DNA of 64,000 nucleotides from Halorubrum yunnanense (GTDB lineage Archaea > Halobacteriota > Halobacteria > Halobacteriales > Haloferacaceae): contig NZ_JAODIX010000001.1 in assembly GCF_026586675.1 (NCBI RefSeq), forward strand, positions 1-64,000, in the 5' to 3' direction. Position numbers and translations under genes: made by a program. Below are positions 1-64,000 of the stretch, piece by piece (within the stretch, counting starts at the first letter, position 1; the number at the start of each line of letters is the position of its first letter). A model generated the notes under the pieces. It did no database searches, was not told the DNA's origin, and worked only from the letters and a program-made list of their open reading frames with translations.

Positions 1-66
1 TTGATGAACCGAATATCTGGAACTATCTTTGTCCGTAATTACAGGTAAAAACTAACGCACGACCGT
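1..66. other. Window edge, no gene seen
   Basis: This stretch is AT-richer than the rest and lies just before the first repeat element. I see no reading frame and no RNA gene in it. It may be the end of an intergenic region that continues outside the window. Confidence 0.4.
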
Positions 67-390
67 ATCAAAGGGGCAGCCGCGAGGACCGCGCAGGCGA
101 CGTAAGCACTGCAGGGAGTGAGCGAAGCGAACGACCGAAGCGCGCAGCGAGCGTGCGCGGTCCTCGCGGCTGGGGCGTTGGAGGTGTTCACAGACGATCT
201 GTCGGCAACCGTTTATAAGCGAGCGGCTGGGGCGTTGGAGGTGTTCACAGACGATCTGTCGGCAACCGTTTATAAGCGAGCGGCTGGGGCGTTGGAGGTG
301 TTCACCGCCAATTCGACCTCATCTGTTTATAAATAAACGATTGAGACCGCAGGATCGCTCAAGAAACCGCCGAGAACTATTTATAAAAGA
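67..390. repeat. Composite repeat element, copy 1 (hairpin plus about 57-bp units)
   Basis: A 19-bp perfect inverted repeat (arms 77-95 and 154-172) encloses a 58-base loop. It is followed by units starting at 166, 223 and 280 (period 57); the first two are identical. Each unit opens with GCGGCTGGGG, carries GGAGGTGTTCAC and closes with a TTTATAA box. A degenerate fourth unit ends with a TTTATAAAAG box near 380. The same structure recurs near 26.4 and 37.5 kb. Because 57 is divisible by 3 the units can be read as a repeated 19-residue peptide, but a 56-bp and a 54-bp unit at copy 2 break that frame, so I treat the element as non-coding. It sits at the 3' end of arlJ. Its function is unknown; a structured RNA, tandem promoters or a mobile repeat are all possible. 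Confidence 0.8.
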
Positions 391-410
391 TCCACGTCCC
401 GAATCGATTC

Positions 411-2147
411 TTAAATCGTCAGGATCGCGTTCACCAGCGTCCGCGTCGCGATCGCCGTCGCCGCGCCGAGCCACGTCAGGAGGACGAAGTGGATGTAGCC
501 GTTCGCGGGGTTCCCGCCGTCGATCCGGCGGATCATCTGCGAGGAGAGGGCGGCGTTGAACAGCACGACCGTCAACAGCAGGTACTCGATCAGCGGAATG
601 TCGTACGCGCCGGGGTAGACGATCTGGCCGATGTCCATCTCCTCGAGCCCGAAGTCGGCCGTGAGATCGGCGAGGATCGCGACGATCTCCAGCCCGATGA
701 AGAAGGCGAACGTCGCCGCCGCCGTGATCCCGTACAGCAGCCCGATGAACGTCATCGCGGCCTGGCGTCGCTGCTCACGGAGCTGGTTCACGGTGTTCAT
801 ATTTTTCGAGATCAGCTCGCCGAGCATTTTCGGGTCCCCGCCCATCCGCCGGCCGACGAGGTACATCTCGGAGAACTTCTGGATGAGGTACGAACGGGTG
901 TCGTAGGTGAACTGCTCCCACGCGCCCTCGGTGCTGATCCGCATGTTGAGCCGACGGTAGAGCCGATCGATGTCGGGCGAGAGGTCGCCGAAGTTCTTGT
1001 CGCGCAGCGTGGTCAACACGTCGGTCGTCGTCGACTGCTTGGCGCTCTCGGTGGCGCCGAGCGCCCTGACGAACGAGGGGAACTCGCCGTCGCGGGCCGT
1101 GATCATCTGTTCCTCCTGCCTGAGGACGACGCCGGTGATGAAAAGCGGCGAGATGGGGACTGCGAGGTACAACGGGAGCCGGACGTCGTCGACGAAGAAG
1201 AGGAGGCCGGGGAGGCCGGGGCCGTAGCCGAACATTCCGGCCGCGGTGATCCCGATGATGAGGAAGGAGAGCCCGCCGCCGACCCCGAGCGAGGCCCACA
1301 GCCGCAGGTCGCCCGGCGCCCGCTCGTCCGGGTGGAACCAGATCGGGTCGTACGGCGACGTCGCTCGGATCATCGCGTAGAAGCCGAGCTGGACGAAGAC
1401 GAACAGCACGATGACGGCCGCCACCGTCGCAGTCGGGTCGTTCCCGGTCAAGATCGGGAGTACGATGGCGAACACCAGCGCGAACGTCATCGAGAGGATC
1501 ATCGACATGTACAGGTCCTTCATCACCTCCAGGTTCGCCAGCGAGGACTCGTACACCGTCTCGTACTTCGCGAGAATCACGTCCTGCTCCGAGACGAGGA
1601 ACTCCTCCAGCGACTGCCCGGCCCCCATCGTGTAGCCGAGGCGGTCGAAGAAGTCGGCCATCGCGTCCGAGGGGACCTCCTCGGCTCGTCGGCGACACGC
1701 GTCGTCGAGGCTCTGGTTCCACGTGTCGACGAGGTGGACGACGCGGCCGATTTCCTCGGCCGCGACCCCGTACTCCTCCTCTTTCGCCAGCGTCCGGAAC
1801 ACCTCCATGCGGTCGATGTTCGTCGTCGACAGCACGGTCATGTGCGTCATCACGAGGTGGAGCTGGTTGTCGATCTGGTTCTCCAGGCCGGAGAGGTAGA
1901 TCTTCGGGTAGATCACCGCCGCGACGAGAACGAGCCCGCCGAACATCGGGACGGGGACCCGCGCCGCGAACGGCAGGGGCAGAGCGAACAGGCCGACGAC
2001 GCTCGCGGCGAACACGAGGATCGCGGGGATCAACACGAGCCCGACGTACTTCCGCTTCGAGATGTCGAGCTTCTCGTACGACTCCATGACGGCCGACGTC
2101 AGCTCGGCCGCGGTCGCGAGCCCGTTGCCGACGTCTTTCACCGCCAT
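411..2147 (-). CDS. arlJ: Archaellum assembly membrane protein ArlJ (FlaJ)
   Basis: ArlJ is the polytopic membrane platform of the archaellum motor, the TadC/PilC-like partner on which the ATPase ArlI acts. The 578-residue protein has an N-terminal hydrophobic pair (about 35-80), a cytoplasmic region, a central group of helices (about 215-350), a second cytoplasmic loop and a C-terminal group (about 465-575), the expected layout of two TadC-like halves. It is the last gene of the run arlCE-F-G-H-I-J, 57 bases after arlI, and ends in TAA just beside the first repeat element. The start at 2147 gives MAVKDVG; no better start lies upstream. Length and order match haloarchaeal ArlJ. Confidence 0.95.
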   Translation of the reverse strand: MAVKDVGNGLATAAELTSAVMESYEKLDISKRKYVGLVLIPAILVFAASVVGLFALPLPFAARVPVPMFGGLVLVAAVIYPKIYLSGLENQIDNQLHLVMTHMTVLSTTNIDRMEVFRTLAKEEEYGVAAEEIGRVVHLVDTWNQSLDDACRRRAEEVPSDAMADFFDRLGYTMGAGQSLEEFLVSEQDVILAKYETVYESSLANLEVMKDLYMSMILSMTFALVFAIVLPILTGNDPTATVAAVIVLFVFVQLGFYAMIRATSPYDPIWFHPDERAPGDLRLWASLGVGGGLSFLIIGITAAGMFGYGPGLPGLLFFVDDVRLPLYLAVPISPLFITGVVLRQEEQMITARDGEFPSFVRALGATESAKQSTTTDVLTTLRDKNFGDLSPDIDRLYRRLNMRISTEGAWEQFTYDTRSYLIQKFSEMYLVGRRMGGDPKMLGELISKNMNTVNQLREQRRQAAMTFIGLLYGITAAATFAFFIGLEIVAILADLTADFGLEEMDIGQIVYPGAYDIPLIEYLLLTVVLFNAALSSQMIRRIDGGNPANGYIHFVLLTWLGAATAIATRTLVNAILTI

Positions 2148-2204
2148 CTCACTGCTCGCCCCCGTTCGCCGCCGCCGTTTCGCCGGACTCGCCCGTCACG
2201 GCGA

Positions 2205-3878
2205 TCACCTGACGTTCCGGTGCATGTCGAAGGGAAGCCCCTCGACGCCGTCGCGCTGGAAGGAGTTGATGGCCTCGTTCACCTCGTGGTAGCCCAGGAT
2301 TCCCTCCTGGATCATCCGCTCGATGAGCTCCGCGCGGAACTCCAAGTCGTCGTAGATGTCACGGGTGTCGGCGTACCCCAGAAGCGTCGCGATCTGCTCT
2401 TCGAGCACGTAGGAGTTGTTCATCCCCTGGAAGACGATCTCGTCTTCGACGGGGTCCCAGCTGAACGCCTCGCGGGTGACGACCCCTTCCATCTCCTTGG
2501 AGTACCCCTCGATCTCTTGCACGCTCGTCACCCGCCGGAGCACGTCGTCGCCCTGCTTCACCCGGTTCTGGAACAGCGCCACGTCGGCGTTGTCCATGAA
2601 CGTCTCCGGGACGTTGATCGGCTCGGAAGTGAACCGCTGGATCATCGAGACGATGTCGGACGCGTGGAAGGTCAGCATGACGGGGTGCCCGGTCTGGGCC
2701 GCCTGGAACGCCATGCGCCCCTCGGCGCCGCGCACCTCGCCCACGATGATGTAGTCGGGGCGCGACCGCAGCGCGGCGGCGACGAGGTCGAACATGTCGA
2801 CGTCGGAGCTCCCCTCGCCGCCCCCCTCGCGGGTCAACAGCTGCTGCCAGGTGCTGTGCGGCGGGATGACCTCGGCGGTGTCCTCCGCGGTGTAGATCTT
2901 CGAGTCGTCGGGGATGTACGAGAGGATGGCGTTCAGCGTCGTCGTCTTCCCGGACGCCGTCTCCCCGACCACGAACACCGTCTGCTCGTTCTCCAAGCAG
3001 AGCCAGAGGTACGCCGCCAGCTGCGGCGAGAGCGTCCCCCAGTTGGTGATCTGATTGATCGACAGCGGCACCTCCTCGCCCTGCCGGATCGTGAGCGAGG
3101 AGCCCTTGAGCGAGACGTCGTCGGAGTAGATGATGTTGATACGCGACCCGTCCGGCAGCGTGGAGTCGACGATGGGGTCGGAGTCGGAGAGGGGGTCGCC
3201 GATCCGCTCGCCCATGTTCCGCAGCCAGTTGTCGAACTCCTGCGGCGTGCCGAAGTCGACGGTCGTCTCCAGCATGCCGTAGGTGCCGTGGTCGACGTGA
3301 CACTCCTTCGGCCCGATGACGTGGATGTCCTCGTTGGCCGTGTCGCGCATCACCGGTTCGAGCGGACCGAGCCCGACGATGTCGCGGTTGAGCCGGTACC
3401 GGATGTTCTCGTAGGTCTCCTCGGTGACGGAGAGCTTCCCGAAGTTCCGAATCTTCGAGAGGCCTCGGCGCCAGCCGGTGGACTCGTCGTCGACGTGAGT
3501 CACCTCCTCTAACAGCTCCTCGATGAGGTCGTCGTACTCCGCCTCCGAGTCGGGGGCGTTGTGCTGACCGCTCGCGGTGAGCAACCGGTTTTTGACCTGA
3601 TTGAGGATCTCGGCCTGCGGGCCGGACACCTCCGGCTCGATGGCGTAGTACTTCGTGTCCTGCCCGAGGTCGCCGTAGATGTGGCTGTAGATCGGCCCGC
3701 CCACGGGGTAGATGACGTTCGGACGGTTCGACTCGTACTCGTCTTTCGGCTCCTCGATGAACTGCGGGAACTCCCCGGTGATCTGCTTGAACTCCCGGAG
3801 GTGTTCCCGGAGATGCGGACGCTGCATGGCGGCCTTCCGGAGCTCTTCCGACGGTTTCGCGGTTCCGTGTTCGGTCAT
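2205..3878 (-). CDS. arlI: Archaellum motor ATPase ArlI (FlaI)
   Basis: ArlI is the secretion-type (GspE/VirB11-like) ATPase that powers archaellum assembly and rotation. The 557-residue protein has an N-terminal domain and a C-terminal RecA-like domain with Walker A GETASGKT at 305-312, followed by Asp-box and His-box type sequences (TAEDTAEV, DYIIVGEVRG, QTGHPVMLTFHAS) typical of this family. It acts with the ring protein ArlH, encoded just upstream, and the membrane protein ArlJ, encoded just downstream. A gap of 76 bases separates it from arlH. The length is usual for haloarchaeal ArlI. Confidence 0.97.
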   Translation of the reverse strand: MTEHGTAKPSEELRKAAMQRPHLREHLREFKQITGEFPQFIEEPKDEYESNRPNVIYPVGGPIYSHIYGDLGQDTKYYAIEPEVSGPQAEILNQVKNRLLTASGQHNAPDSEAEYDDLIEELLEEVTHVDDESTGWRRGLSKIRNFGKLSVTEETYENIRYRLNRDIVGLGPLEPVMRDTANEDIHVIGPKECHVDHGTYGMLETTVDFGTPQEFDNWLRNMGERIGDPLSDSDPIVDSTLPDGSRINIIYSDDVSLKGSSLTIRQGEEVPLSINQITNWGTLSPQLAAYLWLCLENEQTVFVVGETASGKTTTLNAILSYIPDDSKIYTAEDTAEVIPPHSTWQQLLTREGGGEGSSDVDMFDLVAAALRSRPDYIIVGEVRGAEGRMAFQAAQTGHPVMLTFHASDIVSMIQRFTSEPINVPETFMDNADVALFQNRVKQGDDVLRRVTSVQEIEGYSKEMEGVVTREAFSWDPVEDEIVFQGMNNSYVLEEQIATLLGYADTRDIYDDLEFRAELIERMIQEGILGYHEVNEAINSFQRDGVEGLPFDMHRNVR

Positions 3879-3954
3879 GGTCTACCCCGCCCCTCCTGAC
3901 GGATCGGTCGCGTCCCGACCGCCGGGACGGCTGTGCGGCGACTCGCTCATGCGT

Positions 3955-4704
3955 TCAGGCGACGCTCCGGCTCTCAATGACGATTCCGGTCCCCGACCGG
4001 ACCGAGAAGCCGATCGTGTCCCCGACCTGTTCGCCCATCCCCGCGAAGCGCTTCACGTTGATCTGCCGGCGGATGTCGTTGCCGACCTCGATCATCTCCA
4101 GCTGGAGGAAGACGTCGGCGATCGACCGGAACGGGCCGATCGCGTCGTCGTCGACCGCTGAGGGGTCGACAGTGAGTACGACCACCTTCCCCTGCGAGAT
4201 GATCTCGCGGAAGAAGGAGATGATCTCCAGGGCGGCCTGTCGCTCCTCGTTTTTCCGGACCAACGCCTCGAACGTCGGGTCGTTCCGGAAGATGGCGTCG
4301 AACGTGTCGAGGAACACCACGTCGGAGTTCCACATCGCCTCCGCGTTCATCAGCCGCTTGAGCAGCTCCTTCCGCTCGCCGTCGCCGTCGGAGAACGCCC
4401 CCCCGGAGTCGAAGTCGGCGTGGAGGAAGAGCATCTCCTCGTTCAACAGCGGCTTCACCATCTCGTACTCCAGCGAGTGCATCTGGTCGATGAACCCGCG
4501 GACGGTGAGCTCCGTCGACATCATCGTCACGGACGCGCCCTCCTCGACGAGCCCGTAGGCGAACCGCTGGGAGATGGCGCTTTTGCCGGCCCCGTAGTCG
4601 CCCTCGATGAGGACGATGCTGCCCCGCGGGATCCCCCCGCCGAGCTCCTTGTTCAGCCGGTCACGCTCGCCGAGGCCGATCGAGAGTAGGTTGTCGTGTG
4701 GCAT
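3955..4704 (-). CDS. arlH: Archaellum motor protein ArlH (FlaH)
   Basis: ArlH is a RecA/KaiC-fold ATP-binding protein that forms a ring in the archaellum motor and binds ArlI. In the 249-residue product Walker A is GDYGAGKS at 35-42, and a Walker-B-like hydrophobic stretch ending in D (SDVVFLDTFDAIF) lies near 130. It starts four bases after arlG ends, so translation is probably coupled. KaiC-like folds occur elsewhere in the window (17811), but neighbourhood and length assign this one to the archaellum. Confidence 0.96.
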   Translation of the reverse strand: MPHDNLLSIGLGERDRLNKELGGGIPRGSIVLIEGDYGAGKSAISQRFAYGLVEEGASVTMMSTELTVRGFIDQMHSLEYEMVKPLLNEEMLFLHADFDSGGAFSDGDGERKELLKRLMNAEAMWNSDVVFLDTFDAIFRNDPTFEALVRKNEERQAALEIISFFREIISQGKVVVLTVDPSAVDDDAIGPFRSIADVFLQLEMIEVGNDIRRQINVKRFAGMGEQVGDTIGFSVRSGTGIVIESRSVA

Positions 4705-4708
4705 GTGA

Positions 4709-5197
4709 TCACTCCACTCGGAACTGGAACAGCTCCTCGTCGCCGTTTACCGTGAGGTACACCCGGTGGTCGGTCCCCGACTCGAGCCCGTTCTCCGTCC
4801 CCTCCAACTGAGTGACGTCGATCGTGAGCCGCAGGACGTCCCCGCGATCCCACGCCGCGCCATCGCCGGCCGAGACGAGCTGCCCCTCGATTGCGCCCGG
4901 GGGGACGTACGCGCCGTCGAAGACGATGTCGAGGTCCGAGCCGTCGGGGTGGAGGCGTTGTGTCCCGGTGTTTTTTATCAGCAGCGTCACGTTGTGGTTG
5001 CTCGTGTTGTACACCCCGGCGCTCGCGTCGGAGATGACCGTCACGTCCGTCCGGAGCTGCTCGGTGGCGTCGATTCCGGCGTCCTCCACGGCCGCGCTCA
5101 CGCGGTCGACCCCCGTCGTGATCGTCCCGACGACGCCCGCGGCGATCACGAGGCTCGCGATGAACAGGATGAGGTGAGAGACCGGAACGCTGGCCAT
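4709..5197 (-). CDS. arlG: Archaellum stator-type protein ArlG (FlaG)
   Basis: ArlG, with ArlF, forms the pseudo-periplasmic stator that anchors the motor to the S-layer. The 162-residue protein has one N-terminal membrane helix (about 7-28, LILFIASLVIAAGVVG) and a beta-rich outer domain with two N-glycosylation sequons around 65-71 (NTS, NVT). It begins one base after arlF stops. The order F-G-H is conserved in haloarchaeal archaellum operons. Confidence 0.93.
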   Translation of the reverse strand: MASVPVSHLILFIASLVIAAGVVGTITTGVDRVSAAVEDAGIDATEQLRTDVTVISDASAGVYNTSNHNVTLLIKNTGTQRLHPDGSDLDIVFDGAYVPPGAIEGQLVSAGDGAAWDRGDVLRLTIDVTQLEGTENGLESGTDHRVYLTVNGDEELFQFRVE

Positions 5198-5671
5198 CTA
5201 CGCGCTCACCTCCGCCGCGTCGCGGACCCCCGACTCGACGACGAGGACGACGCGGGTGGGGTCGTCCCCGGTCGTGATCGCGGTGTCGACGGTCGTCGTG
5301 TTCACGGTCACCGACAGCGTCTCGCCGCCGAGCCAGAGCTCGGTGTCTGCGTCGCCGTCGACGGTCGTCGTCGCGTTCGGTCCGCCCACGTCGACGTACT
5401 CGTTGCCGACGACGAGGGTCGCGTCGCTCGCGACCAGCCCGACCGAGCCGTCGTTGGTCGCGTTGACGACGAGTTCGTTCGCGCCGTCATCGTACGTCGC
5501 GTTCGTCACCGCGAAGTCGGTGTTCTGCCGCTCCAGCGAGCGCTCCTGGATCCCTTGTTGCGCGTCCGTGACCCGGTCGAAGCCGTTGGCCGCGACGGGG
5601 TAGAAGGCGGTGAACGCGAAGAACAGCCCCGCGACGATGATGGCCGTCGACGCCGAGACGCTAACGCCCAT
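5198..5671 (-). CDS. arlF: Archaellum stator-type protein ArlF (FlaF)
   Basis: ArlF is the S-layer-binding partner of ArlG. The 157-residue protein has an N-terminal helix (about 8-30, STAIIVAGLFFAFTAFYPVA) and a beta-sandwich-like outer domain with several sequons (NAT, NDGS context, NTT). Its start overlaps the last 11 bases of arlCE, and it runs directly into arlG, so it is well embedded in the operon. Confidence 0.92.
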   Translation of the reverse strand: MGVSVSASTAIIVAGLFFAFTAFYPVAANGFDRVTDAQQGIQERSLERQNTDFAVTNATYDDGANELVVNATNDGSVGLVASDATLVVGNEYVDVGGPNATTTVDGDADTELWLGGETLSVTVNTTTVDTAITTGDDPTRVVLVVESGVRDAAEVSA

Positions 5672-7544
5672 CTCCCCACCCTCCGTCGGCCGGGTCGGCG
5701 CGGTCGGAACGCGGGTTCGGGTCGTTCATGGGTCGCGGAGAGCCGCCGTTCCGATCGCGTCCCTCGGGTCGGTCGCCGCCGCGGTCCGCTCGCTCGTCGC
5801 CCCCCTCCGCCCGTTCGTCGGGACGCCCCCCGTCGCCGTGACCGTTCCTCCGGCGCCCCTCGGCGTCGTCCCGCCGACGCCCGTCCCGATCGCGCTCGTC
5901 GCGCCGGCGGCCGCCGCGGTCCCCGCGCCGGTCCGGCCCTCGACCGCGGCCGACTGGCGGCGGGCCGCCGCCGACCAGTGAGCCGCCGGCGAGGTCGTCC
6001 CATCGGTCGAGCAGCAGGAGGTGGCCGCTCGTCCCGTTGAGCTGCGTCACGTATCGGAGACTCCGGGTGTGGTGCTCCCGGACCAGCCGGTCGGTTCCCG
6101 GCCGGTCGACGAGGTTGCGGTCGATCGTGCCGAACCCGGAGAGGAAGTCGCGGAGCCGCGCCGCGGCGTCCGGGCCCACCCACTCGATGCGCTCGTAGTA
6201 GTTGATCGCGCGCACCGCGTCCGTGACGTCGCTCTCGGAGACGAGGAACTCCAGCCACTCCATCACGAGGAGGTCGCCGACGTAGTCGCCGGGGAGCTCC
6301 GTGAGGTACGGCTTCCCGCGGTTCCCGGAGAGATCGCCCTCCTGAACGTACTCGAAGCCGCCGCCGTTCGCCTCGGCGGGGTCGCCGCCGGGCCGCGGGC
6401 CGCGCGTGCGGTCCGCCGCCGGTTCGGGCTCGGGCTCGGGCTCCGGTTCTGGCTCTGGCTCTGGCTCCGGTTCGGGCTCGTGGCCGTTCGTCGCGGGCTC
6501 GGCGTCGTCCGCCGGCCCCTCGTCGAAGTCGCTCATCCCCTCGTCGAACGACTCGACGCCGTCGTCGAGGCCGTCGTCGAACGAATCGCCCCCGTCGTCG
6601 AACGGGTCCGTCTCGTCGCCGAGGTCGTCGTCGAACGAGTCGTCCCCGTCGTCGAACGGGTCCTCGTCCGTGGGGGCGCCGGCGTCGCCGTCGCCCCCCT
6701 CCTCTTCGGCCCAGTCGGCCTCCCCGGCGTCGTACTCCTCTTTCAGTTCGCTGAAGCTCTTTCCGTCGTCGTTCATGTCGTCTCCGTCGTCCGCCGCCGC
6801 GGTCTCGGACGAGGCGTCGGCGGGGTCGCCGTCGTCCGTGTGGTCGTCGTCCGGTTCCCCGTCCAGCTCGTCGAACTCGTCGCTCCCGTCGTCGAGGCCG
6901 TCGTCGAGCATTTCGTCGTCGAAGAACCCGTCGGCGTCCGCGTTCGCGACGTCCTCGTCGAGGTCCTCCTCGCCCGCATCCTCCTCCTCGTCGTCGAAGA
7001 GGCCGAACGACCCCTCGCCGCCGCCGCTGACGCTGTCGAAGCCGCTCGAATCGTCGACGAAGGGGTTGATCCCGCGGGTGACCATCTCGTAGATGTCGAG
7101 CAGGTTCCTGACGTCCTCCTCGATGTCGTCGACCGCGGCCGAGATTTCCTCGTTCTCCGACCGCACCGTGGACACCGTCGAAGAGAGCGACGCGACCTCG
7201 TTCTCCAGGTCGTCGAGTCGCTTCTCGAGCTCGTCGGTGTCGGCGCCGGCGCCGCCGGCAGCGCCGCCGTCGTCGAAGTCGTCCATCTCGTCGAAGTCGT
7301 CCATCCCGTCGAAGTCGTCGAAGCCGTCGCCGCCACCGCCGCCACCGCCCCCGCCGCCACCGCCGCCACCGCCGCCAACCCCTCCGCCGCCGAAGGGGTC
7401 GTCGTCGCCCATGCTTCCGGAGTCGTCGTCGTCGGAGCCGCTGTCGTCGAGGAAGCGGTCGAGGACGCTCGCACCGACGAGCCCCAGCGTGGCGACTATC
7501 CAGGTGACCGTTGGAGCTCCCCACACCGGTAGTTCGAGGCCCAT
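5661..7544 (-). CDS. arlCE: Fused archaellum switch/adaptor protein ArlCE (FlaC/D/E)
   Basis: This is the adaptor that receives the chemotaxis signal at the archaellum motor. The 627-residue protein starts with a hydrophobic segment (about 7-29), then an uninterrupted poly-Gly run (about 57-72), a short coiled coil (about 103-150, the ArlC-like part), a long Asp-rich linker with FDDG(D/L) repeats, an (EP)n stretch near 380-395, the ArlD/E domain (about 420-500, containing YLTELPGDYVGDLLVMEWLE), and an Arg/Asp/Gly-rich tail (about 531-627). I chose 7544 (MGLELPVW) over 7568 because the AT-rich TATA candidate at about 7585-7593 puts transcription start near 7562. It is the first gene of the arl operon and overlaps arlF. 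The poly-Gly run and basic tail are unusual. Confidence 0.92.
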   Translation of the reverse strand: MGLELPVWGAPTVTWIVATLGLVGASVLDRFLDDSGSDDDDSGSMGDDDPFGGGGVGGGGGGGGGGGGGGGGDGFDDFDGMDDFDEMDDFDDGGAAGGAGADTDELEKRLDDLENEVASLSSTVSTVRSENEEISAAVDDIEEDVRNLLDIYEMVTRGINPFVDDSSGFDSVSGGGEGSFGLFDDEEEDAGEEDLDEDVANADADGFFDDEMLDDGLDDGSDEFDELDGEPDDDHTDDGDPADASSETAAADDGDDMNDDGKSFSELKEEYDAGEADWAEEEGGDGDAGAPTDEDPFDDGDDSFDDDLGDETDPFDDGGDSFDDGLDDGVESFDEGMSDFDEGPADDAEPATNGHEPEPEPEPEPEPEPEPEPEPAADRTRGPRPGGDPAEANGGGFEYVQEGDLSGNRGKPYLTELPGDYVGDLLVMEWLEFLVSESDVTDAVRAINYYERIEWVGPDAAARLRDFLSGFGTIDRNLVDRPGTDRLVREHHTRSLRYVTQLNGTSGHLLLLDRWDDLAGGSLVGGGPPPVGRGRGPDRRGDRGGRRRDERDRDGRRRDDAEGRRRNGHGDGGRPDERAEGGDERADRGGDRPEGRDRNGGSPRPMNDPNPRSDRADPADGGWGDGR

Positions 7545-7579
7545 TACCGAGTACCATCCGCAGAACACACTTCAATTCA

Positions 7580-7600
7580 CCCCTCAAAATATCAACAGTG
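7580..7600 (-). promoter_or_regulatory. TATA box for the arl operon
   Basis: On the minus strand the AT-rich run TTGATATTTTG lies about 40 bases upstream of the arlCE start, in an otherwise GC-rich gap between cheD and arlCE. It is the only good TATA candidate ahead of arlCE-F-G-H-I-J. Confidence 0.55.
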
Positions 7601-7681
7601 AGAAGGAACCGTACTCCCGGACGGTGGGCGCGCGCACCGGTCGCGGCGCGGCAGGGGAGCGCACGCCGCGGAGCGCCTCGC

Positions 7682-8260
7682 TCAGAGGGTGCGCTCGAAC
7701 CCGTCCGCGGCCCGGACGACGAGTCCCCCGTCCGGCCTGAACCGAACCGTCCGTCCGACGTCCTTGCCGACGTCGCTAGCCACAATCGAGACCCCGGCCG
7801 AGGCGAGACACCGCTCGGCCCGCTCGACGTTCCGCGGGCCGACGGCGTCGGTGAGGTCGAGCATCTCGGCGCCGCCGGCGACGCGCGCCTCCAGCCGACC
7901 GGCCGCCGCGCCGGCGTCGGTGAGATCGCTGACGAGCGCGTCGATGCCGGCGTCGACGTACTTCCCCCGGCGGGCGGCGGCCGTCCGCCCCTCGTCGCCC
8001 GTCGGCAGCATCGCGTGGAGGAGCCCGCGAACGCCCGCCCGCCGGTCGACGAGCGCGACCGCGACGCAGGAGCCGAGCCCGCTCGTCGTCAGCGTCTCTC
8101 CGTCGGTCGCGACGGCCAGCTCGCCCACGCCGACCTTGATCCGACGCTCGGGGGCGACGCCGGAGCCGTCGGAGCCGCCGCTTCGCTCCCCGCCGTCGCC
8201 GCTGCCGCTCGCCTCGCGGTCTCGCGACCCGCGGCCGCGGGACGACGATGGGTAGCTCAC
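7682..8260 (-). CDS. cheD: Chemoreceptor glutamine deamidase CheD
   Basis: CheD deamidates glutamines of chemoreceptors and binds CheC, adjusting taxis signalling. The 192-residue protein has a Gly/Ser/Arg-rich N-terminus (1-40) and then the CheD fold with the active-site Cys in GLGSC (C65) and the catalytic His in LLHAMLP (H82). I chose the GTG at 8260 because it overlaps the cheC stop as GTGA, a common coupling arrangement; an upstream ATG at 8326 lies inside cheC and adds only Arg-rich sequence. It is the last gene of cheY-cheC-cheD. Confidence 0.93.
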   Translation of the reverse strand: MSYPSSSRGRGSRDREASGSGDGGERSGGSDGSGVAPERRIKVGVGELAVATDGETLTTSGLGSCVAVALVDRRAGVRGLLHAMLPTGDEGRTAAARRGKYVDAGIDALVSDLTDAGAAAGRLEARVAGGAEMLDLTDAVGPRNVERAERCLASAGVSIVASDVGKDVGRTVRFRPDGGLVVRAADGFERTL

Positions 8261-9456
8261 GTCTCGGAGAGACGGTCGAGGGCCCGCGTCAGTTCGCGCT
8301 CGTCGGGGAGCGCGTACACGTCGCACCGCGCCTGGACGCCTTCCGTCTGGATCGCGGCGTCGATCACGAACCCGTAATCCTGCCGGCGGCTCAGCTTGGC
8401 GACCAGCGGGCTGATCGTCGCCGAGCCGATGTCGTGGACGAACTCCGGCGGCGAGTGGGTGATCGACGTGCCGAGCACGTTCGCCCAGCCGTCGATGAAC
8501 CCGCTCGTCATCACGTTCCCGAGCTCGCAGAGCGCGTTCTCCGCCATCCCGCCGAGCGGTTCGTCCGGCTCGCTCGGGAGCATCGACTCCGCGATCGTCG
8601 CCGCGGACTCCTCCTCGAAGAGGATCGCGAGGTAGCCGCTCGGCTCTCCCTGGAGCTCGAAGACGGTGCCCGCGTGCGGCTCGACGCCGACTTCCGCGGG
8701 CACGTCCGCGAGGGGGACGAACCGCAGCCGACTCACGTCGACGGTCGTGTCGAGCCCGGTCATCATCGAGATGTTGTCGGCGGCGTTCGTCGAGCCGCGC
8801 TTCGCCAGCGACGCGAACGTCGACAGCGACTCGTACGGGACCGCGGTGCCGCCGCCCTCGCCGGCGACCCCCGCCGCCTCGGCGCCCGCGGTCGCGGCCG
8901 GCGCCGTCTTCCCGACGATGAGGTCGCGGAACGGGCCGGAGTCGGGGAGCATATATATAGAGAAGTCGAGATCGGTCGTCGTCGCGTCCAGCCGGCTCTC
9001 GAAGAGGAACACGCCGTCGCCGGCGAGCGCCCCGTCCGGGAGGACGGCGGCGCCGTCGGCCTCGAAGTACCGGGGCGGCGTCATGTCGATCGCCTTCCCG
9101 AGGTAGTTCGCCCAGCCGTCAAGGAAGCCGCCGAGCGCGATGTTGCCGACCTCGGTCACCGCGCTGCGCTCCACCGACGCGCCGCCGGGTAAAAGCGAGA
9201 GGAGGGCGTCGACGTTGGCGGCGTCGAACGCGAGCACCGCCTCACCCTCTAGGCCGCCGCGGAGCCCGACGCTCACGCCGATGGACTCGCGGCCCGCGAA
9301 CGCCTCGGCGAGGTCCTCGCCCCTGGCGACGCTCGCGCCCGTGACCTCGACCGCCAAGTCAGTCCCCGTGAGGTCTGCGAGCCCCGCTGCGGCCCGCTCG
9401 GCCCCGCGCTCCGCCAGGCGGTTACACTCGCCGAGCGCCCGGACGTCGACCCGCAT
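8257..9456 (-). CDS. cheC: Two-domain CheC-type CheY-P phosphatase
   Basis: CheC proteins dephosphorylate CheY-P and partner CheD. The 399 residues contain two CheC domains: domain 1 (about 1-195) has the motif SAVTEVGN followed by FLDGWANYLG, and domain 2 (about 205-399) has ALCELGN followed by FIDGWANVLG. Both keep the E-x2-N active-site pair and the downstream Pro. The start codon overlaps the cheY stop (TAATG) and the end overlaps the cheD start. Single-domain CheC is about 200 residues, so this is a tandem fusion. Confidence 0.93.
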   Translation of the reverse strand: MRVDVRALGECNRLAERGAERAAAGLADLTGTDLAVEVTGASVARGEDLAEAFAGRESIGVSVGLRGGLEGEAVLAFDAANVDALLSLLPGGASVERSAVTEVGNIALGGFLDGWANYLGKAIDMTPPRYFEADGAAVLPDGALAGDGVFLFESRLDATTTDLDFSIYMLPDSGPFRDLIVGKTAPAATAGAEAAGVAGEGGGTAVPYESLSTFASLAKRGSTNAADNISMMTGLDTTVDVSRLRFVPLADVPAEVGVEPHAGTVFELQGEPSGYLAILFEEESAATIAESMLPSEPDEPLGGMAENALCELGNVMTSGFIDGWANVLGTSITHSPPEFVHDIGSATISPLVAKLSRRQDYGFVIDAAIQTEGVQARCDVYALPDERELTRALDRLSET

Positions 9457-9812
9457 TATACCGCCGATCCGATCGCGTCGAGCACGTTCGGCTTCTGGAA
9501 CGGCTTCGTGATGTATCCCTCGGCGCCGGCCTTAATGGCGGCCTTCATCTTCTCCTCCTGGCCGACGCTGGTACACATGATCACCGTCGCCCCCGGGTTC
9601 TCCTCTAAGATCTCCGTCGTCGCCTCGATCCCGTCGCGGATCGGCATTACGATGTCCATCATCACGAGGTCCGGGCCGTGTTCCTCGTACATGTTGACCG
9701 CCTCCACGCCGTTTTCGGCCTCGCCGACGATCTCGAACTCCCCCTCCAGAATCTCTCGGAGGAGGTTCCGCATGAACTCCGAGTCGTCCGCGATGAGCAC
9801 GCGCGTTGCCAT
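9456..9812 (-). CDS. cheY: Chemotaxis response regulator CheY
   Basis: CheY is the diffusible regulator that carries the signal from CheA to the archaellum adaptor. The 118 residues form a lone receiver domain with acidic pocket D9-D10, phospho-acceptor D53 (VMMDIVMP), T81 and K103 (TKPF). It heads the cheY-cheC-cheD run, with its TATA box at about 9841-9846 and a long palindrome just upstream of that. No cheA is present in the window. Confidence 0.97.
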   Translation of the reverse strand: MATRVLIADDSEFMRNLLREILEGEFEIVGEAENGVEAVNMYEEHGPDLVMMDIVMPIRDGIEATTEILEENPGATVIMCTSVGQEEKMKAAIKAGAEGYITKPFQKPNVLDAIGSAV

Positions 9813-9840
9813 GGTTGTCTCGAAAGCGGGTCAGCGGTCA

Positions 9841-9878
9841 CTTAACGACTCCCCCGCGGTTCTCAGCGCTGAGAACCG
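9841..9878 (-). promoter_or_regulatory. cheY promoter with upstream 22-bp perfect palindrome
   Basis: GTTAAG (minus strand, 9841-9846) lies about 29 bases before the cheY start and fits a TATA box. A perfect palindrome occupies 9857-9878 (half-site CGGTTCTCAGC). It sits directly upstream of the box, where activators bind, but it also lies 32 bases past the stop of the preceding gene, so it could be a transcription-termination hairpin instead. Confidence 0.5.
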
Positions 9879-9909
9879 ACGGTGGCGGCGCTCGTCGAGG
9901 AGCCGGAAG

Positions 9910-12258
9910 TTACACCCAGTGACCGAGGAGGTGGACGGCGCCGACGAGGGCGGTGCCGATGAGCGTTTCTCGCGTGCCGATCCCGAACGGGAGGAACGTC
10001 GTCGGCTCGTCCTCGCTGTCCCGACCGCCGGAGTCACCGGTCGGGTCCGACGAGTTTCCGTTAGGATTCGACGTGTTTCCGTCGGAGTTCGTGGCATCCG
10101 CGGAGTCAGTCGCAGTCGAGTTTCCGCCGGCGTCCGTGGAGTTTGCGTCGGTGGCCGTGGAGTTTGCGTCGTCATCGCCGCTGCTCGAGGAGTTCTCGGC
10201 GTCGTTCGTGTCGGCGCCGCCGTCATCGTCGTCGATCGTCGTCCTCGCCGGATTCTCCGCGACGACCAGCGTCCCGTTTCTCTGATCCCCGTCAAGCGTG
10301 GTGGTGAACGGATATTCACCGGGGTCGAGACGGACGGTCGCGGACGGGAAGCTGACGGTGCGCGACTCGTTCGACGACAGCGTCAGTTCGCGAGCGGTCG
10401 TCAGGTTCCCGTCGGCGACATCGAGCGCGAGCGTTCCCTCTCCCTCCAGTCCGCCGGCGTTTCGGACGTCGATCCCGAGCGCGGAGAGGTTCCCTCCCTC
10501 CGCGACGGTGGCGTTCTGGGGCACGCCGTCGATCGCGAGCCGATCCGGGTCGTCGGTGTCGTCGACGACGATCACCGTGCGGCTGTCGCGGAGCGTCGTC
10601 CCGTCGTACAGCTCGTAGTTCAGCCGAGTCCCCGGATCGGCGCCCCCGAGGTCGGCGCTGATAGAGAAGTTCCCCTCGGAGAGTTCCACCTGCGACTCCG
10701 ACCGGAACGGCTCGTCGCGCTTGTCGTCGACGAAGGTCGCGGACATTTCGATCGGGGGTAGTATCGTGGTGGTCCCGGTCACCGCCCCGCCTGACGCCTC
10801 GACGAGGAGTTCGCCGTCTTCAGTGACATGGTCGTATTCGAAGTACCGCTCCTGGATCGAAAACGACGCCTCCGCGCTCACGGTCCCGTCGGCGGTCTCC
10901 CAGTACGGGAACTGTTCAGGGGCGTCCGATCTTGGCTCGAACGCTGCCGGCGGTTCGTCGGTGTCGGCGAAGGCGTACCGCTGCCCCTCGGTTCCCTCCA
11001 ACGCGAACTCGACAGAGAACTCGTCGCCCGGTTCGGGATCCTCGGTGAACGGACCTCCGTCACTCGTGTCCAGAACGAGGTAGAGTCGGCCGGGCGTCGA
11101 GTCGCCGGTCTCCAGTTCCTCCGCGCCGGCGATGAAGAGGGAGACGTCTTCGGGATCGGCCTCGGAGAGATCGAGTTTCGATCGGGGCTCGTTCATCTCC
11201 GGGTTCGTCTGTCGGACGCGGAGGGAGACGCCCTCTTGTTTGTCGTCGATCAGCTTCGTCAGGACGGTGTGGTCGACCGCTTGGCCGGCCTGAAGCGACT
11301 CCTTGTCCGCAAAGTACGAGAGCGCCCCCCAGATGCCGGTCGACTCGAAGCCGAGGACGACGCGATCGCCCTTCGTCACCGCGGTGCGGTCGAGGCCGTT
11401 CTGTTCGAGAGTACTGAGCGATTTGTTGTCGGCCCCGCCTTCGATATCGTTCGAATCCGCGGTCGTGAACACCTCAATCTCGTCGTGAAACGTCGGCTTC
11501 GTCAACAGGAGGTCCGACTGCGCGGCCGTCTCGACCGGCGTCACGACGCCCGGCTCCTCAACGACGAACGTGCCGTTGGTGATCGCAAGCCGGTACCGCT
11601 CCGGCACGAGCGGCCGCGCGAGCCCGCCGGCACCGGTCGCGCCGGAGAGGTCAGAGAGATCCTCCACGTTGTCGTGTGGGTTTCCGTCCTCATCACGGAA
11701 GTCGAGATCACAGCCGCCCTCGCGACAGCTCTCGGCCGTGCTGTTGTCGGTTCCGAGGAGTCGCGTGTTGATCGTGACGTTGTTGCTGTCGGACTGTAGT
11801 ACCACGACGTCGGTGTATCCGACCGACCCCCCGGTATCGGTGAGCCGATTCCCGCCGATCAGGAGATACCGCTTTTCGTCAATATCATTGTATCTGATCT
11901 CGACGGTATCGCCCGCAATCCCGGTGTAAGTCGGACGGACGAACGAGCCGTTGATCGCTGGACGGTCGCTCGGACCATCACCGGCCGTCGGCTCCGCGGT
12001 GACCGCGTTGGGCCCGAAGGGTTCGGTCGGCGACTCAGGGTCAGGAGCCGAGAGGTCCGCGGCAGCGGGAGCCGTTGCCACGACTACGATCACCGCGACG
12101 AGGACGACGAGCGCCGTCGTGCCGCATAGGGTCGTCGAGAGCCGGCGGAGGCAAGCCGGGAGCGTCACGTCGGTGCCTTTAGGTCCGGCCGTGTCGCACG
12201 GTTTCGCGGCTCTCGACCGCTCGGACCGGTCCGTCTCGTCATCGGGTGTGGCTGTCAT
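9910..12258 (-). CDS. Large membrane-anchored surface glycoprotein of unknown function
   Basis: About 782 residues. A cytoplasmic Arg/Asp-rich N-terminus leads to a strong hydrophobic segment (about 46-70, TALVVLVAVIVVVATAPAAA) that is a signal anchor or signal peptide. A long acidic beta-rich ectodomain with many N-X-S/T sequons follows. A CARDB-like Ig domain lies near 590-680, then a Thr/Ser/Asn/Asp-rich stalk (about 690-760), then a C-terminal hydrophobic helix (FGIGTRETLIGTALVGAVHLLG). The architecture resembles haloarchaeal S-layer-like proteins with a BGTF/PGF-type organisation, but no clear PGF motif is present. An alternative start is ATG 12294; a minus-strand TTTAGT box near 12336 permits either. 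It lies between the archaellin and chemotaxis genes, which may be chance. Confidence 0.8.
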   Translation of the reverse strand: MTATPDDETDRSERSRAAKPCDTAGPKGTDVTLPACLRRLSTTLCGTTALVVLVAVIVVVATAPAAADLSAPDPESPTEPFGPNAVTAEPTAGDGPSDRPAINGSFVRPTYTGIAGDTVEIRYNDIDEKRYLLIGGNRLTDTGGSVGYTDVVVLQSDSNNVTINTRLLGTDNSTAESCREGGCDLDFRDEDGNPHDNVEDLSDLSGATGAGGLARPLVPERYRLAITNGTFVVEEPGVVTPVETAAQSDLLLTKPTFHDEIEVFTTADSNDIEGGADNKSLSTLEQNGLDRTAVTKGDRVVLGFESTGIWGALSYFADKESLQAGQAVDHTVLTKLIDDKQEGVSLRVRQTNPEMNEPRSKLDLSEADPEDVSLFIAGAEELETGDSTPGRLYLVLDTSDGGPFTEDPEPGDEFSVEFALEGTEGQRYAFADTDEPPAAFEPRSDAPEQFPYWETADGTVSAEASFSIQERYFEYDHVTEDGELLVEASGGAVTGTTTILPPIEMSATFVDDKRDEPFRSESQVELSEGNFSISADLGGADPGTRLNYELYDGTTLRDSRTVIVVDDTDDPDRLAIDGVPQNATVAEGGNLSALGIDVRNAGGLEGEGTLALDVADGNLTTARELTLSSNESRTVSFPSATVRLDPGEYPFTTTLDGDQRNGTLVVAENPARTTIDDDDGGADTNDAENSSSSGDDDANSTATDANSTDAGGNSTATDSADATNSDGNTSNPNGNSSDPTGDSGGRDSEDEPTTFLPFGIGTRETLIGTALVGAVHLLGHWV

Positions 12259-12480
12259 CGTGGTGTGGAGGGATCGTCGGCTCCGCGGGAGCACGGAGCG
12301 TGTCTGTCGTCCGTCGGTCCGAGGGTCACCGACTAAAGCGTACCCTCCCGATTATCACGCCTGTGAACCGGCTCGGAACGCGAGCGACGTGAACTCGTCA
12401 ATATCGACCGACTGCGCCGGGGTGAACCGTTCAGTCGTTCCCCGAAGAATTAACCCCGACCGGCGTCGCCTTTGACTACG

Positions 12481-12921
12481 ATGGCATCGTGTCCCCGCTG
12501 TGAGGCGTCGATAGACGACGAGGCCCGGTTCTGCGCGGAGTGCGGCGCCCCGCAGACGGAGGACGCGGCCGAGGAGCTCGACGAGTACGTCCAGCGACAG
12601 GCCGAAGAAGTGGCGGGGGCCGGGAGCACCGACGGCGGGAACGCCGAGAGCAACGCGTTTCCGTCGAAGGAGGAACTGACCGACCGGCAGCAACTCTGGC
12701 GGCGCGGCTGTTACGTCGCCGGGTACGGAACCGTGGTCGTCGCGCTCACCCTCGTCCCGGCAGTCGGCGCCTTCCCGCTGATCCTCGCCGGGATCGCGAT
12801 CCTCCCGCCGATCCGGCGGCTCACCGCCGAACCGCTCGGGAGTCCGCTGAAACGCGAAGTGATGGCCGGGCTGTACGCGATATTCGCGGTGATCGGCGCA
12901 GCGCTGCTGTTCCTGCTGTAG
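12481..12921 (+). CDS. Zinc-ribbon membrane protein, unknown function
   Basis: The 146-residue protein begins with a double-Cys zinc ribbon (SCPRCE and FCAECG within the first 25 residues), has an acidic middle (about 30-65), and two closely spaced membrane helices (about 80-105 and 125-145). This resembles the zinc-ribbon/two-helix DUF family of haloarchaea. I chose ATG 12481 because AATTAA at about 12448-12453 is 27-30 bases upstream, fitting leaderless transcription. It is divergent from the large surface protein gene. Confidence 0.8.
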   Translation: MASCPRCEASIDDEARFCAECGAPQTEDAAEELDEYVQRQAEEVAGAGSTDGGNAESNAFPSKEELTDRQQLWRRGCYVAGYGTVVVALTLVPAVGAFPLILAGIAILPPIRRLTAEPLGSPLKREVMAGLYAIFAVIGAALLFLL

Positions 12922-12939
12922 GGCTTCTCGTTCCTCACC

Positions 12940-13725
12940 TCACTCGATCCTGAACCCGCCCTCCTCTTCAGCGGCGCGCACCAGATCACCGATGCTGTCG
13001 CTCGCCGAGAGCCCCTGACTCGCCGCGAACCGCTTTATCATCACCGGCGGAACGTCCACCGTCGTCTCGGAGGCCGCGAGCAGCAGCCCGATCGCCTCCG
13101 GCGTCGGCGAGCTCGGGCCGGCGTTCGACGCGAACCAGGAGATCAGCGTGTCGAACGTCGCGGTCACGTCGTTCGACACCATCCGCTGTCGGGTGGTGTC
13201 GCCCTCCGCGTGGAGCGTCGCGTCGATGCCGTAGTCGAACCCATCGCCGTCGAAGGAGCTCGCCAGCCACCGGCTCACCGCCTGCCGGTCGACCGCGTCA
13301 GCGCCGGTCGGTGCCCGCTCTCCTCCCGAACTCGGCCCGGCACGGCCCTGGCCGTCGGCGCGACCCTGTCCGTTCGCGCGTCCCCGTCCGCCGGCGCCGC
13401 CTTGCTGGTCGGCCTGCCGCTGGCCGCGGTTTTCGACGCCGGGACCGGCGGCGCTCGCGCGCGGGTCGTCCCCCGCAGGTCGGCGCTCGTCCGCATTCGC
13501 GGGCTCCGCGGCGGTGAACCCGCCCGAGTCGTCGGGGGGGGCCGCGTCGTCCGGCGGCGGCCGGCGATCACCTCGCGACCGACCGACGTTGGGCCGGCCG
13601 TTCGTCCCGACGACGTACCGTCCCTCCTCGATCTCGACGACGTTCTCGTCGTCGGTGAAGTCGAGTTCGTCGGGGTCGGCCGGCGGCGCGTCCGGATCGG
13701 CCGCCGGCGCGTCGTGGTCACTCAT
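12940..13725 (-). CDS. Haloarchaeal acidic protein of unknown function (possibly DUF7500-like)
   Basis: 261 residues. The first half (1-145) is low-complexity: an Asp/Pro-rich start, a short ordered patch (ENVVEIEEGRYVVGTNGRPN) and Gln/Gly/Arg-rich repeats such as GQGRADGQGRA. The second half (about 145-261) looks folded: DRQAVSRWLASSFDGD, then a region around TLISWFASNAGPSSPTPEAIGLLLAAS, and a C-terminal helix ending GGFRIE. It lies directly downstream of the archaellins on the same strand, which suggests but does not prove a link to motility. I do not recognise a biochemical function. Confidence 0.75.
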   Translation of the reverse strand: MSDHDAPAADPDAPPADPDELDFTDDENVVEIEEGRYVVGTNGRPNVGRSRGDRRPPPDDAAPPDDSGGFTAAEPANADERRPAGDDPRASAAGPGVENRGQRQADQQGGAGGRGRANGQGRADGQGRAGPSSGGERAPTGADAVDRQAVSRWLASSFDGDGFDYGIDATLHAEGDTTRQRMVSNDVTATFDTLISWFASNAGPSSPTPEAIGLLLAASETTVDVPPVMIKRFAASQGLSASDSIGDLVRAAEEEGGFRIE

Positions 13726-13824
13726 GAGTCGTGGTAGCGCGCGCCGTAAAATAGGTGTTGCGGCGGGTTCCCGCCGCGGAGCCGGTCTCCGCGGGGAAAC
13801 AGTTGGTTGTCTGTGCGTCCGCGC

Positions 13825-15087
13825 TTAGAGGCGGACCGCTTCGCCTTCCTCGCTGAAGAGGTCGGGCGCGGTCAGTTCGACCTGCGTCGTCGCGCCGGCC
13901 GGCGAGACGATGTCGAGCGTCGCATCGTCGCCCTCGCCGAACGCCACAGAACCGTCAGCGAACGCACCGGAAGACGGGTTCAGTAGGATCGTGTACTGGT
14001 TCTGGTCGTCGAGGACGGGGTCGGCGAGGAAGCCTCCGTCGGAGCCGACCGCAAACTCACCGGGATTGAGGTTGGAAACCTGACTGAAACCAAGAGAAGC
14101 ATCAGCCTCGGTACTCACTGCGGAACCAACTGTGGTTCCAGGCAGTGTACTACCCTCATTAAGCTCGACTTTTATCTGATCACCATCAGCAAAGTCGACT
14201 CCAGTGAGATCAATAGTTTCGATCACATTGTCTTCACCTGAGTTAACAGATACCGAATCAATCAGAGTGGTGGTTCCACCGTCCGTGGACCCTTCATCGA
14301 CGTACACGAGTAGGTTGGTTGCCGTAGTCGAACTCGTAGTTCCGTAAGCGACTTCGATGCTAGTGGTATCTGTGCGAATGGTTGGCTGAATCGCGACTTC
14401 ATCGCTCGTAACACCAGTTGCAGTCACACCATCTAGTTTGGTGTCAACAACCGTCGCTCCGGTAGAAGAGGTACCAGAACCATCGAGTTGTGCCTCGATA
14501 TTGTTCCCTACCGTAAGGTCTTCAGTGGGAATAGCAACTTCATTAATTTCGTTTTCATCGAGGCTCTCGATGTCTACTGTCGTGATACTAGTACCAGCTA
14601 CCGTGTCCTGAATAGTCAGCTGAGTAATATCCTCTGAGTTGATTTCACCAAGCCGAATCTGGACACTTTCAGCATCGTCAGGGATCTGCTGTTGGATGGT
14701 CACACCGTCGGTGCTCGGATTTTCGGGAACATTGAACGCCCGATCAGTGAACACAAGATTCTCCTGTCCGCCAGGCCCAACAGCCTGAATCGTCGTATCG
14801 GTCAGATCGATGTCATCAGCACCGGGCGCACCGGTGGTCGTCACGCGGATCTCGCTCAGCGTCGAAGTGTCACCGCTGACGATCCCGACGGAACTCGTCA
14901 CCTCGATCCGCTCGGACACGAGGTCCGTACTCTCTTCGCCGGTCGATTCCGCCTGCGACTGGAGGAACCCAGCCGTGTTGATCAGGACGCCCGCGGCGAT
15001 GGCGGCGACAAGCACCATCGCGATGAACACGATGAGCGTGCCGATACCGACCTGACCGCGGTCGTCGTTGGTAATGAACTCGAACAT
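13825..15087 (-). CDS. arlB: Archaellin (archaeal flagellin), large paralog
   Basis: Archaellins are the filament subunits, processed by a prepilin-peptidase-like enzyme after a short class III signal. The 420-residue protein has the signal region with [24 protein letters not shown], where cleavage is expected at RGQ|VGIG, and the hydrophobic alpha1 helix, then a long beta-rich domain. Its middle (about 14050-14720) is clearly AT-richer than the surrounding DNA and rich in Thr/Ser, the pattern of the surface-exposed variable domain. I find no N-X-S/T sequon in the whole protein. It starts two bases after the smaller archaellin gene ends, so both are one operon. About 200 residues is usual; this one is double length. 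Confidence 0.95.
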
Positions 15088-15089
15088 TG

Positions 15090-15704
15090 TTACAGCCTCA
15101 CCGAGTCGCCGTCATCGCCGACCAGCGTGGTCGGGACGCGGATCTCAGTCGTCGTCGATGCGCCGGAAGCAGTCGTGAACGTCACCGTCAGGGAGTCGCC
15201 CTCAGTGAGCGCGTAGCCGCTGGCGTCTTCGAACGTATCACTCGCCTCGAGGTTGACGACGACCTCGGCGCGGTCACTGTTGTCCGTCAGAACGGGGCTG
15301 TCGCCAGTTTTGGTGAAGATGTCGTTGGTCGCCGGCGGGTCCTCGTCGAGCTGGAACGTCTCCTGCCCGGAGGTCCCGACCAGTTCGACAGTCACTTCGT
15401 CGAGGTCGATGTTGTCCGCGCCGGGCGCCGACGCGACGACGAACTCGAGCGAGCCGATGCCGCGCTCGCTGGTGCCGGCGACGTTGTCGGCGATGTCACC
15501 GGACTGGCTCACGACTTGGAGCCGCTCGCTCACCTGCGCTGTACTTTCCTCGCCCGTTGCTTCAGCCTGCGTCTGGAGGAACCCGGCCGTGTTGATCAGG
15601 ACGCCGGCGGCGATCGCCGCCACCAGCACCATCGCGATGAACACGATGAGGGTCCCGATCCCCACTTGACCGCGCTCTTCCTCGTCCAGTATGGTTTCGA
15701 ACAT
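15090..15704 (-). CDS. arlB: Archaellin, small paralog
   Basis: A 204-residue archaellin with nearly the same N-terminus as the downstream paralog: the stretch from GQVGIG through NTAGFLQ is identical and the next residues differ in few places. The rest is shorter and less diverged from a typical archaellin. No N-X-S/T sequon is present. It is the promoter-proximal gene of the pair, with a TATA box (CTTAAGTAG, minus strand) at about 15765-15773 and a leader near 35-40 bases. The near-identical 5' ends make gene conversion between the two copies possible. Confidence 0.95.
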
Positions 15705-16050
15705 TGTGTGTTGCGTCGGCCCCCGGCCTGCCCGGCGGGCGTTATCGGTAGCGATGGGGATTTCCTACTTAAGATCACGCACCCGGCTATTCGAACTGAT
15801 AAACTACTCAAGTCGGGCGATTTTAGTATTGTTTTCAGTAGTATAATTAAAGAATTCATCAACGATATCGGCGAGGCGGTATCAAAACTGGATCTGCGAC
15901 GGAGCGGGAGGTGAGTCCGCGACGCGTCCGATACCGCGAAACCGGAAGGGAGGAAACGGTCGCGCGATCGATCGATCGATACGTCGACGCCCGACGGGAA
16001 CCGCGTTCAGTGAACGGTCGAAACGAGCGTGTAGCGCCGGAATGTCCGCT
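15705..16050. promoter_or_regulatory. Archaellin upstream region, no gene seen
   Basis: The part nearest the archaellin (15760-15860) is AT-rich and contains the promoter. Further up are runs such as GTATTGTTTTCAGTAGTATAATTAAAG (split here only as a description of AT content) and a short GATC microsatellite near 15966-15980. I see no reading frame with coding character. Confidence 0.5.
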
Positions 16051-16641
16051 TCAGCGTTCGCGTTCGCGCGCCACCGAGTCGACCGACTCGGAGCGCGACG
16101 GGGACTCAGCGCGGTCCCCCTCGGGGTCGGCCGCCAGCAGTCGGTCGAGGCGGCGCTCGAACTCCGCGTCGGAGAGCTCGCCCTCGACGTAGCGGTGTTT
16201 GAGGCGCTCGATCGGGGTCGTCCGCTCCTCGCGGTCGGCTCCCGCCTCCGACGCGTCGCGCTCCGCGGCGATCCGGTCGGCGAGGTACCCGCCGAGCGCG
16301 CCGCTCCCGACGACGTACGCCGCGCCGAACAGCGTGAGCGCGAGGACGCCGACGGTCGCCGCCGGCGACACCGCGGCGGCAACCCAAACCGCGAGGAACG
16401 TCAGCGGCAGCGACAGCAGCGCGACCAGCGCGCCCGTCGCGGCGCCGATCCGCGGGCCGCGGGGCGTCTCCGACTCGTCAGTCCAGCTCGCCACGCCGGC
16501 GCCGACCGCGGGCGCGATCAGGCCGACGACCGGGAGGACGCTTACGAGGACCGTGACCCCCGCCCCGACGCCGGCGCGCGCGGCGAAGTCCGAGAGGCGC
16601 GCGACCGTCGAGCGACCGCCGCGAGCGTCGACGGCCGTCAT
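16051..16641 (-). CDS. DUF5518-like membrane protein with C-terminal SHOCT-type motif
   Basis: 196 residues from ATG 16641; an upstream in-frame ATG adds Arg-rich, non-conserved sequence. Four hydrophobic segments (about 20-45, 60-85, 88-105 and 108-125) end in YVVGSGALGGYLAD, typical of DUF5518. The cytoplasmic C-terminus (about 150-180) carries a short oligomerisation-type motif, IERLKHRYVEGELSDAEFE, of the SHOCT family. Related DUF5518-like (48437) and SHOCT (57992) genes occur elsewhere in the window. Function unknown. Confidence 0.8.
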   Translation of the reverse strand: MTAVDARGGRSTVARLSDFAARAGVGAGVTVLVSVLPVVGLIAPAVGAGVASWTDESETPRGPRIGAATGALVALLSLPLTFLAVWVAAAVSPAATVGVLALTLFGAAYVVGSGALGGYLADRIAAERDASEAGADREERTTPIERLKHRYVEGELSDAEFERRLDRLLAADPEGDRAESPSRSESVDSVARERER

Positions 16642-16863
16642 CGTCGGCGCTCCGAAGGCCGGGACGGCTCGGCGGGTCGGCGTCGGCACAGGGAGGCCTG
16701 TGCGCTCGAACTCGCCCCCTCGTCTCGACAGCGATCTGTCATCGAGATCTCTACGGAGTGCGAAATCAAAAGGGCGTCGGGGGGCTCGGTTCACCGTTCG
16801 TCGGGGGCCTCCGGATCGACCCGGTGGCGGGTCGGGGAGGGGGCGACAGGCTGACTCCGTTTC

Positions 16864-17202
16864 TCAGCGGTCGCGCAGGCGCGACAGCTCCGATTCGGGG
16901 ATCACGAACTCCCGCGTGCCGGGCTCGTAAACGGCGAGGCTCCCGGCGACGAGCGCCATCGACGCCGCCAGCAGCCCGGTGTTGATCAACAGCAGCGCCT
17001 CCGCGTTCGCGAACGACGTCCGAAAGCCGGCGACGGGCGTCACGACGGCGGCGGCGACGACCAGTCCGAAGCCGACGGCCAGGAACGCCATCGCGGTGCG
17101 GCCCGACGACCGATACGCGGCGACCGCGAACGCCGCCAGCGTCGCGCTCGCACCCGCTAACACGGTGGTCGTCACAAGATACAACCCCTCGATGAGCTCC
17201 AT
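16864..17202 (-). CDS. Small four-helix membrane protein (possibly DUF7521)
   Basis: 112 residues with hydrophobic segments at about 5-28, 35-58, 66-86 and a short tail ending in Arg. It is divergent from a winged-helix gene at 17388, about 185 bases away. The same kind of pairing, a winged-helix protein with a roughly 100-residue multi-helix protein, appears at 21411-21988. No catalytic residues are evident and function is unknown. Confidence 0.7.
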   Translation of the reverse strand: MELIEGLYLVTTTVLAGASATLAAFAVAAYRSSGRTAMAFLAVGFGLVVAAAVVTPVAGFRTSFANAEALLLINTGLLAASMALVAGSLAVYEPGTREFVIPESELSRLRDR

Positions 17203-17387
17203 GGTCTCTCTCCTCGAAGTCGATACATAAACCCACGGTGGCGGCTATCACCGGCGATAACACGTCGCCTTCGGCCGTGCGGCCGGAGCCGTCGAGAAGA
17301 CCCCGCTACCACGCTCCTTCCGGAGTCCGAGGTTCCTGCAATGACCGGTACCCTTTTAAGATGTAAAAATCAACATCGATAACGTGA

Positions 17388-17723
17388 ATGGTGGGGGATG
17401 ACCTAATCACGGTGCTCGGGAACAAGTACAACACGAACATCCTGACGGCGACCGGCGACGCGATGTCCGCGCAGGACCTGAGCGACGAGCTCGACGTCCC
17501 GATCGCGACGTGTTACCGCCGCATAAACGAGCTCGAGGAGGCCGACCTGCTCGAGCTTCACGACCGCCCGCTCTCGGACGAGCATCGCCGCGTGAAGGTG
17601 TACCGCCGGAAGGTCGACGGCGTCGAGGTCGACTTCCGCGACGGGCTCACGGTGGAGGTCGAGGAGCGCTCCGCCGTGAAGAACCGGCTCGACGACGTGT
17701 GGCGCGACCTCTCCTCGAACTAG
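17388..17723 (+). CDS. ArsR-like winged-helix transcription regulator
   Basis: The 111-residue protein has a helix-turn-helix at about 22-60 (AQDLSDELDVPIATCYRRINELEEADLLE), then a beta wing and a short C-terminal helix. CTTTTAAG at about 17353-17360 is 28-35 bases before the ATG, so the mRNA is probably leaderless. The protein could bind DNA as a dimer; its target is unknown. Its divergent neighbour is a small membrane protein and the next gene downstream, on the other strand, is a KaiC-like ATPase. Confidence 0.85.
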   Translation: MVGDDLITVLGNKYNTNILTATGDAMSAQDLSDELDVPIATCYRRINELEEADLLELHDRPLSDEHRRVKVYRRKVDGVEVDFRDGLTVEVEERSAVKNRLDDVWRDLSSN

Positions 17724-17810
17724 TCCCGCTCGGCGACGCCCCCTCCCGCGCCGTCCGTGCGTCTCGATACCCGCCTCGGGTGCCGGCTTCCCCTCCCGAT
17801 CCGGTCCGCG

Positions 17811-18539
17811 TCAGAACGACGGCTCCTCGGACCGCCCCATCATGGAGAACCCGCCGGCCCCCTCGTGGACGGTGATCCCGCCCTCCCCGATCTCCATCGG
17901 GAAGATGTCGGTGTCGATGTCCTGTTTCCGCATCTTCGCCACCCAGACGTAGCGGTTGACGCCAGAGTCCGTGGGCGTCTGGATGAAGTAGATGTTCCCG
18001 TCCGTGAGGAAGTTCTCCAGCCCGACTTCGGTGTCCGGGAAGACGGCGCCCTGCTCGTTGATGAGCAGCGACGTCAGCCCGTTCGCCTTGAGGATGTCGG
18101 AGAACTTCAGGAGGTACGTTCGCTTCTCCTGTTCGGCGTCGAAGAAGAGCTGGAACATCGACAGCGAGTCGAGCACGAGTCGGTCGAACTCCCCGTCCTC
18201 GACCGTGTCGAGCAGGCGGTCGACCGCCGTCGAGAAGTCGGTCTCGCGCAGCATCTCTCGCTTGTCCAAGATCACGATGTCGCCGCTGTCGACGAGGTCG
18301 CCGAACTCCTCGAGACCGATCGACTCCGCGGCGCCGCGGATGTCCGCCTCGTCCTCTTCGAACGAGACGTACACGCCGCGCTCGTCGTGTTCCGTGACGC
18401 CGTGGTAGAGGTACTGGATCCCGAAGATGCTCTTGCCGGTCCCCGGGTTCCCGGAGACGAGCACCGTCGACCGCTCCGTGATGCCGCCGGTGAGGATCGA
18501 GTCGAGCCCCTCGACCCCGGTGGAGACGAGTTCTGACAT
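17811..18539 (-). CDS. KaiC/RAD55-family ATPase (signal transduction)
   Basis: 242 residues forming one KaiC domain: Walker A GNPGTGKS (30-37), a catalytic Glu pair in VSFEEDEAD, and a Walker B region around DRLVLDSLS. Haloarchaeal genomes encode many such proteins next to two-component regulators; this one is divergent from a HalX response regulator. I chose ATG 18539 because TTTATATACT (minus strand, 18563-18573) lies 26-30 bases upstream. Unlike ArlH it is not in the motility operon. Confidence 0.87.
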   Translation of the reverse strand: MSELVSTGVEGLDSILTGGITERSTVLVSGNPGTGKSIFGIQYLYHGVTEHDERGVYVSFEEDEADIRGAAESIGLEEFGDLVDSGDIVILDKREMLRETDFSTAVDRLLDTVEDGEFDRLVLDSLSMFQLFFDAEQEKRTYLLKFSDILKANGLTSLLINEQGAVFPDTEVGLENFLTDGNIYFIQTPTDSGVNRYVWVAKMRKQDIDTDIFPMEIGEGGITVHEGAGGFSMMGRSEEPSF

Positions 18540-18560
18540 TCGTCTCACCGTTGGCGACGG

Positions 18561-18574
18561 GAGTATATAAAAGA
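18561..18574 (-). promoter_or_regulatory. TATA box of the KaiC-like gene
   Basis: TTTATATACTC on the minus strand, centred about 28 bases before ATG 18539, indicates leaderless transcription. It shares the 100-base divergent gap with the HalX-side promoter. Confidence 0.6.
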
Positions 18575-18610
18575 CGATCCGACGCGACCGGGCATACCGA
18601 CGGCGACAGC

Positions 18611-18688
18611 TTTATTCCTCGACACGCCGCCCCTTCGTGTATGTCCGGTGAAGCGTCCCCCGTCGACCCCGGCGGTGATCGGCGGTGA
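18611..18688 (+). promoter_or_regulatory. Leaderless mini-ORF (15 codons) coupled to the HalX regulator
   Basis: TTTATT at 18611-18616 is 25-30 bases before ATG 18641. That ATG opens a 15-codon frame (MSGEASPVDPGGDRR) whose TGA overlaps the regulator's GTG as GTGA at 18685-18688. This implies a leaderless mRNA that begins with the mini-ORF and reaches the GTG by termination-reinitiation. No function of the peptide is implied. Confidence 0.55.
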
Positions 18689-19248
18689 GCGACCCCTCGG
18701 TCCTCGTCGTCGAAGACGAGCCCGACATCGCCGCGCTGTACTCTGGCTTCCTCGAGGAACGGTACCGCGTCGACCTCGCGGAGAGCGCCGCGGAGGCGAT
18801 CGACCGGGTCGACGCCGCCGTCGATGTGGTGCTTCTCGACCGCCGACTCCCGGACGGAAGTGGCGACGACGTACTCGAACACATCCGCGAGGCCGGCTAC
18901 GACTGCCGGGTCGCGATGGTCACGGCGGTCGAGCCCGACTTCGACATCATCGACATGGGGTTCGACCTCTACCTCACCAAACCCGTCAGCCGCTCGAAGC
19001 TGCTGACGGCAATCGAGACCCTCCTCACCCGCACCGAGTACGACGACCTCGTACAAGAGGCGGCGGCCCTCGCGAGCAAGCGCGCGGTGCTCAGCTCGCA
19101 GAAGCCCGCGGCCCAGCGCGAGAGCAACGAGGCCTACGCCGAGCTCGTCGAGCGGCTGGAGGAGCTTGACGACGACATCGACGACCTCGGCGAGTCGCTC
19201 TCCTCCGACGACTACCGCGCGATGTTCCGCGACCTCGGCGAGGCCTGA
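18685..19248 (+). CDS. Response regulator with HalX output domain
   Basis: 187 residues. The receiver domain (1-115) has E10-D11, phospho-acceptor D52 (VVLLDRRLPDGSG) and a Lys in LTKPVSRSKL. The C-terminal part (about 118-187) matches the HalX domain common in halophilic archaea: a helix with EYDDLVQEAAALASKRAVL, then SNEAYAELVERLEELD. GTG 18685 is the first start in frame that precedes the receiver fold. It is divergent from a KaiC-like ATPase, and its cognate kinase is not adjacent. Confidence 0.9.
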   Translation: MSDPSVLVVEDEPDIAALYSGFLEERYRVDLAESAAEAIDRVDAAVDVVLLDRRLPDGSGDDVLEHIREAGYDCRVAMVTAVEPDFDIIDMGFDLYLTKPVSRSKLLTAIETLLTRTEYDDLVQEAAALASKRAVLSSQKPAAQRESNEAYAELVERLEELDDDIDDLGESLSSDDYRAMFRDLGEA

Positions 19249-19465
19249 CGCGGCTTCGCTCGCGTCCCCGTTCCGTCCTCGGCCGCGCCCCCGTCGCCTT
19301 CTCGATCCGCCTAACGACACCCTCCCGTCGACGGAGATTCAGCCCGAACCCAACCGACTGCGCCCGGATCCCGAACGAAGTTTGAACGGATGTCGGCCCG
19401 ACTCTGCACCGATGTTGTCCGGTAGTTGAAAAATCTATATGCCCGCCATCGCCCTCGTTGAGATC

Positions 19466-19774
19466 ATGACGAGACACGACACGTGGCGATGGTTCCTGAC
19501 GACGAGCGGCGGACTCGTGACGCCGGCGCTCGCCGGTTGCCTCGGCGGGGGCGGAGCCGACGGCGACGTCACCGACGCCGTGTCGCTGTTCGACGCCGGG
19601 ACGGAGCCGAACGCGGAGCCACCCGGTACCGGTCCCGACCGGACGCTCGCGCAGGACGCGCCCGACCAGGGCGCCGACGAGGGCGGTACCGTGCGCCGGC
19701 TGGGCCGCGTTGACGACGGTCACGACTACCCCGCCGTCGAGGACGTGGTTCAAGTGACTGTGACCCCGACGTAG
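19466..19774 (+). CDS. Small putative lipoprotein, unknown function
   Basis: 102 residues starting MTRHDTWRWFLTTSGG with a hydrophobic stretch and a lipobox-like LAGC at about 25-28, followed by a Gly-rich linker. The rest is acidic, with no recognised domain. The start at 19466 is favoured because an AT-rich box AAATCTATAT (19431-19440) is 26-35 bases upstream; ATG 19439 would lie inside that box. The twin-Arg motif expected for a Tat lipoprotein is missing, so export route and even expression are uncertain. It ends three bases before the sulfite-oxidase-like gene, so they may be cotranscribed. Confidence 0.55.
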   Translation: MTRHDTWRWFLTTSGGLVTPALAGCLGGGGADGDVTDAVSLFDAGTEPNAEPPGTGPDRTLAQDAPDQGADEGGTVRRLGRVDDGHDYPAVEDVVQVTVTPT

Positions 19775-19777
19775 ATT

Positions 19778-21319
19778 ATGATGGACGTTACCGAACGACG
19801 AGACCGGGTGCTCGCGGCGGTGGCGGCCGGGATCGCCGGGGTCGCCGGCTCGTACCTCGTCACGGGGTGGTCGCCGTCGTTCGTCATCAGACCCGTCGAC
19901 CAGGCTATCGTCAACCTGACGCCGGGGCCGGTCGTGACGTTCGCCATCGAGACGCTCGGCGACGCGGGCCACCTGATCCACATCGCGATGGCGTTCGCGT
20001 TCGCGATCGGGCTGTTCGGTGCGGTCGCGTTCGCCGGGATCCGCCTCGCCGAACCCGCCGACCGGTCGCTGGTCGGCGCGGCGGCGACCGGCGCGGCGTC
20101 GTGGCTGCTCGCCGCCGGCCTGACCGGCGACCCGGCCCAGGCGCTGGGCGTGGCGCTCCCCGCGGCGGTCGTCGTCGTGGTCGCCGGGTCCGGCGCGTCG
20201 TCGGCCGGGCTCCAGTCGTCCGAGTCGGCGTCCGAGAGCGACTCTCCTGCGGTGGGGGCGTCGACGGCCGCCGTCGACGGGGTGCGTCGCCGGACGCTCG
20301 GGACCGTGGCGGGGGCGCTCGGGTTCGCCGCCGCGGCCGCCGTCGGTCGGCGATCGCTCGCGTCGGACGACGAGACCCTCGCCGACGCCCCGCGCTCCGA
20401 GGGCGCGACCGCGCGGCTTCGGGAGCTCGATTCGGCCTCGCTGGCGGTCGAGAGCGACGACCTTCACGGGATGGTGAGCCGGATCGGCGAGTTCTACAAC
20501 GTCGACATCGCGGAGTTCGATCCGGAGGTCACCGCGACCGAGTGGTCGCTGACGTTCACCGGCGAGACCGGCTCCGAGCGGACGGTGAGCTTCGACGAGC
20601 TGATCGACCGCCCGGTCGAACACCGCGCGGTGACGCTGCGGTGCGTCGGCGAGGACCTGAACGGCCGCAAGCTGGACAACGCCGTCTGGACGGGGACGCC
20701 GATCCGGCCGCTGCTCGAGTCCGTCGACCCGGAGGGCGACTGCAACTGCGCGATGTTGCGCGGCGAGGACGGCTACTACGTCCAGTTCCCGGTCGACGTG
20801 CTCGCCGAGGGGTTCCTCGCGTGGGGGATGAACGGCAGAGAGCTCCCGACCGGTCACGGCCACCCGGTCCGGGTGCTGATCCCGGGCCACTGGGGGGAGA
20901 CGAACGTGAAGTGGCTCTCGGAGATCGAGCTGCTGAACGTCGAGGAGGACGGGTACTGGGAGGAACGCGGTTGGGAGGGCACCGGCGAGGTGAAGACGGT
21001 CGCCAAGCTCTGGGACGAGGGGATCACCGAGCTCGACGACGGTCGGATCGAGCTCGCCGGCCACGCCTACGCCGGAACGCGCGGGATCGAGCGGGTCGAG
21101 GTCTCGACCGACGGCGGCGACTCCTGGACCGACGCGGCGCTCTCCGATCCGCTCCCCGACGGGGACGTCTGGCGGCAGTGGCGGCACGTCTTCGACCCCG
21201 GCGGCACGCACGAGGTCGTCGTCCGCGCGGTCGACGGCACGGGGGCCCGACAGCTCCGGGAGCCGTCGGACCCGTCGCCGACCGGCGCGTCCGGCTGGAT
21301 CCGGCGGACGGTCGGCTGA
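19778..21319 (+). CDS. Membrane-anchored sulfite-oxidase-family molybdoenzyme
   Basis: 513 residues. The N-terminal third has four hydrophobic segments (about 10-28, 50-62, 65-90 and 97-140). A twin-Arg-like VRRRTLGTVAGALGFAAAA (169-187) follows, and then a sulfite-oxidase-type molybdopterin domain. The molybdenum-ligand Cys is C289 (TLRCVGED), followed by WTGTPI and a HGHPVRVLIPGHWGETNVKW segment. The C-terminal 100 residues form the dimerisation/Ig-like domain (VSTDGGDSWTDA). The family oxidises sulfite or related substrates. The internal twin-Arg motif suggests the catalytic part is exported by Tat, which is an inference. The substrate cannot be read from sequence. Confidence 0.87.
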   Translation: MMDVTERRDRVLAAVAAGIAGVAGSYLVTGWSPSFVIRPVDQAIVNLTPGPVVTFAIETLGDAGHLIHIAMAFAFAIGLFGAVAFAGIRLAEPADRSLVGAAATGAASWLLAAGLTGDPAQALGVALPAAVVVVVAGSGASSAGLQSSESASESDSPAVGASTAAVDGVRRRTLGTVAGALGFAAAAAVGRRSLASDDETLADAPRSEGATARLRELDSASLAVESDDLHGMVSRIGEFYNVDIAEFDPEVTATEWSLTFTGETGSERTVSFDELIDRPVEHRAVTLRCVGEDLNGRKLDNAVWTGTPIRPLLESVDPEGDCNCAMLRGEDGYYVQFPVDVLAEGFLAWGMNGRELPTGHGHPVRVLIPGHWGETNVKWLSEIELLNVEEDGYWEERGWEGTGEVKTVAKLWDEGITELDDGRIELAGHAYAGTRGIERVEVSTDGGDSWTDAALSDPLPDGDVWRQWRHVFDPGGTHEVVVRAVDGTGARQLREPSDPSPTGASGWIRRTVG

Positions 21320-21410
21320 CGTGTCGCCTGCCGTCCCGCGATCGCTCCCTGGACCGTCCCGTCCGGGCCGAAACGACTTTCATCACCTACCCAACACACC
21401 AGTACGCCAG

Positions 21411-21692
21411 ATGGAAAAGGCCCTGTGGTACCTGTTCGTCGCGAGCCGCGGTGGCGCCAACAGGGTCCGGATCGTCCGGGAACTCCGCGCCCGCCCCCGG
21501 AACGCGAACGAGCTTGCGGAGGCACTGGACGTCGACTACAACACGATCACCCACCACCTCGATATGTTGCGAGATCACGACGTCGTCGAGCCGAGCGACC
21601 ACGACTACGGGAAGCTCTACTTCCTGACCGAGCGCTTCGAGCACCACGCGGAGACGTTCGAGGAGATCACGTCGGAGGTGGACGCCGAATGA
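21411..21692 (+). CDS. Winged-helix regulator (ArsR-like)
   Basis: 93 residues with a HTH at about 28-60 (NANELAEALDVDYNTITHHLDMLRDHDVVE) and a wing with YGKLYFLTERF. The start at 21411 (MEKALWYLF) follows an upstream non-conserved Arg/Pro stretch. Its stop overlaps the ATG of the next gene (ATGA), so the regulator and a small membrane protein are a two-gene operon, resembling the 16864/17388 pair. Confidence 0.87.
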   Translation: MEKALWYLFVASRGGANRVRIVRELRARPRNANELAEALDVDYNTITHHLDMLRDHDVVEPSDHDYGKLYFLTERFEHHAETFEEITSEVDAE

Positions 21693-21988
21693 ATCCCGCC
21701 ACGCCCACCGCGGTCGGCATCCTGATCACGGGCGTCAACAGCGCGCTGCTGGCGGTGTTGGCGGCGGTCTGGCTCGACAACTACCGCGAGTTCGGATCGA
21801 CGCTCCTCTTGGGACTGTTGGGGTTCAGCGCCGTCCTGCTGGTCGAGAACTTGGTCTCCATCGCCTTCTTTTTCAGCAGCATGCGGACGCTGTACGCGAT
21901 GGACCCGCTCGTCGGCCGAGTCGTGCTCGGGATGCGCGTGCTCGAACTGCTCGCGGTGTCGCTGCTGACGTACGCGACGCTGAAGTGA
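21689..21988 (+). CDS. Small four-helix membrane protein, unknown function
   Basis: 99 residues with hydrophobic segments at about 8-28, 36-62 and 78-97; short loops contain DNYREFG and MDPLVGR. It is translationally coupled (ATGA) to the winged-helix gene. Size and context match the protein at 16864, which suggests a regulator/membrane-sensor module, but sequence identity is not obvious by eye. Confidence 0.75.
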   Translation: MNPATPTAVGILITGVNSALLAVLAAVWLDNYREFGSTLLLGLLGFSAVLLVENLVSIAFFFSSMRTLYAMDPLVGRVVLGMRVLELLAVSLLTYATLK

Positions 21989-22038
21989 CCGGGACCGGAG
22001 CCCGTCGCGTTTCCGCGGTCGCGACGGCGTCCGCCGCC

Positions 22039-23487
22039 TCACGAGAGCTGTTCGCCGACGATCCGGTCGGCCGCCGCGAGGAAGGCGCCGCGCTCGTCGA
22101 TCGGGATCGTCGCGCCCGCGGCGACGTCGTGGCCGCCGCCGTCGCCCCCGACGGACTGACTCGCCTCCCGCATCACCGCCGAGAGGTCGAGTCCGCGTCG
22201 CACCAGGGCGTGTGAGCCCCGCGAGGACACCTTCAGCTCCTCGGCGCTCTCCTCCGCGAACGCGATCACGGGCTTCGACCCGTCGACCGCCGGCGAGCCG
22301 ATCGCCATCCCGGCGACGATGCCGACGATCGTCTCGCGGATCCGCGAGCCGGCGTCGAACCACTGGAGGTGTTCCTCGTCGGTGACGCCCTCCGCCTTCA
22401 CCCACTGGAGCCCCTCCGAGAGGTTCCGCCGATGGTTCCGGAGGAGCCGCCGCGCCTCGGCGAGCGCGTCGCCGCGGTCGCCGAGACACACCGCGAGGCC
22501 GACGTCGGCCCGCTCGTACCGGGCGGTGGCGTTGAGCAGGGTCGAGAACTCGCTGACGTCCCGCAGCTCCGTGCCCGGCTCCTCGTCCACCAGTGTGTAG
22601 GCGGTCCCGACGAGCGCCTCGATCCGGTCCGAAGGAACGCCGGAGGCGACCGCGCGGCGCATCAGCCCGGACGCCAGGACCTGTCGCTCCCCGGCGTCGA
22701 GGTCGACCCAGCGGCGCCACTCCCCGTCGCGTTTCACGTCGATATCGAGGTCGCTCAGGAAGGCGATCGCCCCTGCCTCGTCGTTCGAGATGCCGGGGAT
22801 CTTCACGTCGGAGGCGTACTCCAGCAGCTTCGGGAGCGGGCGGGTCTGTCTCCCGTACAGGTCCAGGTCGGTCCGCGTCTCGATCACCCCCGCGTCGACG
22901 CCGTCGGTGACGACGGCCTCGTTGGCGCCGACGAGCCCGCCGTCCGAGTCCTGCATGTCGCCGACCGCGCCGACGACCGCGAGCGCGGCGAGGTCGCGGT
23001 TGTCGCCGTCCGGGCCCTCCAGCGCCCGGGCGAGCACGTAGCTGGCGCCGGCGCCCGACAGCTCGCTCGCGCCGTTGATGCCCTCCAGCAGGGGATTGAG
23101 GTGGAACGCCGTCTCCCGGTCGGCCGGCTGGTGGTGGTCGGCGATCACGGGGACGAAGTCGCCGCGCTCCTCGTGGTCGGCGATGACGTCGAGCTGGCCG
23201 GAGCCGAAGTCGGTGAACAGCACCACGTCGAACTCGCGGGCGGCGATCCCCGCGATCGACTCGGCGTCCAGCTGCTTCTCGAAGACGACCTCGTGGTCGA
23301 TCCCGGCGCGCGCGAGCGCCGTCGAGGCGATCGCGCCGCTCGTCAGCCCGTCGGCGTCGATGTGGGACGCGAGCAGTACCCGGTCGGCGGCGCGGAGGCG
23401 GTCGGCGCAGGCGCTCGCGCGCTCGGAGAGGTCCGGCACGGGTGAGTCGGCGACTGCCATTACCTCCGTTGGCTCGCGATCGGACAT
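22039..23487 (-). CDS. DHH-family RecJ-like phosphoesterase/exonuclease
   Basis: 482 residues. The N-terminal DHH domain has SHIDADGLTS (metal-binding Asp pair), LFTDFGSGQ and IADHHQP (the DHH signature). A DHHA1-type C-terminal part includes GGGHDVAAG near 455-465. Archaeal relatives are single-strand exonucleases (RecJ-like, GAN/HAN-type) that act at the replication fork or in repair. Which sub-group this belongs to cannot be settled by eye. Confidence 0.85.
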   Translation of the reverse strand: MSDREPTEVMAVADSPVPDLSERASACADRLRAADRVLLASHIDADGLTSGAIASTALARAGIDHEVVFEKQLDAESIAGIAAREFDVVLFTDFGSGQLDVIADHEERGDFVPVIADHHQPADRETAFHLNPLLEGINGASELSGAGASYVLARALEGPDGDNRDLAALAVVGAVGDMQDSDGGLVGANEAVVTDGVDAGVIETRTDLDLYGRQTRPLPKLLEYASDVKIPGISNDEAGAIAFLSDLDIDVKRDGEWRRWVDLDAGERQVLASGLMRRAVASGVPSDRIEALVGTAYTLVDEEPGTELRDVSEFSTLLNATARYERADVGLAVCLGDRGDALAEARRLLRNHRRNLSEGLQWVKAEGVTDEEHLQWFDAGSRIRETIVGIVAGMAIGSPAVDGSKPVIAFAEESAEELKVSSRGSHALVRRGLDLSAVMREASQSVGGDGGGHDVAAGATIPIDERGAFLAAADRIVGEQLS

Positions 23488-23580
23488 AAACTCACGCTTC
23501 GGCGGGAGACGGCCGCTTACCGAACGGGTCGGCCCGTCGGCCTCGACACAGGCCGAGGCATCACTTGCCGTAACTGACGG

Positions 23581-23604
23581 TTATAGATACTTGAAGATAT
23601 ATAC
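23581..23604 (+). promoter_or_regulatory. metY promoter
   Basis: TTATAGATAC (23581-23590) is 24-33 bases ahead of ATG 23614 and a second AT-rich run GATATATA follows at 23596-23603. The first fits a TATA box of a leaderless message. Confidence 0.5.
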
Positions 23605-23613
23605 ACTACACAC

Positions 23614-24909
23614 ATGAAACGTGGGTTCAACACCCGGAGTCTCCACGCCGGCGCCGAGGTCGATCCGGCGACCGGGTCGCGGGCGACCCCGATCCACCAG
23701 ACGACCTCGTTCGCCTTCGACGACGCGGACACGGCGGCGGAGATGTACGCGCTCCGGGCGGAGGGCCATATCTACTCTCGGCTCTCCAACCCGACCGTGA
23801 GCGTCCTCGAGGACCGCATCGCCGACCTGTCGGGTGGGTCGGACGCGGTCGCGACCGGCTCGGGGATGGCCGCATTCGACGCGATCATGACCGTGCTCGC
23901 GAGCGCGGGCGACAACGTCGTCGCCAGCTCCGAAATGTACGGCGGCACGGCCGCGTACCTCACCAGCATCGCGAACCGCCGCGGGGTCGAGCCCCGGCTC
24001 GTCGACACGCTCGACTACGAGGCGTACGCGGACGTGATCGACGAGGACACCGCGTTCGTCCACGTGGAGACGGTCGCGAACCCCTCGCTCGTCACGCCGG
24101 ACTTCGAGCGGCTCGCCGAGATCGCCCACGACAACGCGGTCCCGCTCGTCGTCGACAACACGTTCGCGACCCCCTACCTCTCCCGGCCGTTCGAACACGG
24201 CGCCGACATCACATGGGAGTCGACGACGAAGTGGATCACGGGCAACGGGACGACCGTCGGCGGCGTCGTCGTCGACGGCGGGCAGTTCCCGTGGGACCAC
24301 CCGGACGCTGACTACGACGAGCTTGACGGCCAGTCGCCCGCCTACCCGATCGACTTCGTGGAGCAGTTCGGCGACGCCGCCTTCGCGAACGTCGCCCGCC
24401 AGCGCGGGGTACGCCCGACCGGCGGCCAGCAGTCCCCCTTCGACGCGTGGCAGACGATCCAGGGGCTCAACACGCTCCCGCTCCGGATGGAACGTCACTG
24501 CGAGAACGCCCGGGCCGTCGCCGAGTTCCTCCGCGACGACGACCGGGTCGACTGGGTGGCGTACCCGGGCTTCGAAGACCACCAGAGCCACGACAACGCC
24601 GACGAGTACCTCGACGGCTTCGGGGGAATGGTCACCTTCGGCGTCGACGGCGGCTACGAGGCCGCGAAGACGTTCTGCGAGTCGGTCGACCTGACGAGCT
24701 TCCTCGCGAACATCGGGGACGCGAAGACGCTCGTCATCCACCCCGCCTCGACGACCCACGCGCAGATGGACGAGACCCAGCAGCGCCTCGCCGGCGTCCA
24801 CCCGGAGATGCTCCGGCTCTCCGTCGGGATCGAGGACGCCGCCGACGTGATCGACGACCTCGACCGCGGCCTGGCGGCGGGCGAGCGCGCCGCCGGGGGT
24901 GAGCGATGA
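23614..24909 (+). CDS. metY: O-acetylhomoserine sulfhydrylase-type PLP enzyme (MetY)
   Basis: This Cys/Met-metabolism PLP enzyme makes homocysteine from O-acetylhomoserine and sulfide (or the related cystathionine reaction). The 431 residues show [26 protein letters not shown], the aspartate that holds the pyridine (VVDNTF, D181) and the PLP lysine K206 (STTKWITG). A mid-protein insertion and length near 430 fit MetY rather than MetB (about 380). The stop overlaps the ATG of metX (ATGA), so substrate and product enzymes are co-expressed. Confidence 0.94.
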
Positions 24910-26189
24910 GCGCCACGCCCTCCGAGGAGGGCTCCGTCTCCCTCGGCGAGTTCACGTTCGAGTGCGGCCAGTCGGTCCCCGACCTCGAGATGGCCTACGA
25001 GACGCACGGGGAGTTCGACGGCGACAACGTCGTGCTGATCTGTCACGCGCTCACCGGGAGCCAGAACGTCGCGCGCTCGCCGTCGCCGGACCGGGACGCC
25101 GGCCAAGCCGGCCAGGCCCGCGCCTGGTGGGACGACATCGTCGGGCCGGGGAAGGCGATCGACACGACGGAGTACTTCGTCGTCTGCGCGAACGTCCCCG
25201 GCTCCTGTTACGGCACCACGGGGCCGACGAGCGAGCGACCCGCCGACCTCGACCTCCCCGACGAGCCCGACCACGACCGGTGGGGGACCGCGTTCCCGCC
25301 GGTGCAGGTCGAGGACTGGGCGCGCGCGCAGCGGCGCCTGCTCGACGAACTCGGCGTGGGGCGGCTCCGCGCCGTCGTCGGCGGGAGCGTCGGCGGGATG
25401 AACGTCCTGGAGTGGGCGAAGCGGTACCCGGACGACGTCGACCGGATCGTCGCCATCGCGACCGCCGGGCGGCTCGACGCGCAGTGCCTCGCGCTCGACG
25501 CGGTCGCCCGCCGCGCGATCCGCGCGGACCGGAACTGGAGCGGCGGCGACTACTACGACGCGGACCGCCCCTCGCCAGACGAGGGGCTCGCTTTGGCCCG
25601 CCAGACCGGGCACATCATGTACCTCTCGAAGGCGTCGATGGAGCGGAAGTTCGGCCGCCGCTCCGCCGGCCGCGACTCGCTGACTCGCGAGGAGGGCGAC
25701 CTCGGGCTGCCGCCGGAGCCGACGGCGGCGTTCTTCCCGTACCGCGAGGTGGAGTCGTACCTCGACTATCAGGCCGAGGGGTTCAGCGAGCGCTTCGACG
25801 CCAACAGCTACCTCTACCTCACGCGCGCGATGGACGAGTACGACCTCTCGGCCGGGCACGGTACCGACGCCGACGCGCTGGCCGCCTTCGAGGGCGAGGC
25901 GCTCCTGCTGAGCTTCACCGCCGACTGGCACTTCACCGTCGAGCAGTCCGCGTCGCTGGCGACCGCCTTCCGCGACCGCGACGTCCCCGTCGCGCACCAC
26001 GTGATCGACTCCGACCACGGCCACGACGCGTTCCTCGTCGAGCCCGAGCACGTCGGGCCGCCGCTCCGCGATTTCCTCGCGGAGGGCGTCGACGGCCGAG
26101 CGGTCTCAGACGACGGCGGCGAGGACGAGGAGTCCGCGCGCCCCGAGTCCGACCACGCGCCGGTGCACGCGAGCCTCTTCAGAGGATAG
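24906..26189 (+). CDS. metX: Homoserine O-acetyltransferase (MetX)
   Basis: MetX acetylates homoserine with acetyl-CoA, feeding MetY. This alpha/beta-hydrolase of 427 residues has the nucleophile elbow GGSVGGM (Ser161), [12 protein letters not shown] ahead of it, and a C-terminal [11 protein letters not shown] holding the catalytic Asp/His. The last 25 residues are acidic and probably disordered. It is coupled to metY. Confidence 0.95.
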
Positions 26190-26350
26190 CGGGCTCTTTT
26201 AAATGGTACCGTGCGGTCGGCGCGCGCCTCCGAGCGCCCTGACAAGGGCGCGAGGAGCGCGTGCGAGGGAGGCGGTGGGCCGGCGCGGCTCCGCCCGCGC
26301 CGGGCCGTCCGCCGAGGTTGGGGAGGCGTGAGGTGCGGTGCCGTGTGGGG
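26190..26350. repeat. GC-rich upstream module of composite repeat, copy 2
   Basis: After metX comes a short hairpin (GCGCCCT-GACA-AGGGCGC, 26232-26249), a longer GC hairpin around 26275-26304 (right arm CCGCGCCGG) and then GAGG(T/C)TGGGGAGGCGTGAGG leading into CTCAAAGGGGCAGC. The last two stretches also occur at copy 3 (37448-37510) but not at copy 1. Confidence 0.65.
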
Positions 26351-26676
26351 GGCTCAAAGGGGCAGCTGCGAGGGCCGCGGAGGCGACGTAAGCACCGCAG
26401 GAAGCGAACGAAGTGAGCGACTGAGGAGCGCAGCGAGCGTGCGCGGCCCTCGCAGCTGGGGCTTTGAAGCTGTTCAGTATCAGTCCATCAGCAACCATTT
26501 ATAAGCGAGCGGCTGGGGCCTTGAAGCTGTTCACTCTCACCCCATCGGCAACCGTTTATAAGCGAGCGGCTGGGGATTTGGAGGTGTTCACGACCGATCC
26601 TCTGTCAACGATGATAAACGAGCGGGTGAGGATTTGGGGGTGTCTACCGCGCTTCTCACGACCATTTATAAGCGAT
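26351..26676. repeat. Composite repeat element, copy 2
   Basis: Hairpin arms 26363-26379 and 26442-26458 (17 bp, perfect) enclose a loop related to copy 1. Units follow at 26452, 26509, 26566 (56 bp) and 26622 (54 bp). The arms differ from copy 1 at two positions, with matching changes on the other side. Unit ends carry TTTATAAG; unit 3 has the diverged ATGATAAACG. Confidence 0.8.
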
Positions 26677-26813
26677 CGAGCGAGCCCTCGGACCGGCCCA
26701 CCGTTGATCCGTCCTCGACGACGCACGACCGTTCGACGCGGTCCCTTCGCCGTTTTATTCTCACGATCAATCATGGCAATGTTCATGATTCTCGACTTCG
26801 TGGTGTGTGAGGT
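26677..26813 (+). promoter_or_regulatory. Acyl-CoA synthetase upstream region with inverted repeat
   Basis: No gene is seen between the repeat and the ATG at 26814. AATCATG (26769-26775) and CATGATT (26784-26790) form a perfect 7-bp inverted repeat with an 8-base spacer, covering the position expected for the TATA box. It is a candidate operator. Confidence 0.45.
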
Positions 26814-28466
26814 ATGCCCGGTGGACACTCACAGACGCTCCGACCGTTCCTGTGGTGCGCCGAACGACTGTATCCCGACACGGAAATCGTTTCCCGCACG
26901 CACGAGGGGCGGACGCGGCACACGTACGCCGAGTACGCCGATCGAACCGCTCAGTTGGCGAACGCCTTAGACGAGCACGGGATCGAGCGCGGCGACAGGG
27001 TAGCGACGTTCTGCTGGAACCACACGCGTCACTTCGAGACGTACTTCGGCGTCCCGAGCACCGGCGCCCAGCTCCACACGATCAACCCCCTCCTGCCGGA
27101 CGAGCACATTCAGTACATCGTCGACGACGCCGACGACGAGATCGTCTTCGTCGACCCGTCGCTCGCGGGGAAGCTCGCCGGCGCGGCCGAGGGCGCCGAG
27201 GAGTTCGCCGACGTCGACTTCGTCGTGATGGGGTCGACCGAAATCGACGAGCTCGACGCCACCCCCTACGAGGAGTTCATCGCCGACCAGTCGACCGAGT
27301 ACGACTGGCCCGAGCTCGACGGCGACCAGCCCGCCGGCCTCTGTTACACCTCCGGGACGACGGGGAAGCCGAAGGGCGTCGAATACACGCAGTCGATGCT
27401 GTGGAGCCACACGATGGCCTCTCAGACGCCGCAGGGGATCCCGATGGAGGACGCCGACGTGGTCATGCCGGTCGTCCCCATGTTCCACGTCAACGCGTGG
27501 GGGATGCCGTTCACCGCGACCGCGGCGGGCGCGAAACACGTCTACCCCGGGCCGTCGCCGGACCCGGCCGACCTCGCCGCCCTCATCGAGGAGGAGGGCG
27601 TGACGATCTCCGCGGGCGTGCCGACGGTGTGGCTCGGGCTCCGGGAGCACATCGCGGAGGGGAATGACGTCGATCTCTCGACGCTCGACACCGTGATCGT
27701 CGGCGGCGCGGCCGCCCCGCAGTCGCTGATCGAGTGGTACGACGACCGGGGCGTCGAGGTGCTCCACGCGTGGGGGATGACGGAGCTGTCGCCGATCGGC
27801 ACCGTCTCGCACCTCACGAGCGACCTGCGCGACGCCGACTACGAGACGCAGGTCGACAAGCGGGCGAAGCAGGGGCTCGTCGTCCCCGGGCTGGAGTTCG
27901 AGGTGATAGACGAGAACGGCGAGGAGATCCCGTGGGACGGCGAGGCGTTCGGCGAGCTCCGGATCCGCGGGCCGTGGGTCACCAAGGAGTACTTCGCCCG
28001 GCCAGACGCCAGCGAGGATGAGTTCGTCGACGGCTGGCTGAAGACCGGCGACGTGGTCACCGTCGACGGGGACGGCTACATCCAGCTCGTCGACCGGACG
28101 AAAGACGTGATCAAGTCGGGCGGCGAGTGGATCTCCAGCGTCGAGCTGGAGAACGCGATCATGGCGTACGACGGCGTGAGCGAGGCGACCGTGGTCGGCG
28201 TGCCTCACGAGCGCTGGCAGGAGCGGCCGGTCGCCTTCGTCGTCCCGGGCGACGGCGTCGACCGCGAGGCGCTCGTCGACGAGATCCAGGCCGGCCTCCA
28301 CGACGACTACCCGAAGTGGTGGGTGCCGGACGCGGTGGAGTTCATCGACGAGGTCCCGAAGACCGCGACCGGGAAGTTCTCGAAGAAGGACCTCCGCGAG
28401 CGGTACGCCGACCAGTCGCTCGTCGAGGGGTCGGTGCCGGAGGAAGACGCGCCCGAGCAGGAGTAG
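26814..28466 (+). CDS. AMP-forming fatty-acyl-CoA synthetase
   Basis: A 550-residue ANL-superfamily enzyme that activates a carboxylic acid with ATP and CoA. The P-loop is YTSGTTGKPKGVEYT (about 178-192). Also seen are the AMP-binding region HAWGMTELSP (about 320), WLKTGDVVTVDGDGY (A7/A8 hinge, near 405-420), VDRTKDVIKSGGEWIS and the C-terminal catalytic Lys in TATGKFSKKDLRE. It most resembles medium/long-chain fatty-acid ligases of haloarchaea; chain-length preference cannot be read. Confidence 0.9.
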   Translation: MPGGHSQTLRPFLWCAERLYPDTEIVSRTHEGRTRHTYAEYADRTAQLANALDEHGIERGDRVATFCWNHTRHFETYFGVPSTGAQLHTINPLLPDEHIQYIVDDADDEIVFVDPSLAGKLAGAAEGAEEFADVDFVVMGSTEIDELDATPYEEFIADQSTEYDWPELDGDQPAGLCYTSGTTGKPKGVEYTQSMLWSHTMASQTPQGIPMEDADVVMPVVPMFHVNAWGMPFTATAAGAKHVYPGPSPDPADLAALIEEEGVTISAGVPTVWLGLREHIAEGNDVDLSTLDTVIVGGAAAPQSLIEWYDDRGVEVLHAWGMTELSPIGTVSHLTSDLRDADYETQVDKRAKQGLVVPGLEFEVIDENGEEIPWDGEAFGELRIRGPWVTKEYFARPDASEDEFVDGWLKTGDVVTVDGDGYIQLVDRTKDVIKSGGEWISSVELENAIMAYDGVSEATVVGVPHERWQERPVAFVVPGDGVDREALVDEIQAGLHDDYPKWWVPDAVEFIDEVPKTATGKFSKKDLRERYADQSLVEGSVPEEDAPEQE

Positions 28467-28498
28467 CGCCGGACTGAGTGCGGTCGCGCTGTCGTTTT

Positions 28499-28954
28499 TC
28501 AGTCGTCGCGGTCGCCGACGACCCACTTGTGCGAGTAGCTCTCGCCGCACGCGCAGTGGGCGTACGCGTGGACCACGTCGCCCTCGGCGTAGAGCCCGCC
28601 GACCTCCTCGTTTTGCGCCTCCGCGAACGCGAAGACGAAGCTGACGTCGTGGTCGTCGTCGGGGCTCTCCTCGTCACCGTCGTCGTCCGCGAACGGACAC
28701 TCTCCGCCGTCGAGCGCCCGCCCGATCGTCCCCTCGGCGCCCATCGCCGTCTTCGCGAACTCCATCGCGCCCATGCCCGTACCGGCCTCGAACGCCGACC
28801 GGCCGGTCTCGCTGTCAAGGATCAGCCGCACGCCGTCGTCCGTCTCGGCGCCGACGTTCCGGAGCCGGGAGTCGTCGTCGAGGTACGCGTCGCTGAGGTA
28901 GAAGACGACGTCGTCGAGTCGCTCGCCGGCGAGGAACTCGTCGAGTTTGCTCAT
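28499..28954 (-). CDS. DUF5807-like small protein
   Basis: 151 residues. The N-terminus DEFLAGERLDDVVFYLSDAYLDD, an acidic middle with a Cys/Phe patch (GGECPFADDDGDEE) and a C-terminal HAYAHCACGESYSHKW look like a small metal site. TTTTACC (minus strand) about 27 bases upstream supports the start. Family assignment is from memory of similar haloarchaeal proteins and is tentative. Confidence 0.65.
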   Translation of the reverse strand: MSKLDEFLAGERLDDVVFYLSDAYLDDDSRLRNVGAETDDGVRLILDSETGRSAFEAGTGMGAMEFAKTAMGAEGTIGRALDGGECPFADDDGDEESPDDDHDVSFVFAFAEAQNEEVGGLYAEGDVVHAYAHCACGESYSHKWVVGDRDD

Positions 28955-29131
28955 GCCGACCGGACGCGCGTGAGCGGTAAAAGGCGTGCGAGTCGCGGTC
29001 GGCCGACCCGCCTCGCGCCGGCCTCGATCCCCGGTCGACCCCGGCCGCGGCCCCTGTCGGGCGCCGAATCGATGCTAAATCATGTAGAATCGGGGCAACT
29101 GTTAAGACGTATTACGGAGATCCGTCGCCTA

Positions 29132-29236
29132 ATGAGCGCGCAAACACCATCCGGAGACCGGCTCGCCGAGTGGGCGGAGTTGGTCGACGAGGACGTGCCC
29201 GAGGAGCTCCGCGAGGAGCGCTCCCCCGACCGATAA
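29132..29236 (+). CDS. Very short acidic protein upstream of hef
   Basis: 34 residues, 10 of them acidic, with the sequence DRLAEWAELVDEDVPEELRE predicted as helix. GTTAAG (29101-29106) is 26-31 bases ahead of ATG 29132, as in leaderless messages, and TAA is at 29234-29236. The product starts MSAQTPSG. It lies 52 bases ahead of hef. Coding is supported by the promoter and the acidic composition, but no family is recognised. Confidence 0.5.
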   Translation: MSAQTPSGDRLAEWAELVDEDVPEELREERSPDR

Positions 29237-29288
29237 CTTCCACCCCGCTTCGCGAAGGCTTTAGGCCGAAGGCGGCGAAGCGTCGCCG

Positions 29289-31793
29289 ATGGCGACCGAG
29301 GCCGCCGGCATCGACAGACCCCTGCTCGTCGACGATTTCCTCCAGCGACGCCGCTACCAGCTCCGGCTGGCGGACGCCGCCGCCGACGAACACACCCTCG
29401 TCTGTCTCCCGACCGGCCTCGGCAAGACGACGGTCAGCCTGCTCGTCACCGCCGAGCGCCTGAACGAGGTCGGTGGGAAGGCCCTCTTCTTGGCCCCCAC
29501 CAAACCCCTCGTCCAGCAGCACGCCGACTTCTACCGCGAGGCGCTGGAGATTCCGGACGACGAGATCGTCGTGTTCACCGGCGACGTGAAGCCCGACGAC
29601 CGCGCCGCGCTCTGGGACGACGCCCGGATCGTGATCGCGACCCCGCAGGTCGTCGAAAACGACCTGGTCGGCAACCGGATCTCGCTGCGCGACGTGACCC
29701 ACTGCACCTTCGACGAGTGTCACCGCGCGACCGGCGACTACGCGTACGTCTACATCGCGGAGCGCTACCACGCCGACGCGGCCGACCCGCTCGTCACGGG
29801 GATGTCCGCCTCCCCCGGCGGCGACACCGAGGAGATCGAGACGGTCTGCGAGAACCTCGGGCTCGCGAACGTCGAGGTGATGACCGAGGCGGACGCCGAC
29901 GTCGACGAGTACACCCACGACACCGACGTGCAGTGGGAGCAGGTCACGCTCCCCGACGAGGTCCTAGATATCCGCGACGCGCTCAACGAGGTGATCACCG
30001 ACCGGCTGGAGAAGCTCAAGTCGCTCGGCGTGACGAACACGACGAACCCGGACCTCTCGCAGAAGGACCTCAACAAGATGCGCGGGAAGCTGAAGCAGAT
30101 GATGGACAACGACCAGTCGGACGGGTACAAGGGGATGTCCACCCACGCGGAGGTGATGAAGCTCCGCCGCGCGACCGAGCTGGTCGAGACCCAGTCGGTC
30201 GAGTCCGTCCGACGCTACTTCGAACGCCAGCGCGAGGCGGCCAGGTCGTCGGGCGCCTCCAAGGCGAGCCAGCGGATGGTCGCGGACCCCAAAGTGAGGG
30301 AAGCGATGCGGAAGGCCGAGTCGTTCGACGGGCTCCACCCGAAGTTCTCGAAGGCACGGATCCTCTTGGCCGAAACCCTCGGGATCAACGGGGGCGAGCG
30401 CGCGATCTTATTCACCGAGTCCCGCGACACCGCCGAGGCGCTCGTGGAGTTCCTCTCCGCGAGCTTCGACGTCCGGAAGTTCGTCGGCCAGGGCGACAAG
30501 GAGGGCTCCGACGGGATGAGCCAGACACAGCAGCAGGAGACGCTCGACGAGTTCAAAGCCGGCGAGTTCGAGGTGCTCGTCTCCACCTCGGTCGCCGAGG
30601 AGGGCCTCGACGTCCCCGAGGTCGACCTCGTCTGCTTCTACGAGCCCGTCCCCACCGCGATCCGCTCGATCCAGCGCAAGGGCCGGACCGGCCGGCAGGC
30701 CGAGGGGAAGGTCGTCGTCCTGATGGCCGAGGACACCCGCGACGAGGCGTTCTTCTGGATCTCGCGGCGACGCGAGAAAAAGATGGCCAGCCAGCTCGCC
30801 GAGCTGAAGGAGGCCACCGACGACATCGAGGAGACCGTCGGCGACGACGGGCAGGCCGGGCTCGACGCGTTCGGCGGCGGGTCCGCGGACGACAGCGATG
30901 CGGGAGGTGACGCCGGCGGCGCGAAGCGCGACAGCGCGACCGAAAGCGTCGACAGCGACGACCCTGACGACGACGCCGGACTCACCGACTTCGCGGCGGA
31001 GGCGCGCGCGAGCGGAGACGAGGCAAACGACGAGGAGACGGAGGCCGCCGCCGAGGAGAACGCGGACGACGGCGACGCCGCCGATTCCGAGCCGGATGAG
31101 GGCGCGGACGACGACGTCGTCGTCGCCACCGCCGGCGTCGACGGGAGCGTGGAAGTCGTCGTCGACCAGCGCGAGCTCGACTCCGCCATCGCAAAGGACC
31201 TCTCGACGCGCGACGGGCTCGTCACCCGGCTGGAGACACTCGCTGTCGGCGACTACGTGCTCTCCGACCGGGTCGCGGTCGAGCGCAAGTCGGCGGCGGA
31301 CTTCGTCGACTCGATGCTCGACGCCGACCGGTCGATGTTCGAGCAGGTCGGCGAGCTCTCGCGGGCGTACGCCCGCCCTGTGATGGTCGTCGAGGGGACG
31401 AACCTCTACGGCCAGCGCGACATCGACCCCAACGCGATTCGCGGCGCGCTCGCGTCGCTGGCGGTCGACTTCGACGTGAGCGTCCTCCGCACCGAGGGCG
31501 AGTCCGACACCACGGAACTGCTCGCGACTATCGCCAAGCGGGAGCAGGAGACGCGCGACCGCGAGGTGAGCGTCCACGGCGAGAAGACGACGAAGACCCG
31601 CGCGGAACAGCAGGAGTACGTCGTCTCCGCCATCGCTGACATCGGGCCGGTCACGGCGCGGACCCTGCTGGAACACTTCGGCACCGTCGAGGCCGTGATG
31701 ACCGCGCCAGAGGACGACCTCTTGGAGGTCGACGGCGTCGGCCCGGTGACCGCCGAGCGCATCCGCGAGGTCGTCGGCAGCGAGTACGAGTAG
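29289..31793 (+). CDS. hef: Hef: fork-structure helicase/ERCC4 nuclease
   Basis: Hef (archaeal FANCM/XPF-like) processes stalled replication forks and crosslinks. The 834 residues contain an SF2 helicase (Walker A PTGLGKT 41-47; DECH 142-145; QRKGRTGRQAEGKV motif VI near 455), a long acidic Asp/Glu/Ala linker (about 520-610), an ERCC4 nuclease domain with VVDQRELDS and VAVERKSAADFVDS (the ERKxxxD site), and two C-terminal helix-hairpin-helix motifs. The acidic linker is longer than in most archaea. GCTTTAGG about 27 bases upstream fits a TATA box. Confidence 0.95.
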   Translation: MATEAAGIDRPLLVDDFLQRRRYQLRLADAAADEHTLVCLPTGLGKTTVSLLVTAERLNEVGGKALFLAPTKPLVQQHADFYREALEIPDDEIVVFTGDVKPDDRAALWDDARIVIATPQVVENDLVGNRISLRDVTHCTFDECHRATGDYAYVYIAERYHADAADPLVTGMSASPGGDTEEIETVCENLGLANVEVMTEADADVDEYTHDTDVQWEQVTLPDEVLDIRDALNEVITDRLEKLKSLGVTNTTNPDLSQKDLNKMRGKLKQMMDNDQSDGYKGMSTHAEVMKLRRATELVETQSVESVRRYFERQREAARSSGASKASQRMVADPKVREAMRKAESFDGLHPKFSKARILLAETLGINGGERAILFTESRDTAEALVEFLSASFDVRKFVGQGDKEGSDGMSQTQQQETLDEFKAGEFEVLVSTSVAEEGLDVPEVDLVCFYEPVPTAIRSIQRKGRTGRQAEGKVVVLMAEDTRDEAFFWISRRREKKMASQLAELKEATDDIEETVGDDGQAGLDAFGGGSADDSDAGGDAGGAKRDSATESVDSDDPDDDAGLTDFAAEARASGDEANDEETEAAAEENADDGDAADSEPDEGADDDVVVATAGVDGSVEVVVDQRELDSAIAKDLSTRDGLVTRLETLAVGDYVLSDRVAVERKSAADFVDSMLDADRSMFEQVGELSRAYARPVMVVEGTNLYGQRDIDPNAIRGALASLAVDFDVSVLRTEGESDTTELLATIAKREQETRDREVSVHGEKTTKTRAEQQEYVVSAIADIGPVTARTLLEHFGTVEAVMTAPEDDLLEVDGVGPVTAERIREVVGSEYE

Positions 31794-31863
31794 GCGGACG
31801 GAACGTCAGGAACCGCCCGCGACGAAACGCGTACTCGACGCGTCCGATCGGCGAAACGGTATT

Positions 31864-31889
31864 GTATACGGGATAGTATACGAGCACGC
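31864..31889 (+). promoter_or_regulatory. vapBC promoter with palindromic operator
   Basis: GTATAC at 31864-31869 and again at 31876-31881, each self-complementary and together a symmetric pair around GGGATA, lie 9-26 bases ahead of ATG 31890 and cover the likely TATA region. This is the typical position for antitoxin autoregulation. Confidence 0.6.
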
Positions 31890-32102
31890 ATGAGTAAGAG
31901 TATCCGCGTCGAGGAGGACACGCACGCTGCGCTTGCGTCGCTGAAGGGAGACGACGAGACCTTCGACGACTTACTCACGCGGCTGCTCCGCGAGCGCCGC
32001 GAGGACATCCGGGCCGGGGCCGGTCTCTGGGCGGGGAGCGACGCGCCCGAGCGTGCACGGGAGAAACGCCGAGAGATGAAACGCGGGGTCGACTCGCAGT
32101 GA
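31890..32102 (+). CDS. vapB: VapB-type antitoxin
   Basis: 70 residues: an N-terminal ribbon-helix-helix-like segment (SKSIRVEEDTHAALASLKGDDETFDDLLTRLL, given here only by its first and last parts in order) and a charged C-terminal tail (REKRREMKRG) that would fit into the toxin. Family likeness is to the short DUF217-type VapB antitoxins. Its TGA overlaps the vapC start (GTGA). Confidence 0.85.
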   Translation: MSKSIRVEEDTHAALASLKGDDETFDDLLTRLLRERREDIRAGAGLWAGSDAPERAREKRREMKRGVDSQ

Positions 32103-32491
32103 CGGTGTACGACAGCAGCGTTCTCATCGATTATCTCGCCGGCCGAGATGCGGCCGTCGAGTACGTACACGAACGTGCCGACGAGCCGGCGAACGCACCG
32201 CCGCTCGTGCTGTTCGAGGTGTACCAAGGCGAGGTGTTTCGGTCGGGATCAACGGATTTCGACGCGGTCGACGACGCGCTCGACTGGGTACAGATAGCCG
32301 ACACGTCGCCGACGGTCGCCCGCGAGGCGGCGGTGCTCCAAGACGCGCTCCGCGACCGAGGTGATCCGCTCGCGGCCCGTGAGGCATTCATCGCGGGGAC
32401 CGCTGTCGCCCTAAACGAGCGACTCACCGTGTCCGACGCCGATTTCGACGTCGACGGGCTGCGTGACGTTCTCGACCTCGACCTCGTCTGA
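32099..32491 (+). CDS. vapC: VapC-type PIN-domain toxin
   Basis: 130-residue PIN ribonuclease. Metal-site acids are D5 (VYDSS), E40 (FEVYQ) and a C-terminal pair D113/D115 (TVSDADFD). The usual third Asp in the (R/K)DAxIA helix is E95 (REAFIAGTA), so activity could be altered. GTG 32099 overlaps the antitoxin stop by four bases. Confidence 0.85.
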   Translation: MTVYDSSVLIDYLAGRDAAVEYVHERADEPANAPPLVLFEVYQGEVFRSGSTDFDAVDDALDWVQIADTSPTVAREAAVLQDALRDRGDPLAAREAFIAGTAVALNERLTVSDADFDVDGLRDVLDLDLV

Positions 32492-32500
32492 AGGACGTTC

Positions 32501-33328
32501 CTACAGCTCGTACGCCTCGCCGTCGACCGCGAGCGGCTCCTCGAACGCCTCGTCGGGGGGGTAGTAGTGCGCGAGGTGGACGAGCCGCGTTCGGTCGGCG
32601 TCCAACTCGTCGGCGAGCGCGAGCGCACCCTCCCGAGTCATGTGTTTCGAGCCGAACGTGCGCGGGACGCCGTCGGGTCCCTCGTGCCGTCCGCCCATCG
32701 GGTGGTAGTCGCAGAGGGAAGCGGGGACGATGGCGTCGGCCAGCAGGAGGTCGGGATCGGCGAGCGCCTCGCGGGAGCGCTCGGGGGCGTCGTAGCTCGT
32801 GTCGCCGGTGAGCGAGAGCTTCGCGCCTGTCTCCGGGTCCTCGATAACGACCCCGTAACACAGCAGCGGCGGGTGGTCGACGGGGACGAACCGGACCTCC
32901 AACCCGCACGTCTCGAAGGGCTCGAACGGCTCGCGGGCGTGGACCCCGATCCGGTCCTCGAGGTAGTCGTACTTGTCGCGAATCGTCTCGGCGACGCTCT
33001 CGTCGGTGGCGGGGTCGGTCTCCGACGGCGCGTGGACGGGCAGCCCGTCGACCAGCCGGTAGACGTTGCCGAGGCCGTCGAGGTGGTCGAAGTGGATGTG
33101 CGTCACGATGCCGGCGTCGGGGAGGGAGACGTCGTTGTCGAGGAACTGGCTCCGGAAGTCCGGACTGAAGTCGACGAGCAACGACTCGCCGGTGCGCTCG
33201 TTGGCGACGTGGACCGAGAACCGCGAGCGCGACACCCCCCGTTCGCGCGCCGCGGCGCAGGTGTCGCAGTCGCAGCCGACCGTCGGGGTGCCCGTCGTGT
33301 CGCCGGTGCCGAGGAGCGTGACCCGCAT
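32501..33328 (-). CDS. MBL-fold metal hydrolase, PhnP/RNase Z-like
   Basis: 275 residues with the beta-lactamase signature THIHFDHLDG (about 74-83), LSLTGDTSYD and a C-terminal HLAHYYPPDE. Early CDCDTC (residues 20-25) is a structural metal site of PhnP-like enzymes that act on cyclic phosphates. Natural substrate unknown. The start 33328 (MRVTLLGTGD) is the one that begins the fold; ATG 33352 is an alternative. Divergent from the deacylase gene. Confidence 0.85.
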   Translation of the reverse strand: MRVTLLGTGDTTGTPTVGCDCDTCAAARERGVSRSRFSVHVANERTGESLLVDFSPDFRSQFLDNDVSLPDAGIVTHIHFDHLDGLGNVYRLVDGLPVHAPSETDPATDESVAETIRDKYDYLEDRIGVHAREPFEPFETCGLEVRFVPVDHPPLLCYGVVIEDPETGAKLSLTGDTSYDAPERSREALADPDLLLADAIVPASLCDYHPMGGRHEGPDGVPRTFGSKHMTREGALALADELDADRTRLVHLAHYYPPDEAFEEPLAVDGEAYEL

Positions 33329-33426
33329 CTCGGATCGGTCTCGGAGACCCATCGACTTAGCGTCCCTGATCGGTCGGCCCGGTCGGCGGGCGCCGAGTGC
33401 CTGCGGGTCCGCCGGTCGACCCCCGG

Positions 33427-33434
33427 AGATATAT
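33427..33434 (+). promoter_or_regulatory. TATA box of the 33459 gene
   Basis: GATATATG at 33427-33434 is centred about 28 bases before ATG 33459, supporting leaderless expression and this start. Confidence 0.55.
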
Positions 33435-33458
33435 GCCCCACACGACCGAGCTTGCGGT

Positions 33459-34487
33459 ATGCACGACGCCAGCGAACTCGTCCTCGCCCGGCTCCCCTCG
33501 GGCGTCCCGGTCCGCACGACCGTCCACGTCTACGGCGAGGGGGCCCTCATCGACGGCGACGACGGCCCCGAGCTCGACGTCCCGGCCGACGGCGGCCCCG
33601 TGGTCTACGCCCAGGCGGCACAGCACGGTCGGGAGGTGAACGGGACCGCGGTCCTCCGGCGGCTCCACGAGCGGCTGACGGGCGGGGGCGCGACCAGCGC
33701 GGCCGCGAGCGACCTCGACGGCACTCTCGTGACGGTCCCCGTCGCCGACCCGCTCACGTTCGACCGGGTCTCGTACACGACGCCGGAGCCGCTCGACGCG
33801 ACGCACTCGAATATGAACCGCTGCTGGCCCGGCGACGACGAGGGGACGCTCCACGAGCGGGCGGCGGCCCGGCTCTGGGTGTTCGCGAGCGCAGCGGGGG
33901 CGATTGTCGACCTCCACACCGGCTCGCCGGCGATGCTCACGCACGCCGTCTACATGCGCGGGGACGAGGACTGCCGGTCGCTCGCGGAGGCGTTCGGGAC
34001 CGACCTCCTGCTCGCGGAGGCCGCGGGCGACGAGGCGGACGCGGAGTGGAGCGAGCGCGGCTTCGCGGGCAAGCTCCGCGTCGCCGCCACCCGAGAGGGG
34101 ATCCCGACGATTACGCCGGAGCTCGCGCACAGCCGTGAGGTTGTTCCGGAAGCGGTCGAGATCGGTTTAAAAGGAACGCTCGGCGCTCTCCGTCACGAGG
34201 GGCTGCTCCCGGGCGAGCCCGACCCGTGGGACGGAACGGTCGCCCGGAACCACCTCGGACGCGTGAACGCCGCCGAGTCGGGACTGTTCACGCCGGAGCC
34301 CGACCTCGCCGTCGGCGACGAGACGGTCGAGGGGGAGCGGCTCGGCGTCGTTCACGACCCGACAACGTTCGAGCCGCTCCAGACCGCGACGGCCGACCGC
34401 GACGGGATCGTCTACTCGGTCGCCCGCGAGTCGACCGTCACCGCGGGCTCGACGCTGGTCGGCGTCGCGGAGCGGCTGGAGGAGTGA
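33459..34487 (+). CDS. Succinylglutamate desuccinylase/aspartoacylase-family protein
   Basis: 342 residues of the zinc-dependent M14-like acylase family. QHGREVNGTAVLRRLHERL (metal-binding His and Glu near 47-52), DATHSNMNRCWPG and IVDLHTGSPAMLTHAVYM (metal His near 151) are the family signatures. Haloarchaea encode several paralogs; the real substrate is unknown. Start choice is set by a TATA box 28 bases upstream. Confidence 0.85.
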   Translation: MHDASELVLARLPSGVPVRTTVHVYGEGALIDGDDGPELDVPADGGPVVYAQAAQHGREVNGTAVLRRLHERLTGGGATSAAASDLDGTLVTVPVADPLTFDRVSYTTPEPLDATHSNMNRCWPGDDEGTLHERAAARLWVFASAAGAIVDLHTGSPAMLTHAVYMRGDEDCRSLAEAFGTDLLLAEAAGDEADAEWSERGFAGKLRVAATREGIPTITPELAHSREVVPEAVEIGLKGTLGALRHEGLLPGEPDPWDGTVARNHLGRVNAAESGLFTPEPDLAVGDETVEGERLGVVHDPTTFEPLQTATADRDGIVYSVARESTVTAGSTLVGVAERLEE

Positions 34488-34524
34488 GCGTCGCGGAGCG
34501 CCCGAGCTTATAAACTGGAACCGC

Positions 34525-35028
34525 TCACGGCTGCCGCACCCGGATCTGGCCGTTCGCGTCGACGGTGACGAACAGGCGGCTGCGCACCTCGCGGCCGTGG
34601 ACCGCGTCGCCGGCGCGGTCGCCGATCGTCTTCATCAGGTCCGGCGCGGTCTGGTTCACCTTCACGCCGGCCTCGTCGCAGGCGTCGTACACGTGTTTCG
34701 GGGCGTCGTACAGGTCCGTGCCCCCCTCGATCTCGACGCGGACTGGCGCCGAGAGCGCCTCGGCGAACGCAACCGTCTCGCGGGCCCGCTCGACGTTGTC
34801 GCGGGCGCTGGCCTCGACGCTGGAGACGTTCGCGCGCGACGTTCCGAGCCGGTCGGCGATGTCGGACTGGCGGAGCCCCCGCTCGCGAAGGGCGAGCACC
34901 TCGGCCTGTCGGTCGGTGAGGACGCTCTCGTCGGCGTCGAACCCGGCCCGTTCCAGCAGCGCGGCGGCCTCGACGTCGTCGGCCCCCTCGGCGTCACCGG
35001 CGTCGGCCGGACCGTCGTCTACGACCAT
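34525..35028 (-). CDS. Tfx-family DNA-binding protein
   Basis: 167 residues. The HTH (about 31-75) reads LTDRQAEVLALRERGLRQSD then IADRLGTSRANVSSVEASARDNVERARETV, typical of Tfx regulators. The C-terminal half (about 85-167) is the family's second domain. Start 35028 (MVVDDGP) follows an in-frame Arg/Pro-rich stretch that looks non-coding, and a T-rich box lies about 27 bases upstream. The methanogen Tfx regulates a molybdoenzyme operon; a role here is unknown. Confidence 0.85.
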   Translation of the reverse strand: MVVDDGPADAGDAEGADDVEAAALLERAGFDADESVLTDRQAEVLALRERGLRQSDIADRLGTSRANVSSVEASARDNVERARETVAFAEALSAPVRVEIEGGTDLYDAPKHVYDACDEAGVKVNQTAPDLMKTIGDRAGDAVHGREVRSRLFVTVDANGQIRVRQP

Positions 35029-35178
35029 ACTGGTAGTGAGGAGACGCTCGCTCAAAAAACGGCGGTTTCGACGTCCCGCGCCGAGCGGGGACCGCGGTCG
35101 ACCGCGCCGGGACGGGCGCGACGGCGACCGATCGGCGGCGTCCGGACTGTCCGTGGGCGGGGCCACCCCGGGACGCGC

Positions 35179-35658
35179 TCACTTGCCCCAGAAGTTCTCG
35201 CGGCTGCCGAGCCGTTCGCGGTCCGGGCGGTCGCGGCGCCGGTCGCCCTCCTCGTCTTCGTCCTCCTCGGCGTCGTCGCCCTCAACGTCCGCGTCGTCGC
35301 CGTCCTCTCCCTCCTCGTCTTCCTCCGGGAGGCGTTCGACGACGTCTTGGGCGGTCGCGTGGCTCGACTTCACGCGGTGGATCCGGACCTCCGCGCGCGC
35401 CGGCGGGAGGAGGCCGTCGACGAGGACGATGAAGCCGTCGTCGGTGCGGCCGACGCCCGCGCCGCTCTCGTGGATGTCGTCGACCTCGACGGCGACGTGT
35501 TCGCCGGGCTGGACCGGCTGCTGTTTCAGCTCGTAGATGGGCATGTCGTAGTGGTTACACCACTCCGCGCCACCCTTGTTGCCGTAGTGTTGACACCCCA
35601 TCCCCTCGATTCGCTCGTCGAAACTGGGGCAATCGTCGGCGAGTGGACAGTCCGCCAT
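35179..35658 (-). CDS. TRAM-domain protein with N-terminal Cys cluster
   Basis: 159 residues. C4, C10, C22 and C34 form a likely metal site, the TRAM RNA-binding domain covers about 50-106 (VEVDDIHESGAGVGRTDDGF), and the C-terminus is very acidic then basic. TRAM proteins bind RNA; haloarchaea encode several single-domain versions of unknown target. A GTTTAC box 28 bases upstream supports the start. Confidence 0.85.
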   Translation of the reverse strand: MADCPLADDCPSFDERIEGMGCQHYGNKGGAEWCNHYDMPIYELKQQPVQPGEHVAVEVDDIHESGAGVGRTDDGFIVLVDGLLPPARAEVRIHRVKSSHATAQDVVERLPEEDEEGEDGDDADVEGDDAEEDEDEEGDRRRDRPDRERLGSRENFWGK

Positions 35659-35784
35659 ATCGTAGGGGAGACCGGCCGCCGTTGTAAACGTTTTCGACTG
35701 GCCGGCCGAAAAAATCCGCCGTGTCGGCGTCTCATCCGGGTGAACCGGGGCTGCTCCGGCTCCCGCCCGCCGCTCACTCCCGGC

Positions 35785-36132
35785 TCACAGGAACTCGCGG
35801 ACCTCCGAGTACCACATGTCGTGGTGGTCGACCGCGCCCACCGCGTCCGCCACGTCGACCGCGATCGCGTGCCAGCAGCGCTCGCTCGGGTCCTCGGCGT
35901 CGAGGTTGTACGTCGCGTCCGCGCAGGTGCACTCCCCGTCCTCGACGACGTACTCGTCGTCGTGGCCGACGACGACGGTGAAATCGCGGTAGCGCTTCAC
36001 GCGCCCCTCGCCGACCGCCTCGATCGCGCGCTGCCCGCGGTCGCCGTGCTCGCCGACGATCCCGGCAGCGATCGGGCCGGTGAGCTCCCCGGCCTCCGCG
36101 ATCGCCGCCCGCCAGTCGTCGACCGGCTCCAT
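35785..36132 (-). CDS. SWIM zinc-finger protein
   Basis: 115 residues. The SWIM motif is CTC (C68, C70) followed by CWH (C86, H88). Before it are a helical N-terminus and a beta hairpin VKRYRDFTVVVGHDDEYVV. SWIM fingers bind DNA or protein. A GTTTAACC box about 27 bases upstream supports the start. A broken relative lies at 46070. Confidence 0.85.
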   Translation of the reverse strand: MEPVDDWRAAIAEAGELTGPIAAGIVGEHGDRGQRAIEAVGEGRVKRYRDFTVVVGHDDEYVVEDGECTCADATYNLDAEDPSERCWHAIAVDVADAVGAVDHHDMWYSEVREFL

Positions 36133-36227
36133 GGCGTCCCATTCTGGGGCGGTCGGTTAAACAGCGTCGGTGAACGAGGGTCGTCCCCGACGTGTGGCTT
36201 CAAGCCGATCGCCCGCCTCCCTCCGGC

Positions 36228-36449
36228 ATGGCAGAGACGTGTCCGCACTTGGCGTACCGCGAGGAGGGAGACGGGGAGTCGTTCGAGACCGCCCGCGCCT
36301 TCTGTACCGTGACCGAGTCGTTCGTCCAGCCCATGCGCGCCGATGTCTGTAACGCCCGGTACGAGCTCGACCCGGCGGCGGACTGCGAGTTCTACGTCGC
36401 CGCCGAATCGCCGGACGACGAGAGCGAGAGCCCCGACGGCGACCGATGA
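36228..36449 (+). CDS. Small Cys-rich protein, unknown function
   Basis: 73 residues with C5, C26, C41 and C53, spaced like a small metal or [Fe-S] site, and an acidic tail. Its end overlaps the next gene by four bases (ATGA). No family is recognised; its conserved place ahead of the BKACE-type gene is not established here. Confidence 0.7.
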   Translation: MAETCPHLAYREEGDGESFETARAFCTVTESFVQPMRADVCNARYELDPAADCEFYVAAESPDDESESPDGDR

Positions 36450-37288
36450 CCTACGGCGACTACCTCGACGGGAAGCCGACGGTCATCACCGCGGCGCTCA
36501 CCGGTGGCGTCCACGGGAAGGAGGCGCACCCGGACCTCCCGGAGGCCCCCGAGGAGATCGCGTCGGCCGCGGCCGCCTGCGAGGCGGCGGGCGCCAGCGT
36601 GCTCCACCTCCACGCGCGCCGCGAGAACGGGGAGCGCGCCTTCTCGGCCGAACGCTTCCAAGAAATCGACGACGCGGTCCGCGACGCCACCGACGACGCC
36701 GTCCTCCAGCACTCGACCGGCGGGACCGCCGCCCCGGACGCCCTCAGACACGAGCCGCTCCGGACCGACCCCGCCCCGGAGATGGCGTCGCTCGACATGG
36801 GGCCGCTCAACCGCTACGACCGGCTCACCTCGGAGAACACCCGCGAGCTGGTCGCCTCGCTGCACGCGGCGATGAAAGAGCGAGACATCAAACCCGAGCT
36901 GGAGGTGTTCAACGACGGCCACCTCAACGAGTCGCTGGCGATCCTCGACGACCTCGACGAGCCGCAGTACCTCAACTTCCTGTTCGGTGGCGGGACCACG
37001 TCGCCCCCGCACCCCCGAAACCTGATCAACCGGGTCGAGGCGCTGCCGGAGGGCGTCGAGTTCAACGTGATCGGGTTCGGCCCGCACCAGCTCCCGATGA
37101 CGACCCAGTCGCTGCTGCTCGGGGGCCACGTCCGGGTCGGCCTAGAGGACAACCGGTACTACGAGCGCGGGGAGCTGGCGACGAACGAGCAGCTTGTGGC
37201 CCGGACGGCGCGGATCGCGGAGGAGCTTGGGCGACCGGTGGCGACGCCCGAGGAGACGCGGGAGTTGCTGGGGTTGCGTGGGCGTTAG
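36446..37288 (+). CDS. BKACE-family (DUF849) beta-keto acid cleavage enzyme
   Basis: 280 residues. Beta-keto acid cleavage enzymes condense a beta-keto acid with acetyl-CoA, as in 3-keto-5-aminohexanoate cleavage of lysine fermentation. Signatures are TVITAALTGG, the zinc-binding HLH (H54, H56), DMGPLNRYDRL, PELEVFNDGHL and the C-terminal GGHVRVGLEDNRYYERGELATN. Substrate in this organism unknown. Coupled to the upstream Cys-rich gene. Confidence 0.87.
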   Translation: MTYGDYLDGKPTVITAALTGGVHGKEAHPDLPEAPEEIASAAAACEAAGASVLHLHARRENGERAFSAERFQEIDDAVRDATDDAVLQHSTGGTAAPDALRHEPLRTDPAPEMASLDMGPLNRYDRLTSENTRELVASLHAAMKERDIKPELEVFNDGHLNESLAILDDLDEPQYLNFLFGGGTTSPPHPRNLINRVEALPEGVEFNVIGFGPHQLPMTTQSLLLGGHVRVGLEDNRYYERGELATNEQLVARTARIAEELGRPVATPEETRELLGLRGR

Positions 37289-37319
37289 AGAGGGCGTGTT
37301 GCAGAGCCTGGTAGCAATG

Positions 37320-37496
37320 GACTATTTAAAATATACGCGTGGTATCGATGGCTATTTATAAATGAACGAGGCGGTGGCGCGTGCCGATGAGCGGCCGGCA
37401 GGCCGCGAGTCGCACGCGCGAGGGAGGAGCGAGCGAAGCGAGCGACGAGGCTGGGGAGGCGTGAGGTTGTGCGGTTGCGGTGCGGTCGGGGCGGGA
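37320..37496. repeat. Upstream module of composite repeat, copy 3
   Basis: From a TATTTATAAATGAACG box near 37354 through GGCCGGCAGGCCGCGAG to GAGGCTGGGGAGGCGTGAGG, this matches the shared parts of copy 2. A run of GAGCGAAGCGAGCGA is included. No gene is seen. Confidence 0.6.
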
Positions 37497-37686
37497 CTCA
37501 AAGGGGCAGCCGCGAGGGCGAAGACGCGCGACGCAAGGACCGCAAGGAGGGAGCGGCAGCGACCGACTGAGGACCGCAGCGAGCGCATCGAGTCCTCGCG
37601 GCTGGGGCTTTGGAGGCGTTCACCGTCGATCCACTGTCGGCCAATTATAAGCGAGCGGCTGGGGCTTTGGAGGCGTTCACCGCAGA
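37497..37686. repeat. Composite repeat element, copy 3
   Basis: Hairpin arms 37507-37517 and 37594-37604 (11 bp) enclose a loop that keeps GACGCAAGGACCGCA and CGCAGCGAGCG. Units start at 37598 and 37655. The second stops matching after TTCACCGCAGA (37676-37686), where AT-rich DNA begins. This is the place where the surface-protein segment seems to have been inserted. Confidence 0.75.
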
Positions 37687-37770
37687 TTTGATACTAGCAG
37701 ATATGAATACATCCAAAAATAACATTTTATAAATTTATTACAATTATCATGTCATACCAAACGTTATTCA
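37687..37770 (+). promoter_or_regulatory. AT-rich promoter region of the surface-protein gene
   Basis: This 84-base run is strongly AT-rich, with TTTATAAATTTATTACAATT around 37725-37746. A box near 37736-37745 is 26-35 bases ahead of ATG 37771. Base composition differs sharply from neighbouring genes. Confidence 0.5.
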
Positions 37771-38994
37771 ATGCTGGCAAAATGTAACCGTACGATGGCG
37801 CTGTCATTATCCGGAAATCAGCATGTCATAGAACGAGTAGTGACGCAGATCATCATATTAGCCGCCGTCATCTCGCTGGTGGCGATTACAGCTTCTGGTG
37901 GCGCAGTGGCCCATGCGGATGGCAACGGACTGACCGTACATAATCAGACGGTCCCTCTAGACCAGCACGGCGAGATACATACAGTTACAATCGACAAGGC
38001 AAGCGCAGACACGGATTTTTACGTTGACCTTCACACCGAGAATGGGACAATTAATACTACGCAAACCTTTGAGGCCGGGACAACGCGGGAGGACTTCGAA
38101 GTAACACTTTCCCCGACTATCAAGTCGGACACTGAGGTAACTGTCGCGACCCATGCAGCAAACGGAACCGAACTCGCAAGTGAGACTATTGCGGTCGACA
38201 CAATTGAGGCTCCCACAGTATCGTTCTCAGATCAAGTTCACCAACTTGATGTTCATGACGAAATCCATGATATAACTGTCGACACGGCTGCGGCCAATGA
38301 GGACTATTATGTCGACGTACACACGGCAGACAGGACTATCAATACCACGCAGACGTTCAACGGTGGCACGGCACAGACTGATCTTGAATTGACACTGAAT
38401 CCGACGCTTACTGAAACCACAAACGTGACCGCCGCAGTCCACGCAGCCAACGGTACCGAACTCGCCGCTGAGACCGCGACGGTAGCCACCGCCGATGTGC
38501 AGTTCTCCGAGCAAAGTCACGAACTTGACGAACACGGTGAAATACATCAGATCGATGTCGAACAAGTGGCCGGTGACGTCCCTTACTACGTTGACGTACA
38601 TACAGCCAACGGGACTATCAACACAACACGAACATTTGAGGCCGGCACGACTGTCGAAAATCTTGAACTGACCCTCTCCCCGACGATAACCTCGGACACC
38701 AACGTGACGGTCGCACTCCATACCGAAGACGGCGCCGAGATCGCCGCCAGCACTGCGACGGTTACCGTAATGTCGGATAATACGGCTACCGACGAGACGA
38801 CGGATGAGAGTGGTTCCGACGAGACGACGGATGAGAGTGGTTCCGACGAGACGACAGATGAGAGTGGTTCCGACGAGACGACGGATGAGAGTGGTTCCGA
38901 CGAAACGGCGACGAGTGAAAGTACCCCTGGCTTCGGAGTTATTATCGCTATCGTCGCATTACTCGGTGCCGCCCTCCTCGGGCGTCAAAGATAG
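37771..38994 (+). CDS. PGF-CTERM surface protein with three DUF7282-like repeats
   Basis: 407 residues with a signal peptide (about 22-48, IIILAAVISLVAITASGGA), three homologous domains (about 52-145, 148-240 and 243-330; each with YYVD(V/L)HT(A/E)(D/N)(G/R)TINTT(Q/R)TF) full of N-X-T sequons, four exact DETTDESGS repeats (27-bp DNA repeat, 38791-38898), and the C-terminal sorting signal PGFGVIIAIVALLGAALLGRQR, split as PGF, helix and Arg. This marks a substrate of archaeosortase A, lipid-anchored in the S-layer. The gene is AT-richer than its neighbours and lies between halves of a repeat unit, suggesting transfer. Confidence 0.85.
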   Translation: MLAKCNRTMALSLSGNQHVIERVVTQIIILAAVISLVAITASGGAVAHADGNGLTVHNQTVPLDQHGEIHTVTIDKASADTDFYVDLHTENGTINTTQTFEAGTTREDFEVTLSPTIKSDTEVTVATHAANGTELASETIAVDTIEAPTVSFSDQVHQLDVHDEIHDITVDTAAANEDYYVDVHTADRTINTTQTFNGGTAQTDLELTLNPTLTETTNVTAAVHAANGTELAAETATVATADVQFSEQSHELDEHGEIHQIDVEQVAGDVPYYVDVHTANGTINTTRTFEAGTTVENLELTLSPTITSDTNVTVALHTEDGAEIAASTATVTVMSDNTATDETTDESGSDETTDESGSDETTDESGSDETTDESGSDETATSESTPGFGVIIAIVALLGAALLGRQR

Positions 38995-39039
38995 TACCGT
39001 CAAATTATTTTACTGACACTAAAGCCACGCTCTGTACTC

Positions 39040-39110
39040 CATAACTAAAGGAGTCGAGACATCGGAGCTGCTCACCGCAGAGCCGTCGATTATTTATAAA
39101 TAACCGCATC
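39040..39110. repeat. Solo unit of the composite repeat, right half
   Basis: GGAGCTGCTCACCGCAGA (about 39064-39081) and the following TATTTATAAATAA are like the last units of copy 1. With the truncated unit at 37655-37686 this forms a split unit, with TCACCGCAGA repeated at 37677-37686 and 39072-39081. Confidence 0.6.
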
Positions 39111-39126
39111 CGGAGAGCGCTCGATC

Positions 39127-41001
39127 TTACTCTAGGACGACCAGCGCGTCGCCCATGTCGACGCTGTCGCCCTCGCCGACGTGGACGCTCGCGACGGTGC
39201 CGCCGCGCTCGGCGGCCACGTCGTTCTCCATCTTCATCGCCTCGAGGACACAGACCACGTCGCCGGCGGCGACCTCGTCGCCCTCGCCGACGTCGACCGA
39301 GAGAATCGTCCCCTGCATCTCCGCCTCGATGGCCTCGCCGCCCTCGGCGACGTCGACGCCGTCGTCGTCGCCGTCGTCGCCTTTCGCCTGCGGCGGTCGC
39401 TCCTGACGCCCGCTCGCGCCGCCAGCGTCGCTCGGCGTCGGGATCGCGGGCGCGCCGCGCTCCTCGAGCTCGACGTCGAAACGCTTCCCGTTCACTTCGA
39501 CGGTGAACTCGCGCTCGGTCACCGCCTCGTCGTCGTCGCCGCCGGACGTTGATTCGGTCCCCCACTTCGCCTGGGCCTCGGCGACCAGCTCCCGGTCGAG
39601 CTCCTCGTCGAGGTACTTCGTGGTGTGGGTGCCCGCGACGAACCGCTCGTCGTCGAGCATGAGGCGGTGGAACGGGACGATGGTGACGACGCCCTCCAGG
39701 TCGTACTCCGCGAGCGCCCGTTTCGACCGGGCGAGGCACTCCTCGCGGTCGCCGGCCCACACGATCAGCTTCGCGATCATCGAGTCGTAGTCGGTGACCA
39801 GCTCGTCGCCCTGCCGGAGCGCGTCGTCGACGCGCACCCCGATCCCGCCCGGCGGGTCGTACGTCTCCAACGACCCTTCGTTGGCGGGCTGGAACGCCTC
39901 CGCGGCGTTCTCGGCGTTGATCCGGAACTCGATCGCGTGGCCCTCCAGCGCCACGTCGTCCTGCGAGACGGAGAGCCCCTCCCCGCTGGCGACCCGGAGC
40001 TGCTCTTTGACGATGTCGATGCCCGTCAGCTCCTCGGTGACGGTGTGTTCGACCTGGATGCGCGTGTTGACCTCGAGGAAGTAGAAGGGCGTGTCCGGCC
40101 CGAGCGGCTCGACGGGGTCGCGGTCGGGGTCCTCCTCGACGAGGAACTCGACGGTGCCGGCGTTGGTGTAGTCGGCGGCGGCGACGCCGCGGCGGGCGGC
40201 CTCGCCGATCTTCTCGCGCAGTTCGTCCGAGAGCGCGGGGGACGGCCCCTCCTCGATCACCTTCTGGTGGCGGCGCTGGAGCGAGCAGTCGCGCTCGCCG
40301 AGGTGGACGACGTCCGACTCGTCGGCGGGCGTGTCCCCCTCCTCGCCGGCGTCCGCGACGATCTGGACCTCGACGTGGCGCGGGGTCTCGAGGTAGCGCT
40401 CGAGGTAGACGGAGTCGTTCGAGAAGTACGCCTCCCCCTCGCGCTTCGCCGATTCGAGCGCTTCTTGGGCCTCCTCGGCGCTCTCGACGACCTTCATCCC
40501 GCGGCCGCCGCCGCCGCCCTCGGCTTTGATCGCGACCGGGTAGCCGTGCTCGTCGCCGAACCCGGTGACCGCCTCGACCTCGGTGACGGGCTCGGTCGTC
40601 CCGGGGACGATGGGGACGTCCGCCTCCTCCATCACCCGGCGGGCGTGAGTCTTCTCGCCGAGCCGCTCCATCGCGTCGCTGGCGGGGCCCACCCACGTGA
40701 TCCCGTCTGCGGCCTCGACGCGGGCCGCGAAGTCGGCGTTCTCGGCGAGGAAGCCGTATCCCGGGTGGATCGCGTCGGCGTCGGCGTTCCGCGCGGCGTC
40801 GACGACCGCCTCGCCGTCGAGGTACGAGTCAGCGGCGCGGGCCGGGCCGACGTTGTACGCCTCGTCCGCGTACCGCACGTGACCGCCGTGTTTGTCAGCG
40901 TCGCTGTAGACGGCGACGGTGTCGACACCCAGCTCCGCACAGGCGCGCATCACCCGAACCGCGATCTCTCCGCGGTTCGCGACGAGAACCTTGTCGAACA
41001 T
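39127..41001 (-). CDS. pccA: Propionyl/acetyl-CoA carboxylase, biotin carboxylase-BCCP subunit
   Basis: 624 residues. Biotin carboxylase domain (1-450) with ATP-grasp glycine-rich loop [35 protein letters not shown] and [15 protein letters not shown] long acidic linker follows, then a C-terminal BCCP domain with biotin lysine K590 in EAMKMEN. It carboxylates biotin, which the PccB subunit transfers to acyl-CoA. In haloarchaea this is the alpha subunit of the propionyl-CoA carboxylase. It starts with a TTATG box about 27 bases upstream. The other subunits are 0.5 kb upstream on the same strand, separated by a small membrane-protein gene on the other strand. Confidence 0.95.
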
Positions 41002-41142
41002 TCTTACGCCACCATTCCAGCATAACCCACCTCATTCTATCGGTCCGCGACGACGATCGGTGACGACGATCGTCGTACCCCGCCGGCGGTCGCCGAAGCC
41101 TTCCCGAGACGATTAAGAGCCTGCCGGCCGCCACGTCCGAAC

Positions 41143-41385
41143 ATGCTCTCGCCCGGAAACCCCTACGTGTTGCCGTCGACGCTGGTCGCGGCGGGCGCGT
41201 ACCTCGCCGCGACGCTCCTCACTGACGCCTCGATCCTCGTCCGGATCGGGATCCTCGTCCTGCTCGTCGGCGTCGTCCCTCCCGTCCTCAACCGGCTCCT
41301 CGGCGGCGGCTCGATGGGCGGGCGGCGCGAGGAGCCGATCGAGACGACGGAGGACGGCGACGGCGACGAGTCGCGCGAGGCGTGA
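41143..41385 (+). CDS. Small two-helix membrane protein
   Basis: 80 residues, hydrophobic segments at about 9-27 and 33-50, then an Arg/Gly loop and acidic tail (TTEDGDGDESREA). GATTAAG about 28 bases upstream supports the start. No family is recognised; it is embedded between pccA and pccX in the opposite orientation. Confidence 0.65.
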   Translation: MLSPGNPYVLPSTLVAAGAYLAATLLTDASILVRIGILVLLVGVVPPVLNRLLGGGSMGGRREEPIETTEDGDGDESREA

Positions 41386-41404
41386 CCCGTCGGCTATAGC
41401 TATT

Positions 41405-41532
41405 GGCCACAGATATATACTCGAACGGGCGCATTCTCCGACGCGCCCTCCGAGAGGTTGCGTGGCGGCCTGCTCACGGAGGGTATCGGCGCCTACCGAG
41501 GTCGGCCGCCGGGGGAATGCACGCGACCCGAC
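41405..41532. other. Gap with an orphan TATA-like box
   Basis: AGATATATAC at 41409-41418 looks like a strong promoter facing either strand, yet no credible gene follows on the plus strand: the next gene is pccX in reverse. A small RNA or antisense transcript is possible. Confidence 0.35.
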
Positions 41533-41886
41533 TCAGAGCCGGTCGGCGCGACCGGCCGCGGTCCACGGATCGGTCGGCGCGTCGACCGGCACGCGGACCG
41601 ACCGATTCTGCAGCCGATCGACTCGACCGGCGAACGACCAGCGCTCGCCCTCCCAGTCCGGCTCGTCGTCCGCCGCGGCCGCGACTGCCGCGGCGGCGCG
41701 TTCGCCGTCTCGGAGGTGCGCCGCGACCGCGGCGGCGATGGCGGCGGCCTCCGCGTCGTCCGCGTCGTCCGGGACCGTCAGGCCGTCGAGGACGGCGGCG
41801 ACCGTCGGGCCGCTCGGATCGCTCTGCGAGGCGTCCGCGTTCGGGTCGGCGGAGCCGGCCTCCGGGTCGGGCGAACCGGTCGCCAT
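41533..41886 (-). CDS. pccX: Small third subunit of propionyl-CoA carboxylase (PccX-like)
   Basis: 117 residues, acidic N-terminus, a helical Ala-rich middle ([25 protein letters not shown], in two parts) and a C-terminal [17 protein letters not shown]. Size, position and this end match the small extra subunit reported for haloarchaeal propionyl-CoA carboxylase (PccX), which the catalytic pair needs for activity. Its ATG overlaps the pccB stop (TGATG). Identification rests on context, since small subunits diverge quickly. Confidence 0.75.
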
Positions 41887-43430
41887 CAGATCGGGATGTT
41901 GCCGTGTTTCTTCTCCGGCCGGTCCGAGCGCTTCCCCTTCAGCATCTGGAGGTCGTCGATCAGCCGCGCGCGCGTCTCTGCGGGCTCGATGACGTCGTCG
42001 ATGAACCCGCGGTCGGCGGCGCTGTACGGGTTCGCGAACTCCTCGCGGTACTCGTCGATGAGCTCCTGTCTGCGCGCGTCGGGGTCGTCGGCCTCGGCCA
42101 GCTCCTCGCGGTAGAGGACGTTGACGGCGCCCTTCGGGCCCATCACCGCGATCTCCGCGGTCGGCCACGCGTAGTTGACGTCCCCGCCGATGTGCTTCGA
42201 CGACATCACGCAGTAGGCGCCGCCGTACGCCTTCCGGGTGATCACGGTGAGGAGGGGGACGCTCGCCTCCGAGAAGGCGTACAGCAGCTTCGCGCCGTGC
42301 CGGATGATCCCGTTGTGCTCCTGGTCGGTGCCGGGCATGAAGCCGGGGACGTCCTCGAAGGTGAGGATGGGGATGTTGAAGGCGTCGCAGAAGCGCACGA
42401 ACCGCGCCCCCTTCTGGCTCGACTCGATGTCGAGGGTGCCGGCGTTCACGCGGGGGTTGTTGGCGACGATCCCGATCGAGTGACCGTCGAGCCGGGCGAA
42501 GCCGACGACGACGTTCTTCGCGAAGTTCTCTTGGACCTCGAAGAAGGAACCCTCGTCGACGACGCCGCTGATGACCTCCTTCATGTCGTACGGCTTGCGG
42601 GGCGCGTTCGGGACGATGTCGCCCAGCTCCTCGTCGGCGCGCTCGGGGTCATCCCACGGCTCGACGCGGGGCGGGTCCTCGACGTTGTTGGCGGGGAGGT
42701 ACGAGAGCAGGCGCGCGATGTCGTCTAAGGCGTCCTCCTCGCTCTCCTCGGCGAAGTGCGCGACGCCCGAGGTCGACGTGTGGGTGACCGCGCCGCCGAG
42801 CTCCTCGAAGCTCACCTCCTCGCCCGTCACCGTCTCGATGACGTCCGGGCCGGTGATGAACATGTGCGAGGTGTCTTTCACCATGAACGTGAAGTCCGTG
42901 ATGGCCGGCGAGTACACCGCCCCGCCCGCACACGGGCCCATGATCGCCGAGATCTGCGGGATGACCCCCGACGCCTCCGTGTTGCGCCGGAAGATCTCCG
43001 CGAAGCCGCCGAGCGAGGCCACGCCCTCCTGAATGCGGGCGCCGGCGGAGTCGTTGAGCCCGACGACGGGCGCGCCGACGTCCATCGCCTTGTCCATCAC
43101 CTTACACACCTTCTCGGCGAACACCTCGCCGAGCGAGCCGCCGAAGACGGTGAAGTCGTGCGCGAAGACGAACGTCTTCCGCCCGTTCACCTCACCGTAG
43201 CCGGTGACGACGCCGTCGCCCGGGATCTGCTGTTCCTCCATCCCGAACTTGTGGTTGCGGTGGGTGCGGAACCGGTCGAACTCGTGGAACGTCCCGTCGT
43301 CGAGGAAGTAGTCGATCCGCTCGCGCGCGGTCATCTTCCCCTTCTCGTGTTGGGAGTCGATCCGGTCTTCGCCGCCACCGAGCGCCGCCCGCTCGCGGCG
43401 CTCCCGGAGGTCCTCGATACGGTCGTCCAT
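41886..43430 (-). CDS. pccB: Propionyl/acetyl-CoA carboxylase, carboxyltransferase subunit
   Basis: 514 residues. The crotonase-like carboxyltransferase halves show [63 protein letters not shown] and the C-half [25 protein letters not shown] plus [19 protein letters not shown]. It carboxylates propionyl-CoA to methylmalonyl-CoA, with PccA supplying biotin. I chose 43430 because a TAATGA box lies about 27 bases upstream; ATG 43481 is an alternative. Stop overlaps pccX. Confidence 0.94.
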
Positions 43431-43630
43431 CGTCACGCCGGACCACCCTGAGTCATTACCTCGTGGGTCGGCGAGCGGCATCAAAAGGGTTCCCCTATCC
43501 GACGTTTTCGGCTTCGACGCGCGTCGAAGTCGAGGACCGCTCGGCCGTCGTCCGCTCACCCCCGGGAGTCGCCGTCGACCGCCCGCACGGGCCCTGTCGC
43601 CGGTTCGCACGGGGACGGGCGGTTCGACGC

Positions 43631-43721
43631 TTTTAAACCTCCGATGGACCACTCTCCGGTGAGACAGGCTTCGCCTGTTTCACTGACCCGTAGGAGCGAC
43701 CTGCGTACTACGGAGGTGAAA
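43631..43721 (+). promoter_or_regulatory. uL1 operon promoter and structured leader
   Basis: TTTTAAA at 43631-43637 puts the transcription start near 43660, giving a leader of about 60 bases. It contains a hairpin with arms GTGAGACAGGC (43659-43669) and GCCTGTTTCAC (43673-43683; one G-U pair) and a Shine-Dalgarno GGAGGTG at 43712-43718. In haloarchaea the L1 leader resembles the 23S L1-binding site and allows autoregulation; the hairpin here is a candidate. Confidence 0.65.
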
Positions 43722-44360
43722 ATGGCAGACACAATACAAGAGGCCGTAACTCTCGCACTCGACGATGCGCCCGAGCGGAACTTCCGCGAGACCGTGGACA
43801 TCGCGATCAACCTGCGAGACCTCGACCTCAACGATCCGTCGAACCGCATCGACGAGTCCGTCGTGCTGCCGGCTGGAACGGGGCAGGAGACACAGATCGT
43901 CGTCTTCGCGGAGGGCGAAACCGCCGTCCGCGCTCAGGAAGTCGCTGACGAAGTGCTTGACAGCGACGACCTCGAGGACCTCGGAGACGACGACGACCGC
44001 GCAAAGGACCTGGCCGACGAGACCGACTTCTTCGTCGCGGAGGCCAGCCTGATGCAGGACATCGGTCGGTACCTCGGTACCGTCCTCGGTCCGCGCGGGA
44101 AGATGCCTACCCCACTACAGCCGGACGACGACGTCGTCGAGACCGTCAACCGGATGAAGAACACGGTGCAGCTCCGGTCGCGCGACCGGCGCACGTTCCA
44201 CACCCGCGTCGGCGCCGAAGACATGGGCCCCGACGCCATCTCGGACAACATCGACGTCATCATCCGGCGGCTCGAAGCAAGCCTCGAGAAGGGGCCGCTC
44301 AACATCGACGGGATCTTCGTGAAGACCACGATGGGTCCCGCCAGGGAGGTGCCCGTATGA
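43722..44360 (+). CDS. rpl1: Ribosomal protein uL1
   Basis: 212-residue L1. It binds 23S rRNA at the L1 stalk and can bind its own mRNA. The body has [43 protein letters not shown], and [19 protein letters not shown] at the end. A clear Shine-Dalgarno (GGAGGTG) precedes ATG. It is the first gene of uL1-uL10-P1 and overlaps uL10 by four bases. Confidence 0.98.
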
Positions 44361-45406
44361 GCTCGGCCCGCAAGACCGAGACGATCCCGCAGTGGAAGCG
44401 CGAGGAGGTCGACGAGCTCGTCGAGTTCATCGACTCGTTCAACTCCGTTGGGATCGTCGGCGTCGCCGGCATCCCGAGCCGGCAGCTCCAAGCCATGCGC
44501 CGCGAGCTGCACGGCTCGGCCGACGTCCGCGTGAGCCGGAACACGCTCACCACCCGCGCCCTCGAGGAGGTCGGCGACGGCGTCGAGGAGCTGACCGCGT
44601 ACGTCTCGGGACAAGTCGCGCTCATCGGCACGAACGACAACCCGTTCGGCCTCTTCAAGCAGCTGGAAGCCTCGAAGACCCCCGCCCCGATCAACGCGGG
44701 CGAGGTGGCCCCCAACGACGTCGTCATCCCCGAGGGTGACACGGGCGTCGACCCGGGACCGTTCGTCGGCGAGCTCCAGACGGTCGGCGCGGCCGCGCGC
44801 ATCCAGGACGGCTCGATCAAGGTCACCGAGGACTCCACGGTCCTCGAGGAGGGCGAGGTCGTCGACGACGACCTCGCGAACGTCTTGGTTGAGCTCGGCA
44901 TCGAGCCGAAGGAGGTCGGGCTCGACCTCAAGGGCGTCTACTCCGAGGGCGTCCTGTTCGAGCCGGACGAGCTCGCGATCGACGTCGACGAGTACGAAGC
45001 GGACATTCGCTCGGCGGCCGCCGCCGCGCGCAACCTCTCGATCAACGCCGAGTACCCGACGGCCGCCACGGTCGGCAGCCTTCTCGCGAAGGCGTCCGGC
45101 GAGGCCAAGTCCGTCGGGCTGTTCGCGGAGATCGAGAGCCCGGATGTCGTGCCCGACCTCATCGGGAAGGCCGACGCCCAGCTCCGCGCGCTCGCGGCCC
45201 AGATCGACGACGAGGAGGCGCTCCCCGAGGAGCTGCAGGGGGTCGAGGCGGCCCCCGACCCGGCCCCGGAGGCGGGCGACGCCGACGAGGAGGAACAGGC
45301 GGAGGAAGAAGACGACTCGGACGACGCTGAGGCGACCGACGACGACGCCGACGACGATGACGACGGCGGCGACGGCGGCGACGGTCTCGGCGCGATGTTC
45401 GGATAA
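44357..45406 (+). CDS. rpl10: Ribosomal protein uL10 (P0)
   Basis: 349 residues, the P-stalk base that holds the P1 dimers. The rRNA-binding half (1-105) starts with [12 protein letters not shown]; the insert and dimer-binding spine follow, with [12 protein letters not shown] near 225. The Asp/Glu-rich tail ends DGLGAMFG, shared with P1 (GEGLGELFG), which binds elongation factors. ATGA overlap with uL1. Confidence 0.98.
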
Positions 45407-45424
45407 CACTACGAGGACACACCA

Positions 45425-45769
45425 ATGGAATACGTTTACGCTGCGCTCATCCTGAACGAGACTGGCGAAGAGATCAACGAAGAGAACGTCACCGGCGTGC
45501 TGGAAGCCGCCGGCGTCGACGTCGAGGAATCCCGCGTCAAGGCGCTCGTCGCCGCGCTGGAGGACGTCGACATCGAAGAGGCCGTCGAAACGGCCGCCGC
45601 GGCCCCCGCCGCCGGCGCCGCGTCCGGCGGCTCCGCGGACGCCGCGGACGACGACGAAGACGACGAGGCCGACGACGAGGCCGACGAGGCCGACGAGGCC
45701 GACGACGAGGACGACGACGAGGACGACGACGAGGACGGTGGCGAGGGCCTCGGCGAGCTGTTCGGTTAA
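45425..45769 (+). CDS. rpl12: Ribosomal protein P1 (archaeal L12)
   Basis: 114 residues: dimerisation helices (1-55, [14 protein letters not shown]), Ala-rich hinge (56-70) and an extremely acidic tail of D/E/A triplets ending GLGELFG. It dimerises and sits on uL10, recruiting translation GTPases. It follows uL10 after 18 bases. Confidence 0.98.
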
Positions 45770-45860
45770 CCCCGGACGCCCACCGCGACCGACCGTCGCT
45801 CCGACCGCGCCGATATTTTATGAACCCCGCTATCCGAAGTGATAACGCCGGGCGCGCATT

Positions 45861-45870
45861 TTTATACCGA
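45861..45870 (+). promoter_or_regulatory. TATA box of the 45894 gene
   Basis: TTTATACCGA at 45861-45870, 24-33 bases ahead of ATG 45894, fits leaderless transcription. Confidence 0.6.
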
Positions 45871-45893
45871 TCGACGGAACCGGCGACCGTTCG

Positions 45894-46085
45894 ATGAAGA
45901 TCGTCGACGGCGACAAAGCCGAGTGCGACCGCTGCGAGTCGGTGCTCCCAATCGGGGACGTCTCGCTGCTCGAGAAAGAGACGAACCGCGACTACGAGCG
46001 GGTGCTCTGCGAGGACTGTCTCGGCGCCGTCGGCATCCCGCAGGGGTACACGCTGCGGCGCGACATCAGTCACCTCGCCGGGTGA
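45894..46085 (+). CDS. Small zinc-finger protein, unknown function
   Basis: 63 residues with CDRC (about 11-14) and CEDC (about 39-42), four Cys likely holding one zinc. The rest has QGYTLRRDISHLAG at the end. Its start is set by a TATA box about 30 bases upstream. No family recognised; overlaps the end of the SWIM pseudogene on the opposite strand. Confidence 0.8.
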   Translation: MKIVDGDKAECDRCESVLPIGDVSLLEKETNRDYERVLCEDCLGAVGIPQGYTLRRDISHLAG

Positions 46086-46600
46086 GTCGCGGACGGACGA
46101 GCCGCGAGGCGGGGAAGGCGTCCCGATCGCAGTCGGCGACGCCCCGGGCGGACCGCGTCTGCGTACACGGCCTCAACGACGGGTTCGTGGGCGCCGTACG
46201 CGGCGTTCGTGGCGTACTCGCCGACCGCCCGGTCCTCCTCGGTCCAGTAGGCGTCGGCCCGTTCGGTCGTGACGCGGACGACGACGACGCGCTCGCCCGT
46301 CTCCCGGTCGCGGACGACGTCGCCCGGCTCGAAGCCGTGACACGAACAGAGGTGCGACCCGCGGTCGTCCAGCGGGACGAACGTCTCTCGCCCGCAGATC
46401 GCGCAGGCGCCGACGCGCTCGTCCGGGGCCGGGGTTCGACCCCGCGGTTACCTCCATCGCGACGCGTCGGAGGCGTTTACCCGGAGCCCGCGGGTCGCGT
46501 GGTCGGGGCAGGTACAGGTGCCGCCGCCGAGCGCGACGACGTAGGTCCCGCCGTCCGTCTCGACGACGTATCGCCGGTCGCGGAGGGGCCGTATCGTCAT
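46070..46600 (-). pseudogene. SWIM zinc-finger gene broken by frameshifts
   Basis: Read from 46600, the frame begins MTIRPLRDRRYVVETDGG and CTCPDH, typical of haloarchaeal SWIM proteins, but then reaches an in-frame TAA at 46448-46450. About 50 bases in the next frame read KRLRRVAMEVT, matching the expected CKHLRRVAIEVT-type continuation. After a second shift the original frame resumes with DERVGACAICGRETFVPLDD, GSHLCSCHGFEPGDVVRDRETGER and ends at 46070. The first shift looks like a one-base loss that removes the Cys of CKH, and the His is Arg. An earlier in-frame start could be at 46757 with a further shift in a Pro/Thr-rich lead. Sequencing error is an alternative. Confidence 0.75.
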
Positions 46601-46927
46601 CTCTTCCGCCGCGGCGCGCGCCGATCGGTCGTCAGTCTCCGGAGCGGTGTCGCCCCCGTCGTCGCCTGCGGTCGAGCGGCGTCCGGTCCGACGGCGCGGA
46701 TCGGGCGGCGTTCGAGTCGGTGGCCGTCGGCGCGGGCGGCGTCTCGGGGTGAGTCATAGGTGATCGCGAGGACGCCCCTCGCTTCGGGTCGAAATCGGTC
46801 CCGTGAACGGTTAAATTCGCCGCCGAAAGGGTCAAGCGCCACAGTTTCGAGATTCGGCCGCCCCGGTCGCCGGAATCCCGCCGCCCTCATCGAAGTCCTT
46901 TTTTAGCGGCGACGGAAACTCGCGGGC
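46601..46927. other. Gap, possible pseudogene N-terminus and downstream promoter
   Basis: On the minus strand MTHPETPPAPTATDSN (from 46757) could be the original start of the pseudogene, with a frameshift before the 46600 Met. On the plus strand a T-rich box near 46898-46904 is about 27 bases ahead of ATG 46928. Nothing else is seen. Confidence 0.4.
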
Positions 46928-47143
46928 ATGGAAATCGACGCGGAGCTCCGTCGGCAGATCACGGTCTCGTTGCTGGCGGCCGCGGTCTTCATCGCCGGGC
47001 TGGTCGGGATCGGGGTCACCTTCGGCGGGTCGTCCGAGCTTCCGGAGTCCGGGGCGATCGCGCTCGTCGGACTGCTGGCCGGGTTCGTCCTGCTGATGGC
47101 GCTCGTCGGCGCGTACCTCATCCGCGCGAACGACGGGGAGTAG
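46928..47143 (+). CDS. Two-helix membrane protein
   Basis: 71 residues, hydrophobic segments at about 12-32 and 43-65, charged ends. Resembles small haloarchaeal DUF7472-type membrane proteins. Leaderless by its T-rich box at about -27. Function unknown. Confidence 0.7.
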   Translation: MEIDAELRRQITVSLLAAAVFIAGLVGIGVTFGGSSELPESGAIALVGLLAGFVLLMALVGAYLIRANDGE

Positions 47144-47155
47144 TCGGCGGCCCGT

Positions 47156-48391
47156 TCACTCCGCTTCGTCCGGAGTCGCGGTTTCGCCCGGATCCCCGCT
47201 TTCGTCGTCTTCTCGCCCGCCTTCGTCGCCCTCTCCTCCCCCTTCGTCGCCCTCTCCTCCCCCTTCGTCGCCCTCGCGGTCCCGCCAGTCGGCGATCTCG
47301 TCGGCGGCCGCGACCCGCTTCTCGTAGTACGCGAGGGGGTCGGCGGCGACCTGCATGTGGTCCGCCTCGTTGTGGCAGATCCCGTAGTTCGCCAGCGTCT
47401 CGCAGGTGGGCGGTGGATACTGCGTCCCGCGGTCGTCTTTTAAATACTCCGTCTGGTAGCGGATCCCCTCCGCGTCGAGGCTGGTGTCGGCGCAGAACGC
47501 AACCACCTCGTCCGGGGTCATCCCGATCCCGACGAGGAACGCCATCAGCGCGAACGACTCGGGCGGCGAGAGGTCGGTGTCGCGCTCGGCCTTCTCGATC
47601 AGGTTCGTCATGCAGGGCGGGAACAGCTCGGGGGCGACGACGTCGATCGGGCCGGCGTAGCTCCGCTCGGAGAGCAGGCGCTTGAGGTCGGCGACGCCCT
47701 CCTCCAGCTCCGCGGCGATCCCCTCGCCGGCGGCGAGCTCGAACGGGAGCCCCTCGCGCACGCGCTCCTCGACCGCGGCCTCCAGCGCGTCCAGCAGCTC
47801 CTCGCGGGAGACGCGCACCGCGCCGTCGGCGAGCGCGCGGTTGACGAGCCGCCACGAGGCCCCCCACGACGGCGACGTGAGCCGGAGATACGGGCCCACG
47901 TCGACCCAGTAGTGGGCAGGGTCGCGGCCGGATCCCGCCCCCGAAGCCCGTCGAGGGGAGTCCGGGCGCACCGCGTCGGCGAGGTCGAACTCGGCGAGCA
48001 CGTCGTCGAGAGCGACCGTCGGCGTCGACACCGACCGCAGCTCGTCGTCGGCCGCGAGGTCGTCGCGGACCCGGTCGACTGCGGTCGCGGCCTCCGCGGC
48101 AGCGTACTTCTCGATGGCGGGCTCGGAGTCCAGAAGCGAGACGAGGATCCGCGCGATGGGGTACGAGAGCAGCTCGGCCTGCACGTCGTACTCGGAGTCG
48201 GCGGGGAACGTCCCGCTCTCGGACTCCACGGTCCCGTCCATCAGGGCGCGCTCGACCCGCTCGCGGCCCCGTTCGACCGCGGGCGCGTCGGCCGCGACGA
48301 GCTTCGGGAGCGACACCGCGGCGTCGGCGACGGCCTCGCGGGCGGCAGCGAAGAACGGGTACTTCGCGTCGAGCGCGTCCATGTCCGACAC
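47156..48391 (-). CDS. priL: DNA primase large subunit PriL
   Basis: 411 residues; the large subunit binds PriS and carries an Fe-S domain. The four iron-sulfur Cys are C260 (FPPCMTNL), C300 (VAFCADT), C330 and C339 (PPTCETLANYGIC). The C-terminus (about 370-411) is an acidic Gly-rich tail from a 21-bp DNA repeat (47219-47274), likely disordered and prone to length change. An alternative start is Met4. Confidence 0.94.
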   Translation of the reverse strand: MSDMDALDAKYPFFAAAREAVADAAVSLPKLVAADAPAVERGRERVERALMDGTVESESGTFPADSEYDVQAELLSYPIARILVSLLDSEPAIEKYAAAEAATAVDRVRDDLAADDELRSVSTPTVALDDVLAEFDLADAVRPDSPRRASGAGSGRDPAHYWVDVGPYLRLTSPSWGASWRLVNRALADGAVRVSREELLDALEAAVEERVREGLPFELAAGEGIAAELEEGVADLKRLLSERSYAGPIDVVAPELFPPCMTNLIEKAERDTDLSPPESFALMAFLVGIGMTPDEVVAFCADTSLDAEGIRYQTEYLKDDRGTQYPPPTCETLANYGICHNEADHMQVAADPLAYYEKRVAAADEIADWRDREGDEGGGEGDEGGGEGDEGGREDDESGDPGETATPDEAE

Positions 48392-48436
48392 GAGGTAGCG
48401 ACGGGCGTCGAATAAGCGGTGCGGTCCGCGGTCGCG

Positions 48437-48934
48437 CTACAGCCGGCCGCGGAGGTAGTGCCCGAGGTAGCCGCCGATCACGCCCGAGCCGAGGGTGTAG
48501 GCGGCACCGACCCCGATCACGAGGAAGGCGAGTATCCCGAATTCGGCCGGCGCTCCGGCGAACCCGAACAGAAAGAGGGCGAAGGCGACCATCGCGACGA
48601 ACGGCAGCGTCATCACGAGGCCCGCGACCGCGCCCGTCTTGAGCCCGTCCGCGGGCGTGCCGCCGCAGAGGTAGCCGGCGGCCGCGCCGCCGAGGACGGT
48701 GGCGAAGGGGACGAACGACAGCACCGAGCCGACGACCCCGCCCAGCACGCCGTAGAGGAGGAGGTCGGCGGCCTCCGCGGGGGCATCGTCACCGGGTGAG
48801 AGGAGCCCGTCCGAGCCCGCGTTTGGACCGTCCCGGTCGTCGGCGGTGTCGTCGTCCGTACCGCGTCGGTTTCGCGCGTCGTTGGCGGCGTCGCTCCCCG
48901 CGTCGCCGCCGGAGGAGGTGTCGTCGGGGACCAT
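48437..48934 (-). CDS. DUF5518-like membrane protein
   Basis: 165 residues: Asp/Asn-rich disordered N-terminus (1-50) and four hydrophobic segments (about 53-75, 78-95, 98-125 and 130-155), with GSGVIGGYLGHYLRGRL at the end matching the GSGALGGYLAD of the 16051 protein. Function unknown. Confidence 0.8.
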   Translation of the reverse strand: MVPDDTSSGGDAGSDAANDARNRRGTDDDTADDRDGPNAGSDGLLSPGDDAPAEAADLLLYGVLGGVVGSVLSFVPFATVLGGAAAGYLCGGTPADGLKTGAVAGLVMTLPFVAMVAFALFLFGFAGAPAEFGILAFLVIGVGAAYTLGSGVIGGYLGHYLRGRL

Positions 48935-48941
48935 CGCCGAG

Positions 48942-49619
48942 TTACGCCTCGTCGACCTCGGTCGCTTCGTCGCCGTCGAGCTCCTCGACGGGCGCGCCCG
49001 GCGCGTTCGATTTCACGCTGTTGAGCCCCTGTTTCGCCTTCTGCTTTGAGGCGTACCCCTGCCCGCCGTCGGCGATGATGTTGCTGTTGTCGTGGCGGAG
49101 CCGCCAGCGGTACTTCTCGGCGTTGTCCCTGAACAGCTCGAAGGTGGCGTCGCTCCCGCCCGCCGCCGGCGGCTCCTCGTCGCGGTCGACGTCGATCACG
49201 TACGCGCCCGGCGCGTTCCGCTGGACGCTCTCGATCCCCGACTTCGCGTCCCGCTTGTCCGCGTACCCCTCGCTGCCGTCGGCGACGATGTTCCCGTTGT
49301 CGTGGACGAGCCGCCAGCGCCACTGGTCGGCGCTGTCGGCGTACAGCTCGAAGGTCGCCTTGCTCGCGGCGGCGTCGGTGTCGACCGCGGCCTCCGCCTC
49401 GTCGAACTCCACCTCTACCTCGAAGTGGACGGTGCCGTCTTCGCGTTCGAGCTCGATCTCGACCTCGGACTCGGCGGCGGGGTCGACCGTCACCGTCCCG
49501 GCGTCGTCGACCGGGACCGGCTCGCCGCGGCCGAGGGCCTCCGCGATGCGGCGGAAGTAGGTGGCCAACGCCTGTCGGCTTCGCGACTGCTTCGACTCGT
49601 GGATCGGTTCGTTGGGCAT
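48942..49619 (-). CDS. Amphi-Trp plus double HVO_2922/DUF1508-type protein
   Basis: 225 residues. An N-terminal amphi-Trp-like helix pair (HESKQSRSRQALATYFRRIAEAL) and beta strands are followed by two YegP-like repeats: ATFELYADSADQWRWRLVHDNGNIVADGS and ATFELFRDNAEKYRWRLRHDNSNIIADGG (described by their ends), each ending SNAPGA or RNAPGA. Such repeats occur in haloarchaeal stress-linked proteins. Role unknown. Confidence 0.85.
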   Translation of the reverse strand: MPNEPIHESKQSRSRQALATYFRRIAEALGRGEPVPVDDAGTVTVDPAAESEVEIELEREDGTVHFEVEVEFDEAEAAVDTDAAASKATFELYADSADQWRWRLVHDNGNIVADGSEGYADKRDAKSGIESVQRNAPGAYVIDVDRDEEPPAAGGSDATFELFRDNAEKYRWRLRHDNSNIIADGGQGYASKQKAKQGLNSVKSNAPGAPVEELDGDEATEVDEA

Positions 49620-49765
49620 ACGCGTCTCATCTCACGGGCGGCGCACAAAACGCTATGCCCGACGGATCGCCCGGCTCTCGTCGTCGGTCGCCGCGGCGCG
49701 TTCCACCGAGACGACTCGACTACCGCCGACGCGACGGTTATCAGTGCCGGCCCGCTCGATCGCGT

Positions 49766-50512
49766 ATGAACGGCAACGCGACGACCGGCGGCGACGGACC
49801 GATCCCGGGCGAGGCGGTTCGCCACGGCACCGGCGTGCACTCGACCCGCGCGTTCCCGACCGAGGGGCACCCGGCGAACCTCGACCCGTTCGTCCTCTTC
49901 GAGCGGTTCTACATCGACCCGGACGAGGGGTTCCCGATGCACCCGCACAAGGGGTTCGAGATCGTCTCGTACATGCTCGAGGGGGGGATGGAGCACGCCG
50001 ACTCGCTCGGCGTCGAGCACACCGCCCGCGAGGGCGAGGCGATGCGGATCACGACCGGGGGCGGCATCCGCCACTCCGAGTTCCCCGCCGACGGCGAGGC
50101 CTGCAACGGGCTCCAGCTGTGGGTGAACCTCCCGCGCGAGGCGAAGGAGGCCGACCCGGACTACGTCGACGCGAGCGCGGAAGCGCTCCCCACGCGGGAG
50201 ACGGACGGCGCGACCGTCACGACCGTCGTCGGCGAGGGGTCGCCGATCGAGCTCCGCACCCCGACGGAGTACCTCGACGTCCGCGTCGACGGCGAGTGGA
50301 CGTGGACGGTGCCGGACGGGTGGGCCGGCTTCCTCTACGCGGTCGCGGGGAACGGTTCCGTCGGCGGGGACGCGTTCGGCGAGGGCGACGTCTTCACGAC
50401 CCGAGCGGGCGGCGAGTTCGGGGTCGCGGCCGACGCCGACCTCCGGCTCGTCGCCGTCGCGGGCCGGCCGCACGACGAGCCGATCCGGCAGCAGGGGCCG
50501 TTCGTTTTATAA
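49766..50512 (+). CDS. Pirin-family bicupin
   Basis: 248 residues. Metal ligands H59 and H61 (HPHKGFE), H103 and E105 (IRHSEF) match pirin, and the C-terminal second cupin is degenerate. Some pirins have quercetinase activity; others act as redox sensors. A TTATC box about 28 bases upstream supports the start. Confidence 0.9.
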   Translation: MNGNATTGGDGPIPGEAVRHGTGVHSTRAFPTEGHPANLDPFVLFERFYIDPDEGFPMHPHKGFEIVSYMLEGGMEHADSLGVEHTAREGEAMRITTGGGIRHSEFPADGEACNGLQLWVNLPREAKEADPDYVDASAEALPTRETDGATVTTVVGEGSPIELRTPTEYLDVRVDGEWTWTVPDGWAGFLYAVAGNGSVGGDAFGEGDVFTTRAGGEFGVAADADLRLVAVAGRPHDEPIRQQGPFVL

Positions 50513-50555
50513 GTGGGTATAAAAACCCGCCGTCCGAGGCGCTGTCCCCGCCCGC

Positions 50556-51188
50556 TCACTCGCGCTCGGCGATGATCGTCTCGCCCGCGCGGACGGCGTC
50601 GCCCTCGCGCACGAGGAGGTCGTCCTCGTCGACGTCGGCCGGGAGGATCACGTCGGCGCGGGAGCCGAACGAGACGTGGCCGACGCGCTGGCCGCGGTCG
50701 ACCGTGTCGCCGGGCTCCACGGCGGGGTGGATCCGACGGGCGAACCAGCCGGCGATGACGAGCAGCTCGTACTTGCCGCAGTCGATCGCGACCTGCTCGT
50801 TGCGGTCGGACTCCTTGCTGAAGGCGGGCCGGTTCGCGCCCGGTCGGTGCCGCACCTCCCGGACATCGCCGGCGATCGGCGCGCGGTTCACGTGGACGTC
50901 GGTGACGTTCATGAACACGCCCACCCGCAGACGGCTCCCCTCCTCGCGCACGACCGAGACGGTGCCGTCGGCGGGCGCGACGACGATCCCCTCGGCGCCC
51001 GGCGTCTCCCGGTCGGGGTCGCGGTGGAACCAGAGGGTCCCGAGCGCGAGCGCGAGCAGGGCGACGCCGACCGGCGGGAGGAAGGGGAGCGTCGCGGCCC
51101 CGACGAGCGCGGGAGCGAGCGCGAGCCGCCACGCCTCGTCGACGACGGGGAACGGGAGGACGCTCGCGAGCGGCGGGTCTCGGGCCAT
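50556..51188 (-). CDS. asd: Archaetidylserine decarboxylase (Asd)
   Basis: 210 residues of the phosphatidylserine decarboxylase family. Short-form family with membrane helices at about 25-45 and a pyruvoyl-forming GSR site in SFGSRADVILP. Signatures HRDPDRETP, FMNVTDVHVNRAPI and GKYELLVIAGWFARRIHP precede it. It makes archaetidylethanolamine from archaetidylserine. It begins two bases after rfcC ends, so they are one transcript. Confidence 0.88.
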   Translation of the reverse strand: MARDPPLASVLPFPVVDEAWRLALAPALVGAATLPFLPPVGVALLALALGTLWFHRDPDRETPGAEGIVVAPADGTVSVVREEGSRLRVGVFMNVTDVHVNRAPIAGDVREVRHRPGANRPAFSKESDRNEQVAIDCGKYELLVIAGWFARRIHPAVEPGDTVDRGQRVGHVSFGSRADVILPADVDEDDLLVREGDAVRAGETIIAERE

Positions 51189-51190
51189 CG

Positions 51191-52240
51191 TTAGGCCCCC
51201 ACCGGCTCGCGGAGGTCGGGTTGAAGCTCGGTGCGGCCGGCCGCCCACGCGGCGAGCAGGTGCGTGAGGTGGGTCCGGTCGTCGAGCCCGTCGGTCAGGT
51301 CGAGGTCGGCCTCGCCCGCGAGCACGTGGAGCCGCGCGAGCTCGTCGCCGCCGTACTCGGAGCCGGCGCGGGCGACCCGGAGGACCTCCCGGAGGAGCTC
51401 CCCGCCGTCGTACCCGCCCTCGTCGAGCAGGTCGTCGAGGGCCGACCGCGCGTCCTTCAGGTCGCCGGCGCGGGCGTCGGCGAGCGCCTCGCGGATCTCG
51501 TCGTCGTCGCCGACCTCGCCGAGCGTCTCGTAGGCGGCCGACATGGTCACCTCGCCGCCCTCGACCGCGGTCGCCTGCGCGGAGAGGACCGCCTTTCGGA
51601 GGTCGCCGCCGGCCGCGCTGGCGACGAACTCCAGCCCGTCGCCGTCGTACGCCACGCCCTCGCGCTCGCAGATCGTCTCGAGGACGTCGATCGTCTCGTC
51701 GGTCGTCGGCGCGCGCACCCGTACCGGGAAGCACCGCGAGCGGATCGGCGCGATGAGCTTCGACGGCTGTCGCGTGGCGATCACGAACTGCGTGGTGCGG
51801 TGGTGCTGTTCCATCACGCGCCGGAGCGCCTGCTGGAAGTCCTCGCGGATCGACTCGGCGTTATCGAGGAGGACCGTCTTGTACTCGCCGGACATCGGCG
51901 CGTACGACGCCGACTCCTTCAGCACGCGGTTTATCATGTCGCGTTTCGCCATCCGGCTCCGCCCCTGCAGGAACCCCTCGAAGCGGGGGTCGGTCCGGAT
52001 CTCCTTTTTCGTCCGCCCGAAGAAGTCGGCGACGTTGATCTCGATCAGGTCGCTCTCGGGGTTCTCGTGGGCGGTCCGGGTCAGCGCCCGGGTCGCCGCC
52101 GTCTTCCCGACTCCCGCCGGCCCCTGCACGACGAGGTTCATCGGCTCGTCGACCGCGCGCTCCAGCCGCTCGCGGGCCTCGTCCTGCCGGATCTCGTCGA
52201 GCGCGGGAGCGTGCGCGTCGATCCACAGCGGTCCGTCCAT
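51191..52240 (-). CDS. rfcC: Replication factor C small-subunit paralog (RfcC)
   Basis: 349 residues of the clamp-loader AAA+ family. Walker A GPAGVGKT (40-47), but Walker B is VLLDNAES instead of the usual DE(A/V)D, and the SRC motif (RSRCFPVRV) is kept. C-terminal part has RFC-like helices. Haloarchaea carry such a divergent second small subunit; ATPase function is uncertain. Operon with asd. Confidence 0.88.
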   Translation of the reverse strand: MDGPLWIDAHAPALDEIRQDEARERLERAVDEPMNLVVQGPAGVGKTAATRALTRTAHENPESDLIEINVADFFGRTKKEIRTDPRFEGFLQGRSRMAKRDMINRVLKESASYAPMSGEYKTVLLDNAESIREDFQQALRRVMEQHHRTTQFVIATRQPSKLIAPIRSRCFPVRVRAPTTDETIDVLETICEREGVAYDGDGLEFVASAAGGDLRKAVLSAQATAVEGGEVTMSAAYETLGEVGDDDEIREALADARAGDLKDARSALDDLLDEGGYDGGELLREVLRVARAGSEYGGDELARLHVLAGEADLDLTDGLDDRTHLTHLLAAWAAGRTELQPDLREPVGA

Positions 52241-52524
52241 ACCGTGTGGGTCCGGGCCGGGCGCTCAAGAATCGGTCGGTCGGTGCCCACACCGGCGACC
52301 GCGCCTCGGCGGTCGCCCCCCGCGTCCGCGACGCCCGGGTACAATTTGTTACGATAACCCCCCGGGTAAAACGTTCAGAAACACGGTTCCGCTTTTCAAC
52401 CCGTATCACGGCTTTCCGCCTGAGAGGTCGTCTACACCGCGTTCATCCAGCTTCTGTTTTTTAATAGACTTTCGAGTAAATAAACATCAATCGTTAAGTA
52501 TGGGGATGTTGAATCTGTGGGCAC
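52241..52524 (+). promoter_or_regulatory. Divergent region, sugar transporter promoter
   Basis: GTTAAGTATG at about 52493-52502 is roughly 27 bases ahead of ATG 52525. The 100 bases upstream are AT-rich (TTTTTTAATAGACTTTC) and include no gene; regulator sites may be present. Confidence 0.45.
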
Positions 52525-53865
52525 ATGTCACGTGACAACAGCGCTAGTTCAGAAGATCGACTCACACGCCGCCACTACGTGGCCGGCGCAGGTACCCTCG
52601 CGACCGTGGGGATCGCCGGCTGTTCCGGTGGTGGCGACGGCGGCGACGGCAGCGACGGCAGCGATGGCAGCGACGGCAGCGACGGCAGCTCCGGTGAACC
52701 GGTCGAAGCCCTCCACGGCTGGACCGGCGGCGACGGCGCCGCGGCGGCCGAGGCGCTGGAGGAGGCCTTCAACGAGGCCCACCCCGACGTCGACCTCCAG
52801 ATGAGCCCCATCGGCGGCGGCGGTAACCAGAACCTCGACGCCGTGGTCGCGAACCGGCTCCAGAGCGACGATCCGCCGGGATCGTTCGCCGGCTGGCCCG
52901 GCCCGAACCTCCTCCGTTACCAGGGCGTCCTTGGCAGCGTCGACGACGTTTGGGACGAGAACGGCTTCGAGGACGCGATGGTTCAGGAGGCGGTCGACCT
53001 CCACAAGCAGAACGGCAGCTACCGCGCCGTGCCGCTCGGCTCGCACCGACTCAACTGCCTGTTCTACAACGTCTCCGTCGTCGAGGACGCGGGGATCGAC
53101 GTCGACTCGCTCAACAGCCCCTCGGCGCTCATCGACGCCTTCGAGACGGTCGGCAGCGAGACCGACGCGATCCCGATGACCCACGGGATGTCCGGCACCT
53201 GGACGACGACCCAGCTGTGGGGCGCCGTGATGCTCGGCGAGAACGGCTACCAGCCGTACATGGACTTCCTCGCGGGCGACGGCGACGAGGAGGCCGTCCG
53301 CGCCGCGTTCGAGCGGACCGCGGAGATGCTGGAGAACCACATCAGCGACGACGCCTCGTCGATCGGGCTGACCGAGTCGAACCAGAACATCATCAACGGC
53401 GACGCCGCGTTCATCCACCAGGGCAACTGGGCGGCGGGGGCGTTCCGGAACGCCGAGGACTTCGAGTACGAGGACGACTGGGGCTTCAAGACGTTCCCCG
53501 GCGCGGAGGGGATGTACACGCTCCACTTCGACTCGTTCCTCTACCCGTCGGACAACCCGACGCCCGAGGCCTCGAAGACCTGGGAGGCCTTCGTCGGCAG
53601 CCCGGAGGCTCAGGTCGCGTTCAACCAGTACAAGGGGTCGATCCCGACCCGCACCGACGTGAGCATGGAGGAGTTCGGTCCGTACCTCCAGGAGACGGCA
53701 GAGGACTTCGCCGAAGCGGAGTACCGGCCGCCGAACCTCCAGCACGGGCTCGGCGTCCCCTCCGAGACGATGACGACGCTCAACGACGTCATCTCCTCGG
53801 AGTTCACCGGCCCGTACAACGTCGACGCGGCGACGACGGGCTTCCTGGACGCGGTGTCGAACTAA
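52525..53865 (+). CDS. Sugar ABC transporter substrate-binding lipoprotein
   Basis: 446 residues. A Tat signal with twin Arg (R15-R16, TRRHYVAGAG) and lipobox Cys33 (GIAGC) leads to a Gly/Ser/Asp linker of SDG repeats, then a family 1 binding protein with PVEALHGWTGGDG and YNVDAATTGFLDAVSN at the end. It is first of an operon with two permeases and an ATPase. The sugar is not evident. Confidence 0.92.
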   Translation: MSRDNSASSEDRLTRRHYVAGAGTLATVGIAGCSGGGDGGDGSDGSDGSDGSDGSSGEPVEALHGWTGGDGAAAAEALEEAFNEAHPDVDLQMSPIGGGGNQNLDAVVANRLQSDDPPGSFAGWPGPNLLRYQGVLGSVDDVWDENGFEDAMVQEAVDLHKQNGSYRAVPLGSHRLNCLFYNVSVVEDAGIDVDSLNSPSALIDAFETVGSETDAIPMTHGMSGTWTTTQLWGAVMLGENGYQPYMDFLAGDGDEEAVRAAFERTAEMLENHISDDASSIGLTESNQNIINGDAAFIHQGNWAAGAFRNAEDFEYEDDWGFKTFPGAEGMYTLHFDSFLYPSDNPTPEASKTWEAFVGSPEAQVAFNQYKGSIPTRTDVSMEEFGPYLQETAEDFAEAEYRPPNLQHGLGVPSETMTTLNDVISSEFTGPYNVDAATTGFLDAVSN

Positions 53866-53875
53866 GCACCACCTG

Positions 53876-54919
53876 ATGCTCGATTTTTATCGTCGATTGC
53901 ACCGGACAATCAGGTCCTCCTCGGGGGACGACGACGAGGTCCGCGCCGACGGCGGGGTCGTGAGCGACGGCTCCGCGGCCGACCCCCCGGCGGAACCGGA
54001 CCGGGACTTGACGGCCCGTCTCAAGGCGAGCCTGGACCGGCGCTTCGGGAGCGACTTCATGGAGTCGTCCGTCTTCTGGCTCCCGCCGTTCCTGCTGATG
54101 GGACTGTTCGTCTACGGTGCGGTCATCTGGAACCTCCTCATCTCGCTGACCGACTACCAGCGCTTCGAGAACGCGCCGGACTACTCGAACCTCGACTTCG
54201 AGATGTACACCCGGGCGCTCGCGGACTCCGGGTTCATCGACGCCGCGGTCAACACGCTCGTCCTGCTCATCGCGTTCACGGCGGGGACGCTCGCGGTCGG
54301 CCTCGTGCTGGCCATCCTGATCGACAGGGGGATCCGGTTCGAGAACTCGTTCCGGACGATCTACCTCCTGCCGATGAGCCTCTCGTTCGTCGTCACGGCC
54401 CAGTTCTGGCTGTGGATCTACAACTACAACAACGGGATCGCAAACAACCTCATCGGGACGTTCGGACTCGGTCCGGTGAGCTGGCTCGGCAACCAGGACA
54501 TCGTCCTCTACGCGGTCATCTTCGCGTTGATGTGGCAGTTCTCGGGGTACGCGATGGTCGTGTACCTCGCCGGCCTCCGCGCGATCCCGACCGAGCACTA
54601 CGAAGCGGCCCAAGTCGACGGCGCGTCGGCCCTGAAAATGTACTGGCGCGTGATCATTCCCCAGCTGAAGGGCGCGACGATCAGCGCCGCCGTGGTGCTG
54701 ATGGTGTTCGGCATGAAGGCCTTCGACTTCCTCTACTCGCTGTCGGGGGGGTACCGGCCGCCGAACGGCGCCGACATCCTCGCGACGAAGATGGTGCGTG
54801 AGGCGTACGCGAACCTCAACTGGGCGTACGGGTCGGCGATCGCCATCGTCCTGTTCGGGATGGCGCTCAGCGTCATCGGCCCCTACCTCGTGTACGAATA
54901 CCGGAGGGACAACCTATGA
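53876..54919 (+). CDS. Sugar ABC transporter permease (MalF-like)
   Basis: 347 residues with six or more helices (about 65-85, 118-145 and onward) and the EAA loop EAAQVDGASALKMYWRVIIPQL that contacts the ATPase. Charged N-terminus of about 55 residues. Overlaps the next permease by four bases (ATGA). Confidence 0.92.
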   Translation: MLDFYRRLHRTIRSSSGDDDEVRADGGVVSDGSAADPPAEPDRDLTARLKASLDRRFGSDFMESSVFWLPPFLLMGLFVYGAVIWNLLISLTDYQRFENAPDYSNLDFEMYTRALADSGFIDAAVNTLVLLIAFTAGTLAVGLVLAILIDRGIRFENSFRTIYLLPMSLSFVVTAQFWLWIYNYNNGIANNLIGTFGLGPVSWLGNQDIVLYAVIFALMWQFSGYAMVVYLAGLRAIPTEHYEAAQVDGASALKMYWRVIIPQLKGATISAAVVLMVFGMKAFDFLYSLSGGYRPPNGADILATKMVREAYANLNWAYGSAIAIVLFGMALSVIGPYLVYEYRRDNL

Positions 54920-55860
54920 GCGACACGGAACCCCGAACCGACGGCGGCACGACGACGAGGACGACGCGGCTGCGCCGGACCCTCGACCGGATGACGGTCG
55001 AGGACGTCGGCCTGTACGTCGTGTTGGCCCTCGCGGCGGCGTTCTACCTCGTTCCCATCGAATCCGGGCTGGTGACGTCGTTCAAGACCGGCACCGCGAT
55101 CATCGAGACGGCGCCGTTCGCCCCGCCCGGGCCGTCCGGGCTCACGTTCGAGAAGTGGCGGACGGCGATCGACGTCCTGCTGCGCGGGATGGGGAACAGC
55201 CTGCTGTACGCCGTTCCCGCGACGGTGATCTCCGCGTTCGTCGGGAGCATCACCGCCTACGGGCTCACGATTCCGACGTGGAACAAGTCGTACAAGGCGC
55301 TGGTGCTCATGCTCATCATTGCCGGGATCTTCATCCCGTACCAGGCCGTGCTGGTCCCGCTGACCCAGTTCTGGTCGCAGTGGGCCCAGCTCGACCAGGT
55401 GCTGTCGTTCGTCTGGGCGCTCGGGATCGACGAAGACTACGTCGGTATCATCGAGCTGGTGATCACCCACGTCGCCTACGGGATTCCCATCTGTACGCTC
55501 CTGTTCCGGACGTACTACAAGACGATGAGCGACGAGATGATCGAGTCGGCCCGCCTCGACGGGGCGACGCTCCGCCGGGTGTACCGGCGGATCGTCCTCC
55601 CGCTCTCGGGACCGATGTTCGCCGTCGTCCTGATCTATCAGTTCACCCAGATCTGGAACGACCTCCTCTTCACGCTGGTCATCGTCTCGACGGAATCGAG
55701 CCCCGCGGCGCCCGTCGTGTTAATCTTAGCGGGCCTCGGGAGCTCGCTGGAGGGGCAGGACTTCGCGCTCCGGATGGCCGGGGCGTTCTTCGCGGCGCTG
55801 CCGACGCTGGCGGTGTACATCTTCTTCGGCGAGGAGTTCGCCGAGGGGGTGGCGGCGTGA
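54916..55860 (+). CDS. Sugar ABC transporter permease (MalG-like)
   Basis: 314 residues, EAA loop ESARLDGATLRRVYRRIVLPL, and about six helices starting near 36. Second permease of the operon, coupled to the first by an ATGA overlap. Confidence 0.92.
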   Translation: MSDTEPRTDGGTTTRTTRLRRTLDRMTVEDVGLYVVLALAAAFYLVPIESGLVTSFKTGTAIIETAPFAPPGPSGLTFEKWRTAIDVLLRGMGNSLLYAVPATVISAFVGSITAYGLTIPTWNKSYKALVLMLIIAGIFIPYQAVLVPLTQFWSQWAQLDQVLSFVWALGIDEDYVGIIELVITHVAYGIPICTLLFRTYYKTMSDEMIESARLDGATLRRVYRRIVLPLSGPMFAVVLIYQFTQIWNDLLFTLVIVSTESSPAAPVVLILAGLGSSLEGQDFALRMAGAFFAALPTLAVYIFFGEEFAEGVAA

Positions 55861-55956
55861 CCCGTACGCCCGCCGCGTCCGGCGCCGGGGACCGACCGAG
55901 AGACGACGCGGCGCGGCGCACGAACGACCACTCGACACCGACCACAACTCACAGAT

Positions 55957-57102
55957 ATGGCAACGCTTGAACTCGACTCGATAACGAAGACGTTCCAGGA
56001 CGGCGACGAGGAGATCGTCGCGGTCGACGATGTGTCGCTGTCGATCGACGACGGCGAGTTCCTCGTCGTCGTCGGTCCGTCCGGCTGCGGGAAGTCCACG
56101 ACGCTCCGGATGGTCGCGGGCCTGGAGACGATCACCGCCGGCACGCTCAGTATCGACGACCGCGTCGTGAACCACGTGAAATCGCAGAACCGGGACATCG
56201 CGATGGTGTTCCAGTCGTACGCGCTCTACCCGCACATGAGCGTCCGGCAGAACATGTCGTTCGGGCTCGAGGAGTCGACCGACCTCCCCGACGACGAGAT
56301 CAACCGGATGGTGGGCGAGACCGGCGAGATGCTCGGCATCTCGCCCCTGCTCGACCGGAAGCCGAGCGACCTCTCGGGCGGCCAACAGCAGCGCGTCGCC
56401 CTCGGTCGCGCCATCGTCCGCGACCCCGAGGTGTTCCTGATGGACGAGCCGCTCAGCAACCTCGACGCGAAGCTCCGCGCCGAGATGCGCACCGAGCTCC
56501 AGCGGCTCCAGAACGACCTGGGCGTGACGACGGTGTACGTCACCCACGACCAGACGGAGGCGATGACGATGGGCGACCGGATCGCCATCCTCGACGGCGG
56601 CGAGCTCCAGCAGGTCGCGACGCCGCTGGAGTGTTACCACGAGCCGTCGAACCGGTTCGTCGCGAGCTTCCTCGGCGAGCCGTCGATGAACTTCTTCGAC
56701 GTGACGCTCGAGGGCGACCGGCTCGTCGGCGACGTCTTCGAGTACCCGATCGACGAGGGAATTCGGTCGGACCTCGGCGACGCGACCGACCTCGTCCTCG
56801 GGATCCGCCCCGAGGCCGTCCAGCTCGTCGACGCCGCGGGCGACCACGAGTTCGAGACGACCGTCGACGTCGTCGAGCCGATGGGCGACGAGAACACGGT
56901 GTACCTCCACTTCGACCCCGACGTCGAGCCCGAGAACGCGTCGACGCTCGTCGCGACGATCGACGGGTTCAATCGGGTCAGCGAGGACGACACGGTGATC
57001 GCGCGGATCCCGCCGGACGCGATCCACCTCTTCGACCGGAGTACGGGCGAGGCGCTCCACAACCGGTCGATGGAGAACGCGGCCGACCAGATCGACCTGT
57101 AG
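55957..57102 (+). CDS. Sugar ABC transporter ATPase (MalK/UgpC-like)
   Basis: 381 residues. Walker A GPSGCGKS (40-47), signature LSGGQQ (139-144), Walker B LMDEP (161-165) and switch His in YVTHDQTEAM. The C-terminal 150 residues are the regulatory OB-type domain of the MalK group. It energises the two permeases. A 96-base gap separates it from the second permease. Confidence 0.94.
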   Translation: MATLELDSITKTFQDGDEEIVAVDDVSLSIDDGEFLVVVGPSGCGKSTTLRMVAGLETITAGTLSIDDRVVNHVKSQNRDIAMVFQSYALYPHMSVRQNMSFGLEESTDLPDDEINRMVGETGEMLGISPLLDRKPSDLSGGQQQRVALGRAIVRDPEVFLMDEPLSNLDAKLRAEMRTELQRLQNDLGVTTVYVTHDQTEAMTMGDRIAILDGGELQQVATPLECYHEPSNRFVASFLGEPSMNFFDVTLEGDRLVGDVFEYPIDEGIRSDLGDATDLVLGIRPEAVQLVDAAGDHEFETTVDVVEPMGDENTVYLHFDPDVEPENASTLVATIDGFNRVSEDDTVIARIPPDAIHLFDRSTGEALHNRSMENAADQIDL

Positions 57103-57156
57103 AATCGACGCGCGTCGCCGCCGTCCCTTTTCGCAGCGTCTCGCTCGCTCCGCCGC

Positions 57157-57837
57157 TCACCAGTACTTCGTCCGGTCGACGCCGTCCGCGACCAGCGCCG
57201 CGGCGGCGACGTGGGCGTAGGCGGCCCACGCGAGCGCGAGGAGCGCGGCGACGCTCCGCGCCGCCGTCGCCGCGAGCGCGGTCCACGCGACGACGACGAG
57301 GACGGTCGCGCCGACCCACGCGAGGAAGTACGAGCTCGAGGCGGTCCCGCGGACCGCGTCCCGCTCGAGGCCGGCGCGGAGCCCGTCCCGCACGCTCACG
57401 ACGGCCGCTGACGGGAAGAGATACCCGCAGACGACCGTGACGAGCAGCGCGACGGTCGCGAGCGTCGCGAGCCCCACGCCGCTCAGCGCACTCGGCATCG
57501 TGCCGACCGCGACGACGTAGCTGACGGCGGCGACGGTGACGACCGCCGGGGAGAGGTAGACGGCGCCGACACCAAGCAGTCGCCCGGCGAGCCGCGCCGT
57601 TGCCCTCGTCGCGACGCGCGGGAACCCCTCGCCGGCGAGCACACCGCCGACGAGTCCGAGGAACGCGACAAGCGGGCCGACGGCGAGGGAAAGCGGGGCC
57701 AACAGCGCCCAATCCGGCCAGAGCCCCGCCGCCGTCCGGAGCAGCGCGCCGCCGAGCAGCAGCGCCGCGAGACACGCCGCGGTGCCGTCCAGCCGCGTCC
57801 GGTCCGCGAACGGGTATCGGAGGGCCTCGAGGAACAT
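57157..57837 (-). CDS. DUF4013-like membrane protein
   Basis: 226 residues, hydrophobic over most of its length (about six helices), starting MFLEALRYPFADRTRLD and ending ADGVDRTKYW. Matches small haloarchaeal DUF4013 proteins of unknown function. Start 57837 follows an upstream Arg-rich stretch that lacks coding character. Confidence 0.75.
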   Translation of the reverse strand: MFLEALRYPFADRTRLDGTAACLAALLLGGALLRTAAGLWPDWALLAPLSLAVGPLVAFLGLVGGVLAGEGFPRVATRATARLAGRLLGVGAVYLSPAVVTVAAVSYVVAVGTMPSALSGVGLATLATVALLVTVVCGYLFPSAAVVSVRDGLRAGLERDAVRGTASSSYFLAWVGATVLVVVAWTALAATAARSVAALLALAWAAYAHVAAAALVADGVDRTKYW

Positions 57838-57991
57838 CACTCGCCCCTCGGTCGCTCGGCGGCGACGCGTCTCGACCGGCCGACAGCGGTGCGACCCGGC
57901 CGGCCGTCGGTCGGTCTCGACACGTTCGACCGGGTCGCCGTCGGCTGGAAAAACGGTGTCGGTCGCACCCGCGGCGGGAGGCGTCCGTCGG

Positions 57992-58402
57992 TCACTCTCG
58001 GATCCGCTCGACCTCGCGCCGGACCCCATCGCGGAGCCGGTCGGCGACGTCGTCGCCCGACCGGTCGACGGTCTCGGCGTCCTCGGTCTCCAGCAGGCGA
58101 TCGAGCCGCCGCTCGAACTCCCGCTCGTCGATCTCGCCGCTCGCGTAGCGCTCCCGGAGGGCGTCGAGCGCGGGGTCGGCGTCGCGTTCCTGGTCCCCGT
58201 CGCTCCGGTCGGGGAGGGGTCGCGTCAGCGTGTGAAGCACGGGGAGAGCGACGAACAGCCCGAAGAACCAGACCAGCGGGAGGGTCCACCAGAGCCCGGT
58301 GACGAGCGGGGCGGCGACGCCGCCGCCGAGGACGAGGAGCGCGAACACCCGCCGCCAGCGGTGGCGGAGGTTCCACGCGATCCGTGCGGGGAGCCCGGTC
58401 AT
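57992..58402 (-). CDS. Two-helix membrane protein with SHOCT motif
   Basis: 136 residues, two helices (about 18-38 and 40-60) and a C-terminal SHOCT-type segment ALDALRERYASGEIDEREFE (about 79-98), like the protein at 16051. Function unknown. Start at ATG 58402; the upstream stretch is Arg-rich. Confidence 0.8.
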   Translation of the reverse strand: MTGLPARIAWNLRHRWRRVFALLVLGGGVAAPLVTGLWWTLPLVWFFGLFVALPVLHTLTRPLPDRSDGDQERDADPALDALRERYASGEIDEREFERRLDRLLETEDAETVDRSGDDVADRLRDGVRREVERIRE

Positions 58403-58467
58403 GCTCGGGCCGACGCCTGCGAGGGGGAAATCGGTTTCGTCGCGGGTCCGCGGCGGAGGTTCCCTCC

Positions 58468-58947
58468 TCACTCCCGGTCGACGACGATCCGGTCGCCCGG
58501 CTCGACGCCGTGGCGCTCGCTCCACCCGCGCGGCACTTCTAGGACGTACCGTCCGGTCCCGCGGTACCGGGTGAAGGGCCGCGACTCCGGCGCCGCCTCG
58601 TGGACCGTCGTCACCGTCCCGTTCGGGGCGACGAAGACGATGTCGAGCGCGAACGCCATCTCCCGCATCACGTAGGCGCGCTCGTCCGCTCCGTCGTGGA
58701 CGAACAGCATTCCCTCGCCCTCGTCGAGTTCGTCGGTTGCGGAGAGCCCGACGTATTGTTTTATCACCCCGTCGGCGACCCGGGCCTCGACGGTCGCGAG
58801 CGGTTCGCCGGTCTCGCCGTCGACGGCCTCGACGGTCGTCGTCTCGTAGCCGGCGATCAGGACGGCGGGGTTCGTCGCGGCGACGCCGAGCGCGACGACG
58901 ACGATCAGCGTGAGGGCGGCGGCACCCCCGACTAAACGGCGGTTCAC
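58468..58947 (-). CDS. DUF192 family exported protein
   Basis: 159 residues. Signal/anchor helix (about 8-32) then a DUF192 domain with VEARVADGVIKQYVGLS, EGEGMLFVHDGADERAYVMREMAFALDIVFV and the end VEPGDRIVVDRE. Small outer-surface protein of unknown role. GTG start. Confidence 0.85.
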   Translation of the reverse strand: MNRRLVGGAAALTLIVVVALGVAATNPAVLIAGYETTTVEAVDGETGEPLATVEARVADGVIKQYVGLSATDELDEGEGMLFVHDGADERAYVMREMAFALDIVFVAPNGTVTTVHEAAPESRPFTRYRGTGRYVLEVPRGWSERHGVEPGDRIVVDRE

Positions 58948-59008
58948 GGGCGATCGATGCGCCGGAGAAAGAAACCGTTTTCCGCTCCGGGCGGGTTCAA
59001 GCGGGTGA

Positions 59009-59082
59009 GGGCTCGTGGTCTAGCTGGTTATGACGCGGCCTTTACAAGGCTGAGATCGGCGGTTCGAACCCGCCCGAGCCCA
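59009..59082 (+). tRNA. tRNA-Val (anticodon UAC)
   Basis: 74 bases fold as a standard cloverleaf: acceptor stem GGGCTCG/CGAGCCC, D-arm GTCTAGCTGGTTATGAC, anticodon stem CGGCC/GGCTG with loop TTTACAA (TAC anticodon, reading GUA), five-base variable loop, T stem GGCGG/CCGCC with TTCGAAC, and discriminator A. No CCA is encoded and no intron is seen. Confidence 0.96.
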
Positions 59083-59235
59083 CTGTTGCTGTCGCGAGCA
59101 GCCCGTGAGCGACAGCAACGTGCGTGTTTGAGGGCGGTTCGAGACAGGGAACGAAGCGAGCGAAGCGAGCGGAGTGAGTGAGGTTCGAATCCGCCCGAGC
59201 CCACTGCTCGCTCTCTGACCGTCTCCGAGAGCGGT
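59083..59235 (+). repeat. tRNA 3'-end duplication and hairpin
   Basis: GGTTCGAATCCGCCCGAGCC plus CCACTG at 59182-59206 repeats the tRNA end (59061-59085) with one change. Between them is an 11-bp hairpin with arms GTTGCTGTCGC (59085-59095) and GCGACAGCAAC (59109-59119). Another partial T-arm copy (GGGCGGTTCGAG) lies at about 59136-59147, then GAAGCGAGC repeats. Looks like a remnant of integration at the tRNA or tRNA fragments. Confidence 0.65.
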
Positions 59236-59919
59236 TCAGACTCCCAGCGCGTCCGCCAGCTCGTGGATCGACTCGGCCGTGCGGTCCGGCTCGCCGCCGA
59301 ACGGCTCCCAAGGGGTCCCTTTCCGGTCGAGCCGGACCGCCTGCATCCCCGCGTGGGCGGCGCCCATCACGTCGAACCAACCGGCGGTGACGTGGACGAT
59401 CTCGTCGATCGGCGTCCCGGTTCGGGCGGCGCCGTGGCGGTACAGCGCCGCGGCCGGCTTAAACGTCTCCACCTCGTCGGCGCTTATCGCGTCCTCGACG
59501 AGGTCGCCGATATCGGCGTGTTCGACCATCGAGTCGAGCATCTCGGGATTCCCGTTCGAGAGTACGTACGTGTCGTACCCGCCCTCGCGCAGGCGCTCGA
59601 TCCCGGAGCGAACGTCGTCGAACACCTCCAGCTCGTGGTACACCGCGAGGATCTCGTCGCGCTCGGCCGGCGGGAGGTCGACGCCGTGGGTTTTCAACGC
59701 GTACGTCAGCGCGTCGCGGTTCATCTCGTAGAACGGCTGGTAGGCGTCGATCGCGTTCGCGACGAACGTGTACGCCAGCGACCGCGACCGCCAGAGCCGC
59801 GACACCGGCTCGGGATCGGGGACGCGGTCCGCCAGCGCGGCTTCGGCCGCCTCGACGTCGACGAGGGTGCTGTACGAGTCGAACGTCACCGTCCGGACGC
59901 GATCGGGATCGAACGACAT
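59236..59919 (-). CDS. Haloacid-dehalogenase-type hydrolase
   Basis: 227 residues. HAD motif I FDSYSTL with nucleophile D14, motif II in YVLSNGNPEML, motif III FKPAA (Lys) and the C-terminal VTAGWFDVMGAAHAGM (motif IV). Sequence is closest to type II 2-haloacid dehalogenase-like proteins, most of which act on other phospho- or halo-compounds. Start 59919. Confidence 0.88.
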   Translation of the reverse strand: MSFDPDRVRTVTFDSYSTLVDVEAAEAALADRVPDPEPVSRLWRSRSLAYTFVANAIDAYQPFYEMNRDALTYALKTHGVDLPPAERDEILAVYHELEVFDDVRSGIERLREGGYDTYVLSNGNPEMLDSMVEHADIGDLVEDAISADEVETFKPAAALYRHGAARTGTPIDEIVHVTAGWFDVMGAAHAGMQAVRLDRKGTPWEPFGGEPDRTAESIHELADALGV

Positions 59920-60062
59920 TCGCGTCGTTCTTCGGCCTCCCGCGTCATTACTCCCGGTGGTCGGGTCGCGCACGACGCACATCCGTCCGCGGCCGGACCG
60001 TGGCGAACCGTCACGAATCTTTATGAATGGTGGGGCTCTCGGTCCCCTAACGCGTCCTGCTT

Positions 60063-61154
60063 ATGAAGCCCTCGAGCGACTCCATCCGCGTCCTGCTCGC
60101 CGCGGCCCCCGCCGACGGCACGGCCCCGTCGACGCCCGCGGCGCGGTCGCTCGAACGGCGGGACGAGCGGTTCGTCGTCGAGACCGCTCGCGACCCGGAC
60201 GACGCGGCGGCGCTGCGCTCGACCGACCGGTTCGACTGCGTCGTCGCCGAGGGGGGCTTCGCCGACGGCGACGGGCTCGATTTGCTCGTCGACGCCGACG
60301 AGAGCCGGGAGGCGATCCCGCGAATCCTCGCGATCGACGCGACCCGCGTCGGAGACCCGTCGGCGCTCGTCACCGAGGCGCTCGCGGCGGGCGTCACCGA
60401 CGTCGTCCGGTGTCCCGAGGGCGACCCGACGGTCCGGCTGCTCGCACACCGGGTCGCCAACGCGGTCGAGTCGCACCGCGCCGCGGCCGAGGCGGACCGC
60501 CAGCGCGAGCGTCTCGACCGGTTCGTGAGCGGGGTGTCACACGACCTCCGGAGCCCGCTCAACGTCGCGCAGGGGCGGTTGGAGATGGCCCAGGACGAGC
60601 CGGCGGGCGACCATCTCGATACCGCGGCCACCGCGGTCGACCGCACCCTGGAGCTGATCGCGGACCTGCTTGCCCTCGCCAGGCAGGGGGAGACCCCGCG
60701 CGAGCTGGAGCCGGTCGGGCTCCGCGAGACCGTCGAGGGGTGCTGGGCGACTGTCGCCACCGGCGACGCGACGCTCACCGTCGCGAGCGACGCTCGGGTG
60801 TTCGCCGACCCGAGCCGGCTGAAACAGCTCTTCGAGAACCTCCTCGGCAACGCGGTCGCGCACGGCGGCGACGGCGTCGCCGTCACGGTGGGGCCGATCA
60901 GGCCGATGTACACCTCGACGCGGGCGGAGCCGCTTCCGGCCGGGTTCTACGTGGCCGACGACGGGGCGGGGATCCCTGAGGGGGAGCGCGACCGCGTCTT
61001 CGACGTGGGGTACACGACCGCCGCCGAGGGCACCGGCTTCGGGCTCAACATCGTCCGCGAGGTCGCCGCCGCCCACGGCTGGGACGTCGGCGTCACCGAG
61101 AGCGCGGACGGCGGCGCCCGGTTCGAGGTCACCGGCGTCGACGTCGAGGAGTGA
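60063..61154 (+). CDS. Sensor histidine kinase with degenerate receiver-like N-terminus
   Basis: 363 residues. The N-terminal 1-130 look like a receiver domain, but the phospho-acceptor position is E63 (VVAEGGFADG) and the conserved Lys is Arg, so it is unlikely to be phosphorylated. The kinase has SHDLRSPLNVA (H160), an N-box NLLGNAVAHG, and G-boxes DDGAGIPEG and GTGFGLNI. No membrane segment, so it is cytoplasmic. Stimulus and partner regulator unknown. Confidence 0.9.
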   Translation: MKPSSDSIRVLLAAAPADGTAPSTPAARSLERRDERFVVETARDPDDAAALRSTDRFDCVVAEGGFADGDGLDLLVDADESREAIPRILAIDATRVGDPSALVTEALAAGVTDVVRCPEGDPTVRLLAHRVANAVESHRAAAEADRQRERLDRFVSGVSHDLRSPLNVAQGRLEMAQDEPAGDHLDTAATAVDRTLELIADLLALARQGETPRELEPVGLRETVEGCWATVATGDATLTVASDARVFADPSRLKQLFENLLGNAVAHGGDGVAVTVGPIRPMYTSTRAEPLPAGFYVADDGAGIPEGERDRVFDVGYTTAAEGTGFGLNIVREVAAAHGWDVGVTESADGGARFEVTGVDVEE

Positions 61155-61512
61155 CCGGAGGGCGGCGAGCGCGCTTCGACCTGCCTTCGGTCGGGCGAAA
61201 AATGTCGGCGCTCTGGATGCGGGCCGCCGTCACGGCGCCCGCGTTCCGATCGCGATCGGCGCCGCGTCCGGTCCCTCGGTCGCCTTCTCCGGCGGGACCC
61301 GGGTGCGGGTGCCGATCGGCGCTTCCTCGGTCGTCGTGCGATCGTCGTTCGGCATCGCGTGTGGCGTCGGCTCACACACAGGTATGAACGTTCCGTGCTA
61401 ACAGTGCTAATCCGTTTTCAGACGGAGTAGTGTATTAGGGGATTGATTACGGAGACGGTCCGTCTGTCCGTCTCTCCGCCTATCGGTCGCCGCCCTCTCC
61501 CTCCGCGTCCGC
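61155..61512. other. Gap without gene
   Basis: The left part is GC-rich without a convincing frame. From 61380 it becomes AT-richer (GTGCTAACAGTGCTAATCC and TAGTGTATTAGGGGATTG), perhaps a termination region between the kinase and the TetR gene. No further feature is seen. Confidence 0.4.
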
Positions 61513-62130
61513 TCACTCGCCTTCGAACACTCCCTCGACGATCGTCTCGATGAGCGCGTCTTCGACCTCCTCGTAGGCGGCGTCCGTGCCGGGACCGATC
61601 GGAGCGTTCCGCGACCGCGCGGTGAAGACGAGCGAAACGAACAGCTGGTCGATCAGCTCGGGGTCGTCGTACCGGAACGCGTCGAGCTTCGCCCAGCGCT
61701 CGGCGAACGGAAGCTCCGAGTCATGGGGCTCGATCGCGATCGAGTGCCCGTCGGACTCGGCGTCGGCGATGCGGTCCTGGAGCGCGCGCAGCTCCCCGTC
61801 GACGATCAGCGAGGAGATGAGTGGGTTCGCCCGCACCTCGCTGAGCGTCGTCTTCAACAGCACCCGCACCTCCTCTCGCGGGGTGTCCACCTCGGCGACA
61901 GCGGCGGCGATCTTCCCCTCTAACGACTCGCGCTCCGCGAGGAGCACGTCCACGTACAGCGCCTCCTTGGAGTCGAAGAACTGGTAGAACGTGCTCGTGC
62001 CGATCCCGACCTCGGCCGTGAGATCGCTGATCCGCGTGCGTTCGAACCCGAACTGCGTGAACAGCTCTCTGCCGGCCTCGACCAGCTGAGACCGGATCCG
62101 CTCCCGATCCCGATCGGTGAATCGGCTCAT
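61513..62130 (-). CDS. TetR/AcrR-family regulator
   Basis: 205 residues. HTH (about 24-48) with ERTRISDLTAEVGIGTSTFYQFF, then the ligand-binding helical domain with a large hydrophobic patch. Divergent from a surface protein that probably starts an export operon; typical for TetR-controlled efflux. A GATAAC box near -27 fits the promoter. Confidence 0.9.
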   Translation of the reverse strand: MSRFTDRDRERIRSQLVEAGRELFTQFGFERTRISDLTAEVGIGTSTFYQFFDSKEALYVDVLLAERESLEGKIAAAVAEVDTPREEVRVLLKTTLSEVRANPLISSLIVDGELRALQDRIADAESDGHSIAIEPHDSELPFAERWAKLDAFRYDDPELIDQLFVSLVFTARSRNAPIGPGTDAAYEEVEDALIETIVEGVFEGE

Positions 62131-62187
62131 TGGCGTGACGTTCGGCGGTTATCCGTCGATCGGGAATGCTCCATCGATCGCACCTAT

Positions 62188-62214
62188 GAATCCAAAAACA
62201 AAGTGCTTATTGAT
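62188..62214. promoter_or_regulatory. Candidate TetR operator and plus-strand TATA box
   Basis: TGAATC (about 62186-62191) and GATTCG (about 62212-62217) form an imperfect inverted repeat around CTTATTGA, the TATA candidate (62206-62213) about 27 bases ahead of ATG 62235. Binding would block both promoters. Confidence 0.4.
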
Positions 62215-62234
62215 TCGTGGCCGTGTACTTCGGT

Positions 62235-62374
62235 ATGGAGCAGACACCGGCGGGAGCGCACGTCGCGCTTCCCGATCGCCAGTACCGAGACGCGACACGG
62301 ACGCCGACGGTGGGCCGATGAGGCGTGACCGCGTCGACGCGCCCGACCGCCGCTCCGGGAGGGGGTCGGCGTGA
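62235..62374 (+). promoter_or_regulatory. Two coupled mini-ORFs ahead of the surface protein
   Basis: ATG 62235 opens 28 codons (MEQTPAGAHVALPDRQ at the start) ending in TGA that overlaps ATG 62318 as ATGA. That one opens 18 codons (MRRDRVDAPDRR) whose TGA overlaps the GTG at 62371 as GTGA. With the TATA box above, the first start is leaderless. The chain may pass ribosomes to the main gene. Peptides are not recognised. Confidence 0.5.
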
Positions 62375-64000
62375 GACGGACGACCGTCCTCGCCGTGTTC
62401 GCCGCCGCGCTAATGCTGACGAGCGGGACCGTCGGCGCGGCCGCCGGCGTGGCGCCCGCGAGTTCGACGGCCGTCGAGTCGTCGCCGACGGATCTCACCG
62501 GGACGGCGGCGCCGGACCCGGCCGCGCAGTCGCAGGTGTCCGGCGTCGTGGAAGGCTCGCCCGACCTGTCAGTCGTCACCGCCCGGCCGGAAGTGACGCC
62601 CGGACGGACGAACGAGGTGACGCTACAGGTCGTCAACGATGGTGACGTCAATCTCGGGACGCCGCAGACGCGCGACATCGTCACCACCGCACGCAACGTC
62701 CGTCTGACGGCCGACGCGGACGATTCCCCGCTCACGGTCGAGACCGGAACGCTGGCGCTCGGCGCCGTGACCGAAACTGCCCCCCGCGAGGTGCCGATCG
62801 CGGTGACCGTGCCGAACGGCACCGATCCGGGCAACTACGAACTCGAGGTCGAACTGGAGTACTCGTACACCCACCGACAGTCGGGCGGCGTCACCATCGA
62901 TCGGTCGGAGACAGTCACCGCCGAGGTCGACGTTGAGGTCACCGAGGACGCCCGTTTCCGAATCGTCGACGTGACGACCGACGCGCAGATCGGCGACCAG
63001 GGCACCCTCGAGGCGACGGTCAGGAACGTCGGCGCGACGGCCGCGTACGACGCGACGGTCGCGCTGGAGTCGTCGAGCGCCGGACTGGGACTCGGACAGG
63101 GGACGTCGGACGCGGCCCGGATCGACTCGATCGCTCCCGGCGAGAGCGTCACGCTCCCCTACGACGCCGCGTTCACGTCGACGGCACCTGCCCGACAGTA
63201 CGCCCTCACCGGCAACGTCGCCTTCGAGACGCCGGACGGTATCCCCCATGTCGACGAGGGGCTCTCCGCCGGCGTGGCGCCGCTCGGGGAGCAGACGTTC
63301 GCGGTGAGCGACGTCGAGTCCACGCTGCGCGTCGGCGCGGACGGCGAGCTCACGGGCACCGTGACGAACGACGGGCCGGCCCCGGCGGACAACGTCGTCG
63401 TTCAGTACGCGGGCGACTCCCCGAACGTCATCCCGATCGAGCGGTCGACCGCCGTCGGGCCGCTCGAGTCGGGCGAATCGACGTCGTTCGCCCTTCCCAT
63501 CTCGATCGGGGGCGAGGCCGAGACCGGGCTCCAGTCCATCGATCTCGCGGTCCAGTACCGCAACGACGACGGCGAGGCTCGCCGCTACGACGAGTTGGCC
63601 GTCGGCGCCGACGTCGCGCCGGAGCGCGACCGATTCGGCGTCGCCGTCGAGAACCGCAGCATCGAGGCGGGCGGCACGCGGACCGTCGAGGTCGCCGTCA
63701 CGAATAACCTCGACGAGCCCGCCAGAGACGTCGAGGCGCGGCTGTTCGCCGACGACCCGCTCGACACGGGCGCCACCGATACAGGGTACGTCCAGTCGCT
63801 CGGGCCGGGCGAGACGACGACGCTGAGATTCGAGCTGACGACGACCGGATCCGCGACGGCCGGGAGCACGTACCCGGTCTCGCTCGACTTCCGGTACGAC
63901 GACGCGGACGGCGACAGCCAGCTATCGGACACCTATCGGGTCCCGATCGAGGTGACCGCGAGCGAGGGGGGCGGGCTTCCCGTTCCCGTCATCGTCGTCG
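62371..64000 (+). CDS. COG1361-like surface/export-linked protein, 3' end outside window
   Basis: 543 codons are present and the frame runs off the end. A signal peptide (about 3-25, TTVLAVFAAALMLTSGTVGA) is followed by Ig/CARDB-like domains: PDLSVVTARPEVTPGRTNEVT, RFRIVDVTTDAQIGDQGTLEA, FGVAVENRSIEAGGTRTVEV (each opens a domain). COG1361 proteins of this type in haloarchaea often precede an RND-type exporter and share a TetR regulator. The downstream gene is not visible. GTG start. Confidence 0.8.
   Translation, partial: MRRTTVLAVFAAALMLTSGTVGAAAGVAPASSTAVESSPTDLTGTAAPDPAAQSQVSGVVEGSPDLSVVTARPEVTPGRTNEVTLQVVNDGDVNLGTPQTRDIVTTARNVRLTADADDSPLTVETGTLALGAVTETAPREVPIAVTVPNGTDPGNYELEVELEYSYTHRQSGGVTIDRSETVTAEVDVEVTEDARFRIVDVTTDAQIGDQGTLEATVRNVGATAAYDATVALESSSAGLGLGQGTSDAARIDSIAPGESVTLPYDAAFTSTAPARQYALTGNVAFETPDGIPHVDEGLSAGVAPLGEQTFAVSDVESTLRVGADGELTGTVTNDGPAPADNVVVQYAGDSPNVIPIERSTAVGPLESGESTSFALPISIGGEAETGLQSIDLAVQYRNDDGEARRYDELAVGADVAPERDRFGVAVENRSIEAGGTRTVEVAVTNNLDEPARDVEARLFADDPLDTGATDTGYVQSLGPGETTTLRFELTTTGSATAGSTYPVSLDFRYDDADGDSQLSDTYRVPIEVTASEGGGLPVPVIVV

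Follow-up and report, generated by a model that had tools for sequence, protein, structure and literature searches.

The window analysed here is a 64,000-nt stretch of the Halorubrum yunnanense genome (contig C1, positions 1 to 64,000, forward strand). It contains three related hairpins, at 77-172, 26363-26458 and 37507-37604, all of which lie where the initial annotation of the sequence had placed them, and a covariance-model search of the 64-kb window yields just these three matches. The arms read CAGCCGCGAGGACCGCGCA / TGCGCGGTCCTCGCGGCTG in copy 1 (A) and CAGCTGCGAGGGCCGCG / CGCGGCCCTCGCAGCTG in copy 2 (B); as had been claimed, both differences between these copies are compensated in the opposite arm, and the loop words GACGYAAG and CGCAGCGAGCG are present in all three copies. 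The assigned span was too narrow: each hairpin is the 3′ hairpin (P3) of a longer modular element, the similarity between copies starts at an AT-rich motif and stops with the last tandem tail unit, and the region 67-390 delimited at copy 1 corresponds to P3 and the tail. Copy A lacks the 5′ part because the contig begins there. The features of the three copies are as follows.

68..181, + strand: copy A, hairpin P3 (reported as 77-172); covariance-model match C1:64-195, 138.9 bits
166..330, + strand: copy A, tandem tail, three units of about 57 nt repeating GCGGCTGGGGCKTTGGAGGTGTTCAC ... TTTATAAGCGAGC
26192..26212, + strand: copy B, AT-rich 5′ flank (CTCTTTTAAAT), directly 3′ of the stop codon of a MetX-like gene
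26213..26270, + strand: copy B, 5′ domain and hairpin P1 with tandem G-A pairs
26271..26313, + strand: copy B, exchangeable hairpin P2
26314..26353, + strand: copy B, conserved GAGGTTGGGGAGGCGTGAGG and G-rich linker
26354..26467, + strand: copy B, hairpin P3 with base TCAAAG/CTTTGA, invariant GGG/GGG internal loop, covarying stem, tandem G-A pairs and GAA triloop
26450..26701, + strand: copy B, tandem tail of about four 57-nt units that diverge from one another and contain TTTATAA motifs
37352..37370, + strand: copy C, 5′ flank TATTTATAAATGAACGAG
37371..37426, + strand: copy C, 5′ domain and hairpin P1
37427..37446, + strand: copy C, short P2 module (GAGCGAGCGAAGCGAGCGAC type)
37447..37497, + strand: copy C, GAGGCTGGGGAGGCGTGAGG and G-rich linker
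37498..37614, + strand: copy C, hairpin P3; covariance-model match, 128.7 bits
37600..37690, + strand: copy C, tandem tail, one to two units

Several other features of the window deserve mention. The left end of copy A (window 1-68) and locus L029 (contig C22) share an unusual junction in which CGCACGACCGTAT, directly before CAAAGGGG, replaces the usual 5′ domain; both copies are near contig ends, and the junction may reflect either an insertion or a break in the assembly. A predicted 407-aa surface-type protein, which begins about 80 nt after copy C, carries a four-fold 27-nt tandem repeat (TDESGSDET; 38774-38908) near its C-terminus. Diverged direct repeats at 48967-49373 (197 nt, 75% identity) and 14900-15680 (167 nt, 82%) are probably duplicated coding domains.

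The anatomy of the element was derived from alignments of copies taken from single genomes and from different genomes in the genus. From 5′ to 3′, it consists of the AT-rich motif (usually TTTATAAAT, located approximately 5-15 nt 5′ of GCGGTGGCGCG), P1, the exchangeable P2, a G-rich segment, P3, and one to four tandem units of about 57 nt. GCGGTGGCGCG is accompanied by hairpin P1, the helix of which changes in concert (CTGC/GCAG, CTCC/GGAG, CGAC/GTCG) around tandem G-A, and P2 and P3 are separated by GAGGCTGGGGAGGYGTGAGG and a G-rich linker. P3, a hairpin of about 115 nt with the conserved flank GGGACTSAAAGGGGC, has the base CTCAAAG/CTTTGGAG, followed by a GGG/GGG internal loop that is the same in nearly all of the 44 copies compared, a covarying stem, and a tip in which tandem G-A pairs lie between two-base helices and a three-base loop forms the end. 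The loops, the positions of the tandem G-A pairs and the GGG/GGG loop are conserved across genera. The tail units end in GCGGCTGGGGCTTTGGAGGTGTTCACC and are accompanied by a site-specific spacer and TTTATAA. A coding role of the tail was rejected: its 57-nt period is in frame with an open reading frame at copy A, but the frame is lost in copies B and C. The likeness of GGGATTGAAAG to CRISPR repeats and that of GGAGGTG to the Shine-Dalgarno motif are probably coincidental.

Double-hairpin inserts are also found within copies of the element. A separate insert of this kind, TCGCCGGC..GCCGGCTGCCAGAG..CTCGCTGG, occurs at several positions. The second double-hairpin module, TCGCC-GGC..GCC-GGCTGCCAGAG-..-CTCGCTGG, has variable perfect stems (loci L064, L068, L071 and L073 at the metX site, and loci of genome G007). 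Its insertion points lie between P1 and P2, inside P3 and inside P1, and, going by their description, it resembles the SMR-A repeats of Haloquadratum.

The genome of H. yunnanense contains at least about 110 copies of the element (116 matches at E <= 0.001 among 150 candidates scored, the last few being fragments). DNA similarity reveals it in 33 of the 34 other genomes of the genus, and five genomes of the genus searched singly gave 10 to 102 matches; the lowest number, 10, is that of G019, and no match was found in G034, compared with 58 to 116 in the other members searched singly. Within the class Halobacteria, the element is present in 221 of 292 genomes and 62 of 77 genera, with 91-100 matches in representatives of three distant genera (94 in G254 and 91 in G058). 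By contrast, in a sample of 148 genomes from the phylum, the 18 with a match all belong to the order of the window and none of the approximately 120 genomes outside this order gave one. A pattern scan of named genomes returned, among the matches listed, only Halobacteria, including Haloarcula, Natrinema, Halosimplex, Haloparvum, Halonotius and Halobaculum, and a copy of Haloarcula rara shows the complete P1-P2-GGTTGGGGAG-P3 order. Across the class, P3 is found singly, as a head-to-head doublet in 18 of 80 cases and within a full composite in 8 of 80. Searches of plasmid records gave partial matches with the window copy and 32 records with a Haloarcula copy; phage records gave no match. The absence of a named family holds for Rfam 15, where there was no match at the gathering level and nothing credible below it (E up to 5), and for the literature searched.

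According to the gene calls made for this analysis, on which the intergenic and orientation counts are based, all 42 copies in 778 kb of the H. yunnanense genome are intergenic. When these 778 kb are pooled with 1.2 Mb of G007 (90 intergenic copies and 729 other gaps), convergent gaps are enriched for the element (27/90 versus 69/729, odds ratio 4.1, p 4e-7) and divergent gaps are depleted (14/90 versus 263/729, odds ratio 0.33, p 5e-5); the copies tend to lie at gene ends and to be absent from divergent promoter regions. Nearly all copies in five genomes of the genus sit on the main chromosome, which is unusual for mobile repeats: with contigs serving as a proxy for replicons, and for the matches listed (a few weak ones fall outside these figures), none of the G007 copies and one of 58 in G029 lie off the largest contig, and all those of G018, G019 and G022 map to C1. 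Large non-mobilizable plasmids (megaplasmids) do carry the hairpin in other genera.

The proposal that the pairing is under selection receives strong support from the covariation across many copies. In 44 aligned copies of P3, 97.4% of the cells are paired (87.6 in shuffled alignments), double changes affect 20 of 39 pairs, with 154 double-change cells as against 34 in the shuffles, and the covariation score is 0.317 compared with 0.132 for shuffled alignments and 0.03-0.06 (maximum 0.061) for slid versions; P1 scores 0.442 versus 0.170. The predicted fold of copy 2 has an energy of -69.2 kcal/mol as RNA (shuffled mean -45.5, z -6.7) and -39.4 as DNA (z -6.0), and in both chemistries the drawn strand folds better than the other one. 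The mismatches are also asymmetric: wobble (G-T) pairs outnumber A-C pairs 130:26 on the drawn strand in 84 copies from two species of the genus, a count that leaves out columns with wobble as the commonest pair. Counted directly in anchored stems, the ratio is 34:6 within the genus and 13:3 outside it, and an independent class-wide set (83 copies, 75 distinct stems, 92% Watson-Crick pairs) gave 24:4, although all these counts are drawn from related sequences and are not phylogenetically independent. Both a cruciform and arm-to-arm copying are strand-symmetric, so that this asymmetry is unexpected from either, and the excess of wobble on one strand implies selection on one folded strand, RNA or single-stranded DNA (ssDNA). 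Folding of the drawn strand is thus under selection, and the double-stranded cruciform that had been offered as one interpretation of the hairpins is disfavoured, as is an origin of the pattern by arm-to-arm copying alone.

Comparison with G007 bears on the history of the copies. For 24 copies of the H. yunnanense genome with syntenic flanks in G007 (mostly 85-94% identical), the element is kept at 16 sites, in the same orientation at all 16. Nevertheless, the copy at the orthologous site ranks only 8th to 41st in similarity among the approximately 41 G007 copies (14 measurable pairs), which is about the level of chance; thus, address and orientation are inherited and the content appears to be exchanged. 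Wherever the modules of an orthologous pair can be read, its two copies carry different P2 hairpins, while the same P2 cassettes turn up again at sites unrelated to one another. About a dozen species have the element at the metX site (window 26190-26813), with differing modules, and a few have none or remnants. In this one species pair, the comparison shows that modules and variable stems differ freely, being drawn from a genome-wide pool, with addresses and orientations conserved. No recent near-identical full-length copy was found, the best-scoring full-length paralogue pairs being 83-87% identical, so that there was no sign of recent transposition. Neither a cleanly empty site nor a target duplication came to light among the syntenic sites; those that lack the element differ over the whole intergenic gap.

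The folded molecule under selection could be a structured non-coding RNA, as the initial annotation had suggested, or an mRNA-end element, produced from its own promoter or by read-through and then protein-bound or processed. Covariation above background in P3 and P1, together with an excess of wobble pairs, is what RNA selection gives; the drawn strand folds strongly as RNA, TTTATAA motifs are found in the tail and the 5′ flank, and the tandem PyGAPu internal loops are common RNA motifs. However, of the copies between tandemly arranged genes, 22 have the sense and 27 the antisense orientation, so that folding is independent of neighbouring transcription. The TATA-like motif located 5-15 nt before P1 is too close for an RNA that contains P1, which argues against a dedicated promoter; no promoter at usable spacing was found at the 5′ flanks of the copies, and the spacer of head-to-head copies in another genus is GC-rich and without TATA. 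Apical loops, moreover, are mostly GNA triloops, and the GNRA and UNCG tetraloops are almost absent: in P3, 81 of 105 apical loops are triloops, 57 of these GNA, with no GNRA and no UNCG, and the same tip motif, mostly with GNA loops, recurs throughout the class. On G-C stems, GNA and GNNA loops form extraordinarily stable DNA mini-hairpins (PMC4686876). Nonetheless, GNA triloops are also found in RNA and possibly were inherited rather than selected, which may count against a DNA interpretation. Loop types, orientation and promoter spacing jointly lean to ssDNA, and the element more likely acts as folded ssDNA than as RNA; an RNA or mRNA-end element is a possible but not a probable explanation.

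We tentatively prefer, at slightly less than an even chance, the interpretation that these are haloarchaea-wide modular intergenic hairpin repeats of the REP/BIME kind that fold as ssDNA and exchange their content between fixed sites. The selected molecule would be mainly ssDNA, exposed in replication, recombination or rare mobilisation and snapping into GNA-capped hairpins; exchange between copies, by ectopic gene conversion or templated replacement, would refresh the content, and the family would survive as a non-autonomous repeat of long standing in the chromosome, either tolerated at gene ends or domesticated there. The retention of site and orientation under changing content would also be compatible with a protein-binding or topological site in chromosome structure, the address of which is kept by selection, as would the enrichment at convergent gene pairs, the near-exclusive location on the main chromosome in five genomes of the genus and the near-invariant GGG/GGG loop, which perhaps forms an intermolecular G-quadruplex in molar potassium; a topological role involving gyrase has been proposed for BIMEs. 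We nevertheless consider such a site unlikely, given that the strand asymmetry suggests folding of a single strand and not binding of the duplex, that the positions in G007 are randomly spaced, unrelated to strand arcs and show no orientation to replication, and that other genera have megaplasmid copies. Neutral transposon relics, with arms kept complementary by template switching (quasipalindrome correction) and no selection on structure, could explain why modules shuffle and why stems that are almost unique to each copy still consist largely of Watson-Crick pairs, but this process is strand-symmetric and should yield equal numbers of G-T and A-C mismatches, contrary to those observed, and the conservation of loops, G-A positions and GGG/GGG across genera also speaks against it; we disfavour it as very improbable. 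Still less credence is due to a non-autonomous element derived from IS200/IS605 (PATE) or a REPIN served by a Y1 transposase, despite the strand-specific hairpins, the lack of terminal inverted repeats and the hairpins within hairpins shared with PATEs and SMRs (PMC3119063). Two P3 matches were found around 20 Y1 loci, neither at the transposase, and two strong ones around 20 TnpB loci; P3 was not found as the end of TnpA or TnpB elements. One of the latter lies at a site where G007 has the element with a shorter interval; in H. yunnanense, a TnpB-type gene is beside the element here (C1:108026-108668), which suggests that the gene inserted next to an existing copy. Furthermore, PF01797 (Y1 transposase) is absent from G254 and G058, two high-copy genomes outside the genus, and no mobilising enzyme can accordingly be named. 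An origin from IS605/PATE elements or RAYT-linked repeats is thus not supported.

A stronger version of the preferred ssDNA interpretation, and an unlikely one in our estimate, is a class-wide system in which the hairpin content of about a hundred fixed addresses is continually rewritten from a shared pool by a dedicated and as yet undescribed exchange machinery. Such putative machinery might, for example, recognise GNA-capped, G-A-paired ssDNA hairpins or, in molar potassium, join copies via their G tracts. Bacteria are well known to harbour dispersed palindromic repeats, and we found no such family described for a whole archaeal class in the literature searched. It is unusual for address and orientation to stay fixed while the content turns over completely and one folded strand is under selection, and with this combination the old question of the purpose of REP-like repeats becomes testable in genetically tractable haloarchaea. 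The case also carries the caution that strong covariation by itself is no proof of RNA.

The family apparently represents a previously undescribed set of non-coding intergenic hairpin repeats that spans the haloarchaea. BOX of Streptococcus and ERIC of enterobacteria are likewise modular and intergenic, with inserts that vary and with base pairing and positions that are conserved; the present element, which is likened to them by arrangement and not by sequence, is archaeal rather than bacterial and exchanges modules between fixed sites. With Rfam structured RNA families it shares compensatory changes and wobble pairs, whereas its copy number and orientation are unlike those of an RNA gene. The PATEs and SMRs of Haloquadratum walsbyi are likewise haloarchaeal, transposase-free palindromic repeats with small inserted hairpins (SMR-A), and are characterized by strand-specific hairpins, the lack of terminal inverted repeats and hairpins inserted into hairpins (PMC3119063). 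The element resembles PATEs in having hairpins near its ends without terminal inverted repeats, but the near-terminal palindromes that PATEs share with IS605 transposons were not found here, and no clear counterpart of their strain-specific insertions was seen among the syntenic sites compared. The RepRanger survey of REPs included no haloarchaeon (PMC12306157). With REP, BIME and REPIN sequences, the element shares its status as a high-copy intergenic palindromic repeat (about a hundred or more hairpins per genome), enrichment at gene ends, one distinguished strand, mosaic composites and head-to-head doublets. It differs from REPs in its longer hairpin, flanked by GGGACTSAAAGGGGC where a REP has a GTAG/GTGG-type tag beside a hairpin of 20-40 nt, in its tandem G-A pairs, GGG/GGG loop, variable stems, additional P1 and P2 modules and 57-nt tail, in being archaeal, and in requiring no RAYT-type gene. 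By analogy, then, the element reads as a REP/BIME-like, or BOX/ERIC-like, repeat in how it would work.
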